Assembly (NCBI GenBank): GCA_902626045.1
Contig: CACODU010000002.1
Coordinates: 1-55,051, forward strand
Length of the DNA stretch: 55,051 nt
From: an uncultured Pelagibacteraceae bacterium
GTDB taxonomy: Bacteria; Pseudomonadota; Alphaproteobacteria; Pelagibacterales; Pelagibacteraceae
Direction of reading: 5' to 3'
Position 1 is the stretch's first letter, and every line of letters begins with the position of its first letter. The position numbers and the translations under genes were made by a program. Under the pieces are notes generated by a model. The model made no database searches. It was not told the DNA's origin and saw nothing but the letters and a program-made list of their open reading frames with translations. This document shows, one piece after another, positions 1-55,051 of this stretch.

Positions 1-522
1 ATTAGTAAATCAGAAATGAGCGGTGATAGAAATTATGAAAGTTTAAGGTATGAAGGTTTTGGACCTTCAAATATTGCTTTTATAATTGAAACTTTAACTG
101 ATAATAAAAATAGATCAGCTTCAAGCATAAGAACTGTTTTACAAAAGAACGGTGGAAGATTAGGTGAAAATGGCTCAACATCACATATGTTTTTCAATTG
201 TGGAGTGCTTCATATAAATAAGAATGAAATTAAAGAGGAAGAAATATTTGAAATAGCAATTAATGCTGGTGCCAAAGATTGTATAGCTCTGGAAAGTATT
301 TTTGAAGTAATTACTGAAAAAGAAGATTTTTATAAAATAAAGACAGAACTTGAAAAAAAAATAAATACTTTTGATTACTCTTCTATAGAATGGAGACCCC
401 TTAACTATGTTAATTTAGATAGCGAACAAAGTAATAATGTAGCAGAGGTTTTAACTTCATTAGAAGAGTTAGATGATGTTCAAAACATATTTACCAATGC
501 TAATTTAAAAAACTTACAATAA
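1..522 (+). CDS. yebC: YebC/PmpR family transcriptional regulator, 5'-truncated by window edge
   Basis: Frame open from base 1 (ISKSEMSGDRNYE...); YebC-like GPSNIAFIIETLTDNKNRSASSIRTVLQKNGGRLGENGS. Confidence 0.93.
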   Translation: MSKSEMSGDRNYESLRYEGFGPSNIAFIIETLTDNKNRSASSIRTVLQKNGGRLGENGSTSHMFFNCGVLHINKNEIKEEEIFEIAINAGAKDCIALESIFEVITEKEDFYKIKTELEKKINTFDYSSIEWRPLNYVNLDSEQSNNVAEVLTSLEELDDVQNIFTNANLKNLQ

Positions 523-1013
523 TGAAAATAATTGGAATAGATCCTGGCTTAAGCGGCGCCATTGCAGTTTTAGAAAATAATAAAGTAGTAAAAATTTTTG
601 ATATTCCAGTGATGTCAGAGGGAAAAAAAAATAAGAGACAATTAAATAGTGCACTACTTGTTAACTTATTAAAAGAAAATATTCAAAAAGATGAAGATGT
701 AACAGTTGTCGTTGAACAAGTGAATGCTATGCCAGGACAAGGTGTCACCAGCATGTTCAATTTTGGTCAAACTTTTGGAGCTTTAAAAGGTATTTGTGCA
801 GCATTAGAATTACCAATTTTTTTTGTAAGACCATCAAAATGGAAAAAACATTTTGAATTGATAAATTCTTCTAAAGACGCTAGTCGAACTAAAGCTATTG
901 AAATGTATCCAAAGTTATCAAGTCAACTTTCAAAAAAAAAAGATGTCAATAAATCTGATGCCATTTTAATTGCCAGATTCTTTAGTGATACAAGACTATT
1001 AGAAGAAAAATAA
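522..1013 (+). CDS. ruvC: Holliday junction resolvase RuvC
   Basis: MKIIGIDPGLSGAIAV N-terminus, VVEQV motif, adjacent to yebC. Confidence 0.92.
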   Translation: MKIIGIDPGLSGAIAVLENNKVVKIFDIPVMSEGKKNKRQLNSALLVNLLKENIQKDEDVTVVVEQVNAMPGQGVTSMFNFGQTFGALKGICAALELPIFFVRPSKWKKHFELINSSKDASRTKAIEMYPKLSSQLSKKKDVNKSDAILIARFFSDTRLLEEK

Positions 1014-1070
1014 ACCTATTTCGATAATTAACGCCAAATTCATGACACATTCTAAAAGTAATCAAACCTA

Positions 1071-1751
1071 ATGGAACAAGATATAGCAACTCAAGTTGTT
1101 GGATTAGGCGGAGCTACAGATTTCTCTTTATGGAAACTTTTTTTAAGAGCTGATTTTGTAGTAAAATTTGTAATTATTTTACTGATAGCATGTTCAATTT
1201 TTTCATGGGCTCTTATTTTTGATAAAATTAAGTTATTTAAAAATATCAATAATTCTATACAAGATTTTGAAAAAAAATTTTGGAAAGCTAAATCTGCAGA
1301 GAGCTTCAATAACAACTTGCCGGCTAATTCTAATGATCCAGCAATACTCATTTTTAAATCTGCCATGTCAGAGTTAATTAAAACCAAAAGACAATCTTCT
1401 GCAATTCAAACAGCTAGAGTAAGCAGAGTGTTAGAAATTGCAACTGACACCGAGATGAAAAAGGTTGAAAAAAATTTTACATTCCTTGCAACAGTTGGTT
1501 CCACAGCCCCTTTTATTGGATTATTTGGCACTGTTTGGGGAATTATGAACTCTTTTCAATCAATCGCAATTTCAAGAAATACGAGTTTAGCAATAGTAGC
1601 CCCAGGTATAGCGGAAGCATTGTTTGCAACAGCATTAGGACTATTAGCAGCAATACCAGCTGTTGTAGCTTATAATAAATTTAATAACGACTCCCAAAAA
1701 TACTTTTCAAGAATAGAGAATTTTTCAAAAAGATTTCTATCAATAATTTAA
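1071..1751 (+). CDS. tolQ: TolQ, MotA/TolQ/ExbB proton channel family
   Basis: TVGSTAPFIGLFGTVWGIMNSF motif; tol operon context. Confidence 0.94.
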   Translation: MEQDIATQVVGLGGATDFSLWKLFLRADFVVKFVIILLIACSIFSWALIFDKIKLFKNINNSIQDFEKKFWKAKSAESFNNNLPANSNDPAILIFKSAMSELIKTKRQSSAIQTARVSRVLEIATDTEMKKVEKNFTFLATVGSTAPFIGLFGTVWGIMNSFQSIAISRNTSLAIVAPGIAEALFATALGLLAAIPAVVAYNKFNNDSQKYFSRIENFSKRFLSII

Positions 1752-1753
1752 TA

Positions 1754-2167
1754 ATGGCTTTCAACTTTAATCGCTCAAGAAAAGAACCAATGAGTGAAAT
1801 AAATGTAACTCCTTTTGTCGATGTTATGTTGGTACTTCTGATTATCTTTATGGTTACTGCACCTTTATTAACTGTTGGTGTTCAAGTTGATTTGCCTGAG
1901 TCAGCAGCTGACTCTTTACCAGATGATCAAGAACCATTAACGCTTAGCATCAATTCAAAGGGAGAAATTTATATTCAAGAACATCAAGTTACTTATCAGA
2001 AAATGATCCCCAAACTTTTAGCTATTGCAAAAAATAGAACTGATACAAGGATCTACGTTAGAGGAGATAAAAATATTAATTATGGTAGAGTTTTAGAGGT
2101 TATGGGCACTTTATCTGGTGCAGGTTTCTCTAAAGTTGCTCTTATATCAGAACCCTATAAAAATTAG
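1754..2167 (+). CDS. tolR: TolR, ExbD/TolR family
   Basis: MSEINVTPFVDVMLVLLIIFMVTAPLL motif. Confidence 0.94.
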   Translation: MAFNFNRSRKEPMSEINVTPFVDVMLVLLIIFMVTAPLLTVGVQVDLPESAADSLPDDQEPLTLSINSKGEIYIQEHQVTYQKMIPKLLAIAKNRTDTRIYVRGDKNINYGRVLEVMGTLSGAGFSKVALISEPYKN

Positions 2168-2175
2168 GATGAACC

Positions 2176-2985
2176 ATGATAAGAAGTTTAATTTATTCAA
2201 TAACTTTTCATTCAGTATTAGTTCTACTTACTATTTTGAGCTTACCCTTTATGCTTAGAGAACCAATAGATCTCCCCCCCATAGTTTCAGTTGAATTGAT
2301 ACAAATTACTGACAAAACAAGCATTCCATATGCTCCAAAAACTAGAAAAATAATTGAAGAAACTAAAAAAAAAGAGCAAGAAAGATTAGTGTCAGAACAA
2401 GCACCACCAGCTGCTAAAGCTAAAGAAAAGCCAGATCGAATTCCACTTCCTAATGAGTTGAAGGAAGAAAAACAGATTATTAAAAAAAAACAAAATCCTG
2501 AAGAAGTAAAACCTGAAATAAGACAAGCATCAGAATTTGAAAAAAAAGAAATAATAGACACTAACCAAATTGCTGCACTAATAGATAAAGCAAAAGAAGA
2601 GGAGGCAGTTCAACAAAAAAAAACAAATAAGATAACTCAAAGTAGTCAAAAAAATTCATTCGCTACAGGTCTTACGCTTTCTCAAGAAGATGCTTTAAGA
2701 GCACAAATTTTTGGTTGTTGGAGTGTGCCTTTAGGTTTACCATATGATGAAGATTTACTTGTAAGAATTAAACTACAATTAAAAAAAGATGGAACTATAA
2801 TTAAATCTGAAATTTTAGATCATCAAAGAATGAATAAACCAGGACAAAAATTTTATAAAGTATTAGCTGAAAGTGCTTTAAGAGCAGTTAGATTATGTCA
2901 ACCGCTCAAAGTACCACCAACAGGTTATGATAAATGGAAAGATTTACAATTAAACTTTAATCCAACAGAAATGTTAAAGGGCTGA
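2176..2985 (+). CDS. tolA: TolA-like energy-transducing envelope protein
   Basis: N-terminal TM, Lys/Glu-rich middle, C-terminal TolA-like domain ([24 protein letters not shown]); between tolR and tolB. Confidence 0.85.
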
Positions 2986-2986
2986 A

Positions 2987-4324
2987 ATGAAAAAAATTTT
3001 CTTAATTTTAGTATTAAATATTTTTGTAATTAGTAATGCATTTGCTTTGATAGAAATCGACATTACCAGGGGTAATCTAGACCCTTTGCCAATAGCAGTC
3101 TCACCTCTTCATGTTGATGTAAAATCTGAAAATTATGAGGGAATAAAGATTAAAGAACTTGGTGAAGATATTTCAAAAATAATTGAAGATAATTTTAGAA
3201 ATACAGGATTATTTAATCCATTAAAAAAAGAAGCTTTTGTGCAAAAACCAGATATTACACATTTAAAACCAAGATTTGAAGATTGGAGGTTGATAAAAGC
3301 TCAAGCATTAGTTTCTGGAAAACTTTTAATTACAGATCAAAAATTAAAAGTTGAGTTTAGACTTTGGGATTTAGCTGCTGCAAAAGAGATGACAGCTTTA
3401 GCATTTACAACTACGCCTTCTAATTGGAGAAGAGTGGCACACATTATTTCTGATAAAATTTATGAAAGGTTAACAGGGGAAGAGGGTTACTTTGACACTA
3501 GAATAATTTATGTTGCAGAAAGTGGTCCAAAAGAACAAAGGGTAAAAAAATTGGCGATTATGGATCAAGATGGAGCTAATACAAAATATTTAACTTTAGG
3601 TAACGAGTTAGTTTTGACTCCAAGATTTAACCCCACAAACCAAATGGTGACTTACATGTCTTATTTTAGAAATATGCCAAGAGTTTATCTATTAGATATT
3701 GAAACAGGAACACAAGAAGTTGTCGGAAACTTTCCAGGTATGACTTTTGCACCTCGATTTTCACCAGATGGAAAAAAGATTGTGATGAGTTTTGCTAAAG
3801 ATGGTAATTCAGATATTTACACTATGGACTTAGACTCAAGAGTTGTTGAACGAATAACAGATCATTCATCTATCGATACATCTCCATCATTTTCACCAGA
3901 TGGAAAATTTATTGCATTCAACTCTGACAGAAGTGGCTTACAACAAATTTATGTTATGAGAAGTGACGGGAGTGGAGTTAAAAGAATAACATTTGGAAAC
4001 GGAATTTATGGAACTCCAGTTTGGTCACCGAGAGGAGATTTAATTGCATTTACAAAAATGAGAAAAGGAAGATTCTATATTGGAGTAATGAGAATTGATG
4101 GAAGTGGAGAAAGATTGTTAACAGAAAACTATTACCAAGAGGCTCCATCATGGTCACCAAATGGAAGAGTTTTAGTTTTTTATAGAGAGACTAAGTCCGG
4201 ATCAAAAGGAGAGGGATTTTCAGCTAAATTATGGTCTATAGATATCACAGGATATAATGAAAGAAGGCTTAATACTAAAAGTGATGCCTCAGACCCATCT
4301 TGGTCCTCTCTTTTATCAAAATAA
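2987..4324 (+). CDS. tolB: Tol-Pal system beta-propeller protein TolB
   Basis: Repeated FSPDGK/SPNGR propeller motifs, signal peptide, operon position. Confidence 0.95.
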
Positions 4325-4403
4325 ACAAAGAATTTGAGTAAAATACACTTGAATAACACTTAATAATTTGAAATAAACCACTTAACAAACCCAGGGGAAA
4401 AAA

Positions 4404-4880
4404 ATGATGTTTAATAAGAATTTAAAAAATATATTATTAGTAATATTTGCTACTTTAATTTTAAGTGCTTGTTCTACTGCAAAAAAATCAGGTAATGTTG
4501 ACGGAGATGTTTATACTGGAAAAGAAACGGTAAAATTCTTAGCTTCAGGTGTTCCTGACAGAGTATTCTTTGCAACAAATAAATCTTCTTTAACAACAGC
4601 TGCTAGAGAAACTTTACGGAAACAAGCAACATACTTAAGAAAGAATAAAAATCTTAACGTAACTATCGAAGGTCATGCTGATGAAAGAGGAACTAGAGAA
4701 TATAACTTAGCTTTAGGTGAAAGAAGAGCTAATGCAGCTAGAGACTATTTAATGACTTATGGAATATCTGGAAACAGAATTGCTGTTATAAGTTATGGTA
4801 AAGAGAAACCTGTTAACCCAGCTGGTACACCACTAGCATGGTCTCAAAACAGAAGATCAGTAACAGTTAAAGTAAACTAA
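4404..4880 (+). CDS. pal: Peptidoglycan-associated lipoprotein Pal
   Basis: Lipobox LILSACS; OmpA-like IEGHADERGTREYNLALGERRANAARDYL. Confidence 0.95.
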   Translation: MMFNKNLKNILLVIFATLILSACSTAKKSGNVDGDVYTGKETVKFLASGVPDRVFFATNKSSLTTAARETLRKQATYLRKNKNLNVTIEGHADERGTREYNLALGERRANAARDYLMTYGISGNRIAVISYGKEKPVNPAGTPLAWSQNRRSVTVKVN

Positions 4881-4900
4881 TCAAAATTTAGACGAATACA

Positions 4901-4937
4901 AAGACCCCTTAAATTGAATTTAAGGGGTCTTTTTTTT
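4901..4937 (+). terminator. Rho-independent terminator after pal
   Basis: 14-bp stem AAGACCCCTTAAAT / ATTTAAGGGGTCTT, 3-nt loop, followed by T-tract. Confidence 0.9.
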
Positions 4938-4964
4938 GCCATTTTATCAATCTAAAAATGAATC

Positions 4965-5927
4965 ATGTTAAGAGGATTAAAAGTTTATAAAATTTTAATA
5001 ATTATAATTTTTTTATTTTTACCAAACTATGTTTATGCAGAGGAAGACGATGTAAGTATAGAAGCAGTTGCAGATCAAGTTAAAGTAATTATAAATGATC
5101 TTAAAACTCTAGAAAAAGCCGTTTATCAAAAATCTGATGTTGTGAGTCTTAAACCTTCAAATTCATCAAGTTCAGATGGACTGAATGAGGATATAATGAC
5201 TAAACATCTTTTAAAATTAAATGAGATTGAAAATCAATTTAGAGAACTTACAAATAGATTCGAAGAAGTAAATTTCAAACTTGATAAACTTTCAACACGT
5301 GTGACAAAAATCCAGTCTGATACACAATTGAGATTTTCCGATTTAGAAAGCGGAACCATTAATACAAAAACAAATAAACAAACAGTTCTTCCAGGATCAA
5401 CTAAGCCTCAAGATTTTGGTGCTGCGCCAGCTTATGAAACATCTAATCTTCCACAGGAACAATCAATTAATTCAGTCGAGAGCGCTCAAACTGTTATTAC
5501 AGAGGAACCTGAGCAAAGAGAGTCATTGCTTCCAAATAAACCTGCAGAGGAACAATATGAATTTGCAGTAAGTTTTATGAAAATAGGCGATTATGAGACT
5601 GCTGAATTTGCTTTAAAAGAATTTATCGATAAAAATAAGGATCACGATTTAGCTGGAAGTGCCCAATATTGGTATGGAGAAACTTTTAGAATAAGACAGC
5701 TGTATTCTGATGCAGCTACAGCATATTTAGATGGGTATCAAAATTATCCAAAAAGTAACAAAGCTCCAGATAATCTTTTAAAGTTAGGAATTACAATGGT
5801 ACAACTTGGCGAAAAAGATCAAGGATGTAAAATGATTTCTGGTATTAAAAAAGAGTATCCTAAAGCAAACAAGTCTGTGTTACAAAAAGCTCAGTATGAG
5901 CAAAAAAAATTCAAGTGTAAATCTTAA
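4965..5927 (+). CDS. ybgF: Tol-Pal associated TPR protein (YbgF/CpoB-like)
   Basis: Signal peptide, coiled coil, C-terminal TPRs (EQYEFAVSFMKIGDYETAEFALKEFI...AQYWYGETF), after pal. Confidence 0.88.
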   Translation: MLRGLKVYKILIIIIFLFLPNYVYAEEDDVSIEAVADQVKVIINDLKTLEKAVYQKSDVVSLKPSNSSSSDGLNEDIMTKHLLKLNEIENQFRELTNRFEEVNFKLDKLSTRVTKIQSDTQLRFSDLESGTINTKTNKQTVLPGSTKPQDFGAAPAYETSNLPQEQSINSVESAQTVITEEPEQRESLLPNKPAEEQYEFAVSFMKIGDYETAEFALKEFIDKNKDHDLAGSAQYWYGETFRIRQLYSDAATAYLDGYQNYPKSNKAPDNLLKLGITMVQLGEKDQGCKMISGIKKEYPKANKSVLQKAQYEQKKFKCKS

Positions 5928-6915
5928 CAATAAGTTTAAAGATAATAAGGATTTATCTCAAATATTTTTAAACTTTAAAGACAAACTAGATACTCAAAAA
6001 AAAGATAAATATGTAGTCGCAGTATCTGGGGGTCCAGATAGCTTATCGCTTGTTGCCCTAACAAAAGAATACAGTCTAATAAGAAAAACTAAGTTTTATT
6101 ATGTTTTAATTGATCATAATATTAGAAAAAATTCTAAGCAAGAAGCCCGACAAGTAAAAAAACTTTTAAAAAAAAAAAACATTAATTTAAAAATTTACTT
6201 AAATACAAAAAAAATTACTAAAAATATTCAAGCTGAGGCAAGAAAAACGAGATACGAGATTCTTGTAAATTTTTGCAAAAAAAAGGGGGCAAAAATTCTC
6301 CTTACTGCGCATAATTTAGAGGATCAGGTAGAAACTTTTTTTATGAGGTTATCAAGAGGAAGTGGGTTAAGAGGATTGTCAGCAATGAAATCTCTAAGTA
6401 AGATAAATAGTAAGGTCAGTTTATATAGACCATTGTTAGATACTAAAAAAAAATTTTTAGCAAAAATAGCTAAAAATACTTTTGGAAAATATTTCAAAGA
6501 TCCGTCAAATAAAAGTGAAAAATATCTTAGAACGAAAGTACGAAATTTAAAGAAACCTCTTGAAAAAAGCGGTATTAAATACGAGCAAATTTTCAAGTCT
6601 ATTCAAAATTTATCACTAAGTAAAACTACTCTAGAGGAATATTTGAATAAAATTTCCAAAGAATTAATCAAAAAAAAAAATAAAGAAATTGTGATTAATT
6701 TCAACAAATACAAAGAGCTTAGTAATGTTTCAAAAATGGCTGTAATTAATGACTCAATAAAAAGACTTAAAAAAAATTATTACGATCTTAGGTCTAAAAA
6801 AATTAACAACTTAATGAAAAGTTTGGAAAAACTAGAATTTAAAAAGACCACTCTTGGAGGATGTGTTTTTTTTAAAAAAGGTGATAATTTGTGTTTGAAA
6901 GATGAAAAACTTTAA
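5896..6915 (+). CDS. tilS: tRNA(Ile)-lysidine synthase
   Basis: PP-loop VAVSGGPDSLSL; TAHNLEDQVETFFMRLSRGSGLRGL. Confidence 0.92.
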   Translation: MSKKNSSVNLNNKFKDNKDLSQIFLNFKDKLDTQKKDKYVVAVSGGPDSLSLVALTKEYSLIRKTKFYYVLIDHNIRKNSKQEARQVKKLLKKKNINLKIYLNTKKITKNIQAEARKTRYEILVNFCKKKGAKILLTAHNLEDQVETFFMRLSRGSGLRGLSAMKSLSKINSKVSLYRPLLDTKKKFLAKIAKNTFGKYFKDPSNKSEKYLRTKVRNLKKPLEKSGIKYEQIFKSIQNLSLSKTTLEEYLNKISKELIKKKNKEIVINFNKYKELSNVSKMAVINDSIKRLKKNYYDLRSKKINNLMKSLEKLEFKKTTLGGCVFFKKGDNLCLKDEKL

Positions 6916-7012
6916 ACATTATATGTAAATTTGTCACTTTTTGTCATATTTACAACTAATTAAATGTTAAAATATACTTGTTAAAAATAAATAAATGATT
7001 ATTTAATAAATT

Positions 7013-8908
7013 ATGAACATTAAAAATTTGATAATGTGGGTGATCATAGTCTTACTTTCAGTAGGACTATTCAACATGTTTCAAGATCCTAATAAGATAA
7101 ATACACAGGGAAATTCTTTAGCATTTTCTAACTTCCTAAATGAAGTAGACGCTGGAAGAGTTGTTGAAGTTCAAATTCAAGGAAATAATATTTCAGGTAT
7201 TTTAGCCGATGGAAAACAATTTAAAACATACTCTCCAAATTACCCTGAATTAGTTGAGAGACTATCTTCAAAAGGTGTAAGCATCGTTGCTTCACCAACC
7301 GAGGATAAGATGCCATCATTATTAGGTATCCTATTATCCTGGTTTCCAATGCTTTTGCTTATAGGTGTTTGGATATTTTTCATGCGACAGATGCAAGGTG
7401 GTAAGGGTGGTGCCATGGGATTTGGAAGGTCCAAAGCCAAGCTATTGAACGAAGCACAAGGTAAAGTTACTTTTAATGATGTTGCTGGGGTTGAAGAAGC
7501 TAAGGAAGAAGTTGAGGAAATAGTTGAATTTTTAAAAGATCCAAAAAAGTTTAGTCGATTAGGAGGAAAAATTCCTAAGGGAGCTCTTTTAATAGGACCT
7601 CCAGGAACAGGTAAAACTTTGTTAGCTAAGGCTATCGCAGGTGAAGCAAATGTGCCGTTTTTTTCTATATCAGGTTCAGACTTTGTAGAAATGTTTGTAG
7701 GAGTGGGAGCGTCTAGAGTAAGAGATATGTTTGAGCAGGGAAAAAAACACTCACCTTGCATTATTTTTATAGATGAAATTGATGCTGTCGGAAGAAGCAG
7801 AGGTGCAGGCTTAGGTGGTGGTAATGATGAGAGAGAACAAACACTTAACCAATTACTAGTAGAAATGGACGGTTTTGATACTAACGAAGGAATTATTTTA
7901 ATTGCTGCAACTAATAGACCTGATGTGTTGGACCCAGCCTTGTTGAGACCTGGAAGATTTGACAGACAAGTTGTTGTTGGCAATCCGGACATAATTGGAA
8001 GAGAAGCAATTTTAAAAGTGCATGTAAAAAAAATAAGCACTGGACCAGATGTAAAACTAAGAACAATCGCAAGAGGAACACCAGGTTTTTCTGGAGCTGA
8101 TTTAGCGAATTTAATTAATGAGTCAGCATTATTAGCGGCAAGAAAAAATAAAAGAGTAGTTACAATGTCTGATATTGAGGAAGCTAAAGATAAAGTAATG
8201 ATGGGAGCGGAAAGAAGATCAATGGTAATGTCCGAGGATGAAAAAAAACTTACTGCATATCATGAGGGTGGTCATGCAATAGTAGCCTTAAATGAAAAAG
8301 CTTCCGATCCTATTCACAAAGCAACTATAATTCCAAGAGGAAGAGCTTTAGGAATGGTTATGAGATTACCTGAAAGAGATCAATTGTCAGTTTCTCGAGA
8401 AAAAATGCATGCAGATATTGCTGTAGCCATGGGTGGAAGAATTGCGGAGGAAATAATTTTTGGCCATGACAAAGTAACTTCGGGAGCATCATCAGACATA
8501 GATATGGTGACCAAAATGGCTAAAAATATGGTTACTAAATATGGCATGAGCACTGAACTAGGAACTATTGCATACGGAGAAAACGAGGAAGAAGTTTTTC
8601 TAGGTAGATCGGTAACTAAACAACAAAACATGTCAGAAGAAACTGCAAAAAAAGTAGACGCCGAGGTTAAAAAAATTGTAGATAAAGGCTATGAGAGAGC
8701 AAAAAAAGTCTTAAATGAAAAAATTGATGATCTACACAAGATAGCTAAGGCTCTTTTAATTTACGAAACACTTTCAGGTGATGAAATCAGAGATTTAATT
8801 CTAAAAGATATTAAGCCAACTAGATCATTTAATGATGAAAAAGAAGATGACGGAAGTGCATCCTCAGCTCTCGGTTCGTTAGGATTAAAACCTAAGCCAG
8901 CAATCTGA
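7013..8908 (+). CDS. ftsH: ATP-dependent zinc metalloprotease FtsH
   Basis: Walker [12 protein letters not shown] motif, HEGGH (HExxH) zinc site, two N-terminal TMs. Confidence 0.97.
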
Positions 8909-8912
8909 AAAT

Positions 8913-9971
8913 ATGCCAAAATATTACACTCGTGCGTGTAATTTTTTCTATGGCGAAACCTCAAAAAACTTAATTAAAAAAAAATTATCATTACCTCTTT
9001 GTGGACAAACTTCAATATCTTTTAATCAAATAGAAATTTTTACTAGATATAAAAAGAAAGTTTATTCAAAAATAATAGATATAAAAAACGTTAAAAAACT
9101 TCCTTCAGTTATAAGAAAAAAAATATCAAGTGATATTAAAAAGATTATAGCTCAAAGAAAATTCCTACAAAATAAAAATCATATAATAATGGGAGTTTTA
9201 AATATGACACCTGATAGTTTTTCTGATGGTGGCAAATTTAATTCCATAAAAAAAGCTTTTCAAAGAATTGAAGAGATGAAAAATTCAGGTGCAGATATTA
9301 TCGATATTGGGGGTGAGTCAACTCGACCTGGATCTAAAATTATTTCCGAAAAAAGAGAATTAGAAAGAGTTAAAAAGATAATAGAGAAATTTAAAAAAAA
9401 ATTTCCTAAAACTTTATTATCAATTGATACAAGAAAATCATTAGTAATGAAATTTTCAATTAACAATAAGACAGATATTGTAAATGATGTTTCTTGTTTT
9501 AAATTTGACCCTAAATCTTTTGACACAATTAAAAATAAAAATTTATGGAAAATAGTCCATCACATGCAAGGAACGCCTCAAAATATGCAGATAAATCCAT
9601 CATATGAACATGTCCTACTTGATATTTATGATTTTTTTGAGAAGGAGATTAAAAAACTCAAAAAAACTAAGAGTAACAAAAAAATAATACTAGATCCCGG
9701 TATAGGTTTTGGAAAAAAGTTGAAACATAATTTGATGATTTTGAATAAGATTTCGTTATTTCATTCACTTGGTTTTCCTATATTACTTGGCACATCTAGA
9801 AAGAAATTTATTAATCAAATTTCCGGAAAATATGATACGAAAGAAAGAGTTGGCGGAACGTTATCATCGATAATTTTTTCTTTTTCGCAAGGAATAAAAA
9901 TTTTTAGAGTGCATAATGTTGAAGAGGTAAAACAAGGACTTTTAGTATTTGAAACTTTATTAAATAGATGA
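8913..9971 (+). CDS. folP: Dihydropteroate synthase
   Basis: GVLNMTPDSFSDGG, DIGGESTRPGS, DPGIGFGK motifs. Confidence 0.95.
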   Translation: MPKYYTRACNFFYGETSKNLIKKKLSLPLCGQTSISFNQIEIFTRYKKKVYSKIIDIKNVKKLPSVIRKKISSDIKKIIAQRKFLQNKNHIIMGVLNMTPDSFSDGGKFNSIKKAFQRIEEMKNSGADIIDIGGESTRPGSKIISEKRELERVKKIIEKFKKKFPKTLLSIDTRKSLVMKFSINNKTDIVNDVSCFKFDPKSFDTIKNKNLWKIVHHMQGTPQNMQINPSYEHVLLDIYDFFEKEIKKLKKTKSNKKIILDPGIGFGKKLKHNLMILNKISLFHSLGFPILLGTSRKKFINQISGKYDTKERVGGTLSSIIFSFSQGIKIFRVHNVEEVKQGLLVFETLLNR

Positions 9972-11299
9972 AAAAAAAATATTTTGGAACCGATGGAATA
10001 AGAGGCACAGTAAACATTGGGAATATAAATGGTGAAAAATTTTTTAAATTTGGTCTAGCTGCAGGAACATATTTTAAAAACTTAAAGAAAAAAAAGCAAA
10101 TTGCGATTATTGCAAAAGATACTCGATTATCTGGTTACACACTTGAACCAGCTTTAGTTTCAGGTTTGGCCTCAGCTGGAATGCATATATTTACTCTAGG
10201 GCCACTACCTACAAACGGATTAGCTATGCTTACTAAAAAAATGAGAGCTAATCTGGGAATAATGATCACAGCATCGCACAATCCTTTCCACGATAACGGA
10301 CTTAAGCTTTTCGGACCAGATGGAATGAAACTATCTGACAAAATTGAAAAAAAAATTGAAAACTTGATTGATGCTAAAACAATTAGTCACTTATCAGAAC
10401 CAAAAAAATTGGGGAGAGTAAAAAGATTAGAGAATGGTAATGATAAATATATTCAAATTTTAAAAAGTAATTTTCCAAGTAATTTTAGTTTAAAAGGCAT
10501 GCGGATAGTTTTAGATTGTGCTAATGGTGCTGCATATAAATCTGCTCCAAAAATACTTAAAGATCTAGGAGCAAAAGTTTTTTCAATCGGTATAAAACCC
10601 AATGGTTTAAATATAAATTATAACTGTGGATCAACATTTCCAAAAGTTTTAAGAAAATATGTTAAAAAATTTAAAGCCGATCTAGGTATTGCTCTAGACG
10701 GTGATGCAGATAGAGTAATCATGTGCGACGAAAAATCACAAATAATCGATGGAGATCAAATAATTGCTATGATCGCTCAAAGATGGAAAAGAAAAAAAAT
10801 TTTAAAAGGCGGAGTAATAGGCACTCAAATGTCTAATTACGGTTTAGAACAATTTTTTTTTAATGAGAAGATTAATTTTAAAAGATCAAATGTTGGTGAC
10901 AGATATGTAAAAGAAATGATGAAAAAAAATAATTATAATCTAGGTGGAGAACAGTCAGGCCATATAATTTTAGGTAAGTTTGCTACTACAGGTGATGGTT
11001 TGTTAGTTGCATTAGAGATATTATTTGCTTTACGAAAAGGCAAATTGGCTAGCGAAATTTTTAAAGTTTATAAATCAGTTCCTCAAAAACTATTAAATAT
11101 TAAAGTAAAAAATAAAAAAATTATAAATTCTGTCGAATGCAAAAAGGCTATTAAAGCGGCAAATATATTAATAAAGAATAAAGGTAGATTACTTGTAAGA
11201 CCCTCTGGGACAGAACCAAAAATTAGAATAATGTGCGAGTCATTCAATCTTTCTTTAATGAACAAGTGTATCAATATAATTAAAAAAAAGATTCATTAA
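9968..11299 (+). CDS. glmM: Phosphoglucosamine mutase
   Basis: KYFGTDGIRGTVN, TASHNPFHDNG, LDGDADR, RPSGTEPKIR. Confidence 0.96.
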   Translation: MKKKYFGTDGIRGTVNIGNINGEKFFKFGLAAGTYFKNLKKKKQIAIIAKDTRLSGYTLEPALVSGLASAGMHIFTLGPLPTNGLAMLTKKMRANLGIMITASHNPFHDNGLKLFGPDGMKLSDKIEKKIENLIDAKTISHLSEPKKLGRVKRLENGNDKYIQILKSNFPSNFSLKGMRIVLDCANGAAYKSAPKILKDLGAKVFSIGIKPNGLNINYNCGSTFPKVLRKYVKKFKADLGIALDGDADRVIMCDEKSQIIDGDQIIAMIAQRWKRKKILKGGVIGTQMSNYGLEQFFFNEKINFKRSNVGDRYVKEMMKKNNYNLGGEQSGHIILGKFATTGDGLLVALEILFALRKGKLASEIFKVYKSVPQKLLNIKVKNKKIINSVECKKAIKAANILIKNKGRLLVRPSGTEPKIRIMCESFNLSLMNKCINIIKKKIH

Positions 11300-11302
11300 A
11301 AT

Positions 11303-12112
11303 ATGAAACCTAGATCAAAAGTTTTAATTATTGCTGGCTCTGATTCTTCAGGAGGTGCTGGTATTCAAGCAGATATAAAAACTGTTACATCGCTAGGAAG
11401 TTATGCAATGACTGCAATTACAGCTGTCACTTCTCAAAACACCACAGGAGTTAAGTCAATAATACCAATCAGCTCAAAAGAAATATCCAGTCAAATAGTC
11501 TTTTCAGCTAAAGATATTAGACCAAATGCGGTAAAAATAGGAATGTTGCACTCAAAGCAAGTAATTCAAGCTGTAATGAAATCTTTAAATAAAATAAAAA
11601 TTAAAAAAATTGTTCTTGATCCTGTTATGGTAGCTAAAGGTGGAACAAAACTTATAAATAATACTGCAATTATTTATATAAAAAAATTAATGAAAAATAT
11701 TCTATTAATAACACCAAATATTCCAGAAGCAGAAATTTTGACCAAAACAAAAATCAATTCAACTAAAAATATGATAAAAGCTGGTAAAATCTTAATTAAC
11801 CTGGGTGCTAAAAATGTTTTAATTAAAGGCGGACATTTAAACTCTAAACAAATGAATGATATTTTATTAAATAAAAAAACCGTTAAGGTATTTAAAAGTA
11901 AAAAATACAGCTCAAAAAACACTCATGGAACTGGGTGTACATTATCTTCTGCAATAGCAACGCATTTGTCATGTGGAAAAGATTTGATTAAATCTTGTGA
12001 GCTTGGAATTAAATATGTTAATGATGCTATCAAATCAAATCTTAACTTAGGAAAAGGAAACGGTCCAATAAACCATTTAAATTCAATTAATCTAAATAAA
12101 AAGTTCAAATAA
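11303..12112 (+). CDS. thiD: Hydroxymethylpyrimidine/phosphomethylpyrimidine kinase
   Basis: [40 protein letters not shown]. Confidence 0.93.
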
Positions 12113-13404
12113 TGAAAAACGTAGTTGTTGTAGGTTCACAATGGGGAGACGAAGGAAAAGGAAAAATAGTTGATTGGCTTTCAAGTGAAGCTGATGTTGT
12201 AGTACGTTTTCAAGGAGGTCATAACGCTGGACATACTTTAGTCATTGATAAAAAAATATTTAAGTTAAGATTACTACCTTCAGGAATAGTCAGAAAGGGA
12301 AAAATTTCAATTCTTGGAAATGGGGTTGTAATTGACCCATGGGCTCTTTTGAATGAAATAGAAGAAATAAAAAAACAAGGTATAGATGTTACTCCTGAAA
12401 ATTTCATGATTTCTGAGACTGCATCACTTATTTTACCATTTCATCAAGAAATGGATGAGATAAGGGAGGATGCAGCAGGTAAAGGAAAAATTGGAACTAC
12501 TAGAAGAGGGATTGGACCATGTTACGAAGATAAAGTTGGCAGAAGATCTATTAGAGTAATGGATTTAAGATCAGAAAGTAATTTAGATAGCCGATTAGAA
12601 AATGTTCTATTGCATCATAATGCAATTAGAAAAGGTTTAAATAAAAAATTCTTTGAGAAAGATAAGCTTAAAAAAGATTTATTGCAGATTTCATCAAAGA
12701 TTTTAAAATTTGCTCAACCTGTTTGGCTTAAACTTGATCAATTCAATAATGAAAGAAAAAAAATTTTATTTGAAGGAGCCCAAGGCATACTTTTAGATGT
12801 AGATCATGGAACGTATCCTTATGTAACATCTTCTAATACTGTACCGGCTATGGCAGCAACTGGCTCAGGATCAGGACCTGATAAAATTAGTTATATTTTA
12901 GGGATAACTAAAGCTTACACAACAAGAGTAGGTAGTGGACCATTTCCGACAGAATTAGATGATGAAATAGGAGAGAGTTTAGGTAGAAGAGGGAAAGAAT
13001 TTGGAACTGTCACAGCGAGAAAAAGAAGATGCGGTTGGTTTGATGCTATCTTAGTTAGACAAACTATAAAAATTTCAGGTATTAATGGAATTGCTTTAAC
13101 AAAATTAGATGTATTAGATGAGTTGGATGAAATTAAAATGTGCATTGGATATGAGCTTAATGGCAAAAAGATAGAATATTTTCCAGCTGCTACAGAGGAT
13201 CAATTTAATATAAAACCCATTTATAAAACTTTTCCGGGTTGGAGATCAAAGACACAAGGAATAAGAAATTTAAAAGATCTACCAGATAAAGCATTAAGAT
13301 ATATACATGCCCTGGAAGACTTTATTGGAGCTAGAATCTCAAGCATTTCTACAAGTCCTGAAAGAGATGACACAATATTAGTTGAGGATCCTTTTAATAT
13401 TTAG
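12112..13404 (+). CDS. purA: Adenylosuccinate synthetase
   Basis: [36 protein letters not shown]. Confidence 0.98.
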
Positions 13405-14297
13405 TTTACCGGTAATAAATTTTTAGATTTACTGGCATTGATCATAGATTTTTGTAATTTTTCAAAAGCTTTAGTTTCTATTTGTCTTATTCTTTCTCTA
13501 CTAATTTTATATTTTTTACTTAACTCCTCCAAAGTTTCAGGTTCTTCAGAGAGTCTTCTAGCCTTAATGATTTCTTTTTCCCTATCATTTAATATTTGCA
13601 TAGCACTATTTAGTAATTCTTTCTTATCATCATACTCTTGTTTTTGGGAAACAATTAATTCTTGATCTAATCTATCATCTACCAACCAATCTTGCCACTC
13701 ATCTGTTTCTCCGCTTTTAATAGGATCATTCAAAGATTTTTCTTGTCCCATCATCCTTCGGTTCATATTAATTACTTCATGAGACTCCACATCTAATCTT
13801 TTTGAAATTTCATTTACTTGTTCATCTTTAAGATCTCCATCCTGACCTGGTGCAATCTGATTTTTGAGTTTTTTTAGATTAAAAAAAAGTTTTTTTTGGG
13901 CAGTTGTTGTTCCCATTTTTACCAAACTCCAGGATCTTAAAACATATTCTTGTATTGCGGCTTTAATCCACCACATTGCATATGTTGCAAGTCTAAATCC
14001 CTTGTCAGGATCAAATTTTTTAACTGCTTGCATTAATCCTAAATTTCCTTCCGAGATCAATTCATTTACTGGAAGTCCGTAACCTCTATAACCCATTGCG
14101 ATTTTAGCTACTAATCTCAAATGACTTGTTACTAACTTATGTGCAGCTTTTAAATTACCATTCTCTCTCCAATTTTTGGCTAACATATACTCTTCCTCTG
14201 CATCAAGCATAGGAAATTTTTTAATTTGTGATAAGTAAATAGATAAACCTCCAACAGAGGGTACTGGAAGATTGCTCATTTGATTTTTTTCACTCAT
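13401..14297 (-). CDS. rpoH: RNA polymerase sigma factor, RpoH (sigma-32) type
   Basis: Sigma-70 region 2 ([50 protein letters not shown]) and region 4; short RpoH-like N-terminus. Confidence 0.93.
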
Positions 14298-14327
14298 AAT
14301 ATTTAATTATATATCAAATTTATTATT

Positions 14328-15308
14328 TCAACTGCTTAAATTCTCTAACAAATTCAATATTTTTTTAAAACCGTCTGGTAAATCTGAATTAAAATTCATC
14401 CATTTCTTCGTTTTGGGGTGAAAAAAACCAAGAGTTTTAGCATGTAATGCCTGTCCTGATAATTTATTTAATTTAATAAAAAAATCATTATTAACTTTTT
14501 TAAATTTTATATTTTTTTTTCCATATTGTTTATCTCCAAGCAAGGATGTTCCTTTATATTTTAAATGAACTCTTATTTGATGTGTTCTTCCTGTTTCTAA
14601 TTCACATTCAAGTAAACTAATTTTAGGTATATCTTTAATATTGAAAACTTTTATGGTTTCATAATTTGTAATAGCTTTTTTCCCATTAATTTCACTTACA
14701 GTCATTAATTGACGATTTTTTTTATCTCTTGAAATTAATGTACTCACTTTTCCCTTCAAAGGCCTAATAACTCCCCAGGCTAAACAGAGATATTTTCTTT
14801 TTATACTGTGATTGCTAAATTGATCACCCAAATTTGAGTGTGCAAAGTTATTTTTTGCTATCACAAGTAGTCCACTTGTTTCTTTGTCAATCCTATGAAC
14901 AATACCTGGTCTCAAAGGCCCATTCACATTTGATAATTTTTTCTTGTACTTAAATAATAAAGCATTAACTAATGTATTTTCATAATTCCCAGCTCCAGGG
15001 TGGACCACCATACCTTTTGGTTTATTTATGACTAAAATATCATCATCTTCATAAATGGTATCTAGCTTGATTTTATTTGGTTTAATATTTTGCACATAAT
15101 TTTCAATAATGTTAATTATTACCTGATCTTTATATTTCACTTTAGTTGAAGGAATTCTAAGTACTTTTTTATTGAGTTTTACGTATTCATTTTCAATTAA
15201 TTTTTTCAAATATGATCTTGTTAAATGATTTATATTTTCTGTCAAAAAAACATCTAATCTTTTCCCAATATTTTTCTCGTCTACTAAAAATTTAATTGTA
15301 TTATTCAT
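14328..15308 (-). CDS. rluD: RluA/RluD family 23S rRNA pseudouridine synthase
   Basis: S4-like N-terminus; RPGIVHRIDKETSGLLVIAKN; ELETGRTHQIRVHL. Confidence 0.92.
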   Translation of the reverse strand: MNNTIKFLVDEKNIGKRLDVFLTENINHLTRSYLKKLIENEYVKLNKKVLRIPSTKVKYKDQVIINIIENYVQNIKPNKIKLDTIYEDDDILVINKPKGMVVHPGAGNYENTLVNALLFKYKKKLSNVNGPLRPGIVHRIDKETSGLLVIAKNNFAHSNLGDQFSNHSIKRKYLCLAWGVIRPLKGKVSTLISRDKKNRQLMTVSEINGKKAITNYETIKVFNIKDIPKISLLECELETGRTHQIRVHLKYKGTSLLGDKQYGKKNIKFKKVNNDFFIKLNKLSGQALHAKTLGFFHPKTKKWMNFNSDLPDGFKKILNLLENLSS

Positions 15309-15332
15309 AAATTAATTTAAATTATTCATATT

Positions 15333-15410
15333 GCGCCGGTAGCTTCAACTGGATAGAGCGCCGGATTTCGGCTCCGGAGGTTATGGGTTCGACTCCTATC
15401 CGGCGCACCA
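15333..15410 (+). tRNA. tRNA-Arg (anticodon TCG), CCA encoded
   Basis: Cloverleaf read by eye: acceptor GCGCCGG/CCGGCGC, anticodon arm CCGGA-TTTCGGC-TCCGG, T-arm ATGGG-TTCGACT-CCTAT, terminal CCA. Confidence 0.93.
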
Positions 15411-15413
15411 TAT

Positions 15414-16214
15414 TCAAATTATCCAATCAGAAAGTTTATCTTTATTTTTAGTAATATATTTTGGATAGCTATTATCAATATAAACTTTTTCTAATTTATT
15501 TCCGCGTCCAAATATGTCTTCATTTTCTAAAATTTTCTTCTCTATTATTTTTGTATTAAGATTTTTATGATTAAATTCACCATGAGAGAACGATTTTATT
15601 TTATTTAAAATCTGATCTGGCGATTGCAGAAAAGAAAAATGCCAACCACCATTTATAATTTGTTGATTAAATTTATCTAATCTCCAAAACGGGTAATTCT
15701 TAAACTTCATATTTCTGAAATCTTGCATAGATTTTAAATATTTTACTTTTGTTATCCTAGATCCTATCCAATTACTTTCATTTAAGTTTTGAAGATTTAA
15801 TTTGTACATGAACATTTTTTGACAAAAAGCTATATATTTTTTTTTATGATTTATCTCAGATAATTTTGTTAAATCCGGTATTTCATCTGAGTCAGATAAA
15901 ATTATAAGATCTTCACTTGAAGCATTTTTAAGTCCCTCAATTAATGAATTTCTTTGATGCTGTTCTATAGGAGACTCTCCTCCGATATGCTTTGTAAAAT
16001 TTATTTCTTCTTTATATTCTGCAAGAATAAATTTTATTTTATGTTTGAATTTAGAAAATTTTTTGATGTCAAAGTTAATTTCTTTTTCTTCCCCTTGATG
16101 AGTTTTGGTAGACTCTGAAATTACAAAATAATCAACATATTCATTTAAAATATTTAAACGGAGATCTACCATATGATCTTCATTAAAGTATTGAAAACAG
16201 TCGTAGATAGCCAT
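15414..16214 (-). CDS. Glycosyltransferase family 17-like protein
   Basis: MAIYDCFQYFNEDHMVDLRLNILNEYVDYFVISES and LSDSDEIPD typical of GT17 family. Confidence 0.8.
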   Translation of the reverse strand: MAIYDCFQYFNEDHMVDLRLNILNEYVDYFVISESTKTHQGEEKEINFDIKKFSKFKHKIKFILAEYKEEINFTKHIGGESPIEQHQRNSLIEGLKNASSEDLIILSDSDEIPDLTKLSEINHKKKYIAFCQKMFMYKLNLQNLNESNWIGSRITKVKYLKSMQDFRNMKFKNYPFWRLDKFNQQIINGGWHFSFLQSPDQILNKIKSFSHGEFNHKNLNTKIIEKKILENEDIFGRGNKLEKVYIDNSYPKYITKNKDKLSDWII

Positions 16215-17149
16215 CAGTTGAAATAATTATCCTCTAATTTTTCTAATTCTTTAAATTCTAGTTTAAATCTTTTCAAGATAACCTTTAAAAGTTTCAATTG
16301 ACCAAATATTAACATTAAGCTGATAAACTTATCTCTATCATCCAGAATAAATTTTTTACCAATTTTATTGTTAAAATTTGGGATAAAAATCATATCTGCC
16401 TCTGCAGGAATTCTAGTACTGTGATTACCAATACCTTTCAAATCTATTAATGAATAATTCAAATCATAAAGAAAATTTACAAGTTTATCCCAGCTAGGTA
16501 CATTTTTGTACATTGAAAAAAAATGAGTTTCTATTTTTATTAACAAAGGACGGTACTCACCTATTCCTTTTAAAATCTCTAATTCAGCTCCCTGGGTATC
16601 AATTTTGAGATAGTCTAATTTATTAATCTTTAATTCTGTTAGTTGATTTGTTAGAGTATCGCATTCTATTTCTACAGAACGTGTTACTTTATAATTTTCA
16701 TAGTCTATTTTTTTTAAATTATGAAGATCAAAAAATTCCTCATCAGGCTCATACATAGATGAGCTGCCAAGCCTTTTGTCTAAAATATATAATTTTTTTT
16801 TCTCTTTTTTACTCCATAAACCTTTATTTATTATCAACTTATTGTTCTTAAGTTTTTCAGCTTCTGATTTGATTGGTTCAACAAGTATATCTTTGAAGAA
16901 AAGGTTATATCTAGAAGGAAAAAACTTATCAGAATTAAAACCCCCTTGAGCACCAACATCTAAAGCAATTATTTTTTCATTTTTCAACAAGCCAGATATT
17001 AAGTTAGTAAAATCGTGTTGATCATTACTTCCATAACTTCTATCGCTTAAAAAATTTATTACTCTTCTATTTAACTTAAATTTGATTAAGATTTTATAGA
17101 TAGTAGGAAGAATTAATTTTATTAAGCTTCTTGAGATATTATTAGGCAT
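16214..17149 (-). CDS. FkbM family methyltransferase
   Basis: LDVGAQGGFN SAM motif, LKIDTQGAELEILKG. Confidence 0.82.
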   Translation of the reverse strand: MPNNISRSLIKLILPTIYKILIKFKLNRRVINFLSDRSYGSNDQHDFTNLISGLLKNEKIIALDVGAQGGFNSDKFFPSRYNLFFKDILVEPIKSEAEKLKNNKLIINKGLWSKKEKKKLYILDKRLGSSSMYEPDEEFFDLHNLKKIDYENYKVTRSVEIECDTLTNQLTELKINKLDYLKIDTQGAELEILKGIGEYRPLLIKIETHFFSMYKNVPSWDKLVNFLYDLNYSLIDLKGIGNHSTRIPAEADMIFIPNFNNKIGKKFILDDRDKFISLMLIFGQLKLLKVILKRFKLEFKELEKLEDNYFN

Positions 17150-17161
17150 AACTTAAAAATT

Positions 17162-17869
17162 TTACTTTTTAGTAAATGTAGTCAGACCGATTTTTTTTCC
17201 ATCTATCACACTTGATGAGCAATGAAGTCTAGTTCTATCGAAAATAAGCATCGAACCTAGTTCCCATTCATATACCAAGTCAATTTCTAGACCAGCTAAA
17301 TTTTCAATTTTCTCATGATTTAAATATTTTTTATGGGCTTCGGCATCGAAAGGTTTTTTATCGTATATTTTAAGATGTTCAGATGATCTTATATTTTGAC
17401 CATATTTAAGATCTTTAATTTTAAGTTCATTTTCATCTGTGGTAAAATTTGTAGAGTTCCCATAAAATTTATTCTTAAAAATAACAGTGCTACCTTTTGA
17501 AGTGAGAGGTATTAAAGTTTGTTTGAATATAATTTCATCAAGATTAAACCCAGCATCGACATGTAAACCAATTGGGTTATAACTTTCCTGAAATAATCCT
17601 AAAATATCTTCATTTTTTTCATCTTTAAGATTGTCCATTTTAAAATCACCAATTTCATTTTTAACTTTATTAAAAAAAAGATTTTCTAATTCATCGCTAT
17701 AATTTTTAAGCCATCTTTTTTTTATTACATTTTGTTTTTTATTATGAACAGTAGTTGGTAATTCTTTATAAAGGTTAAAAAATTTTTCAATCTCATTTTT
17801 ATTAAACAAATTTTTTATTATTTGAGGCGAACTTTCTAATTTTTTAATTTCATCAATATTTTTGTGCAT
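17162..17869 (-). CDS. Putative 2-oxoglutarate/Fe(II)-dependent dioxygenase-like protein
   Basis: HxD (GLHVDAGF) and a distal His (RLHCSSSVIDGKKIGLTTF) with jelly-roll-like spacing. Confidence 0.5.
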   Translation of the reverse strand: MHKNIDEIKKLESSPQIIKNLFNKNEIEKFFNLYKELPTTVHNKKQNVIKKRWLKNYSDELENLFFNKVKNEIGDFKMDNLKDEKNEDILGLFQESYNPIGLHVDAGFNLDEIIFKQTLIPLTSKGSTVIFKNKFYGNSTNFTTDENELKIKDLKYGQNIRSSEHLKIYDKKPFDAEAHKKYLNHEKIENLAGLEIDLVYEWELGSMLIFDRTRLHCSSSVIDGKKIGLTTFTKK

Positions 17870-17872
17870 ATT

Positions 17873-18664
17873 TTATTCACCCATGTTTATTAAAGTTCCT
17901 CTATTTTTAGCTCCTTCATACGAAAGATAAAATACAATTATCCCAAAAACAAAATATATGAAAGATATAAATATTGCCTTAAGTATTTGATAATAACTTA
18001 TAATATCATGAATTAAGACGTTTCGCATCTCTTCAAAAATGTGAACTAATGGAAGTAATTTTGCAACAGTTTGCAGCCAATCTGGAAGAATTTCTATTGG
18101 ATAATAAATGCATCCTAATGGAGCCAGAAAAAACAGACTTGCCCATGCAATATTCTCAAATGAAGGGCCAAATCTTACCAGACCTGATGTAACCAAAAGC
18201 CCTAAAGTAACACCAAAAAGATAAAGCGTGATTAGTAAAAAAATAAGCGGAGGTCCTATTTTAAATATTGATACTCCAAAAAGAGGTATTGCTAAAAATG
18301 CTGCGGGGACTAAGCCAATTAATGTTCTAAATATTGCAGTAAAAGTAAGTGCAGCAATTATTTCACTTAATTTTATTGGAGCAATAAATAAGTTTGTGAA
18401 GTTTCTACTCCAAATTTCTTCGAGAAACATCATATTATAGCTAATGCTTGATCGAAAAAGGAAATCGTAAAGAATTGCTGCACTTAATATTATACCAACA
18501 GTGTTTTCAAAGTATGAAGAATTTAAGGTAAAAAATTTTGAAATAAATCCCCAAAGAAATATTTGAATAGTTGGCCAATAAATTAAATCCAAAATTCTAG
18601 GAAAAGAACCTTTAATTAAGTATACATGTCTTAAGCTAAGTGCAAATATTTTATTTAAGTTCAT
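17873..18664 (-). CDS. ABC-2 type transporter permease
   Basis: Six hydrophobic segments, ABC-2 pattern; overlaps an ATPase gene. Confidence 0.85.
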   Translation of the reverse strand: MNLNKIFALSLRHVYLIKGSFPRILDLIYWPTIQIFLWGFISKFFTLNSSYFENTVGIILSAAILYDFLFRSSISYNMMFLEEIWSRNFTNLFIAPIKLSEIIAALTFTAIFRTLIGLVPAAFLAIPLFGVSIFKIGPPLIFLLITLYLFGVTLGLLVTSGLVRFGPSFENIAWASLFFLAPLGCIYYPIEILPDWLQTVAKLLPLVHIFEEMRNVLIHDIISYYQILKAIFISFIYFVFGIIVFYLSYEGAKNRGTLINMGE

Positions 18665-19385
18665 TTTTACTCCTAGCTATTTTTAAAAATGTATCTTCTA
18701 AGCTTTGTCTTCCATGTTTTTTTATTAATTGATCACATGTTCCACTGTCTACAATCTTGCCTTGCTTCATCATAATTACTTTGTTACACAATCTTTCTAC
18801 TTCCCTCATATTATGTGATGCCAAAAGTACCGTAAGTTCATTTTTTTTTTTATATTTTTCAATATATTCTCTTACAAAATCTCCTACATCAGGATCTAAA
18901 CTCGCAGTTGGTTCATCCAAAAATAATAATTTGGGTTTGTTGATTAGTGATTTAGCAAGTGCCACTCTATTTTTTTGACCCGAGGAAAGTTCACCAGTTT
19001 TTTTCTCTAAAAATTTTTTTAAATTTAAATCTTCGACCATTTCTTCAACTCTTTTTTTAATCTCTTTTACACCATATAACCTGGCATAAACTTCAAGATT
19101 TTGCTTTACGGTAAGTTTTTTAGGCAATTCAATATACGGAGAAGCAAAATTCATCAGACTTAATAATTTAATTCTGTTTTCAGAATTTAAATTAATACCA
19201 TTGATTAAAATTTCACCCTTTGTAGGTGTAATTAATCCTAACATCATCCCAATAGAAGTAGTTTTTCCACATCCGTTAGGGCCAAGTAAACCCAAGGTAC
19301 TATTTTTATCAATTTCAAAACTTATATTATCAACAGCAATCGTAGACTTAAAATTTTTTGAGAGATTTTTTACTATTAGTTTCAT
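18651..19385 (-). CDS. ABC transporter ATP-binding protein
   Basis: Walker A GPNGCGKTT, LSSGQKNRVALAKSL signature, LLFLDEPTASLDP. Confidence 0.95.
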   Translation of the reverse strand: MKLIVKNLSKNFKSTIAVDNISFEIDKNSTLGLLGPNGCGKTTSIGMMLGLITPTKGEILINGINLNSENRIKLLSLMNFASPYIELPKKLTVKQNLEVYARLYGVKEIKKRVEEMVEDLNLKKFLEKKTGELSSGQKNRVALAKSLINKPKLLFLDEPTASLDPDVGDFVREYIEKYKKKNELTVLLASHNMREVERLCNKVIMMKQGKIVDSGTCDQLIKKHGRQSLEDTFLKIARSKNELK

Positions 19386-20342
19386 TTATGAATTTGAAGC
19401 ACGTTTTATCCTATCATTTATCGCAACACCAGAACCTTTATTGGGTATTTTAGCAATTTGAATTTTTTTATATCCTTTTTTTTTAATTAATCTAAAAGTT
19501 TTATATAAGTTTGACGCAGCTATATTTAAATTTTGATCTTTACTTAAACTAAAAAAATTTTTTTTATTTTTAAATTTTTTACCTAGATAAATGAAAGCAC
19601 TTTTTCCATCATATTTTTTTTGATTAATTAATACAGGTATCCCAGGTGAATAATGTTTTTTTGTCATACCTGGAGATTTTATACCTCTGCTACGTATATC
19701 TTTATTTATCTTTAACTTAAGAGTTTTTTCAATGGAATTTTTATCTATTCTACCAGGTCTTAGAATTTTTGGGTAAGAGGTTAAATCAACAACAGTTGAC
19801 TCTATTCCTATCTTAGAAACGCCACCATCTATTATCAATGAAATTTTTTTTTGAAATTCTTCATAAACATCTTCGGCGCTCACAGGACTAACACCTGAAG
19901 ACTTATTAGCACTTGGCATCGCTAAAGGAAAATCTATTTCTTTTAATATCGATCTTAAGATTTTATGCTTTGGGAAACGAACAGCTACAGTTTTGAGTTT
20001 AGCTAATGAAAAAGGGTGGACATTAGAATTAGCTTTTTTTTTTAAAATAAATGTAATTGGTCCAGGGCAAAATTTTTTATAAAGCTTGAAAAAATATTTA
20101 TTAGTAATTATATCTTTTTTCGCATCATTAAAATTATAATAATGTATAATTAAAGGGTTGAATTTCGGCCTAGCTTTCATTTGAAATATTTTCATAATTG
20201 AATTTTTTGAATAGGCATTTCCACCAAGTCCGTAAACAGTCTCAGTAGGTAAACCGACAACGTTACTTTTTTTCAAATAATTTACAGTTTTTTTTAGAGT
20301 TTTTTTGTTAAAAGTAAAAATATTTGAATAGCTATTTTTCAT
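19386..20342 (-). CDS. L-threonylcarbamoyladenylate synthase (Sua5/YciO/YrdC family, Sua5-type)
   Basis: VGLPTETVYGLGGNA, KARPKFNPLIIH, PSANKSSGVSPVSA, ESTVVDLTSYPKILRPG. Confidence 0.92.
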   Translation of the reverse strand: MKNSYSNIFTFNKKTLKKTVNYLKKSNVVGLPTETVYGLGGNAYSKNSIMKIFQMKARPKFNPLIIHYYNFNDAKKDIITNKYFFKLYKKFCPGPITFILKKKANSNVHPFSLAKLKTVAVRFPKHKILRSILKEIDFPLAMPSANKSSGVSPVSAEDVYEEFQKKISLIIDGGVSKIGIESTVVDLTSYPKILRPGRIDKNSIEKTLKLKINKDIRSRGIKSPGMTKKHYSPGIPVLINQKKYDGKSAFIYLGKKFKNKKNFFSLSKDQNLNIAASNLYKTFRLIKKKGYKKIQIAKIPNKGSGVAINDRIKRASNS

Positions 20343-20363
20343 AATGTAATTATTATTTATTAG

Positions 20364-20564
20364 ATGAAAAATGAAAATATTCTAGCTGATATTAAAAGTA
20401 AATCATTAAAAGAGTCCCGAGAGGAAATTAATAGAATTTTAAGCAAATTAGAAAACAAAGAGACAAGTTTAGAGGAATCTTTTAGTGATTATCAAAGACT
20501 TATTCAACTCAATAAACATGTAGATAATTTATTCAAAAAGAAATTTAAAGAAATTTTAGAATGA
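20364..20564 (+). CDS. xseB: Exodeoxyribonuclease VII small subunit
   Basis: Short XseB-like helical protein (LESKLE-type pattern LENKETSLEESFSDYQRLIQL) directly upstream of ispA-dxs. Confidence 0.8.
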   Translation: MKNENILADIKSKSLKESREEINRILSKLENKETSLEESFSDYQRLIQLNKHVDNLFKKKFKEILE

Positions 20565-20571
20565 AAAGTAA

Positions 20572-21444
20572 ATGATGAAAAAAAAATTATCTAGAAATGC
20601 AAAAAAAATAGATCAATTTTTAATAAAATTTTTGAAAAGACAAAAATCTTTGCTGGTTGAACCAATGAAATATGGTGTCATATCTGGTGGAAAAAAAATC
20701 AGATCAACAATAATTTATGACACTGGTAAGATATTTAATGTTGAAGAAAAAAAACTATTAAATATTTGTGCAGCAGTTGAGTGCATTCATTCTTATTCTT
20801 TAATACATGATGATTTACCTTGTATGGATGATGATATAATAAGAAGAGGAAAACCATCAGCACATATAAAATTTGGAGAAGCTTCAGCTGTATTAGCGGG
20901 TAATTGTCTACTCACATTAGCATTTGAAATAATAGCTGATAAAAAATATTTAATTAATTCTTCTATGAAAAATGAAATTATAAGATCACTAGCAAAATGC
21001 TCAGGACATACAGGTATTGCAGGAGGACAAGAACTAGATCTAAAATTTGAAAACAAAAAAAAAAATATTAATCAAGTTATTGATATGCAAATTAAAAAAA
21101 CCGGAAAACTATTTAGTTTTTGTTTGTATGCCGTCGGTGTTATAGCAAAAAGGAGTAATAAAGAAAAATTTTTTTTAAGCAGTCTTGGAGATGAAATTGG
21201 TTTATTATTTCAGTTAGCTGATGACTTTTTAGATAAGAAAGGCTCTAAGAAGTTGATTGGAAAACCAGTTAAAAAAGACAGTAAAAAAGGTAAATCGACT
21301 TTATTAAGTCTAATGGGAGAAAAAAAAGCTTATTCATATGCTTATAATTTAAAAAAAAAAATATTGCGTAAATTAGAAAATCATGGAAAAAAAGCTAACG
21401 AACTAATTAATACAATTGAATTTATATTAGAAAGACAATTTTAA
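20572..21444 (+). CDS. ispA: Polyprenyl synthetase (farnesyl diphosphate synthase)
   Basis: DDLPCMDDD (FARM) and DDFLD motifs; GGKKIR. Confidence 0.92.
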
Positions 21445-23363
21445 TGGGTAGACTTATTAAACAAATAAATTTTCCAGCCGATTTAAGAAAATTTAAAAAA
21501 AAAGATCTTAGACAAATTTCTGATGAACTAAGAGATGAACTGATAGATATTGTTTCTGAAACTGGCGGCCATCTGGGTGCAGGACTAGGAGTTATTGAGT
21601 TAACCATAGCCTTACATTATGTATTTAATACTCCTAAAGACAAATTAGTTTGGGATGTTAGTCATCAGTGTTATCCACATAAAATTATAACTGGTCGCAG
21701 AGATAGAATTAAAACGTTAAGACAGGGTGGTGGTTTATCCGGATTTACAAAAAGAACAGAGAGTGAATATGATCCCTTTGGAGCAGCACACAGTTCAACC
21801 TCTATTTCTTCAACACTGGGAATGGCAGTTGCAAAAAAATTATCAAACAACAATAACAATGTGATTGCAGTTATTGGCGATGGAGCGATGAGTGCTGGTA
21901 TGGCATATGAAGCTATGAATAATGCTGGTGCATTGAAATCAAAATTAATTGTTATTTTAAATGATAACGATATGTCTATTGCAAGACCCGTAGGTGCTAT
22001 GAGTAAATATTTAGCGAAACTTCTATCAGGTAAATTATATTTTAGTTTTAGAGAAACGATTAAAATGGTTATTTCTGCTTTTTCAAAAAGGTTTAGTCAA
22101 AAAGCAGGTAGAGCAGAGGATTTACTTAGAAATATTGTAACCGGTGGAACTCTATTTAGTGAGTTAGGTTTTTACTATGTAGGCCCAATCGATGGACATG
22201 ATGTTGAAAATTTAGTTCAGATTTTTGAAAATGTTAAAAATTCAAATCATCAAGGACCTGTATTAGTTCATGTAAGAACACAAAAAGGAAAAGGTTATAA
22301 ACCTGCCGAAGACTCAGGTGATAAATATCATGGAGTATCTAAATTTAATGTTTCAACAGGAGAACAAACAAAATTAAAATCTAATATCCCATCATATACA
22401 AAGGTTTTTGCCGAAACTTTAATAAAACATGCTGAACAAGACACAAAAATCATCGGCATTACAGGGGCAATGCCTTCAGGAACTGGACTAAATATTTTTG
22501 AAAAAAAATTTCCAGATAGGACTTTTGATGTAGGGATAGCGGAGCAACACGCAGTTACTTTTGCAGCTGGATTAGCTACTGAAGGGTATAAACCTTATGC
22601 AGCAATTTATTCTACTTTTCTTCAAAGAGCATATGATCAAGTAGTCCATGATGTAGCGCTACAATCACTACCAGTAAGATTTGCCATAGATCGAGCAGGA
22701 TTAGTTGGTGCAGATGGACCAACTCATGCCGGTTCCTTTGATATAACTTATTTGTCAACTTTACCTAACTTTGTTGTTATGGCTGCTAGTGATGAAGCTG
22801 AGCTTGTTAAGATGATTAACACCTCAGTAAATATTAATGATCGCCCCTCAGCTTTCAGATATCCTAGAGGAAACGGGATTGGAATTGAATTACCATCAAT
22901 TAATGAAACTTTAGAGATTGGAAAAGGAAGAGTAATTAAAGAAGGAAAAAAAGTAGCTATATTAAATTTTGGAAACCGGTTGGAAGAATGTAAAAAAGCT
23001 TCAGACAAACTTCATCAAAAAGGTATTGATTGCACTATTATTGATGCAAGATTTGCAAAACCTTTAGATGAAAAATTAATTATGGAAATTGCTTCAAATC
23101 ACGAAGTATTGTTAACTATCGAAGAAGGTTCTGTTGGTGGATTCGGTTCTCATGTTATGCAGCTTTTATCAGATAGAGGAGTGTTTGATAGAGGTTTAAA
23201 ATTTAGATCCATGATTTTACCAGATATTTTTATTGACCAAGATACGCCAAAGAAAATGTATGAAATTGCAGGTCTAGACAGTGTATCTATAGCCGATAAA
23301 GTTGAAGAGACGCTAAACTCTAATATAATTCTAGCAAAAAATAAAAATAAAATTTCTAATTAA
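21444..23363 (+). CDS. dxs: 1-deoxy-D-xylulose-5-phosphate synthase
   Basis: [44 protein letters not shown]; transketolase C-terminal domains. Confidence 0.97.
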
Positions 23364-24442
23364 CCACACTGTGCCCTATGCATTAATAAGTGGTCAAGCA
23401 AAACACAATTAATCATTGCTTCACCGATAGGTACTGCTCTAATTCCTACGCATGGATCATGACGTCCTTTAACAGAAATATTTGTATTCTTACCTTTTTT
23501 ATCGATAGTTTCCCTTCTCGTTAAAATAGATGAAGTTGGTTTCACCGCAAAGGATGCAACAATATCTTGACCCGATGAAATTCCTCCAAGAATTCCACCG
23601 GCATGATTAGTTTTAAATTTTATTTTTCCTGAACTTTTTCTAATTTCGTCAGAGTTTTCTTCACCGCTTAAAAATGCGGCGTTCATACCTGATCCTATAT
23701 TCACACCTTTTACTGCATTGATACTCATTAATGCTGCTGAAATATCAGTATCAAGTTTTGAATAGATAGGCGCTCCCAAACCAACTGGAATTCCAGTAGC
23801 TCTCAATTCAATTATTGCACCACAGGATGATCCTGATTTTCTTACGGCTAAAAGATATTTTTCCCATAACTTAACTGATTTTTTGTCGGGACAGAAAAAA
23901 GGATTCTTTCTTATCTCCGTATTATTCCAATTTGATCTATCACATGACATTAAACCTAATTGAGTCACAGCACCTATAACACTAAATTTTTTACCTAAAA
24001 TTTCTTTTAGCACAACACGAGCCACAGCACCTGCCGCAACTCTACTAGCGGTTTCTCTAGCAGATTGACGACCGCCCCCTCTAAAATCTCGAATACCGTA
24101 TTTTTTAAAATAAGTATAATCAGCATGTCCAGGTCTGAACTTATTTTTGATAGACTCGTAGTCTCTAGATTTCTTATCTTCATTATGAATAATAATTGAA
24201 ATAGGCGTACCTGTTGTTTTGCCTTGAAAGACACCTGACAAAATAATTGCTTTGTCTGGCTCTTTCCTTTGAGTAGTAAATTTAGACTGCCCAGGTCTTC
24301 TTCTATCCATATCAGCCTGAATATCTTTTTCAGTTAGCGGAATATTTGGGGGACAGCCATCAATCACACAGCCTATGGCCGGACCGTGAGACTCTCCCCA
24401 AGTTGTAAAACGGAATATTTTTCCAAAAGTATTAAAAGACAT
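23360..24442 (-). CDS. aroC: Chorismate synthase
   Basis: [50 protein letters not shown]. Confidence 0.97.
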
Positions 24443-24476
24443 AAGTAAATAATGTATAGTTTATTTTAATAAATAT

Positions 24477-25109
24477 ATGAATCAAAAAAATGGCAAAAAT
24501 TCTCTAGGTATAGACAGTTGTTTTGAAGATCTGGACAATCCAATAGAATTATTTAAAAAATGGTTTGCTAAGGCTGAGAAGACTGAAATTAACGATCCAA
24601 ATGCGGTAGCAGTTGCTACTTCTAATAAAGATAATCAGCCCAATGTTAGAATGGTCTTATTAAAAGGTTTGAGTAATAAAGGCTTTGTTTTTTATACTAA
24701 TTTTAATAGCAAAAAAGGAATTGAGTTAAAGGAAAATCTTAAGGCATCGATGTGTTTTCATTGGAAAAGTTTGAGACGTCAGGTCAGAGTAATTGGAAGC
24801 GTAGAGGAAGTTTCAAAAAAAGAAGCAGATGATTATTATAACTCCAGACCATATAAAAATCGAATAGGCGCTTGGGCATCTTCACAATCACAAACTTTAG
24901 AGAGAAGAAATACTTTTTTAGAAAAGATAAAAGAATTTGAAAAAAGATATCCTGATGAAAACAATGTGCCAAGACCACCGCATTGGTCCGGATGGAGAGT
25001 TCTGCCAGATGAGATTGAATTTTGGGTTGATGGAGAGGGAAGAATTCACGAGCGATTAAATTATAAAAATAAAAATGGGAAATGGGAAAAAGAACTTCTT
25101 TATCCTTAA
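24477..25109 (+). CDS. pdxH: Pyridoxamine 5'-phosphate oxidase
   Basis: NVRMVLLKG, FYTNFNSKKG, WSGWRVLPDEIEFW, RIHERLNY. Confidence 0.95.
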   Translation: MNQKNGKNSLGIDSCFEDLDNPIELFKKWFAKAEKTEINDPNAVAVATSNKDNQPNVRMVLLKGLSNKGFVFYTNFNSKKGIELKENLKASMCFHWKSLRRQVRVIGSVEEVSKKEADDYYNSRPYKNRIGAWASSQSQTLERRNTFLEKIKEFEKRYPDENNVPRPPHWSGWRVLPDEIEFWVDGEGRIHERLNYKNKNGKWEKELLYP

Positions 25110-26119
25110 AAAGATCTATTTAAACTAAAGCTAGTTAAACTTTGCAAGATCCTTTTATCTTCACTATCTGGAAATATTGCTAAAGCATCATAAGAAACAT
25201 TAACAAAATATTCTGCCTTTTTTAAACTTGCCTCAACCGCTTTATATTTAAAAATTAAAGCTAACGTTTCACTAAAATCTTCCTCAGTTCTTTTATCTTT
25301 TTTCATTATTTCCGTCAAAAATTCCTTTTCCTCCTCGTTACCTTTTTGAAATATTGTAATAAGAGGTAGAGTTACTTTACCCTCATAAAAATCTTTTCCA
25401 ATTTCTTTACCAAAAAATTTTTCTTTAGCGTAATAATCGAGGGCATCATCTGCTATCTGAAAAGCAAGACCTAAATTTCTTCCATATGACTCTAATGCCT
25501 TTTTTTCTTTTTCGTTGCTTCCAGAAATACAAGCACCTGTTTTTGTTGACGCAGCAAAAAGAGCTGCAGTTTTTAAACTAATGATATCTATATATGTTTC
25601 CTCTAAAAGATCTGCTTCACCTTTATGTTGCAGTTGTAGCACTTCTCCTTGGGCTATTTTTGCGGAGGTTGATGACAGAAGTTGTAGCACTTCAAGATCT
25701 CCATCTTGCACCATAATTTCAAAACATCTACTTAAAAGATAATCTCCAACTAAAATTGATGATTGATTACCCCATATAGAATTAGTTGTTTTAACTCCTC
25801 TTCTTAATGAACTTTCATCGATTACATCATCATGTAGTAATGTTGCTGAGTGAATTAATTCTACACATGCTGCAAGATTAATATCTCTGACTTCTTCTTT
25901 GTACCCACTTAATTTAGCAGATTGTAAAGTCAACAATGCCCTTAATCTTTTACCACCTGATTTCAAATGATGCTCACTCATCTTCTTAATTAAATCAACA
26001 TTACTTTTAAGTTTATGCTCTATTAAGTTTTCAACTTTTTGCAATTTTGCTCCAAGCATATTTTTAAGATCGAGATATGCTGAGTTAGCAGACTTTTTTA
26101 GTGGTATTACTGATCCCAT
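25106..26119 (-). CDS. ispB: Polyprenyl diphosphate synthase (octaprenyl/decaprenyl type)
   Basis: LLHDDVIDESSLRRG and DDALDYYA motifs. Confidence 0.88.
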   Translation of the reverse strand: MGSVIPLKKSANSAYLDLKNMLGAKLQKVENLIEHKLKSNVDLIKKMSEHHLKSGGKRLRALLTLQSAKLSGYKEEVRDINLAACVELIHSATLLHDDVIDESSLRRGVKTTNSIWGNQSSILVGDYLLSRCFEIMVQDGDLEVLQLLSSTSAKIAQGEVLQLQHKGEADLLEETYIDIISLKTAALFAASTKTGACISGSNEKEKKALESYGRNLGLAFQIADDALDYYAKEKFFGKEIGKDFYEGKVTLPLITIFQKGNEEEKEFLTEIMKKDKRTEEDFSETLALIFKYKAVEASLKKAEYFVNVSYDALAIFPDSEDKRILQSLTSFSLNRSF

Positions 26120-26264
26120 AGACTTTACTTACAATTGATTTTATTAATAATAAAATTTTAAATAGTAACGTGGTGACGCACCTATAATTCAACTATAAGT
26201 AGCGTAATTTAATATTAAAATTTAATTTATTGCTGTTATAAGAATAATAACAATCATCTAAATT

Positions 26265-27077
26265 ATGTTTTCAATATTTAAAAAGAAAAAAATTGTTCCA
26301 CACGTAAGGCTTACCGGGGTTATCGGTTCAGCCGGAAGATTCAACAAAGGGATAGATCTAGCTGGTCAAAGAGAAATACTTAAAAAAGCATTCTCAATAA
26401 AAAAGATTACTCATGTTGCTATATCGATTAATTCTCCTGGAGGATCCCCAGTGCAATCGCATTTAATTTATAGCTACATCAGACAGTTAGCAGAAAAAAA
26501 CAAAGTCAAAGTGATTATATTTGCAGAAGATGTTGCTGCATCAGGTGGTTATTTAATTTCTTGTGCTGGTGACGAAATTTATGCAAATTCAAGTTCGATT
26601 ATTGGATCAATCGGGGTTATTTCTGCATCATTTGGATTTAAAGATTTGATAAAAAAAATTGGAGTTGAGAGAAGAGTTTATACTGCTGGAAAAAATAAAA
26701 GCACTCTAGACCCATTTGTAGATGAGAAAGAGGAAGATGTTAAAAGACTTAAGAATATTCAATTAGAATTGCATGCTGATTTCATAAAAGTTGTTGAAAC
26801 AAGCAGAGGCTCTAAACTTAAAGATCCTGAAAAAAATAATATTTTTACAGGAGAATTTTGGACGGGTAAAACTTCATTAAATCTCGGATTAATTGATGGA
26901 ATTGGAAACGCTGATCAAATTTTAAAAGAAAAATTCGGTGACAAAGTAATTATTAAAAACTTTGAAAAACCAAAAGGATTTATCGCAAGAAAACTATCTT
27001 CCTCAATGCAAGATCCCGTTGATAGACTAGCTAGTATTATTGAGGAAAAATCGATGTGGCAAAAATTTGGTTTGTAA
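26265..27077 (+). CDS. S49 family serine peptidase (SppA/SohB-like)
   Basis: SINSPGGSPVQSHLIYSYI, DVAASGGYLISCAGDEIYAN, SIIGSIGVI. Confidence 0.9.
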   Translation: MFSIFKKKKIVPHVRLTGVIGSAGRFNKGIDLAGQREILKKAFSIKKITHVAISINSPGGSPVQSHLIYSYIRQLAEKNKVKVIIFAEDVAASGGYLISCAGDEIYANSSSIIGSIGVISASFGFKDLIKKIGVERRVYTAGKNKSTLDPFVDEKEEDVKRLKNIQLELHADFIKVVETSRGSKLKDPEKNNIFTGEFWTGKTSLNLGLIDGIGNADQILKEKFGDKVIIKNFEKPKGFIARKLSSSMQDPVDRLASIIEEKSMWQKFGL

Positions 27078-27974
27078 ATGCCAGTTAAAAAAAAAGTGGA
27101 AAAAAAAATATCTAAAAAATTAAATTTTTTGTCTTTTCAAGATATAATCATGAATCTACAAAAATTCTGGGGTAAAAATGGATGTGTAATTTTACAACCT
27201 TATGATATGGAAGTTGGAGCTGGGACTTTTCATCCAGCAACTACTTTAAGATCTCTTGGACCAAAGCCCTGGAAGGCCGCTTATGTTCAACCATCAAGAA
27301 GACCAACAGATGGAAGATATGGTGAAAATCCAAATCGGTTACAGCACTATTATCAATATCAAGTAATTATAAAACCATCTCCTAAAAATATTAAACATCT
27401 TTATCTTAAAAGCTTAGCTACTATTGGTATTGATGTGAAAAATCATGATATTCGTTTTGTTGAAGATGATTGGGAAAGTCCAACCTTAGGAGCAGCAGGT
27501 TTAGGTTGGGAGGTTTGGTGTGATGGAATGGAAATAACTCAATTTACATACTTTCAACAAATGACAGGCATTGAATGTAAACCCGTTCCTGTAGAAATTA
27601 CATATGGTCTTGAAAGGTTATGTATGTTTGTTCAAGGAAAAAATAATGTTTTTGATCTTGATTGGAATAATGAAGGTGTAAAATATAAAGAAGTTTTCTA
27701 TCAAGCCGAAAAAGAATTTTCTGCTTATAACTTTGAGTTAGCAAATACTGACACTCTACTTAAAAATTTTGAGAACACTGAAAATGAGTGTAAATCTTTA
27801 CTTGAAAAAAAACTCTCATTACCAGCTTACGATCAATGTCTAAAAGCAAGTCATATTTTTAACTTGTTAGATGCCCGAGGAATTATAGGTGTTGCAGAAA
27901 GGACAGGTTATATAACTAGAATTAGAGAACTTGCAAAAGGATGTGGTGCATTGTGGTTAAGCTCACAAACTTAA
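27078..27974 (+). CDS. glyQ: Glycyl-tRNA synthetase alpha subunit
   Basis: [57 protein letters not shown]. Confidence 0.98.
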
Positions 27975-27977
27975 ATT

Positions 27978-30032
27978 ATGGCAGAACTTTTATTGGAATT
28001 ATACAGTGAGGAAGTCCCACCACAATTACAAATAGCAGCTAGATCTCAAATAAAACAATTTATTGAAAACACTTTTGAAGAAAAAAATGTAAAATATAAA
28101 GAATTGAAGGTTTTTTCTTCTCCAACCAGATTAACGCTATTTATAAAAGACCTTGCTGAAAAAATTAAAATAGAAGTTAAAGAAATTAAAGGACCTAAGG
28201 TGGGGTCCCCTCATCAAGTTATCCAAGGTTTTTTACAAGCCAAAAAAGTTTCTAGGAAAGACCTTATTGAAAAAGAAACTGATAAAGGAAAATTTTATTT
28301 TATTAAAACACAATCTCAATCAATATTGTTAGAAGACTTATTAATCAAAATTATTCCGAAGGCAATTAGATCAATCACTTGGAAAAAATCAATGAAATGG
28401 TCAGATCATAATTTGATGTGGGGAAGGCCCCTAAGGTCAATTTTTGTAAGATATAATAATAAAAAATTAGAATTTAATTATGAGCATCTTGATACAACAG
28501 ATGAAGTGATTGTAGAAAAAGATTTAGTTATCAAAACTAAAAAGATAAAAGATTTTAAAGATTATCTTAATTTTTTAAAAAGTAATAGAATAATAGTTGA
28601 TCATAAGGAAAGGGAACAGATCATTCTTAAAAAGATCAGCTCATTTTCTCAATCTAAACAATACAAAGAGAAATTAAATACAAAGCTTTTAGAGGAGGTC
28701 GTGAATATTGTAGAGGATCCAAATTTACTTCATGTTAATTTTAATAAAAACTATTTAGAAATACCTAAAGAAATTATAATATCTACTTTAGAGAAACATC
28801 AAAGATATTTTCCAATTTTTGATAGCAGAGATAGATTAACAAATTATTTTTTTGTTGTAGCAAATAAAAAAGATGAAAAAAAATTAATTAGTCAAGGCAA
28901 TAAAAGGGTTGTTGAAGCAAGACTAGCAGATGCCAAATTTTTCTGGGATAAAGATCGATCTAAAAATTTGATTAAACAAATAGCCAACCTTAAGTCAGTA
29001 ACTTTCTATGAAAAGCTAGGAACTATTTATGATAAAACACAGAGGTTAAGACAATTGGCCGGTTTACTATCAGATGATTTAAATATTAATAAAGAAAAAG
29101 TCCAAGTTGCTGCATCAATTTCTAAATCTGATTTGTGTTCAGAGCTAGTTGGAGAATATCCAGAGCTTCAGGGCGTTATGGGAAAATATTTTGCGTTAGC
29201 ACAAGGTTTTGAGGAAGATGTAGCAAATTCAGTAAGTGATCATTATTTACCAATAGGTCTAACATCAGTATTACCTAAAAAACCTTTTAGCTACTCCATT
29301 TCAATTGTAGACAAGATAGATACCTTAGTTGGTTTTTTTATAATTGATGAAAAACCTACAAGTTCGAAAGATCCTTTTGCTTTAAGACGAGCTGCGATTG
29401 GATTACTAAGAATAATAATTGAAAATAAACTATCATTTAAACTCAGAGATTTAATTAGTTACGCTATAAGACTTTATCAAGAACAAGGCGTTGAAATTAA
29501 AAATGAAAAAACTGAGCAACAAGTTCTAGAATTTATTAAGGAAAGAATGCGAAACGTATTAAAATTAAAAAATATTAAAACTGATGTTATTGAAGCATCA
29601 ATCAGTTCTCATGCTGGAGATAATTTCCTGGCACTTTATGCAAAAACGCTTTTAATGAATAAATACAAAAATAAAGGTATAGGACTTAATGCAATCAACT
29701 CGTATAAAAGAGCTTCAAATATTTTAGATAAAGTTGGAAAAAGAATCACTGGTAGACCCGATGCCGTATTATTTAGAAAAGATGAAGAAAAAATACTTCA
29801 TGAAAAAATAAATGAAATTCGTAAAGCTTTTACGGTTAAAGATGATAATAAGGACTACGAAAGCTTGTTGATAAAGCTTTCTGATACGAAAGAATCTACC
29901 GATAATTTTTTTGACAATGTCGTAGTAAATGATGAAAATCAGGATATTAAAAACAATAGATTAGAGTTATTAAAAATGTTTTGTAATACTTTTGATAACT
30001 TTATTGATTTTTCAAAATTAGAAGGTATGTAA
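27978..30032 (+). CDS. glyS: Glycyl-tRNA synthetase beta subunit
   Basis: MAELLLELYSEEVPP N-terminus; KDPFALRRAAIGLLRI; follows glyQ. Confidence 0.97.
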   Translation: MAELLLELYSEEVPPQLQIAARSQIKQFIENTFEEKNVKYKELKVFSSPTRLTLFIKDLAEKIKIEVKEIKGPKVGSPHQVIQGFLQAKKVSRKDLIEKETDKGKFYFIKTQSQSILLEDLLIKIIPKAIRSITWKKSMKWSDHNLMWGRPLRSIFVRYNNKKLEFNYEHLDTTDEVIVEKDLVIKTKKIKDFKDYLNFLKSNRIIVDHKEREQIILKKISSFSQSKQYKEKLNTKLLEEVVNIVEDPNLLHVNFNKNYLEIPKEIIISTLEKHQRYFPIFDSRDRLTNYFFVVANKKDEKKLISQGNKRVVEARLADAKFFWDKDRSKNLIKQIANLKSVTFYEKLGTIYDKTQRLRQLAGLLSDDLNINKEKVQVAASISKSDLCSELVGEYPELQGVMGKYFALAQGFEEDVANSVSDHYLPIGLTSVLPKKPFSYSISIVDKIDTLVGFFIIDEKPTSSKDPFALRRAAIGLLRIIIENKLSFKLRDLISYAIRLYQEQGVEIKNEKTEQQVLEFIKERMRNVLKLKNIKTDVIEASISSHAGDNFLALYAKTLLMNKYKNKGIGLNAINSYKRASNILDKVGKRITGRPDAVLFRKDEEKILHEKINEIRKAFTVKDDNKDYESLLIKLSDTKESTDNFFDNVVVNDENQDIKNNRLELLKMFCNTFDNFIDFSKLEGM

Positions 30033-32692
30033 TGACAAAAGTAATATTTAGCTTTGATGACAAATCTGCCAAAAAGCTAAAGAATAAAAAAAATATTTTG
30101 GGCGGAAAAGGAGCTAACCTTGGTGAGATGGGTAGATTAGGTTTACCTGTTCCTCCTGGATTTACTATTACTACAGATGTTTGTGATCTATTTTACAAAA
30201 ATAAAAAAAAATTACCAAAAAAAATAATACAAAATATTGAGTCAGAGCTGAAAAATATAGAAAAGAAAACTAAAAAGAAATTTGGTGATCTTAAAAATCC
30301 ATTACTGGTATCAGTTAGATCTGGGGCAAGAATTTCAATGCCTGGCATGATGGATACAATTTTAAATCTTGGTCTAAATGATAAAACAGTTGAGTCATTA
30401 AAAAAGAAAACATCTAACGGAAGATTTGCAAAAGATAGCTATAGAAGATTTATCCAAATGTATAGCAATGTAGTTTTAGGTGTAGAAGGACATTTGTTTG
30501 AGGAGCTAATTGATAATTACAAGTTAACCAAAGGAGTTTTACTAGATACAGATCTAGACGAGAGCGACTGGGATGGTTTAATCGTTAATTTTAAAGAATT
30601 AGTTAAAAAAGAAAAAAAAATTAATTTTCCTCAAAATGTCAAAGAGCAATTGTTAGGAGCAATCAACGCTGTATTTTTATCTTGGGATAGTCAAAGAGCA
30701 AAAACTTATAGAAAGTTAAATCAAATTCCAGACCATTGGGGAACAGCTGTAAATGTTCAAGCTATGGTTTTTGGAAATATGGGGGATGGTTGCTCAACAG
30801 GTGTTGCCTTTACTAGAAATCCTTCAACAGGAGAGAATTCTTTTTTTGGAGAATTTTTAATAAACGCGCAGGGCGAAGATGTTGTAGCGGGTACGAGAAC
30901 TCCTCAATACATTACAAAAAAAGCAAAACAAGATTCGGGTTCTAAAGATCCTTCAATGGAAGAGGCAATGCCTAAAGTTTATAAAGAACTTGCAAAAGTA
31001 TTTCTAAAATTAGAGAAGCATTATAAAGATATGCAAGACATCGAGTTTACAGTTGAAAATAATAAACTTTGGATGCTTCAAACAAGATCTGGAAAAAGAA
31101 CTGCTAAAGCTGCAATCAAAATTGCAGTAGATATGGTTAAAGAAAAATTAATTTCAAAAAAAGAAGCAATTAAAAGAATAGATCCAAATACCTTAGACAC
31201 TTTATTACATCCCACTTTAGACGATAAAGTTGAGAAAGAAGTAATTGCTTCGGGATTACCTGCATCACCAGGTGCTGCAAGTGGTAAAGTTGTTTTTACT
31301 GCCGATGAAGCAGAGAAATTAAATGGGATGATGCAAGATACGATATTGGTGAGGTTAGAAACTTCACCAGAAGATATACATGGAATGCATGCAGCTAAAG
31401 GAATTCTTACTGCAAGGGGGGGGATGACCAGTCATGCCGCAGTAGTAGCAAGAGGAATGGGAAGACCATGTGTTTCAGGTTCAAGTGAAATAACAATCGA
31501 TTATGAGTTAAAACAATTCAAAGCTGGGGACATAATTATTAAAGAGGGAGATATTATTACTATAGATGGTGGAAGTGGAAAAGTAATGAAAGGCTTAGTT
31601 CCTACTGTTCAACCGGAAATTTCCGGATACTTCTCTACAATAATGAAATGGGCTGATGAATTTAGAAAATTAAAAGTAAGAACAAACGCCGAAACAGAAG
31701 TAGATAGTAAAACTGCTAGAGAATTTGGTGCAGAGGGAATCGGTTTATGTAGAACTGAGCACATGTTCTTTGATGAAGAGAGAATTCTATCTGTTAGACA
31801 AATGATTTTGTCTAAATCAAAAGAAGACAGAAATAGTGCTCTAGATAAACTTCTACCTCATCAAAAAGAGGACTTTAAAAAAATATTTAAAGTTATGTCA
31901 GGGTTACCAGTTACAGTAAGATTATTAGATCCACCACTTCATGAGTTTTTACCAAAAGCTGACAAAGACATAGAGGAAGTAGCAAGATCTTTAAATTTAT
32001 CTGCAAAAGAAGTTAAAGACAGAATTGCAGAGCTACATGAGGAAAATCCTATGCTTGGACATAGAGGGTGCAGATTAGGCATCTCTTTCCCGGAGATTTA
32101 CGAGATGCAGTGTAGAGCAATATTTGAAGCTATAGTCGAACTAAAAAAACAGAAAGTAAAATCAGCTTTTGTAGAAATAATGATACCGTTGGTTTCAACT
32201 GAGTCTGAATTAAAAATTTTAAGAGCTTTAGTTAATAAAATTGCTAAAGAAATAGAAAAAGAAAATAAAATAAAACTTGAGTATATGGTTGGCACCATGA
32301 TTGAATTACCGCGTGCAGCTTTACAAGCTAAATCTATTTCAAAACATGCTGATTTTTTTAGCTTTGGAACTAATGATTTAACTCAAACAACATTTGGAAT
32401 AAGCAGAGATGACTCAGGTAAATTCTTAAATGATTATATTGATAATAAAATTTTTGATGTAGATCCATTTGTAAGTATTGATCAAAATGGAGTAGGTGAA
32501 CTTGTAGAAATAGCATCTTCAAGAGGCAGGAGAACAAATAAGAATATTAAGCTAGGTATTTGTGGCGAGCATGGTGGTGATCCAAAGAGTATTGAATTTT
32601 GCTCTAGAACAGGACTAAACTATGTTTCTTGCTCTCCATTCAGAGTGCCTGTGGCTAGATTAGCTGCTGCTCAAGCAGAATTATCTAAATAA
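30032..32692 (+). CDS. ppdK: Pyruvate, phosphate dikinase
   Basis: GGKGANLGEMGRLGLPVPPGFTITT; GGMTSHAAVVARGMGRPCV; TxFGISRDD. Confidence 0.97.
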   Translation: MTKVIFSFDDKSAKKLKNKKNILGGKGANLGEMGRLGLPVPPGFTITTDVCDLFYKNKKKLPKKIIQNIESELKNIEKKTKKKFGDLKNPLLVSVRSGARISMPGMMDTILNLGLNDKTVESLKKKTSNGRFAKDSYRRFIQMYSNVVLGVEGHLFEELIDNYKLTKGVLLDTDLDESDWDGLIVNFKELVKKEKKINFPQNVKEQLLGAINAVFLSWDSQRAKTYRKLNQIPDHWGTAVNVQAMVFGNMGDGCSTGVAFTRNPSTGENSFFGEFLINAQGEDVVAGTRTPQYITKKAKQDSGSKDPSMEEAMPKVYKELAKVFLKLEKHYKDMQDIEFTVENNKLWMLQTRSGKRTAKAAIKIAVDMVKEKLISKKEAIKRIDPNTLDTLLHPTLDDKVEKEVIASGLPASPGAASGKVVFTADEAEKLNGMMQDTILVRLETSPEDIHGMHAAKGILTARGGMTSHAAVVARGMGRPCVSGSSEITIDYELKQFKAGDIIIKEGDIITIDGGSGKVMKGLVPTVQPEISGYFSTIMKWADEFRKLKVRTNAETEVDSKTAREFGAEGIGLCRTEHMFFDEERILSVRQMILSKSKEDRNSALDKLLPHQKEDFKKIFKVMSGLPVTVRLLDPPLHEFLPKADKDIEEVARSLNLSAKEVKDRIAELHEENPMLGHRGCRLGISFPEIYEMQCRAIFEAIVELKKQKVKSAFVEIMIPLVSTESELKILRALVNKIAKEIEKENKIKLEYMVGTMIELPRAALQAKSISKHADFFSFGTNDLTQTTFGISRDDSGKFLNDYIDNKIFDVDPFVSIDQNGVGELVEIASSRGRRTNKNIKLGICGEHGGDPKSIEFCSRTGLNYVSCSPFRVPVARLAAAQAELSK

Positions 32693-33526
32693 GAGAGTTG
32701 TATCAAACGATTGCGCACTGTGTGTGATAGCTCCAACAGAAATTCTATTAACACCTGTTTTAGATATTTGTTTGATATTTTTTAAAGTAGCATTTCCTGA
32801 AAACTCTGTTTGATATTTATTTTTACAAAGTTTTAAACATCTTTTTAATTGAGAAGAGCTCATATTATCAAAAAGTATTCTTTTAAATTTTAAACCCATA
32901 ACCTGCTTTAGTTGATTGATGTTTTCTATTTCGACAGTAATAATTTTTTTTGTTTTTATCGCTTTTTTAACTAAGTCTCTTAGATTATTAGATGCTCTAA
33001 TATGATTTTCCTTAATAAGAATTTCATCACTTAAATTGTATCTATGATTATGTCCACCGCCTTTTTTGACAGCATATTTTTCAAGTGCTCTCAAATTAGG
33101 TGTAGTTTTTCTTGTGCAACAAATCTTAGTTTTTTTACTAATTTTTTTTACAAATTGATTAGTAATTGTTGCGATACCTGAGGCATGATTTAAAAAATTT
33201 AAAGCAGTTCTTTCAGCTGTTAAGATTGTTTTTGCCTTAGCTTTTATTTCAGCAATCAACTTATTCTTTTTAATTTCTTTTCCATCTAAAACTTTCTTTG
33301 AAAAAATAGCTTCTCTACCAACAGACTTAAAAGCTGTTTTACAAAAATCTAACCCCGCGATTATTCCATCCTGTTTAGCTATTATTTTAGCTTTAATAAT
33401 TTTATTTTTTGAATTAATCAGGCTAGTGGTAACATCGCCTCGAGGTCTTAAGTCTTCCTCTAAGGCCTTTTTCACTACTGATTTAATATAAACTTGGTTT
33501 AATTTTTGCACTGATCTAACGACCAA
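32681..33526 (-). CDS. nadC: Nicotinate-nucleotide pyrophosphorylase (carboxylating)
   Basis: RTALNFLNHASGIAT, CTRKTTPNLRALEKYAVKKGGGHNHRYNLSD. Confidence 0.94.
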   Translation of the reverse strand: MVVRSVQKLNQVYIKSVVKKALEEDLRPRGDVTTSLINSKNKIIKAKIIAKQDGIIAGLDFCKTAFKSVGREAIFSKKVLDGKEIKKNKLIAEIKAKAKTILTAERTALNFLNHASGIATITNQFVKKISKKTKICCTRKTTPNLRALEKYAVKKGGGHNHRYNLSDEILIKENHIRASNNLRDLVKKAIKTKKIITVEIENINQLKQVMGLKFKRILFDNMSSSQLKRCLKLCKNKYQTEFSGNATLKNIKQISKTGVNRISVGAITHSAQSFDTTLLFR

Positions 33527-34505
33527 TTTCGGTCATTCTTTGCACAGATTGTCTCGCTGCTTTAGCCATTCTTTCTTCGATGAAAATTTCATTCTTTTCA
33601 TTTTCTAAACAATCAAGAATTTTTTTTAGTGTAATTTTTTTCATATAAGGACAAAGATTGCAGGGCTTAATAAATTCAACATTAGGGTTATCTGCTTGCA
33701 CGTTGTCGCTCATTGAACATTCAGTCACTAACATCACTTTTTTTGGTTGATTTTTTTTTACATAATCGATCATACCACCAGTTGACCCAGCAAAATCACA
33801 CGCATCTAAAACATCACTAGGGCATTCGGGATGACCGATAACTTTAATTCCAGGATTTGCTTCTCTAATGTCTTTAATTTCTTTTGGTGAAAACTGTTCG
33901 TGCACAATACAAGAACCTTTCCAAGAAATTATTTTAACTTTAGTTTGTTTAGCCACATAATTTGCTAAATGTTGGTCAGGTAAGAATATTACTTTATCAG
34001 TTTTTAATGACTCTACTACTTTAACCGCGTTAGCAGAAGTACAACATACATCAGTTTCAGCTTTCACATCAGCTGAAGTGTTCACATAAGATACGACTGG
34101 AACACCTGGATATTGTTTTTTTAATAATCTTACATCTTCACCAGTCAATGAGGCTGCTAGTGAACACCCTGCATCCATATCAGGAATCAGAACTTTTTTA
34201 TCTGGACTCATTAATTTTGCTGTTTCAGCCATAAAATGAACTCCGCAAAGAACTATTATGTCAGCAGAAGTTTTTGCAGCTTCAACTGCGAGAGCTAATG
34301 AGTCAGCTGCGATGTCAGAAACTCCATGGTATATTTCTGGTGTTTGATAATTATGAGCAAGAATTACAGCGTTTTTTTCTTTTTTTAATTTATTAATTTT
34401 TTCTATTAGAGGCGCATGCACTTTCCACTCTATTTCAGGCACGTGTTTTGAGATCTTTTTATAAATCTCAGAAGAGCTTCTAATAAACTGTTCTTGTGCA
34501 GACAT
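33516..34505 (-). CDS. nadA: Quinolinate synthase
   Basis: AVILAHNYQTPEI, CGVHFMAETAKLMSPDKKVLIPD, GHPECPSDV. Confidence 0.96.
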   Translation of the reverse strand: MSAQEQFIRSSSEIYKKISKHVPEIEWKVHAPLIEKINKLKKEKNAVILAHNYQTPEIYHGVSDIAADSLALAVEAAKTSADIIVLCGVHFMAETAKLMSPDKKVLIPDMDAGCSLAASLTGEDVRLLKKQYPGVPVVSYVNTSADVKAETDVCCTSANAVKVVESLKTDKVIFLPDQHLANYVAKQTKVKIISWKGSCIVHEQFSPKEIKDIREANPGIKVIGHPECPSDVLDACDFAGSTGGMIDYVKKNQPKKVMLVTECSMSDNVQADNPNVEFIKPCNLCPYMKKITLKKILDCLENEKNEIFIEERMAKAARQSVQRMTEIGR

Positions 34506-34569
34506 ACTTATTCTAATCTATCAACTTGAACTAATATTGTCATTCATTTATTGTCGCATTATTATTAAA

Positions 34570-34653
34570 GCGGTCGTGCTGAAATTGGTAGACAGGCACG
34601 CTTGAGGGGCGTGTGGGTTTCCCGTGAGAGTTCGAGTCTCTCCGACCGCACCA
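34570..34653 (+). tRNA. tRNA-Leu (anticodon GAG), CCA encoded
   Basis: Acceptor GCGGTCG/CGACCGC, anticodon arm CACGC-TTGAGGG-GCGTG, extended variable arm, T-arm GAGAG-TTCGAGT-CTCTC, CCA. Confidence 0.95.
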
Positions 34654-34657
34654 AAAA
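34628..34657 (+). repeat. att-like direct repeat, left copy (inside the tRNA-Leu 3' end)
   Basis: GAGTTCGAGTCTCTCCGACCGCACCAAAAA, identical 30 nt to 37700-37729. Confidence 0.95.
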
Positions 34658-34753
34658 CGAAGAGAAAACTTAAATAAATTTTAAAAAAAACGCGTCTTTT
34701 TTAGATTCACTGTGCTGGAATTGTGATCGATACTGTGTTCAGATATGTAGTCG

Positions 34754-35437
34754 ATGACGCTTTTAATTACAATCATACCTTCTATAGCAATATTATTATA
34801 TTTTGTTTTTTCTGATAAATTTAAAGAACCTAAAAAGATTATAATAATAACTTTTTTATTTGGAATATTAATTACAATCCCAGCAGGATATTTAAATCAT
34901 TATATAATTGAAGTTTTTTCAAATAAAAATAAAGTTAATAACGCTCTACTCGGAGGTTTCTTCGCTGGAGGATTAGTTGAAGAAACTTTAAAATTTTTAG
35001 TTTTATATTTATATGTTCTTAAAGAAAAAGCGTTTAATGAACCTATGGATGCTATTGTGTACGGGGTTGTCGTGTCTTTAGGATTTGCAACTTTAGAAAA
35101 TTATGACTACGTTTTCCGATTAGCTGAGCAGTACAAAATGCAACCAATGGATATGGCATTAACAAGAGCCTTTACAGCTGTACCAATGCACGCTCTTTGT
35201 GGAGTGATAATGGGTTTCTATTTTGGAATGTACGCATTTGTATCTGGAGGTAAAAATTTAAGTTTAGCTCTAATCGTGCCTTATATATTTCATGGAACTT
35301 ATAACTTTTTATGTTATTTTCCTCCGTATTATATTTTTGTAGTGTTTATACTTTTAGTATTTAGTTATCTCTTACACAAAAATGTTAAGGAAACACAAAA
35401 AATGAAAGGAAGAGAACATGAAGAAAAAATTATTTAA
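34754..35437 (+). CDS. PrsW family intramembrane metalloprotease-like protein
   Basis: EExxK (GGLVEETLKFLVLY), LGFATLENYDYV, MHALCGVIMGFYFG and PYIFHGTYNF motifs; multiple TMs. Confidence 0.85.
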   Translation: MTLLITIIPSIAILLYFVFSDKFKEPKKIIIITFLFGILITIPAGYLNHYIIEVFSNKNKVNNALLGGFFAGGLVEETLKFLVLYLYVLKEKAFNEPMDAIVYGVVVSLGFATLENYDYVFRLAEQYKMQPMDMALTRAFTAVPMHALCGVIMGFYFGMYAFVSGGKNLSLALIVPYIFHGTYNFLCYFPPYYIFVVFILLVFSYLLHKNVKETQKMKGREHEEKII

Positions 35438-36437
35438 CGTTTTAATTTTCTACTTTATCTTAAATTTCTTTAATTTAGTAAATGCTGAACATGAAAAATA
35501 TTACCTTCAGGAATTGCCTGGTAATGAAAATTTAATTTATAATGAATTAATAAAAAAATATAATAAATGGAATGATGAAAGCGAAGGCGATTATTCATGT
35601 ACAAATATAGCTGTCACTATTACCTATCTTGTCGACTTTGCTGACTGTCAATATAGAAAAACTTCAAAATACATGAAAAGGAATGGATTGAATGTTAGCC
35701 AAGAATTTCTAGATGCAGAATATGACTTTTATAAAGATATGAGAGCAAAGGCTTTGTTAGTCGCAAAAAGAATGAATAATTATGGAAGCAAAAATTCAAA
35801 GATCGATATAAAAAACTGGTTAGATAATTATACTGAAGAATTTATTAAAAAGAAATTCTATCAAAGAGATGTTTGGAAAGAATATGCAATTAAAGAGCAA
35901 AAATATGTCACTAAAATTACTGAAGATAAGTTAAACGAAATTGTTAAGAAAAAAGAGGCTGAAAATAATTATAAAGATTATTGGTGGATAGTAGTCTTGC
36001 TTGCTTTAGGAACATTTCTACTCTACACCATGACTGTAAAAAAACCTAAAATCAATTTAATCAAAAAAAAGAAATCTAAACTGAAAGGACGTATAGCAAA
36101 ATATTGGGCAGGTGAGGAATCACTAGCTTTTAGTTTTTGGGGAGTAAGCACAATAGGAGTGATAGTTTTTCAGATTCCTAATTATATTCTTATAAGTATG
36201 GGGGATGCGTATATTGATAATTTATCTGACATTTCTTTATTAATTTATGCTCTTTACATAATTTCCCTAATTATTTATCTCGTAATTGCATATGTGGGCT
36301 GTTGGAGAAGCGCAACGAGATATATTAAGGAAAATTTAAAGAAAAAAAAATCTGCCTTTTGGGGATATACTTCTTATTTTCTTATAGTTTTGTCGGTAAT
36401 AAGAATGTTTGGTCAATTTTTAAGTGAAATTGTTTAG
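35418..36437 (+). CDS. Uncharacterised secreted/4-TM membrane protein
   Basis: Signal peptide, periplasmic domain with paired Cys, one TM, then cytosolic Lys-rich linker and three C-terminal hydrophobic segments; overlaps both neighbours. Confidence 0.75.
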   Translation: MKKKLFNVLIFYFILNFFNLVNAEHEKYYLQELPGNENLIYNELIKKYNKWNDESEGDYSCTNIAVTITYLVDFADCQYRKTSKYMKRNGLNVSQEFLDAEYDFYKDMRAKALLVAKRMNNYGSKNSKIDIKNWLDNYTEEFIKKKFYQRDVWKEYAIKEQKYVTKITEDKLNEIVKKKEAENNYKDYWWIVVLLALGTFLLYTMTVKKPKINLIKKKKSKLKGRIAKYWAGEESLAFSFWGVSTIGVIVFQIPNYILISMGDAYIDNLSDISLLIYALYIISLIIYLVIAYVGCWRSATRYIKENLKKKKSAFWGYTSYFLIVLSVIRMFGQFLSEIV

Positions 36438-37621
36438 TGAGTAAGTTTTTAATAATTTTTATTACAAGTCTCTTTTTGAATTCAACTGCCCTAGCTATAA
36501 ATACTTATAAATATCCTGATAAAGATTTGGATGAAAATCTATGTTCTAATATTATTGAAAAACTTAATAGTCCGACATTTCCTTATTCAAAAAACAAACC
36601 AATTACAGTAGAGGTAGATTTAGAAATTGAAGATATACATGAAATTAGTGGTAAAAATTTAGATTTTGAAACTTCTTATGCAATGTGGCTTCACTGGAAA
36701 GACGACAGTCTTATTAAAGTTTTAAAAGAATTAGGAGTTTTTACGAATAAGGGAAAACCTTTATATCTTTGTGATTATACCCCAAAAACAATTATTGGAG
36801 AAAATAGAAAAATATTTGACCCTGTTGTTGAATTTTTTAATATAAAAGAAAAACCTAATTTCGAGTCTGGATTGCAGGATTGGATTGAGATTTTTAGTGA
36901 TGGCACTGTGCAGTCAAGAATAAGAGATACCAAAATTTTTAAAGGATATTTTAATTTTAAAAATTTTCCATTTGATAAGCAAGATCTGTCTTTTGAAATT
37001 TGGTCAGAGTTTCCGAGTTCTATGGTTAGAATTATAGCAGAGGAGCCAGTTATGTCAGAATATAAAGAGAATCTTTATTCTTTTAGTGTAGAAAATGAAG
37101 GTATCTCAATTCCTGGCTGGGATCTTGTAGGTATGAACTATGAAAATTATACAGTAAGTGAAAATGATGGTTTTGAATATTCTGGTTTGGTAGTTAATCT
37201 AGAAGTTGAAAGGCAATCAGCATATTATTTATTTAAGATAATACTTCCAATTATTTTTATACTTGCAATTTCTTGGTCCGTTTTTTGGGTAAGAGGATCT
37301 CAATTAGAAGCAAAAGTAAATATTACTATTGTTTGTCTCTTATCACTTATTGCGTACAACTTTATTATTGATGAAGATTTACCTAAATTATCTTATTTAA
37401 CTTTTTTAGATTCTTTCATTTTATTGTCTTATTTCTATACAGGTATAGCCACTATATTATGTGTCTATTCATTCGTTAAAAAAATGACGTCAGGTGCAGA
37501 TATTAGTTTTGTTGATTTAAAAGCAAGGTGGATCGGTCCTTTGAGTTATTTTGGAATTTTAATTTTAACGCTAATTTATTTTTATAATTTGGAAGGAACT
37601 CTCGCATTATTTCGTCTCTGA
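36437..37621 (+). CDS. Prokaryotic pentameric ligand-gated ion channel (Cys-loop receptor family)
   Basis: GTG start; signal peptide; Cys-loop-equivalent motif FPFDKQDLSFEIWS; pre-M1 RQSAYYLFKIILPIIFILAISWSVFWV; M2 LEAKVNITIVCLLSLIAYNFIIDEDLPKLSYLTFLDSFI; four C-terminal TMs. Confidence 0.88.
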   Translation: MSKFLIIFITSLFLNSTALAINTYKYPDKDLDENLCSNIIEKLNSPTFPYSKNKPITVEVDLEIEDIHEISGKNLDFETSYAMWLHWKDDSLIKVLKELGVFTNKGKPLYLCDYTPKTIIGENRKIFDPVVEFFNIKEKPNFESGLQDWIEIFSDGTVQSRIRDTKIFKGYFNFKNFPFDKQDLSFEIWSEFPSSMVRIIAEEPVMSEYKENLYSFSVENEGISIPGWDLVGMNYENYTVSENDGFEYSGLVVNLEVERQSAYYLFKIILPIIFILAISWSVFWVRGSQLEAKVNITIVCLLSLIAYNFIIDEDLPKLSYLTFLDSFILLSYFYTGIATILCVYSFVKKMTSGADISFVDLKARWIGPLSYFGILILTLIYFYNLEGTLALFRL

Positions 37622-37699
37622 CTGTATTGATATTGTGCTCATTACAGTCTACTCTTGGAAAAAGTGTTGTGGTTAGTGGGGAACGGGTAATGCACCAAG

Positions 37700-37729
37700 G
37701 AGTTCGAGTCTCTCCGACCGCACCAAAAA
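37700..37729 (+). repeat. att-like direct repeat, right copy (orphan tRNA-Leu 3' end)
   Basis: GAGTTCGAGTCTCTCCGACCGCACCAAAAA, identical to 34628-34657; no tRNA 5' half upstream. Confidence 0.95.
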
Positions 37730-37737
37730 GCTTATTT

Positions 37738-37857
37738 ATGATTGAATATTTAAAAAAAAATAAACGAATAGTTCTTATAATTTTAGTTATAGCTTTTATT
37801 GAATTGAGTGGTTATGGGATCTTAGCCTCTCTTTCAAGATTATTAAACGCTCTTTAA
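37738..37857 (+). CDS. 39-aa single-TM small protein
   Basis: MIEYLKKNKRIVLIILVIAFIELSGYGILASLSRLLNAL; chosen over the longer ORF 37627-37857 because that one reads through the tRNA remnant. Confidence 0.5.
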   Translation: MIEYLKKNKRIVLIILVIAFIELSGYGILASLSRLLNAL

Positions 37858-38724
37858 AATTTTGCATTTTTTGGTGTTTGCTAGAAGCTCTGTATTTTCA
37901 AATTCTTTAATATTAGGATCAACAACTTTTATTAAACCAAATGGATATGGTTTATCTATAAGTATCTTGCCAACTTTAACTTTATTGTAAAATATTTCTT
38001 CCCCCATGTTTAATTTTTCTTTTGAATACATCGGCAACAACCTTCTTCTTAATTTATCTTTTAATTTCATTCTTGCAGTGTTTTCTTGGCCAATATAGCA
38101 TCCCTTTTTGAAATCTATTGCATTAAGTTCCTCAAAATTAGCTTCTAAACCAAATAATTGATCTTTTAAATTTTCAATACCTTTTATTGGAATACCTAAA
38201 GAATGGGCTTTTGCAAAATATGTTTCAGGTTTAACAATTTTCAAGCCTAATTTTTTTATAGTAAGATGTAATTTTTCTAATTTTGACAATATTCTCCCTC
38301 CTAAATTTTTATTTCGAGGATCTAGAAAAAGAGGACTATCCCTAAACTCTATCGTATCGTCAGTTTTATTTTCAATTTCTTGAATATCTAAAAATTTTTC
38401 TGAACTTATTAATCCAATCACATAATCTGTGGATATATCTCTTATTTCAATCTTTGATCTTAATTTGTATTTCAATAAGTAATTTATTATTTCTTTTGTA
38501 AATTTATTATCACAATCTAAAAGATAACCATTCTTTGATTGTATTAAAAAAAATTCAAATAAATATTTTCCTTGGGGCGTAAAAAGAGCTGAAAAAATTG
38601 AGGACGAAAAACTTACTTTTTCAATATCATTTGTAATGATGTTTTGAAGAAAATTTTTGTTATCTTCACCTGTTATTGAGATTAATCCACGATCTTCTAA
38701 TAAAATAATTTGATCTTTTTCCAT
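37843..38724 (-). CDS. ygfZ: YgfZ/GcvT family folate-binding protein
   Basis: KGCYIGQENTARM signature (KGCYxGQE). Confidence 0.9.
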   Translation of the reverse strand: MEKDQIILLEDRGLISITGEDNKNFLQNIITNDIEKVSFSSSIFSALFTPQGKYLFEFFLIQSKNGYLLDCDNKFTKEIINYLLKYKLRSKIEIRDISTDYVIGLISSEKFLDIQEIENKTDDTIEFRDSPLFLDPRNKNLGGRILSKLEKLHLTIKKLGLKIVKPETYFAKAHSLGIPIKGIENLKDQLFGLEANFEELNAIDFKKGCYIGQENTARMKLKDKLRRRLLPMYSKEKLNMGEEIFYNKVKVGKILIDKPYPFGLIKVVDPNIKEFENTELLANTKKCKILKSV

Positions 38725-38762
38725 ATTTGTAAATATATACTGTATAATATATTTTTTTAATC

Positions 38763-40076
38763 ATGTCTGATAATTTTAGTCTCATTATAAAAAATGGAGC
38801 TTGCTACATAGACGGCAAGCTAACAAAAACTGATATTGGTTTATCAGGCAACAAAATAAAAAAAATTGGTAAAATCGAACTCAATAGCTCCAAAGTCTAT
38901 GATGCTACTGATAAAGTTGTTTTGCCAGGTATAATTGACACTCAAGTTCACTTTAGAGAGCCAGGATCAACTGATGCAGAAGATCTAGAAAGCGGTAGTC
39001 GAGCCGCAGTATTAGGTGGCGTAACTGCTTTATTTGAAATGCCTAATACTAATCCGCCTACATCTAATTTGATTGAATTCGATAAAAAATTGCAAGCAGC
39101 TAAAAACAGAATGCATAGTAATTATGCTTTTTATTTCGGAGCAACACCTGACAATACCGATCAACTTGCTAAACTAAAAGATGTTGAAGGATGTTGTGGT
39201 GTTAAATTATTCGCAGGCTCATCAACAGGAAACTTATTAGTAGATAAAGAGGCCGATATCGAAAAAGTAATTTCCAGTAGTGATAGAATTGTGTCTATTC
39301 ACTCTGAAGATGAAGATATTATCAATCTTAGAAAAAAATTTATTAAAAAAGGAGACGTTCATTCACACGCTGAGTGGAGAAATGTAGAAGTTGCAATGTC
39401 CTCTACTCGAAGGGTAGTTAAAATTGCAGAGAGATATAATAAAAAAATTCACGTTCTTCATGTTACAACTAGAGAAGAAGTAGATTTTTTAGCTATGCAC
39501 AAAAAAAATGTTACTTTCGAAACTACACCTCAGCATTTAACTATGTACGCGCCAGATTGTTACGATAAACTTGGAACTTATGCTCAAATGAATCCTCCTT
39601 TAAGAACTAAAGAACACTATGATCGTTTATGGGTAGCAATTAAGAATAATATAGTCGATGTGCTAGGTTCCGACCATGCCCCACACTTAAAAAAAAATAA
39701 AGATAAAGAATATCCAAATTCTCCTTCAGGTATGCCAGGAGTTCAAACTATTTTTCCAGTTATGCTGGATCATGTAAATAATGGAAAACTAACACTTCAA
39801 CAATTGATAAACCTAATGTGTGAAAATCCTTGTAAAATTTTTGGGATTAAAAATAAGGGATACTTAAAAGAGGGTTACGACGCAGATTTAACAATTGCTG
39901 ATATGAATAAAGAGGTTGTTATCAAAAATGAGATGATAGCAAGTAAATGTGGATGGACACCTTTTAACAATCATAAAGTAAAAGGTTTCCCTGTGGCTAC
40001 AATTGTAAATGGTCATTTGGTAATGTCTGATGGTAAAGTGGTTGTGGAGTCTAAAGGAACGCCTTTAAAGTTTTAA
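38763..40076 (+). CDS. pyrC: Dihydroorotase
   Basis: LPGIIDTQVHFREPGSTDAEDLESGSRAAVLGGVTALFEMPNTNPPT; GSDHAPH. Confidence 0.9.
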   Translation: MSDNFSLIIKNGACYIDGKLTKTDIGLSGNKIKKIGKIELNSSKVYDATDKVVLPGIIDTQVHFREPGSTDAEDLESGSRAAVLGGVTALFEMPNTNPPTSNLIEFDKKLQAAKNRMHSNYAFYFGATPDNTDQLAKLKDVEGCCGVKLFAGSSTGNLLVDKEADIEKVISSSDRIVSIHSEDEDIINLRKKFIKKGDVHSHAEWRNVEVAMSSTRRVVKIAERYNKKIHVLHVTTREEVDFLAMHKKNVTFETTPQHLTMYAPDCYDKLGTYAQMNPPLRTKEHYDRLWVAIKNNIVDVLGSDHAPHLKKNKDKEYPNSPSGMPGVQTIFPVMLDHVNNGKLTLQQLINLMCENPCKIFGIKNKGYLKEGYDADLTIADMNKEVVIKNEMIASKCGWTPFNNHKVKGFPVATIVNGHLVMSDGKVVVESKGTPLKF

Positions 40077-42017
40077 AATTTTGTTATCAACTAGGTCAGC
40101 TTTTATCTCATCCAAGATAGCTGGATCGTCTATTGTGGCTGGCATTTTATAAGGTTCATTATCAGCAATCTTTCTTACTGTTCCTCTTAAAACTTTTCCT
40201 GATCTTGTTTTAGGTAATCTTTTTACAACAATAGCTATTTTAAAAGCTGCGACGGGACCAACTTTTTCTCTGACCATCTTTATACATTCGCTGATTATAT
40301 CTTTCTTATCTTTTGTAACACCAGCTTTTAAAGCTAGTAAGCCGATGGGTAGTTGCCCTTTTAATTTATCAGCAATGCCTATGACAGCACATTCAGCTAC
40401 ATCTTTATGCTCAGCTAAAACTTCCTCGATTGCTCCAGTTGACAATCTATGACCAGCAACATTTATAATGTCATCAGTTCTAGACATGATCCATACGTAA
40501 CCGTCTTCGTCAATATGTCCCGCATCATAAGTTTGATAATAACCAGGGTAAGTTGACATGTAGTTTTCTTTATATCTTTTATCGGCACCCCAAAGTGTTG
40601 GAAAAGTTCCTGGAGGAAGTGGAAGTTTAACCACTATGTCTCCCATTTTTCCTGGACCAACCTCTTTACCTTCAGAATTTAAAACTTTCAAATCATAACC
40701 TGGAACAGGTTTAAAAGCAGATCCATATTTAACTGGAAAAGATTCAATTCCAGTACAATCAGATGTTATAGCCCAGCTTGTTTCTGTTTGCCACCAATGA
40801 TCAATCACAGGTGAGTTAGATAATTTTTCAAACCATTTTATTGTGTCAGGATCTGCTCGCTCGCCTGCTAAAAATAATTTGTCGAACTTACTTAAATCAT
40901 ATTTTTTAAAAAATTCACCATTAGGATCCTCTTTTTTAATTGCTCTAATTGCAGTAGGAGCTGTGAAAAGAGATTTAACTTTGTGCTCTGATATTACTCT
41001 CCAAAAAACACCAGCATCAGGAGTTCCAACTGGTTTTCCCTCAAATAAAACTGTAGTACATCCGTAAAATAATGGAGCATATACGATGTAAGAGTGTCCT
41101 ACTATCCAACCAATATCACTTGCAGACCACCATATGTCATCTTGATTGATGTTATAAATATTTTTCATTGTCCACTTCAAAGCAACGATATGCCCACCAA
41201 TATCTCTCACAATTCCTTTTGGTAAACCCGTTGTTCCGGAAGTATAAAGTATATAAGCGTATTCATTAGCGTTCATTTTCTCACACTCTGCAGGTTTCGC
41301 ATTTTTATGAGCATCTTCCCAAGTAATATCTATTTTAGAATCAAGCTCTGCTTTATCTTTCTCTCTTTGAAAAATTATACATTTATCTGGTTTATGATTT
41401 GCAAGTTCTAAAGCTTTATTAACTAATGGTTTGTAGTGAACAGTTCTACCAGGTTCATAGCCGCAAGAAGCTGTAACTAAAAGTTTTGCCTTAGAATCAT
41501 CTATTCTACTCGCAAGTTCATTTGCAGCAAAGCCACCGAAAACAACAGAGTGAACTGCTCCAATTCTTCCGCAGGCAAGCATTGCAATCACTGCCTCAGG
41601 GATCATTGGCATATAAATAATTATTCTGTCGCCTTTATTAACACCTTGATTTTTTAAAGCTCCTGCAAACAAAGCAACTTTACCCTTCAATTCATTGTAA
41701 GTAATATTTTTTTTTGTTCCGGTGATGGGACTATCGTAGATTATCGCAGTCTTACCACCTCTACCTTCATCGATATGCAGATCTAAAGCGTTGTAACAAG
41801 TATTTGTTACGCCATCCTCAAACCATTTATAAAACGGAGGATTAGTTGAATTTAAAATTTTTGTAGGTTTTTTGTACCAAAAAATATCTTTAGAGATATT
41901 TTTCCAAAATTCTTCCCTATTTTGGATAGATTTTTGATAAATATCTTTATATTTTTGATTCAATTTATATCCCTCTAAAATTGTATTATTTGGAGAGTAT
42001 TCCATAAATATCCCCAA
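40065..42017 (-). CDS. prpE: Short-chain acyl-CoA synthetase, propionyl-CoA synthetase-like
   Basis: YTSGTTGLPKGIVRD, ASCGYEPGR, WWQTETSWAI, SGKVLRGT. Confidence 0.85.
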   Translation of the reverse strand: MGIFMEYSPNNTILEGYKLNQKYKDIYQKSIQNREEFWKNISKDIFWYKKPTKILNSTNPPFYKWFEDGVTNTCYNALDLHIDEGRGGKTAIIYDSPITGTKKNITYNELKGKVALFAGALKNQGVNKGDRIIIYMPMIPEAVIAMLACGRIGAVHSVVFGGFAANELASRIDDSKAKLLVTASCGYEPGRTVHYKPLVNKALELANHKPDKCIIFQREKDKAELDSKIDITWEDAHKNAKPAECEKMNANEYAYILYTSGTTGLPKGIVRDIGGHIVALKWTMKNIYNINQDDIWWSASDIGWIVGHSYIVYAPLFYGCTTVLFEGKPVGTPDAGVFWRVISEHKVKSLFTAPTAIRAIKKEDPNGEFFKKYDLSKFDKLFLAGERADPDTIKWFEKLSNSPVIDHWWQTETSWAITSDCTGIESFPVKYGSAFKPVPGYDLKVLNSEGKEVGPGKMGDIVVKLPLPPGTFPTLWGADKRYKENYMSTYPGYYQTYDAGHIDEDGYVWIMSRTDDIINVAGHRLSTGAIEEVLAEHKDVAECAVIGIADKLKGQLPIGLLALKAGVTKDKKDIISECIKMVREKVGPVAAFKIAIVVKRLPKTRSGKVLRGTVRKIADNEPYKMPATIDDPAILDEIKADLVDNKILKL

Positions 42018-42191
42018 AAAAAAATAAAAAAACCAATAAAAATGCGGTTTTTTGATTAAAAAAACACTTCACTGTAACTTTGTTTTTTACTATGGTTCCC
42101 GACAAGTTATTCGGTGATGGGTAATTAATCTATTTGTCCGAGTAGTTTATATATAAACTAAACGAAAACTAAACAAACGAGGGAGGTTTTC

Positions 42192-42962
42192 ATGAGAAAA
42201 TTAGGTCTTATAGCTTTAGCAACTGTTGCCTTTTTAGGTATCACTAGTTCAGCTAATGCTGCGACTGCCATGTTAGAAGTCAATGATTTCGTAGGAATTT
42301 CATTCTGGCTTGTTTCAATGGGTATGATCGCAACTACAGTATTCTTTTTTGCTGAAAGAAACACGGTAGCTGCATCATGGAGAACATCTTTAACTGTAGC
42401 TGGACTTGTAACTGGTGTTGCATTCGTTCACTACATGTATATGAGAGAAGTTTGGGTGACTACAGGTGATACACCAACAGTATACAGATATATTGACTGG
42501 TTAATCACAGTGCCACTTCAAATGATCGAATTCTATCTAATCTTGGCAGCTGTAAGAAAGGTGCCAACTTCTATATTCTGGAAGCTATTAATTGGTTCTT
42601 TAGTAATGTTAATCGGTGGATACTTAGGTGAAGCTGGTTATATTCAACCATTTGTAGGTTTCGTAATTGGAATGGCTGGATGGATTTACATCTTGTTTGA
42701 AATATTCTCAGGTGAAGCTGGAACTTTAGCGGCAAAAGCTGGTAACAGAGCTATGTCTACTGCTTTCAGTGCTATGAGAATAATTGTAACTATTGGTTGG
42801 GCTATATATCCTTTAGGATATATTTTCGGATATCTAACTGGTGGAGTTGATGCAAATTCTTTAAACATCATTTACAATTTGGCTGACTTTGTTAACAAGA
42901 TCGCTTTCGGTCTAGTTATCTGGGCAGCTGCAATGCAAAACACAAGATTAGCATCTAGATAA
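42192..42962 (+). CDS. Proteorhodopsin
   Basis: RYIDWLITVPLQMIEFYLIL (Asp97, Gln105, Glu108 by eBAC numbering), FVHYMYMR (His75), FVNKIAFG Schiff-base Lys; signal peptide. Confidence 0.98.
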   Translation: MRKLGLIALATVAFLGITSSANAATAMLEVNDFVGISFWLVSMGMIATTVFFFAERNTVAASWRTSLTVAGLVTGVAFVHYMYMREVWVTTGDTPTVYRYIDWLITVPLQMIEFYLILAAVRKVPTSIFWKLLIGSLVMLIGGYLGEAGYIQPFVGFVIGMAGWIYILFEIFSGEAGTLAAKAGNRAMSTAFSAMRIIVTIGWAIYPLGYIFGYLTGGVDANSLNIIYNLADFVNKIAFGLVIWAAAMQNTRLASR

Positions 42963-42985
42963 TAGATATTAATTTATAAAAAAAA

Positions 42986-43017
42986 GGGCAGGTGCGTTTT
43001 ACGCACTTGCCCTTTTT
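42986..43017 (+). terminator. Rho-independent terminator after proteorhodopsin
   Basis: 11-bp stem GGGCAGGTGCG-TTTTA-CGCACTTGCCC (one G-T) followed by TTTTT. Confidence 0.92.
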
Positions 43018-43041
43018 CTTTAGAAGCTTATATATAAGGTT

Positions 43042-43179
43042 ATGGAAATATCAAAACCTTACAAAGGTAAAGGAAAACGTAAAATAAAAAAGATGCCTTT
43101 TACAGTAAAGGGGTACATTTTGTATTATGCTTTTTTTTGGGCTGTTATTATTTCAATTTATTTAGCTTATAATGCCTAA
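43042..43179 (+). CDS. 45-aa basic single-TM small protein (below cutoff of supplied ORF track)
   Basis: ATG..TAA reads MEISKPYKGKGKRKIKKMPFTVKGYILYYAFFWAVIISIYLAYNA; overlaps the ferredoxin start at 43172. Confidence 0.65.
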   Translation: MEISKPYKGKGKRKIKKMPFTVKGYILYYAFFWAVIISIYLAYNA

Positions 43180-43492
43180 AATTATTTATAATGATTATCA
43201 AGGAAATTCAAAAACCATTGAGGTAGATAATGGTCTATCGGTAATGGAAGGAGCAATCCAAAATGATATTCCGGGTATCGACGCTGACTGTGGTGGCGCA
43301 ATGGCTTGTGCAACTTGCCATGTTTATGTCAAAGAAAATTGGTTTAATAAATTACCTAAACCAGAAGATGCTGAAGTTGATATGATTGATATGGCATACG
43401 AACCAAAAAAAAATAGTAGGTTAAGTTGTCAAGTAATAGTGAGCGATGAATTAGATGGCTTAGAGGTTACGACACCAGAAAAGCAATCCTAA
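43172..43492 (+). CDS. 2Fe-2S ferredoxin (adrenodoxin-type)
   Basis: DADCGGAMACATCHVYV cluster motif, RLSCQVIVSDELDGLEV. Confidence 0.93.
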   Translation: MPKIIYNDYQGNSKTIEVDNGLSVMEGAIQNDIPGIDADCGGAMACATCHVYVKENWFNKLPKPEDAEVDMIDMAYEPKKNSRLSCQVIVSDELDGLEVTTPEKQS

Positions 43493-44505
43493 TGAAAAAA
43501 ACAGACGTCATTATAATTGGAGCTGGACCAGTAGGTCTTTTTGCTGTTCATCAATTAGGCATAAAAGGACTTAAAGCTGTTGTTATAGATAATTTAGATA
43601 AGGCAGGCGGGCAATGTATTGAATTGTACCCAGACAAACCAATCTACGATATACCTGCAGTGCCTGAATGCACTGGTGAAGAACTAACAAAAAGATTGAT
43701 TGAACAAATAAAACCTTTCAAAACTGAATTATATCTAAACGAAAGAGTCGAGGAAGTTCATTCTGAAAAAGATTATTGGATTGTAAAAACAAATAACAAA
43801 CAAGAGTTTTTGGCTCCAAACATAATTATTGCGGGTGGAGTAGGTTCCTTCGAGCCTAGAAAAATTTCCTTAAAAGAATGCGAAAAATTTGAAGATAAAT
43901 CTGTATTTTATGCTGTAAGAAATAAAGATAATTTTAAAAATAAGAACATTTCAATTTTTGGCGGTGGTGACTCAGCTTTAGATTGGGCTTTAGAACTTTC
44001 AAAATTTTCAAAGATAACATTAATTCATAGAAGAAATGAATTCAGAGGCGCACAACATACACTAGCAGAAATAAGAAAATTAGAACAGGAGGGGAAGGTT
44101 TCTATAAAAACTCCTTGTCAAATTGAGTCTCTGGAAAATGAAAAAGAATTGAAATCAATAACCATTAAATACGATGATGGAAAAACCGAAAAAATTCCTA
44201 CTGATGTCATTCTTGGTTTTTTTGGTTTAATTATGAAACTAGGCCCAATTGCTGAGTGGGGATTAAATATGGATAAAAAAACCATTGAGGTTAATCCAAA
44301 GAATTTTGAAACTAATAAAAAAGGAATATTTGCTGCAGGCGATATTTGTAGCTATCCTGGTAAATTAAAATTAATTCTATCGGGATTTCACGAAGTTGCT
44401 CTCGCCTCTGTTGAGTGTTTTAAAAGAGCAAGACCTAATGAAAAATATAGATTTGAATTCACCACATCATCTAAAACAATTCAAGATAGGTTAGGTAAAA
44501 AGTGA
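43492..44505 (+). CDS. Thioredoxin-reductase-like ferredoxin-NAD(P) reductase
   Basis: GAGPVGLFAVHQLG, GGGDSALDWALEL, FAAGDICSYPGK. Confidence 0.9.
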   Translation: MKKTDVIIIGAGPVGLFAVHQLGIKGLKAVVIDNLDKAGGQCIELYPDKPIYDIPAVPECTGEELTKRLIEQIKPFKTELYLNERVEEVHSEKDYWIVKTNNKQEFLAPNIIIAGGVGSFEPRKISLKECEKFEDKSVFYAVRNKDNFKNKNISIFGGGDSALDWALELSKFSKITLIHRRNEFRGAQHTLAEIRKLEQEGKVSIKTPCQIESLENEKELKSITIKYDDGKTEKIPTDVILGFFGLIMKLGPIAEWGLNMDKKTIEVNPKNFETNKKGIFAAGDICSYPGKLKLILSGFHEVALASVECFKRARPNEKYRFEFTTSSKTIQDRLGKK

Positions 44506-45128
44506 TTGAGTTACTTACCGCAGATACTCCTAACGGTAAGAAAATATCTATAATGCTAGAAGAGATTAAATTTGATTACAAAGTTACAAAAATAAATATT
44601 TTAAAAGATGAACAGTTTAAACCAGAATTTAAGAAGATAAGTCCCTTTTGTAAAATTCCTGTAATTATTGATCATAATGCGAAAGTAAGCTTATTTGAGT
44701 CAGGAGCAATACTAATTTATTTAGGGGAAAAAAGCGGTAAGTTTTATGATCAAAATCAAAGGACAGTCATCAACCAATGGCTGATGGGTCAAATGGCTTA
44801 TGTAGGACCGATGATAGGTCAACATCATCAATTTCATCACTATAATCCAGGTAAGAGCGAGTTTGGAGAAAAAAGATATTTTAAAATTACAGAAAGAATT
44901 TATACCGAGCTTGATGAGAGATTAAAACAATCAAAATTTCTTGCTGGAAATGATTACACCATCGCAGATATAGCAACCTTTCCTTGGATTGCCCGACATG
45001 AATGGCACGATATAGGTCTTAAAAAATTTGATGGTTTAAAAAGATGGTATGAGGAAATATCTAAAAGAGAGGCTGTTAAGAGAGGATATGATCTTTTAAA
45101 TAAAGGGGATGAAATTCCAAAAGCTTAA
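44502..45128 (+). CDS. Glutathione S-transferase family protein
   Basis: GTG start; N-terminal thioredoxin-like fold, LFESGAILIYLGEK, DYTIADIATFPW. Confidence 0.9.
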   Translation: MIELLTADTPNGKKISIMLEEIKFDYKVTKINILKDEQFKPEFKKISPFCKIPVIIDHNAKVSLFESGAILIYLGEKSGKFYDQNQRTVINQWLMGQMAYVGPMIGQHHQFHHYNPGKSEFGEKRYFKITERIYTELDERLKQSKFLAGNDYTIADIATFPWIARHEWHDIGLKKFDGLKRWYEEISKREAVKRGYDLLNKGDEIPKA

Positions 45129-45547
45129 TCATCTACAAAAATTTTCTCATCTCTTTCATGTCTTTCTTGAGCTTCTATAGATAGTGTTGCAACCGGTCTT
45201 GCCATTAGTCTTTTTAAACCGATAGGCTCACCTGTTTCCTCACAAAAACCATAAGTTCCATCTTTAATCCTTTTTAAAGCTGAATTAATTTTTGAAATTA
45301 ATTTTCTACTTCTATTTAAAGCTTTCATTTCAACAGTTTTGTCTGTGTAGGAAGATGCTTGATCAACGATGTCCGCAGAAGAAACATTATCGTCAGAAGA
45401 ATTTAACAAATTGCCTAAATTATTAGCTTTGATAATGTCTCTTTTCCAATTTAATAGTTCCTCTGTAAAAAATTTTTTGTGCTTTGCACACATATATTTT
45501 TCCTTTGAGGTTGGTGTATATTTTTTAGTAGTAGTTTTTTTTACCAT
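45125..45547 (-). CDS. dksA: DksA/TraR family regulator
   Basis: RIKDGTYGFCEETGEPIGLKRLMARPVATLSIEAQE. Confidence 0.9.
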   Translation of the reverse strand: MVKKTTTKKYTPTSKEKYMCAKHKKFFTEELLNWKRDIIKANNLGNLLNSSDDNVSSADIVDQASSYTDKTVEMKALNRSRKLISKINSALKRIKDGTYGFCEETGEPIGLKRLMARPVATLSIEAQERHERDEKIFVDD

Positions 45548-45621
45548 TTATTTGAATTCGGGCAGTATATGTTTGATTTTATCCGTGTCAATAGCTTATA
45601 AATTGTATTAATTTCATTGAA

Positions 45622-46998
45622 ATGATATTAAAAAAAAACATCAACAAACTATTTTACTTATTTATATTTTTCCATTTAATTCTATGGACATTGATACCTT
45701 CAATTTTTAATTTAAATCTACCGCTTGATACCATAGAAGCTTTAGCTTGGGGCAGTAATTTGGATTGGGGATTTAATAAACATCCACCATTTAGTGCTTT
45801 TGCAGTAGAATTTTTTTATCAGATATTTGGAAACAATGATTGGTCATATTATCTTTTAAGCCAAATTTTTGTAATTATATCTTTTTTTTTCGTATGGAAA
45901 TTTTCAAATAAAATATTTAAAGATAAAATATTTTCTTTACTATCAGTTTTAATTTTATCAGGAATTTATTTTTTTAATTTTACAACGCCTGAATTTAATG
46001 TAAATGTAAGCCAATTACCTTTCTGGGCTCTTTGTGTTTATTTTTTTTATAAAGGTATAAATTCAAATAAAAAAATTGATTGGGTTCTTTTTGGTGTTTT
46101 TTCTGCCTTGGGTTTTTTATCTAAATATCTTTTTATTTATCTGCTATTAGCATTTTTTATTTACTTTCTGATTAATTTAAAAAGATTTAAAAAAATAATT
46201 TCTAACTATTTTTTATCTATTATTATTTCATTAGTCTTATTAACACCTCATTTTTTATGGTTATTTCAAAATAATTTTATTACTATTTTTTATGGTTTAG
46301 ATAGATCAGGTTTATCAGAATTTAATATTTTAAATCATTTATTAAATCCATTAATTTTTTTAATAAAACAAATGTTAATTTTAATTCCTTTTTTTACAAT
46401 GCTTTTTGTAATTTTAAAAAAATTTCAATTTAAAATTAGCACAAAAAATAAAAAAACTTTTTTTCTTATTTCCATAAACTTAATTCCATTTTTATTAATT
46501 TTTGCTACCTCAGTAATTACTAGTGCAAACATACGAACTATGTGGATGACACCTTTTTATTTATTTTTAGGGGTTATGTTTATACACATATTTAAAAAAA
46601 ACATTGAATTAGAAAAAATTAAAAAATTTTATTACCTCTTTTTATTTTTCTTTATTTTATCCCCATCTATTTATCTTGGAATATCTATTGTTGATGAAAC
46701 AAAAAGAACTGATTATCCGGGAAAAGAAATTTCAAGATTAGTTCAAAATAAATGGAATGATAATTTTGTAAATGAAATTAAAATTGTTATTGGAGATGAG
46801 TGGTCAGCAGGAAATTTATCGTACCATTTAAATTCTAGACCAGTTTGGTTCAACAGTCTAAAAGATAAAACTGACTTGATTACAGATGATCAAGGCGTAA
46901 TTTATGCAGGTAATCCAACTGTACTCAAAAAAATATGTCCAGGTATTTTCGGAGAAATTAAACCAATTGGATATTGCATGATAGGTATAAAAAAATGA
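45622..46998 (+). CDS. Glycosyltransferase family 39-like polytopic membrane protein
   Basis: N-terminal D(T)IEALAWG...KHPPFSAFAVEFFYQIFGNNDWSYYLLSQ, many TMs. Confidence 0.8.
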   Translation: MILKKNINKLFYLFIFFHLILWTLIPSIFNLNLPLDTIEALAWGSNLDWGFNKHPPFSAFAVEFFYQIFGNNDWSYYLLSQIFVIISFFFVWKFSNKIFKDKIFSLLSVLILSGIYFFNFTTPEFNVNVSQLPFWALCVYFFYKGINSNKKIDWVLFGVFSALGFLSKYLFIYLLLAFFIYFLINLKRFKKIISNYFLSIIISLVLLTPHFLWLFQNNFITIFYGLDRSGLSEFNILNHLLNPLIFLIKQMLILIPFFTMLFVILKKFQFKISTKNKKTFFLISINLIPFLLIFATSVITSANIRTMWMTPFYLFLGVMFIHIFKKNIELEKIKKFYYLFLFFFILSPSIYLGISIVDETKRTDYPGKEISRLVQNKWNDNFVNEIKIVIGDEWSAGNLSYHLNSRPVWFNSLKDKTDLITDDQGVIYAGNPTVLKKICPGIFGEIKPIGYCMIGIKK

Positions 46999-47867
46999 AA
47001 AAAATAATAATTTTAATTCCAGTTTTTAATGATTGGAAGTCTTTTCAAAAATTAATAGAAGAAATAAATAAAAACATCATAGATTTTGAAGATATCATTT
47101 TTGAATGTTTAGTAGTAAATGATGCCTCTACAATTGATAGACCAACGCTGATTAAACCAACTCACATAAATTCTTTAGAAATTTTAAACATGAAAAAGAA
47201 TAAAGGACATGCTAGGTGCAATGCTTTTGGCATAAGATATATATTTAAAAATAAAGAATTTGATAATCTTATATTAATGGACGGAGATGGAGAGGATAGG
47301 CCAGTTGAAATAAAAAGTTTAGTAAATTCAATTAAAAATGATCCAAAAAAATCAGTAGTTGCTAAAAGAATTCAAAGATCAGAAGGTGCTTTTTTTCAAA
47401 TGCTTTATCAAGTGCATAAATTAATTACATATATATTTACAGGAAAAAAAATTAATTTTGGAAATTATAGTATTTTAACAAAAGAAGATGTAGAAAAATT
47501 GCACACAAAAAATAGTTTATGGAGCAGTTTCTCAGGAACTGTAAAAAAAAATTTAAAGAATTTGAATGAAATTAATTCAATTAGAGGCTTAAGGTATTTT
47601 GGTCCTTCTCAAATGTCATTTTTAAAGCTAATAATTCATTCTTTTTCAATAATTGCAGTTTTTAAATATCAAGTATTTTTAAGGTCTTCCTTAATGGTAA
47701 TTTTAATTGCCAACTTAAATATGTATTTGGGCAGCACATCAATTTTATTACAGTTGTTGATAGTTATATTTAATTTATTAATTTTTACTATATCTTTAAG
47801 AGAGAATAAAAATGACTTAATAAATAGTCATGAAAATCTAAGAAATAAAGAAGTAATTAAACAATAA
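46995..47867 (+). CDS. Glycosyltransferase family 2 protein
   Basis: MKKIIILIPVFNDWKSFQKLI, VVNDAST, LMDGDGEDRP; ATGA overlap with preceding GT39 stop favours start at 46995. Confidence 0.82.
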   Translation: MKKIIILIPVFNDWKSFQKLIEEINKNIIDFEDIIFECLVVNDASTIDRPTLIKPTHINSLEILNMKKNKGHARCNAFGIRYIFKNKEFDNLILMDGDGEDRPVEIKSLVNSIKNDPKKSVVAKRIQRSEGAFFQMLYQVHKLITYIFTGKKINFGNYSILTKEDVEKLHTKNSLWSSFSGTVKKNLKNLNEINSIRGLRYFGPSQMSFLKLIIHSFSIIAVFKYQVFLRSSLMVILIANLNMYLGSTSILLQLLIVIFNLLIFTISLRENKNDLINSHENLRNKEVIKQ

Positions 47868-47995
47868 TAAGTTGTAAAAAAAGTATTTAATAGAATCAAA
47901 AAGGAATCAAAACATGAACATTAGCACAAGATTTTGCTCTATTGTGGACAAGACCAAAGATGCGTAATGTAAAATTATTTTGAAAAAAAAGTTAT

Positions 47996-48358
47996 ATGAA
48001 ATTGTTAAAATGTCATTGTGGTGTTGTAGAAGCTGAAATTAAAGCTCCTGAAAATTTTGAAAGAATTTTACGTTGTAATTGTTCGCTTTGTAAAAGAAAA
48101 GGAGCAGTAATGGCTATGGTAAAAAATGAAGATTTTAAAATTACTAAAGGAACAAATAAATTAAAACTTTATCAGTTTCATACTAAAGTCGCGAAACATT
48201 ATTTTTGCTCGATATGTGGAATTTATACACATCATAACCCTAGATCTAACCCATCAATGACAGGTTTCAATTTGGGCTGTATCGACGAAATAGATACTTT
48301 TGATCTTAAAAATATTGAAGTAAATGACGGGCATCATCATCCATTAGATAAGAAATAA
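47996..48358 (+). CDS. GFA/CENP-V domain zinc-binding protein
   Basis: CHCGVVEAEI, CNCSLCKRKG, FCSICGIYTHHNPRSNP. Confidence 0.85.
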   Translation: MKLLKCHCGVVEAEIKAPENFERILRCNCSLCKRKGAVMAMVKNEDFKITKGTNKLKLYQFHTKVAKHYFCSICGIYTHHNPRSNPSMTGFNLGCIDEIDTFDLKNIEVNDGHHHPLDKK

Positions 48359-48360
48359 AA

Positions 48361-49278
48361 ATGGAAGTTAAAAGCTTTAATTATCAAAAAGTAAAAAAAA
48401 AATATTTAAAATTTCTTAATTCACAAGAAGTTATGTCTGAACCTTTTAGAGATAAAATAGGCCAGTTTAATAGATTTTATTTACCTATGAGTAAAATGAT
48501 AAATGATGAATACTTAAAAAAAAAGCAAACTAAAATAATTGGTTTAACAGGTGGCCAAGGAACTGGTAAATCAACAATTTCAAATATTCTTAAAATTATT
48601 TTAAAAGAAACCTATAATTTAGAAACAGTAATATTCTCAATTGATGATTTTTATAAAACTTTGCAAGAACGCAAAAAAATGTCAGAAAAGATAAGTAATT
48701 TATTTCTTACTAGAGGTGTTCCGGGAACTCACGATACTAAAATGTTATATCGGTGTTTAAAAAATTTAAAAAACAAAAAATTTAAAAAGATGAGCATTCC
48801 TAAATTTGATAAATCTATTGATGATAGATTGAAACAAAATAAATGGATAAAAGTAAAAAAAAAACCTAATATTGTTATTTTTGAGGGATGGTGTGTAGGT
48901 GTAGTATCACAAAAAAAAAAGGATTTAATTATCCCTGTAAATAAACTAGAAAAACAAAAAGATAAAAAAAAAATTTGGAGACGACAAGTTAATTTAGAGC
49001 TTAAAAAAAATTATAAAAAAATTTTTGATCTAATTGATAAATTAATTTTTTTAAAAGTGCCGAGTTTTAAATTCGTTTTTAGATGGAGATTATTACAAGA
49101 AAAAAAATTAAGAATTACTAGCAAAGGAAATAAGACTATGAATGATAAAGAAATTAAAAATTTTATTATGTACTACGAAAGACTTACTAAACATATGTTG
49201 AAAACCTTACCTGAAACAGCTGATACCGTAATTGGTATCGATAAAAAGCATAGACTAAAATCAATTAAATTTAATTAA
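48361..49278 (+). CDS. P-loop kinase, D-glycerate 3-kinase-like
   Basis: IIGLTGGQGTGKSTIS, FSIDDFYKT, RGVPGTHD, IFEGWCVGV. Confidence 0.8.
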   Translation: MEVKSFNYQKVKKKYLKFLNSQEVMSEPFRDKIGQFNRFYLPMSKMINDEYLKKKQTKIIGLTGGQGTGKSTISNILKIILKETYNLETVIFSIDDFYKTLQERKKMSEKISNLFLTRGVPGTHDTKMLYRCLKNLKNKKFKKMSIPKFDKSIDDRLKQNKWIKVKKKPNIVIFEGWCVGVVSQKKKDLIIPVNKLEKQKDKKKIWRRQVNLELKKNYKKIFDLIDKLIFLKVPSFKFVFRWRLLQEKKLRITSKGNKTMNDKEIKNFIMYYERLTKHMLKTLPETADTVIGIDKKHRLKSIKFN

Positions 49279-50568
49279 ATGAAAAAATATATATTATTTT
49301 TTTTATTATTATTTTCATCAAATTATCTACAAGCTCAAGATAATTTGAAGTTTTATATTAAAAAAGCTTTAACTAACAATTTAAAACTTAATGCCGAAAG
49401 GAAAAATTTTGATGCTGCGAAACAAAGTAAAAATATCTCAAGAAGTGAGTTTTTACCAAGCATTACTCTCTCAGGAGATCAAACAAGTATTACATCGACA
49501 AATCGAACTAATCAAAGCGGTACTAGTCTAGCTGACTCTAATTCAGATCAAGAGAGCACAAAAATTTCAGTTGATCAAAAAATTTTCTCTGGTTTTAAAG
49601 GATTAAATACGTTTAAAAAAACTGAGCTTGAAACACAAAAGGCAGATTTATCTCTTAGAAAAGTTGAACAACAAACTATTTTAGATACTGCATCAGCATA
49701 TTTTGACTTAATATTTAAATCTAAGAATAAAGAGTTTAACTTATCAAATGTTAATCTATTTGAGAGACAAGTAGACTCCGATAACGCTAGACTTCAAAAA
49801 GGAGAAATTACCTTGACTGATCTAGCTCAATCTGAGTCCTCTTTAGCTGGAGCAAGAGCAAATCTAATAAAAGCCAAAACTGAATTGCTTACTTCAAAAA
49901 CAAATTTTGAGAGAGTTACTAGAGAAAATACACCTAATACAAAAAGTTTAAATGAAAAAGCTTTTTTGACGCTACCAAATTCTTTAAAAGAGTCTCTTCA
50001 ATCAGCTAATCTTAATAATATAGACTTACTGATTTCTAAATTAGATTATGAAATAGCCGTGAAAGAATTAAACATCGAAAAAGCGAGGTTATCTCCATCA
50101 GCTTCGCTTAATTATTCAAAATCAGAAAACAATGATTTTAGCTCAACTGTAGATGAAACTGATCAAGAAACTGTTAAAGCAACTATTACGTGGCCTATTA
50201 TTAAAGGTGGTGAAAATATTGCCTCAATAAAGAAATCTTCTTATAAAAAAGAGAGATATCAATTAATCTTACAAGATACAAAAATTAAAATTGATACTGA
50301 AATCTCTAATGCATGGTCAAAATATCGGTCATCTAAAAGTGTTTTAGAATCTACAAGGGCTCAGCTTAAAGCGGCTGAAATAGCAAATGAGGGTATTACT
50401 TTAGAATACGACTCGGGAAACACTAGAACTACTCTCGAATTAATTCAGTCTAGAAGCCTACTTTTAGATGCTAGAATCGCCTTTGCCAAATCTGAAAGAG
50501 ATTTCATGGTATCTCAATTTGAATTAGCTAAAAAGCTTGGGTCTCTATCTATTAAATCAATTAAATAG
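49279..50568 (+). CDS. TolC family outer membrane efflux protein
   Basis: Signal peptide, coiled-coil OEP repeats (QTILDTASAYFDLIFKSKN, LEYDSGNTRTTLELIQSRSLLLDARIA). Confidence 0.9.
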   Translation: MKKYILFFLLLFSSNYLQAQDNLKFYIKKALTNNLKLNAERKNFDAAKQSKNISRSEFLPSITLSGDQTSITSTNRTNQSGTSLADSNSDQESTKISVDQKIFSGFKGLNTFKKTELETQKADLSLRKVEQQTILDTASAYFDLIFKSKNKEFNLSNVNLFERQVDSDNARLQKGEITLTDLAQSESSLAGARANLIKAKTELLTSKTNFERVTRENTPNTKSLNEKAFLTLPNSLKESLQSANLNNIDLLISKLDYEIAVKELNIEKARLSPSASLNYSKSENNDFSSTVDETDQETVKATITWPIIKGGENIASIKKSSYKKERYQLILQDTKIKIDTEISNAWSKYRSSKSVLESTRAQLKAAEIANEGITLEYDSGNTRTTLELIQSRSLLLDARIAFAKSERDFMVSQFELAKKLGSLSIKSIK

Positions 50569-50658
50569 CTAATTTTACGCAATTTTTAATTTCTTGATAA
50601 AAAGAACAAAATGTGTACATTTATATCAATGATTCGAACTATAAAAAAAGGATAAAAT

Positions 50659-51762
50659 ATGACTAAAAATAACTTAAAAATCGTGAAAACAGACGACAAA
50701 AAACAAAAGGAATTAAAGGAAAAAAACAAGTCTTTAGAAGCTGCTATAAGCCAAATAGATCAAAATTTTGGTAAAGGGTCAGTAATGAGATTAGGTCAGC
50801 AACAAGCTTTAGATGTAGAAGCTATTTCTACTGGTTCATTAAGCTTAGATTTAGCCTTAGGAATAGGAGGCTTACCAAAAGGGAGGATTATCGAAATTTA
50901 TGGTCCCGAGTCTTCAGGCAAGACGACTTTAGCCTTACAAGTGGTTGCAGAAGCTCAAAAAGCTGGTGGTATATGTGCTTTTGTAGATGCGGAACATGCT
51001 ATGGATCCTCTTTACGCTAAGAAATTAGGTGTCAAAACTGAAGAACTTTTAATTTCACAGCCAGATACAGGAGAACAAGCATTAGAGATCACTGACACGT
51101 TAATTAAATCAGGCTCTATATCTGTCTTAGTTGTAGATTCAGTTGCAGCATTAACTCCAAAAGCTGAGTTGGAAGGTGAAATGGGCGATCATCACGTAGG
51201 TTTGCAATCAAGACTTATGAGTCAGGCTTTACGAAAAATCACTGGTTCAGTATCTAAATCTAACACAATGGTAATATTCATTAACCAAATTAGAATGAAA
51301 ATAGGAGTAATGTTTGGTAACCCAGAGACAACATCTGGAGGAAATGCACTTAAGTTTTATTCATCTGTAAGAATGGATATTAGAAGAATAGGTGCAATTA
51401 AAGAAAAAGATCAAATCATTGGTAACTCTACGAGAGTAAAAGTAATTAAAAACAAAGTTGCTCCACCATTTAAAGTAGTTGAATTTGATTTAATGTATGG
51501 AAAAGGGATCAGTAAGCTTGGTGAGTTAATTGATTTAGGTACCAAAGCAGGAGTGGTAGAAAAATCTGGCGCTTGGTATGCATATAAAGGAGAAAAAATA
51601 GGCCAAGGAAGAGAAAACGCAAAGGTTTATCTCCAAAAAAATCCTAACGTAGCTGTAGAAATTGAAAAGATCATTAGAGATCAAGCTTCTGCAATTAGTA
51701 AAGAGTTAGAGGGTAATCCTTCTCCTAACGAAAAAATTAGCGATAAAAAAGAAGAAGAATAA
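50659..51762 (+). CDS. recA: Recombinase A
   Basis: [44 protein letters not shown]. Confidence 0.99.
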
Positions 51763-51780
51763 TTCTTCTGCCATCATTTC

Positions 51781-51811
51781 AACGGGAGGTTTAAATAGAC
51801 CTCCCGTTTCT
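51781..51811 (+). terminator. Probable terminator after recA
   Basis: 10-bp stem AACGGGAGGT / ACCTCCCGTT with 8-nt loop; short T-run. Confidence 0.7.
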
Positions 51812-51937
51812 CATGAAATCTCAACTAAGAATTGTCTAAATCTATATTTAGTATCTAAAAAATTAGTGTCAAAAATACATGTGTACAATCTAACTCATTT
51901 TGGTTTTAATAAGTAATTGAGAACAAAAGGGGGAAAA

Positions 51938-53491
51938 ATGAGTACACAACAAGCATCAAGCTCGAAAGTGTCTTCATCTTTAGATACCTCTCATTTGAAG
52001 GTTAAATTTCCATTTAAAGCTAAATATGGAAACTACATAAACGGAAAATTTGTAGAACCTAAATCTGGAAAGTATTTTGATAATACTACTCCTATCACTA
52101 ATGAAGTTATCTGTAAGGTGCCACGATCGAACGACAAAGACGTTGATTTCGCTCTAGACGCAGCCCACGCAGCATTTCCTGCTTGGGGAAAAACATCAAT
52201 CACAGAGAGATCAAATATACTCTTGAAGATTGCTGATGTAATAGAGAAAAATTTAAACGTATTAGCTACAGCAGAATGTTTAGACAATGGTAAGCCGATT
52301 AGAGAATGTATGGCTGCAGATTTACCTTTGGTAATTGACCATTGGAGATATTTTGCAGGAGTAATAAGAGCAGAGGAAGGATCAGTTGCTGAAATTAGTA
52401 ACAGCGAATATTCTTACCACATACCTGAGCCATTAGGTGTAGTAGGTCAGATTATACCTTGGAACTTTCCATTACTAATGGCTACATGGAAACTTGCTCC
52501 AGCTTTGGCAGCAGGAAATTGTGTAGTATTAAAACCAGCTGAACAAACACCAGCATCAATTATGCTTTTAATGGAACTTATTGGAGATCTATTACCAGCA
52601 GGTGTTGTAAACGTTGTTAGCGGATATGGTCTTGAAGCAGGTAAACCTTTAGCTTCTTCTAAAAGAATTAAGAAGATAGCTTTTACAGGTGAAACTACAA
52701 CTGGACGTTTGATTATGCAGTATGCATCTCAAAACTTAATACCAATAACTTTGGAATTAGGTGGTAAATCGCCAAACATTTTCTTCGAAGATGTTATGGC
52801 TAAAGATGATGACTTCTTTGACAAATGTTTAGAAGGTTTTGCTATGTTTACGCTTAACCAAGGAGAAGTTTGTACTTGTCCAAGCAGAGCTTTGATACAA
52901 AAATCTATCTATGATAAATTCATGGAAAAAGCGATTGCAAGAACTAAAGCTGTGAAACAAGACAATCCTTTGAAGATGGAAACTATGATTGGAGCTCAAG
53001 CTTCATTAGAACAAATGGAAAAAATTAAGTCTTACTTAGACTTAGGAAAAAAAGAAGGTGCTAAAGTTCTATGTGGTGGAAGTGCTGCCAAAATAAATAG
53101 TGGTCTTGAAAAAGGAAACTATATCCAACCAACAATTTTCGAAGGAAAAAACAACATGCGAATATTCCAAGAAGAGATCTTTGGACCAGTTGTATCAGTT
53201 ACAACATTTAAAGACGAGAAAGAAGCATTAGAGATAGCTAATGATACTCTTTACGGATTAGGAGCAGGTGTTTGGACTAGAGACGGTAACATTGCATACA
53301 GAATGGGTAGAGGTATAGAAGCAGGTAGAGTTTGGACAAACTGTTACCATGCATATCCAGCTCACGCTGCATTTGGTGGATACAAACAATCTGGTATCGG
53401 AAGAGAAACTCACAAAATGATGTTAAATCATTATAGACAGGTAAAGAATTTACACGTGTCCTACAGTGAGAAAAAATTGGGCTTCTTTTAA
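51938..53491 (+). CDS. NAD-dependent aldehyde dehydrogenase (acetaldehyde DH-like)
   Basis: [35 protein letters not shown]; start set to ATG after GGGGGAAAA rather than upstream TTG. Confidence 0.95.
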
Positions 53492-53542
53492 CCAATAATA
53501 TATAATGGCCCATGATTCATTATCATGGGCCGAAATATAGAA

Positions 53543-53899
53543 ATGAAAGTATCATTCACATTATCAGCAAAAAAACTACTTAGTGAAATAAAAGCAGTTC
53601 ATGGGGATGACCTTTTATTTCACCAATCAGGTGGATGCTGTGATGGCAGCGCTCCTATGTGTTTTCCAGCTAAAGAATATCAAGTGGGAAATAGCGATGT
53701 AAAACTTGGAGAAGTTGACGGAACCCCTTTTTATATGAACGAAGATCAATACGAAAAATGGAAACATACAGATCTTACAATTGACGCTGTTAAGGGAATA
53801 GGAGGGATGTTTTCCCTAGATAATGGAACAGGACAAAGATTTTTAACAAAATCTGAAATTTGCGTTGTAGTAGACAACGATAAAAAAGCTACAAACTAA
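53543..53899 (+). CDS. DUF779 family protein
   Basis: FHQSGGCCDGSAPMCFP; located downstream of aldehyde dehydrogenase; ATG at 53543 preferred to 53525, which lies in a hairpin. Confidence 0.85.
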   Translation: MKVSFTLSAKKLLSEIKAVHGDDLLFHQSGGCCDGSAPMCFPAKEYQVGNSDVKLGEVDGTPFYMNEDQYEKWKHTDLTIDAVKGIGGMFSLDNGTGQRFLTKSEICVVVDNDKKATN

Positions 53900-53942
53900 T
53901 CTCTTTATAGACAAGTTCTAAAATATCTGTATTTATTTAAAT

Positions 53943-55051
53943 ATGGGCCAAATTTTACTTACCGAAGTTAGGAAAAAATTCTTAGATTATTTTAAAAAAA
54001 ACAATCATAAGATCGTAGACTCTAGTAACTTAGTTCCAAACAATGACCCAACCCTTATGTTTACCAACTCAGGAATGGTTCAATTTAAAAATGTTTTCAC
54101 AGGATTAGAAAAGAGAGATTATAAAACAGCTACGACATCTCAAAAATGTGTAAGAGCAGGTGGAAAACATAATGATTTAGAAAATGTTGGTTATACTCCT
54201 AGACACCATACTTTTTTTGAAATGTTGGGAAATTTCTCCTTTGGAGATTATTTTAAAGAACAAGCTATTCATCATGCTTGGAGTCTTTTGACCAAAGACT
54301 TTGGTTTACCTAAAGAAAAATTGTTAGTAACTGTTTTTCATGAAGATACTGATGCATTTAATCTTTGGAAAAAAATTGCTGGGCTCAATGAGAGTAAAAT
54401 AATAAAAATTTCGACATCTGATAACTTTTGGTCAATGGGGGATACAGGACCCTGTGGTCCTTGTTCTGAAATTTTTTATGATCATGGTGATAAGTTGAAA
54501 GGTGGTCCACCTGGAAGTCCCGAAGAAGACGGTGATAGATTTATAGAAATTTGGAACCTTGTATTTATGCAGTACGAACAGATATCAAAAGCAAAAAGAA
54601 TTGATCTACCAAAACCCTCAGTTGATACAGGTATGGGACTTGAAAGAATGACAGCAGTTTTACAAGGAACTCATGACAATTATAAAATAGATCACTTTCA
54701 AAAAATAATGGCTGCATCATCTGATATAACAAAGACCACAATCGACAGCAAAACAATATCAAGCCACAGAGTTATTGCTGATCACTTAAGAGCAAGTAGT
54801 TTTTTAATTGCTGAGGGGATATTACCTTCAAATGAAGGTCGTGGATATGTTTTAAGAAGAATTATGAGAAGAGGGATGAGACACGCTCATTCTTTAGGTA
54901 GCAAATATCCTGTTTTTTATAAACTTTTTGAAGTTTTATTAAACGAGATGCAGCACAGTTATCCAGAATTAATTAACGGTAGAGAGTTGATAGTTGAAAC
55001 TCTAAAAAATGAAGAAGAGAAATTTTCTTCTCTTTTAGAGCGCGGCATAAA
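53943..55051 (+). CDS. alaS: Alanyl-tRNA synthetase, 3'-truncated by window edge
   Basis: Open frame to window end; [52 protein letters not shown]; absent from supplied ORF track because no stop in window. Confidence 0.97.

What the first reader, a model, noticed from the sequence alone, without database searches (positions are those of the whole stretch)
34628..37729. tRNA-Leu(GAG)-integrated islet bounded by perfect 30-bp att-like repeats
The last 26 nt of tRNA-Leu(GAG) plus 4 following A's (GAGTTCGAGTCTCTCCGACCGCACCAAAAA) recur exactly 3072 bp downstream as an orphan copy with no tRNA 5' half. This is the footprint of tyrosine-recombinase integration into a tRNA 3' end. The enclosed DNA holds three co-oriented, overlapping genes and no integrase, so it may be a satellite or fossil islet whose recombinase is supplied in trans. 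The flanks (nadA, ygfZ) are core genes.
Basis: partly seen in the sequence, partly recalled or inferred. Interest (0 to 1): 0.9.

Follow-up and report, generated by a model that had tools for sequence, protein, structure and literature searches.

The report
Integrase-less mobile gene cassettes in SAR11
In ocean SAR11 bacteria, small gene packages with the same end sequences but different contents sit in the end of one tRNA gene, and they carry no gene for the enzyme that would insert them, so they appear to be moved by an enzyme supplied from elsewhere.

Summary
Comparison with 168 genomes of the same genus turns one islet into an element family. Of 117 genomes with the tRNA locus, 67 have an empty site. 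Five have a second core copy, each with an ~82-bp right arm (partial in G127) beside it; seven have a ~95-bp left arm right after the tRNA. Cargo between the arms is mostly unrelated: PrsW–ORF2–pLGIC here, a Hhe/Mokosh-like helicase, a MORN-repeat set, a DEAD-box helicase. Both arms contain the same 28-bp repeat, as expected of recombinase arm sites. No integrase was found within 10 kb of any site. PrsW cargo moved between lineages (dS 0.32 against 1.96 for flanking nadA). Best reading: non-autonomous tRNA-Leu cassettes integrated by tyrosine-type recombination in trans. The arms were not found in 2.9 million viral contigs or in sampled other genera. tRNA-targeted cassettes in streamlined plankton are known; a SAR11 family with defined arms and no recombinase looks like a new variant. 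The helper and current activity are unproven.

The parts
34570..34653 (+). tRNA-Leu(GAG), the integration target; after insertion its 3' end is the element-borne copy
   Evidence: ARAGORN
34628..34657 (+). left copy of the core repeat (attL core): last 26 nt of the tRNA plus AAAA
34655..34750 (+). left arm of the element, 85-91% identical to the arms of G127, G164, G078, G084, G068, G014
34709..34736 (+). 28-bp repeat, left copy (candidate arm-type recombinase site)
34754..35437 (+). cargo ORF1: PrsW-family intramembrane protease, with EExxK motif (EETLK) in the sequence
   Evidence: Pfam PF13367, E 9.5e-36
35418..36437 (+). cargo ORF2: membrane protein of no known family; N-terminal half variable, C-terminal half conserved between elements
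36437..37621 (+). cargo ORF3: pentameric ligand-gated ion channel homologue (ELIC/GLIC-like)
   Evidence: Pfam Neur_chan_LBD 3.6e-12; PDB chains of ELIC at 1e-23
37618..37699 (+). right arm of the element, 96-100% identical in G078, G164 and G077; outer part also in G127. The stop codon of ORF3 lies in its first bases
37621..37648 (+). 28-bp repeat, right copy
37700..37729 (+). right copy of the core repeat (attR core), the displaced tRNA 3' end
37738..37857 (+). small conserved ORF (MIEYLKKN...), native neighbour of the tRNA in empty sites
37843..38724 (-). ygfZ homologue, native right flank
33516..34505 (-). nadA, native left flank

Best explanation
The islet is one member of a family of small (about 1.6-5.1 kb) non-autonomous integrative elements of one SAR11 genus. 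Each element is two conserved DNA arms around interchangeable cargo. The circular form would join right arm, tRNA core and left arm into an attP. A tyrosine recombinase acting in trans would bind the 28-bp arm repeats and the core and exchange strands in the T-loop of tRNA-Leu(GAG); this rebuilds the tRNA with the element's own 3' end and leaves the displaced 3' end at the far side. Shown: exact core repeat, empty sites, conserved arms on both sides, cargo exchange, no integrase found nearby, lateral transfer of one cargo gene. Inferred: circular form, enzyme class, crossover point, action in trans, present activity. The cargo here (PrsW, a membrane protein with a variable outer half, a pLGIC-type channel) may be a membrane sensing or defence module; that is inference only.
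For: Exact 30-bp repeat. 67 empty sites of 117. Left arm in seven of 169 genomes, always directly after tRNA-Leu(GAG); right arm in five, always next to a second core copy. Mostly unrelated cargo between near-identical arms. Same 28-bp repeat in both arms: 22/28 matches, no shuffle of 300 above 20. No integrase in ORFs within up to 10 kb of 118 core sites. PrsW of G000 and G127: 92.5% DNA identity against 77% for the flank, dS 0.32 against 1.96 for nadA, dN 0.026.
Against: No helper recombinase was identified and the arms are absent from the viral contigs searched. Genomes are partial; the G127 element has a contig gap in which an integrase could hide. No excised circle has been seen. Several carriers have only one arm, so many copies are decayed.
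Confidence: 0.74

Rival explanations
1. The islets are fossils: larger phages or islands with their own integrase entered tRNA-Leu(GAG), and each later lost the integrase and other genes, leaving attL, attR and a few genes (CIME-like remnants).
For: Decay is visible: left arm without right arm in G068, G084, G014, and shortened left arms in five genomes. No integrase near the sites.
Against: None of 117 loci holds an integrase-bearing intermediate, while integrases do sit beside other tRNA genes of the genus. The arms stay 96-100% identical around unrelated cargo, and PrsW moved recently between two hosts.
Confidence: 0.18
2. Cargo is swapped by homologous recombination between the conserved arms or flanks; the arms are conserved because they are the homology used, and no site-specific enzyme is needed now.
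For: Arms of 80-95 bp bracket the cargo; ORF2 relatives differ in the N-terminal half only, which suggests recombination inside cargo too.
Against: It does not explain entry into empty sites with an exact tRNA 3'-end repeat, nor the 28-bp repeat in both arms. Flanks between carriers are only 77-82% identical.
Confidence: 0.06
3. Assembly artefact or chance repeat.
For: The assembly is incomplete and fragmented (712 kb in 44 contigs).
Against: Same arms and core in four other assemblies with other cargo; no chance match in shuffles.
Confidence: 0.01

Closest known systems
tRNA-targeted gene cassettes in fGI1 of 'Ca. Actinomarinales' (PMC7771536) and fGI-2 of 'Ca. Methylopumilus' (PMC10872708)
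   Same: Streamlined plankton; [quoted passage not shown] variable cargo.
   Different: The passages read there describe no conserved arms beyond the tRNA repeat; other phyla, other tRNAs. Here the cargo sits between defined ~82- and ~95-bp arms with a shared 28-bp repeat.
Tycheposons (Hackl 2023, as described in PMC10872708)
   Same: Marine, tRNA-bordered, cargo-carrying.
   Different: Described as 4-200 kb with a tyrosine recombinase; here 1.6-5.1 kb and none found.
CIMEs, cis-mobilizable elements (PMC5704250)
   Same: Keep attL and attR, without integration or transfer genes.
   Different: CIMEs are decayed ICEs or IMEs that move by accretion with an intact neighbour; no such neighbour or ICE gene was seen here, and the short form itself appears to spread.
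Phage satellites (PICI, PICMI and others; PMC11389934)
   Same: Small, integrated, dependent on a helper in the proposed reading.
   Different: No integrase, replication, packaging or confident phage-family gene; no helper phage known.
Integrase-bearing islands of the same SAR11 genus at other tRNA genes (Leu-TAG, Glu and others)
   Same: Same hosts, tRNA 3' ends as targets.
   Different: They carry 348-472-aa integrases; no strong arm similarity to the present family.

Membership tests
Site-specific integrative element in a tRNA 3' end | direct repeat of the tRNA 3' end at both boundaries | tested here: met
Site-specific integrative element in a tRNA 3' end | empty site in relatives with the exact joined sequence | tested here: met
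   67 of 117 loci empty; G020 junction identical to the right junction of the islet
Site-specific integrative element in a tRNA 3' end | conserved arm sequences with repeats flanking the core | tested here: met
   arms, 28-bp repeat; binding by an enzyme not testable here
Site-specific integrative element in a tRNA 3' end | own integrase | tested here: not met
   none in the islet nor in ORFs within up to 10 kb of 118 core sites
Tycheposon | tRNA at the border | tested here: met
Tycheposon | tyrosine recombinase inside | tested here: not met
Tycheposon | size 4-200 kb | tested here: not met
   spacings 1.56, 2.34, 3.07 and 5.15 kb
CIME | attL and attR kept, integration and transfer genes absent | tested here: met
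CIME | derived from an ICE or IME and mobilised in cis by one | not testable with these tools
   no ancestor or neighbouring ICE seen
Phage satellite | integrase, replication or packaging genes and a helper phage | tested here: not met
   no PHROG match to the cargo better than E 0.005, none informative; no helper found

The most novel reading that the evidence does not exclude
A living family of minimal mobile elements whose whole mobility module is two short DNA arms, moved by a host or transient recombinase in trans, shuttling membrane and anti-phage-type cargo (PrsW–ORF2–ion channel, Hhe/Mokosh-like helicase) among SAR11 lineages at one tRNA gene.
Probability: 0.4. Interest if true: 0.8.

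Novelty: new variant of a known kind. Interest (0 to 1): 0.64.

Why it matters
SAR11 bacteria are among the most abundant cells in the sea, yet how their streamlined genomes gain genes is poorly understood. A compact, cargo-swapping element family with sequence-defined ends gives an exact search string for counting gene-gain events in ocean data, and it makes the question 'which recombinase moves integrase-less cassettes?' directly testable.

Tried and rejected
Helper phage: the 25-nt core in viral contigs hit five phages, each with a complete tRNA-Leu(TAG) in a tRNA array, so not an attP. Arms in viral contigs: none. Phage records: only short hits covering about 14-16% of the query, many of them tRNA genes. 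An autonomous relative at the same tRNA: none in the genus; the longer integrases whose surroundings were read sit beside tRNA-Leu(TAG), Leu(CAA), Glu, Pro, Val or Met where a tRNA was found. Arm motif in other genera of the order: none in the sampled genomes at up to 2 mismatches. PrsW and pLGIC relatives in viral contigs: none. My first impression that only this genome has two core copies (61 genomes) was overturned by the full genus search. Inverted pairing of the arms: no better than shuffles (15 of 28). Not run: structure prediction of ORF2.

Full report
OBSERVATION. tRNA-Leu(GAG) lies at 34570-34653. Its last 26 nt recur at 37700-37725 without mismatch and nowhere else in the window at up to 3 mismatches; shuffles gave none. 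With the following AAAA the repeat is 30 nt. Three co-oriented overlapping genes lie between. The core has only these two copies in the held 712-kb genome.

EMPTY SITES. The core pattern was sought in 169 genomes of the genus, and 117 have it. In 66 of these the small ORF MIEYLKKN... starts at most 20 bp after the tRNA, and in one more (G030) ygfZ follows at once, giving 67 empty sites. The nearest relative with the locus, G020, reads CACCAAAAGCTTATTTATG, as does the right junction of the islet. The insert is therefore a gain in this lineage.

AN ELEMENT FAMILY. An ~80-bp block after the tRNA in G000 was also present in G014. A pattern search found it in seven of 169 genomes, always right after tRNA-Leu(GAG). 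A search of named genomes returned Pelagibacteraceae (SAR11) assemblies with single-cell-style names, including one more carrier, AG-919-C22. The block before the orphan core (right arm, about 82 bp) recurs in G078, G164 and G077 at 96-100% identity. Its outer part recurs in G127. All five genomes with a right arm have a second core copy. Core-to-core spacings are 1.56 (G077), 2.34 (G078), 3.07 (G000) and 5.15 kb (G164); the G127 element spans two contigs.

THE ARMS LOOK LIKE AN attP. Joined end to end, right arm, core and left arm would form a recombination site with the tRNA core in the middle. Both arms hold the same 28-bp direct repeat (ACTGTGYTGRWATTGTGCTCRTYACWGT). The reference arms match at 22 of 28 positions; of 300 dinucleotide-preserving shuffles one reached 20 and none 22. 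Identity between element and tRNA begins in the 5' strand of the T-stem. That is expected if strand exchange lies in the T-loop (general knowledge of tyrosine integrases at tRNA genes; not tested here).

CARGO. G000: PrsW protease, ORF2 of no known family, and a pLGIC homologue similar to ELIC and GLIC. G164: a 1,527-residue superfamily 1 helicase-like protein with partial similarity to the anti-phage proteins Hhe, Mokosh and ProA; the NCBIfam matches to Hhe and ProA are far below their cut-offs. G078: four small genes, one with a MORN repeat. G127: the ATPase inhibitor zeta subunit, a PrsW 95% identical to that of G000, and an ORF2 relative; zeta was not found in the held parts of G000, G020, G164 or G078. 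AG-919-C22: left arm, PrsW and an ORF2 relative with another N-terminal half. G077 and G068: a DEAD-box helicase by its sequence. PADLOC gave no match to the PrsW, ORF2 or pLGIC proteins.

LATERAL MOVEMENT. Between G000 and G127 the nadC-nadA-tRNA flank is 77% identical at the DNA level, but PrsW is 92.5%. For PrsW dS is 0.32 and dN 0.026; for nadA dS is 1.96, near saturation. The cargo gene copies in these two hosts therefore split much later than the hosts themselves, and the gene is under purifying selection.

NO RECOMBINASE. No integrase ORF was found within up to 10 kb downstream of 118 core sites (profile built from ten integrases of the genus). The genomes with both arms each have one PF00589 protein elsewhere (251-325 aa; 309-327 aa is the common size in the genus). 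Longer integrases occur in a few genomes, beside other tRNA genes. The arms were not found in 2.9 million viral contigs by exact pattern, nor in sampled genomes of other genera of the order at up to 2 mismatches. Limits: genomes are partial, downstream sequence is shorter than 10 kb at many contig ends, and the G127 element has a gap.

DECAY AND FIXATION. G068, G084 and G014 have a left arm but no right arm. G069, G077, G079, G123 and G158 have a shortened left arm before the DEAD-box helicase, and G123 has a degenerate core at +1492. Together with intact elements and empty sites this looks like a series from insertion to domestication (inference).

MECHANISM. Best reading: a non-autonomous tRNA-Leu(GAG) cassette family integrated by a tyrosine recombinase in trans. 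The enzyme may be the common host recombinase or a transient helper; the evidence does not choose. Cargo function here is inferred only: an intramembrane protease, a membrane protein with a variable outer half (compare), and a channel suggest a membrane sensing or defence module. Overlapping PrsW–pLGIC pairs without ORF2 recur elsewhere in the genus, so the cargo was probably captured from a chromosomal module.

COMPARISON WITH WHAT IS KNOWN. [quoted passage not shown] Actinomarinales' (PMC7771536) and 'Ca. Methylopumilus' (PMC10872708). Tycheposons carry a tyrosine recombinase and are larger (PMC10872708). CIMEs keep att sites after losing integration and transfer genes (PMC5704250). SAR11 hypervariable regions were described in 2007; the passages read there mention tRNA genes beside HVR4 and an integrase in HVR2, but no such element (PMC2217521). 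The paper searches made here found no SAR11 element family of this kind, but the library lacks most subscription journals, including the tycheposon paper itself, so novelty is provisional.

Noticed in passing
L085-L088, L091, L092 (other genomes of the genus): PrsW and a pLGIC homologue form an overlapping gene pair at non-tRNA loci in at least six genomes, without ORF2 between them, often preceded by a ~150-aa gene. A protease-channel operon of unknown role.
   Followed up: partly
L212 (G127, contig C5) and L091 (G157): Two membrane genes before the right arm of the G127 element look similar by eye to two genes beside the PrsW–pLGIC pair of G157, as if one neighbourhood had been captured.
   Followed up: no
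L043 (G007) and L213 (G128): The tRNA-Leu(GAG) gene ends GCACAC or GCACAT with no encoded CCA, followed by similar sequence in both genomes: a different kind of insert at the same tRNA.
   Followed up: no
L035, L052, L185, L197, L202, L208, L214, L219, L228, L249, L256: In this group the tRNA is followed by sequence resembling the start of the left arm (AGAAACCTAAATAAAT); in the two loci read in full (L035, L052) a dehydrogenase and a formate-tetrahydrofolate-ligase-like gene come next, perhaps an old fixed insert.
   Followed up: partly
L262, L264, L266, L271 (tRNA-Leu TAG); L263 (tRNA-Glu): Integrase-bearing islands sit beside other tRNA genes of the genus; the tRNA-Glu one has a 27-bp duplicated tRNA end.
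   Followed up: partly
L049 (G014), L043 (G007), L044 (G028), L081 (G078): Variable glycan-type genes lie near tRNA-Leu(GAG) or between the small ORF and ygfZ, so the wider region is a variation hotspot beyond the cassettes.
   Followed up: no
L083:1871-2182 (G127): An ATPase inhibitor zeta subunit gene lies inside an element; it was not found in the held parts of four other genomes of the genus.
   Followed up: partly
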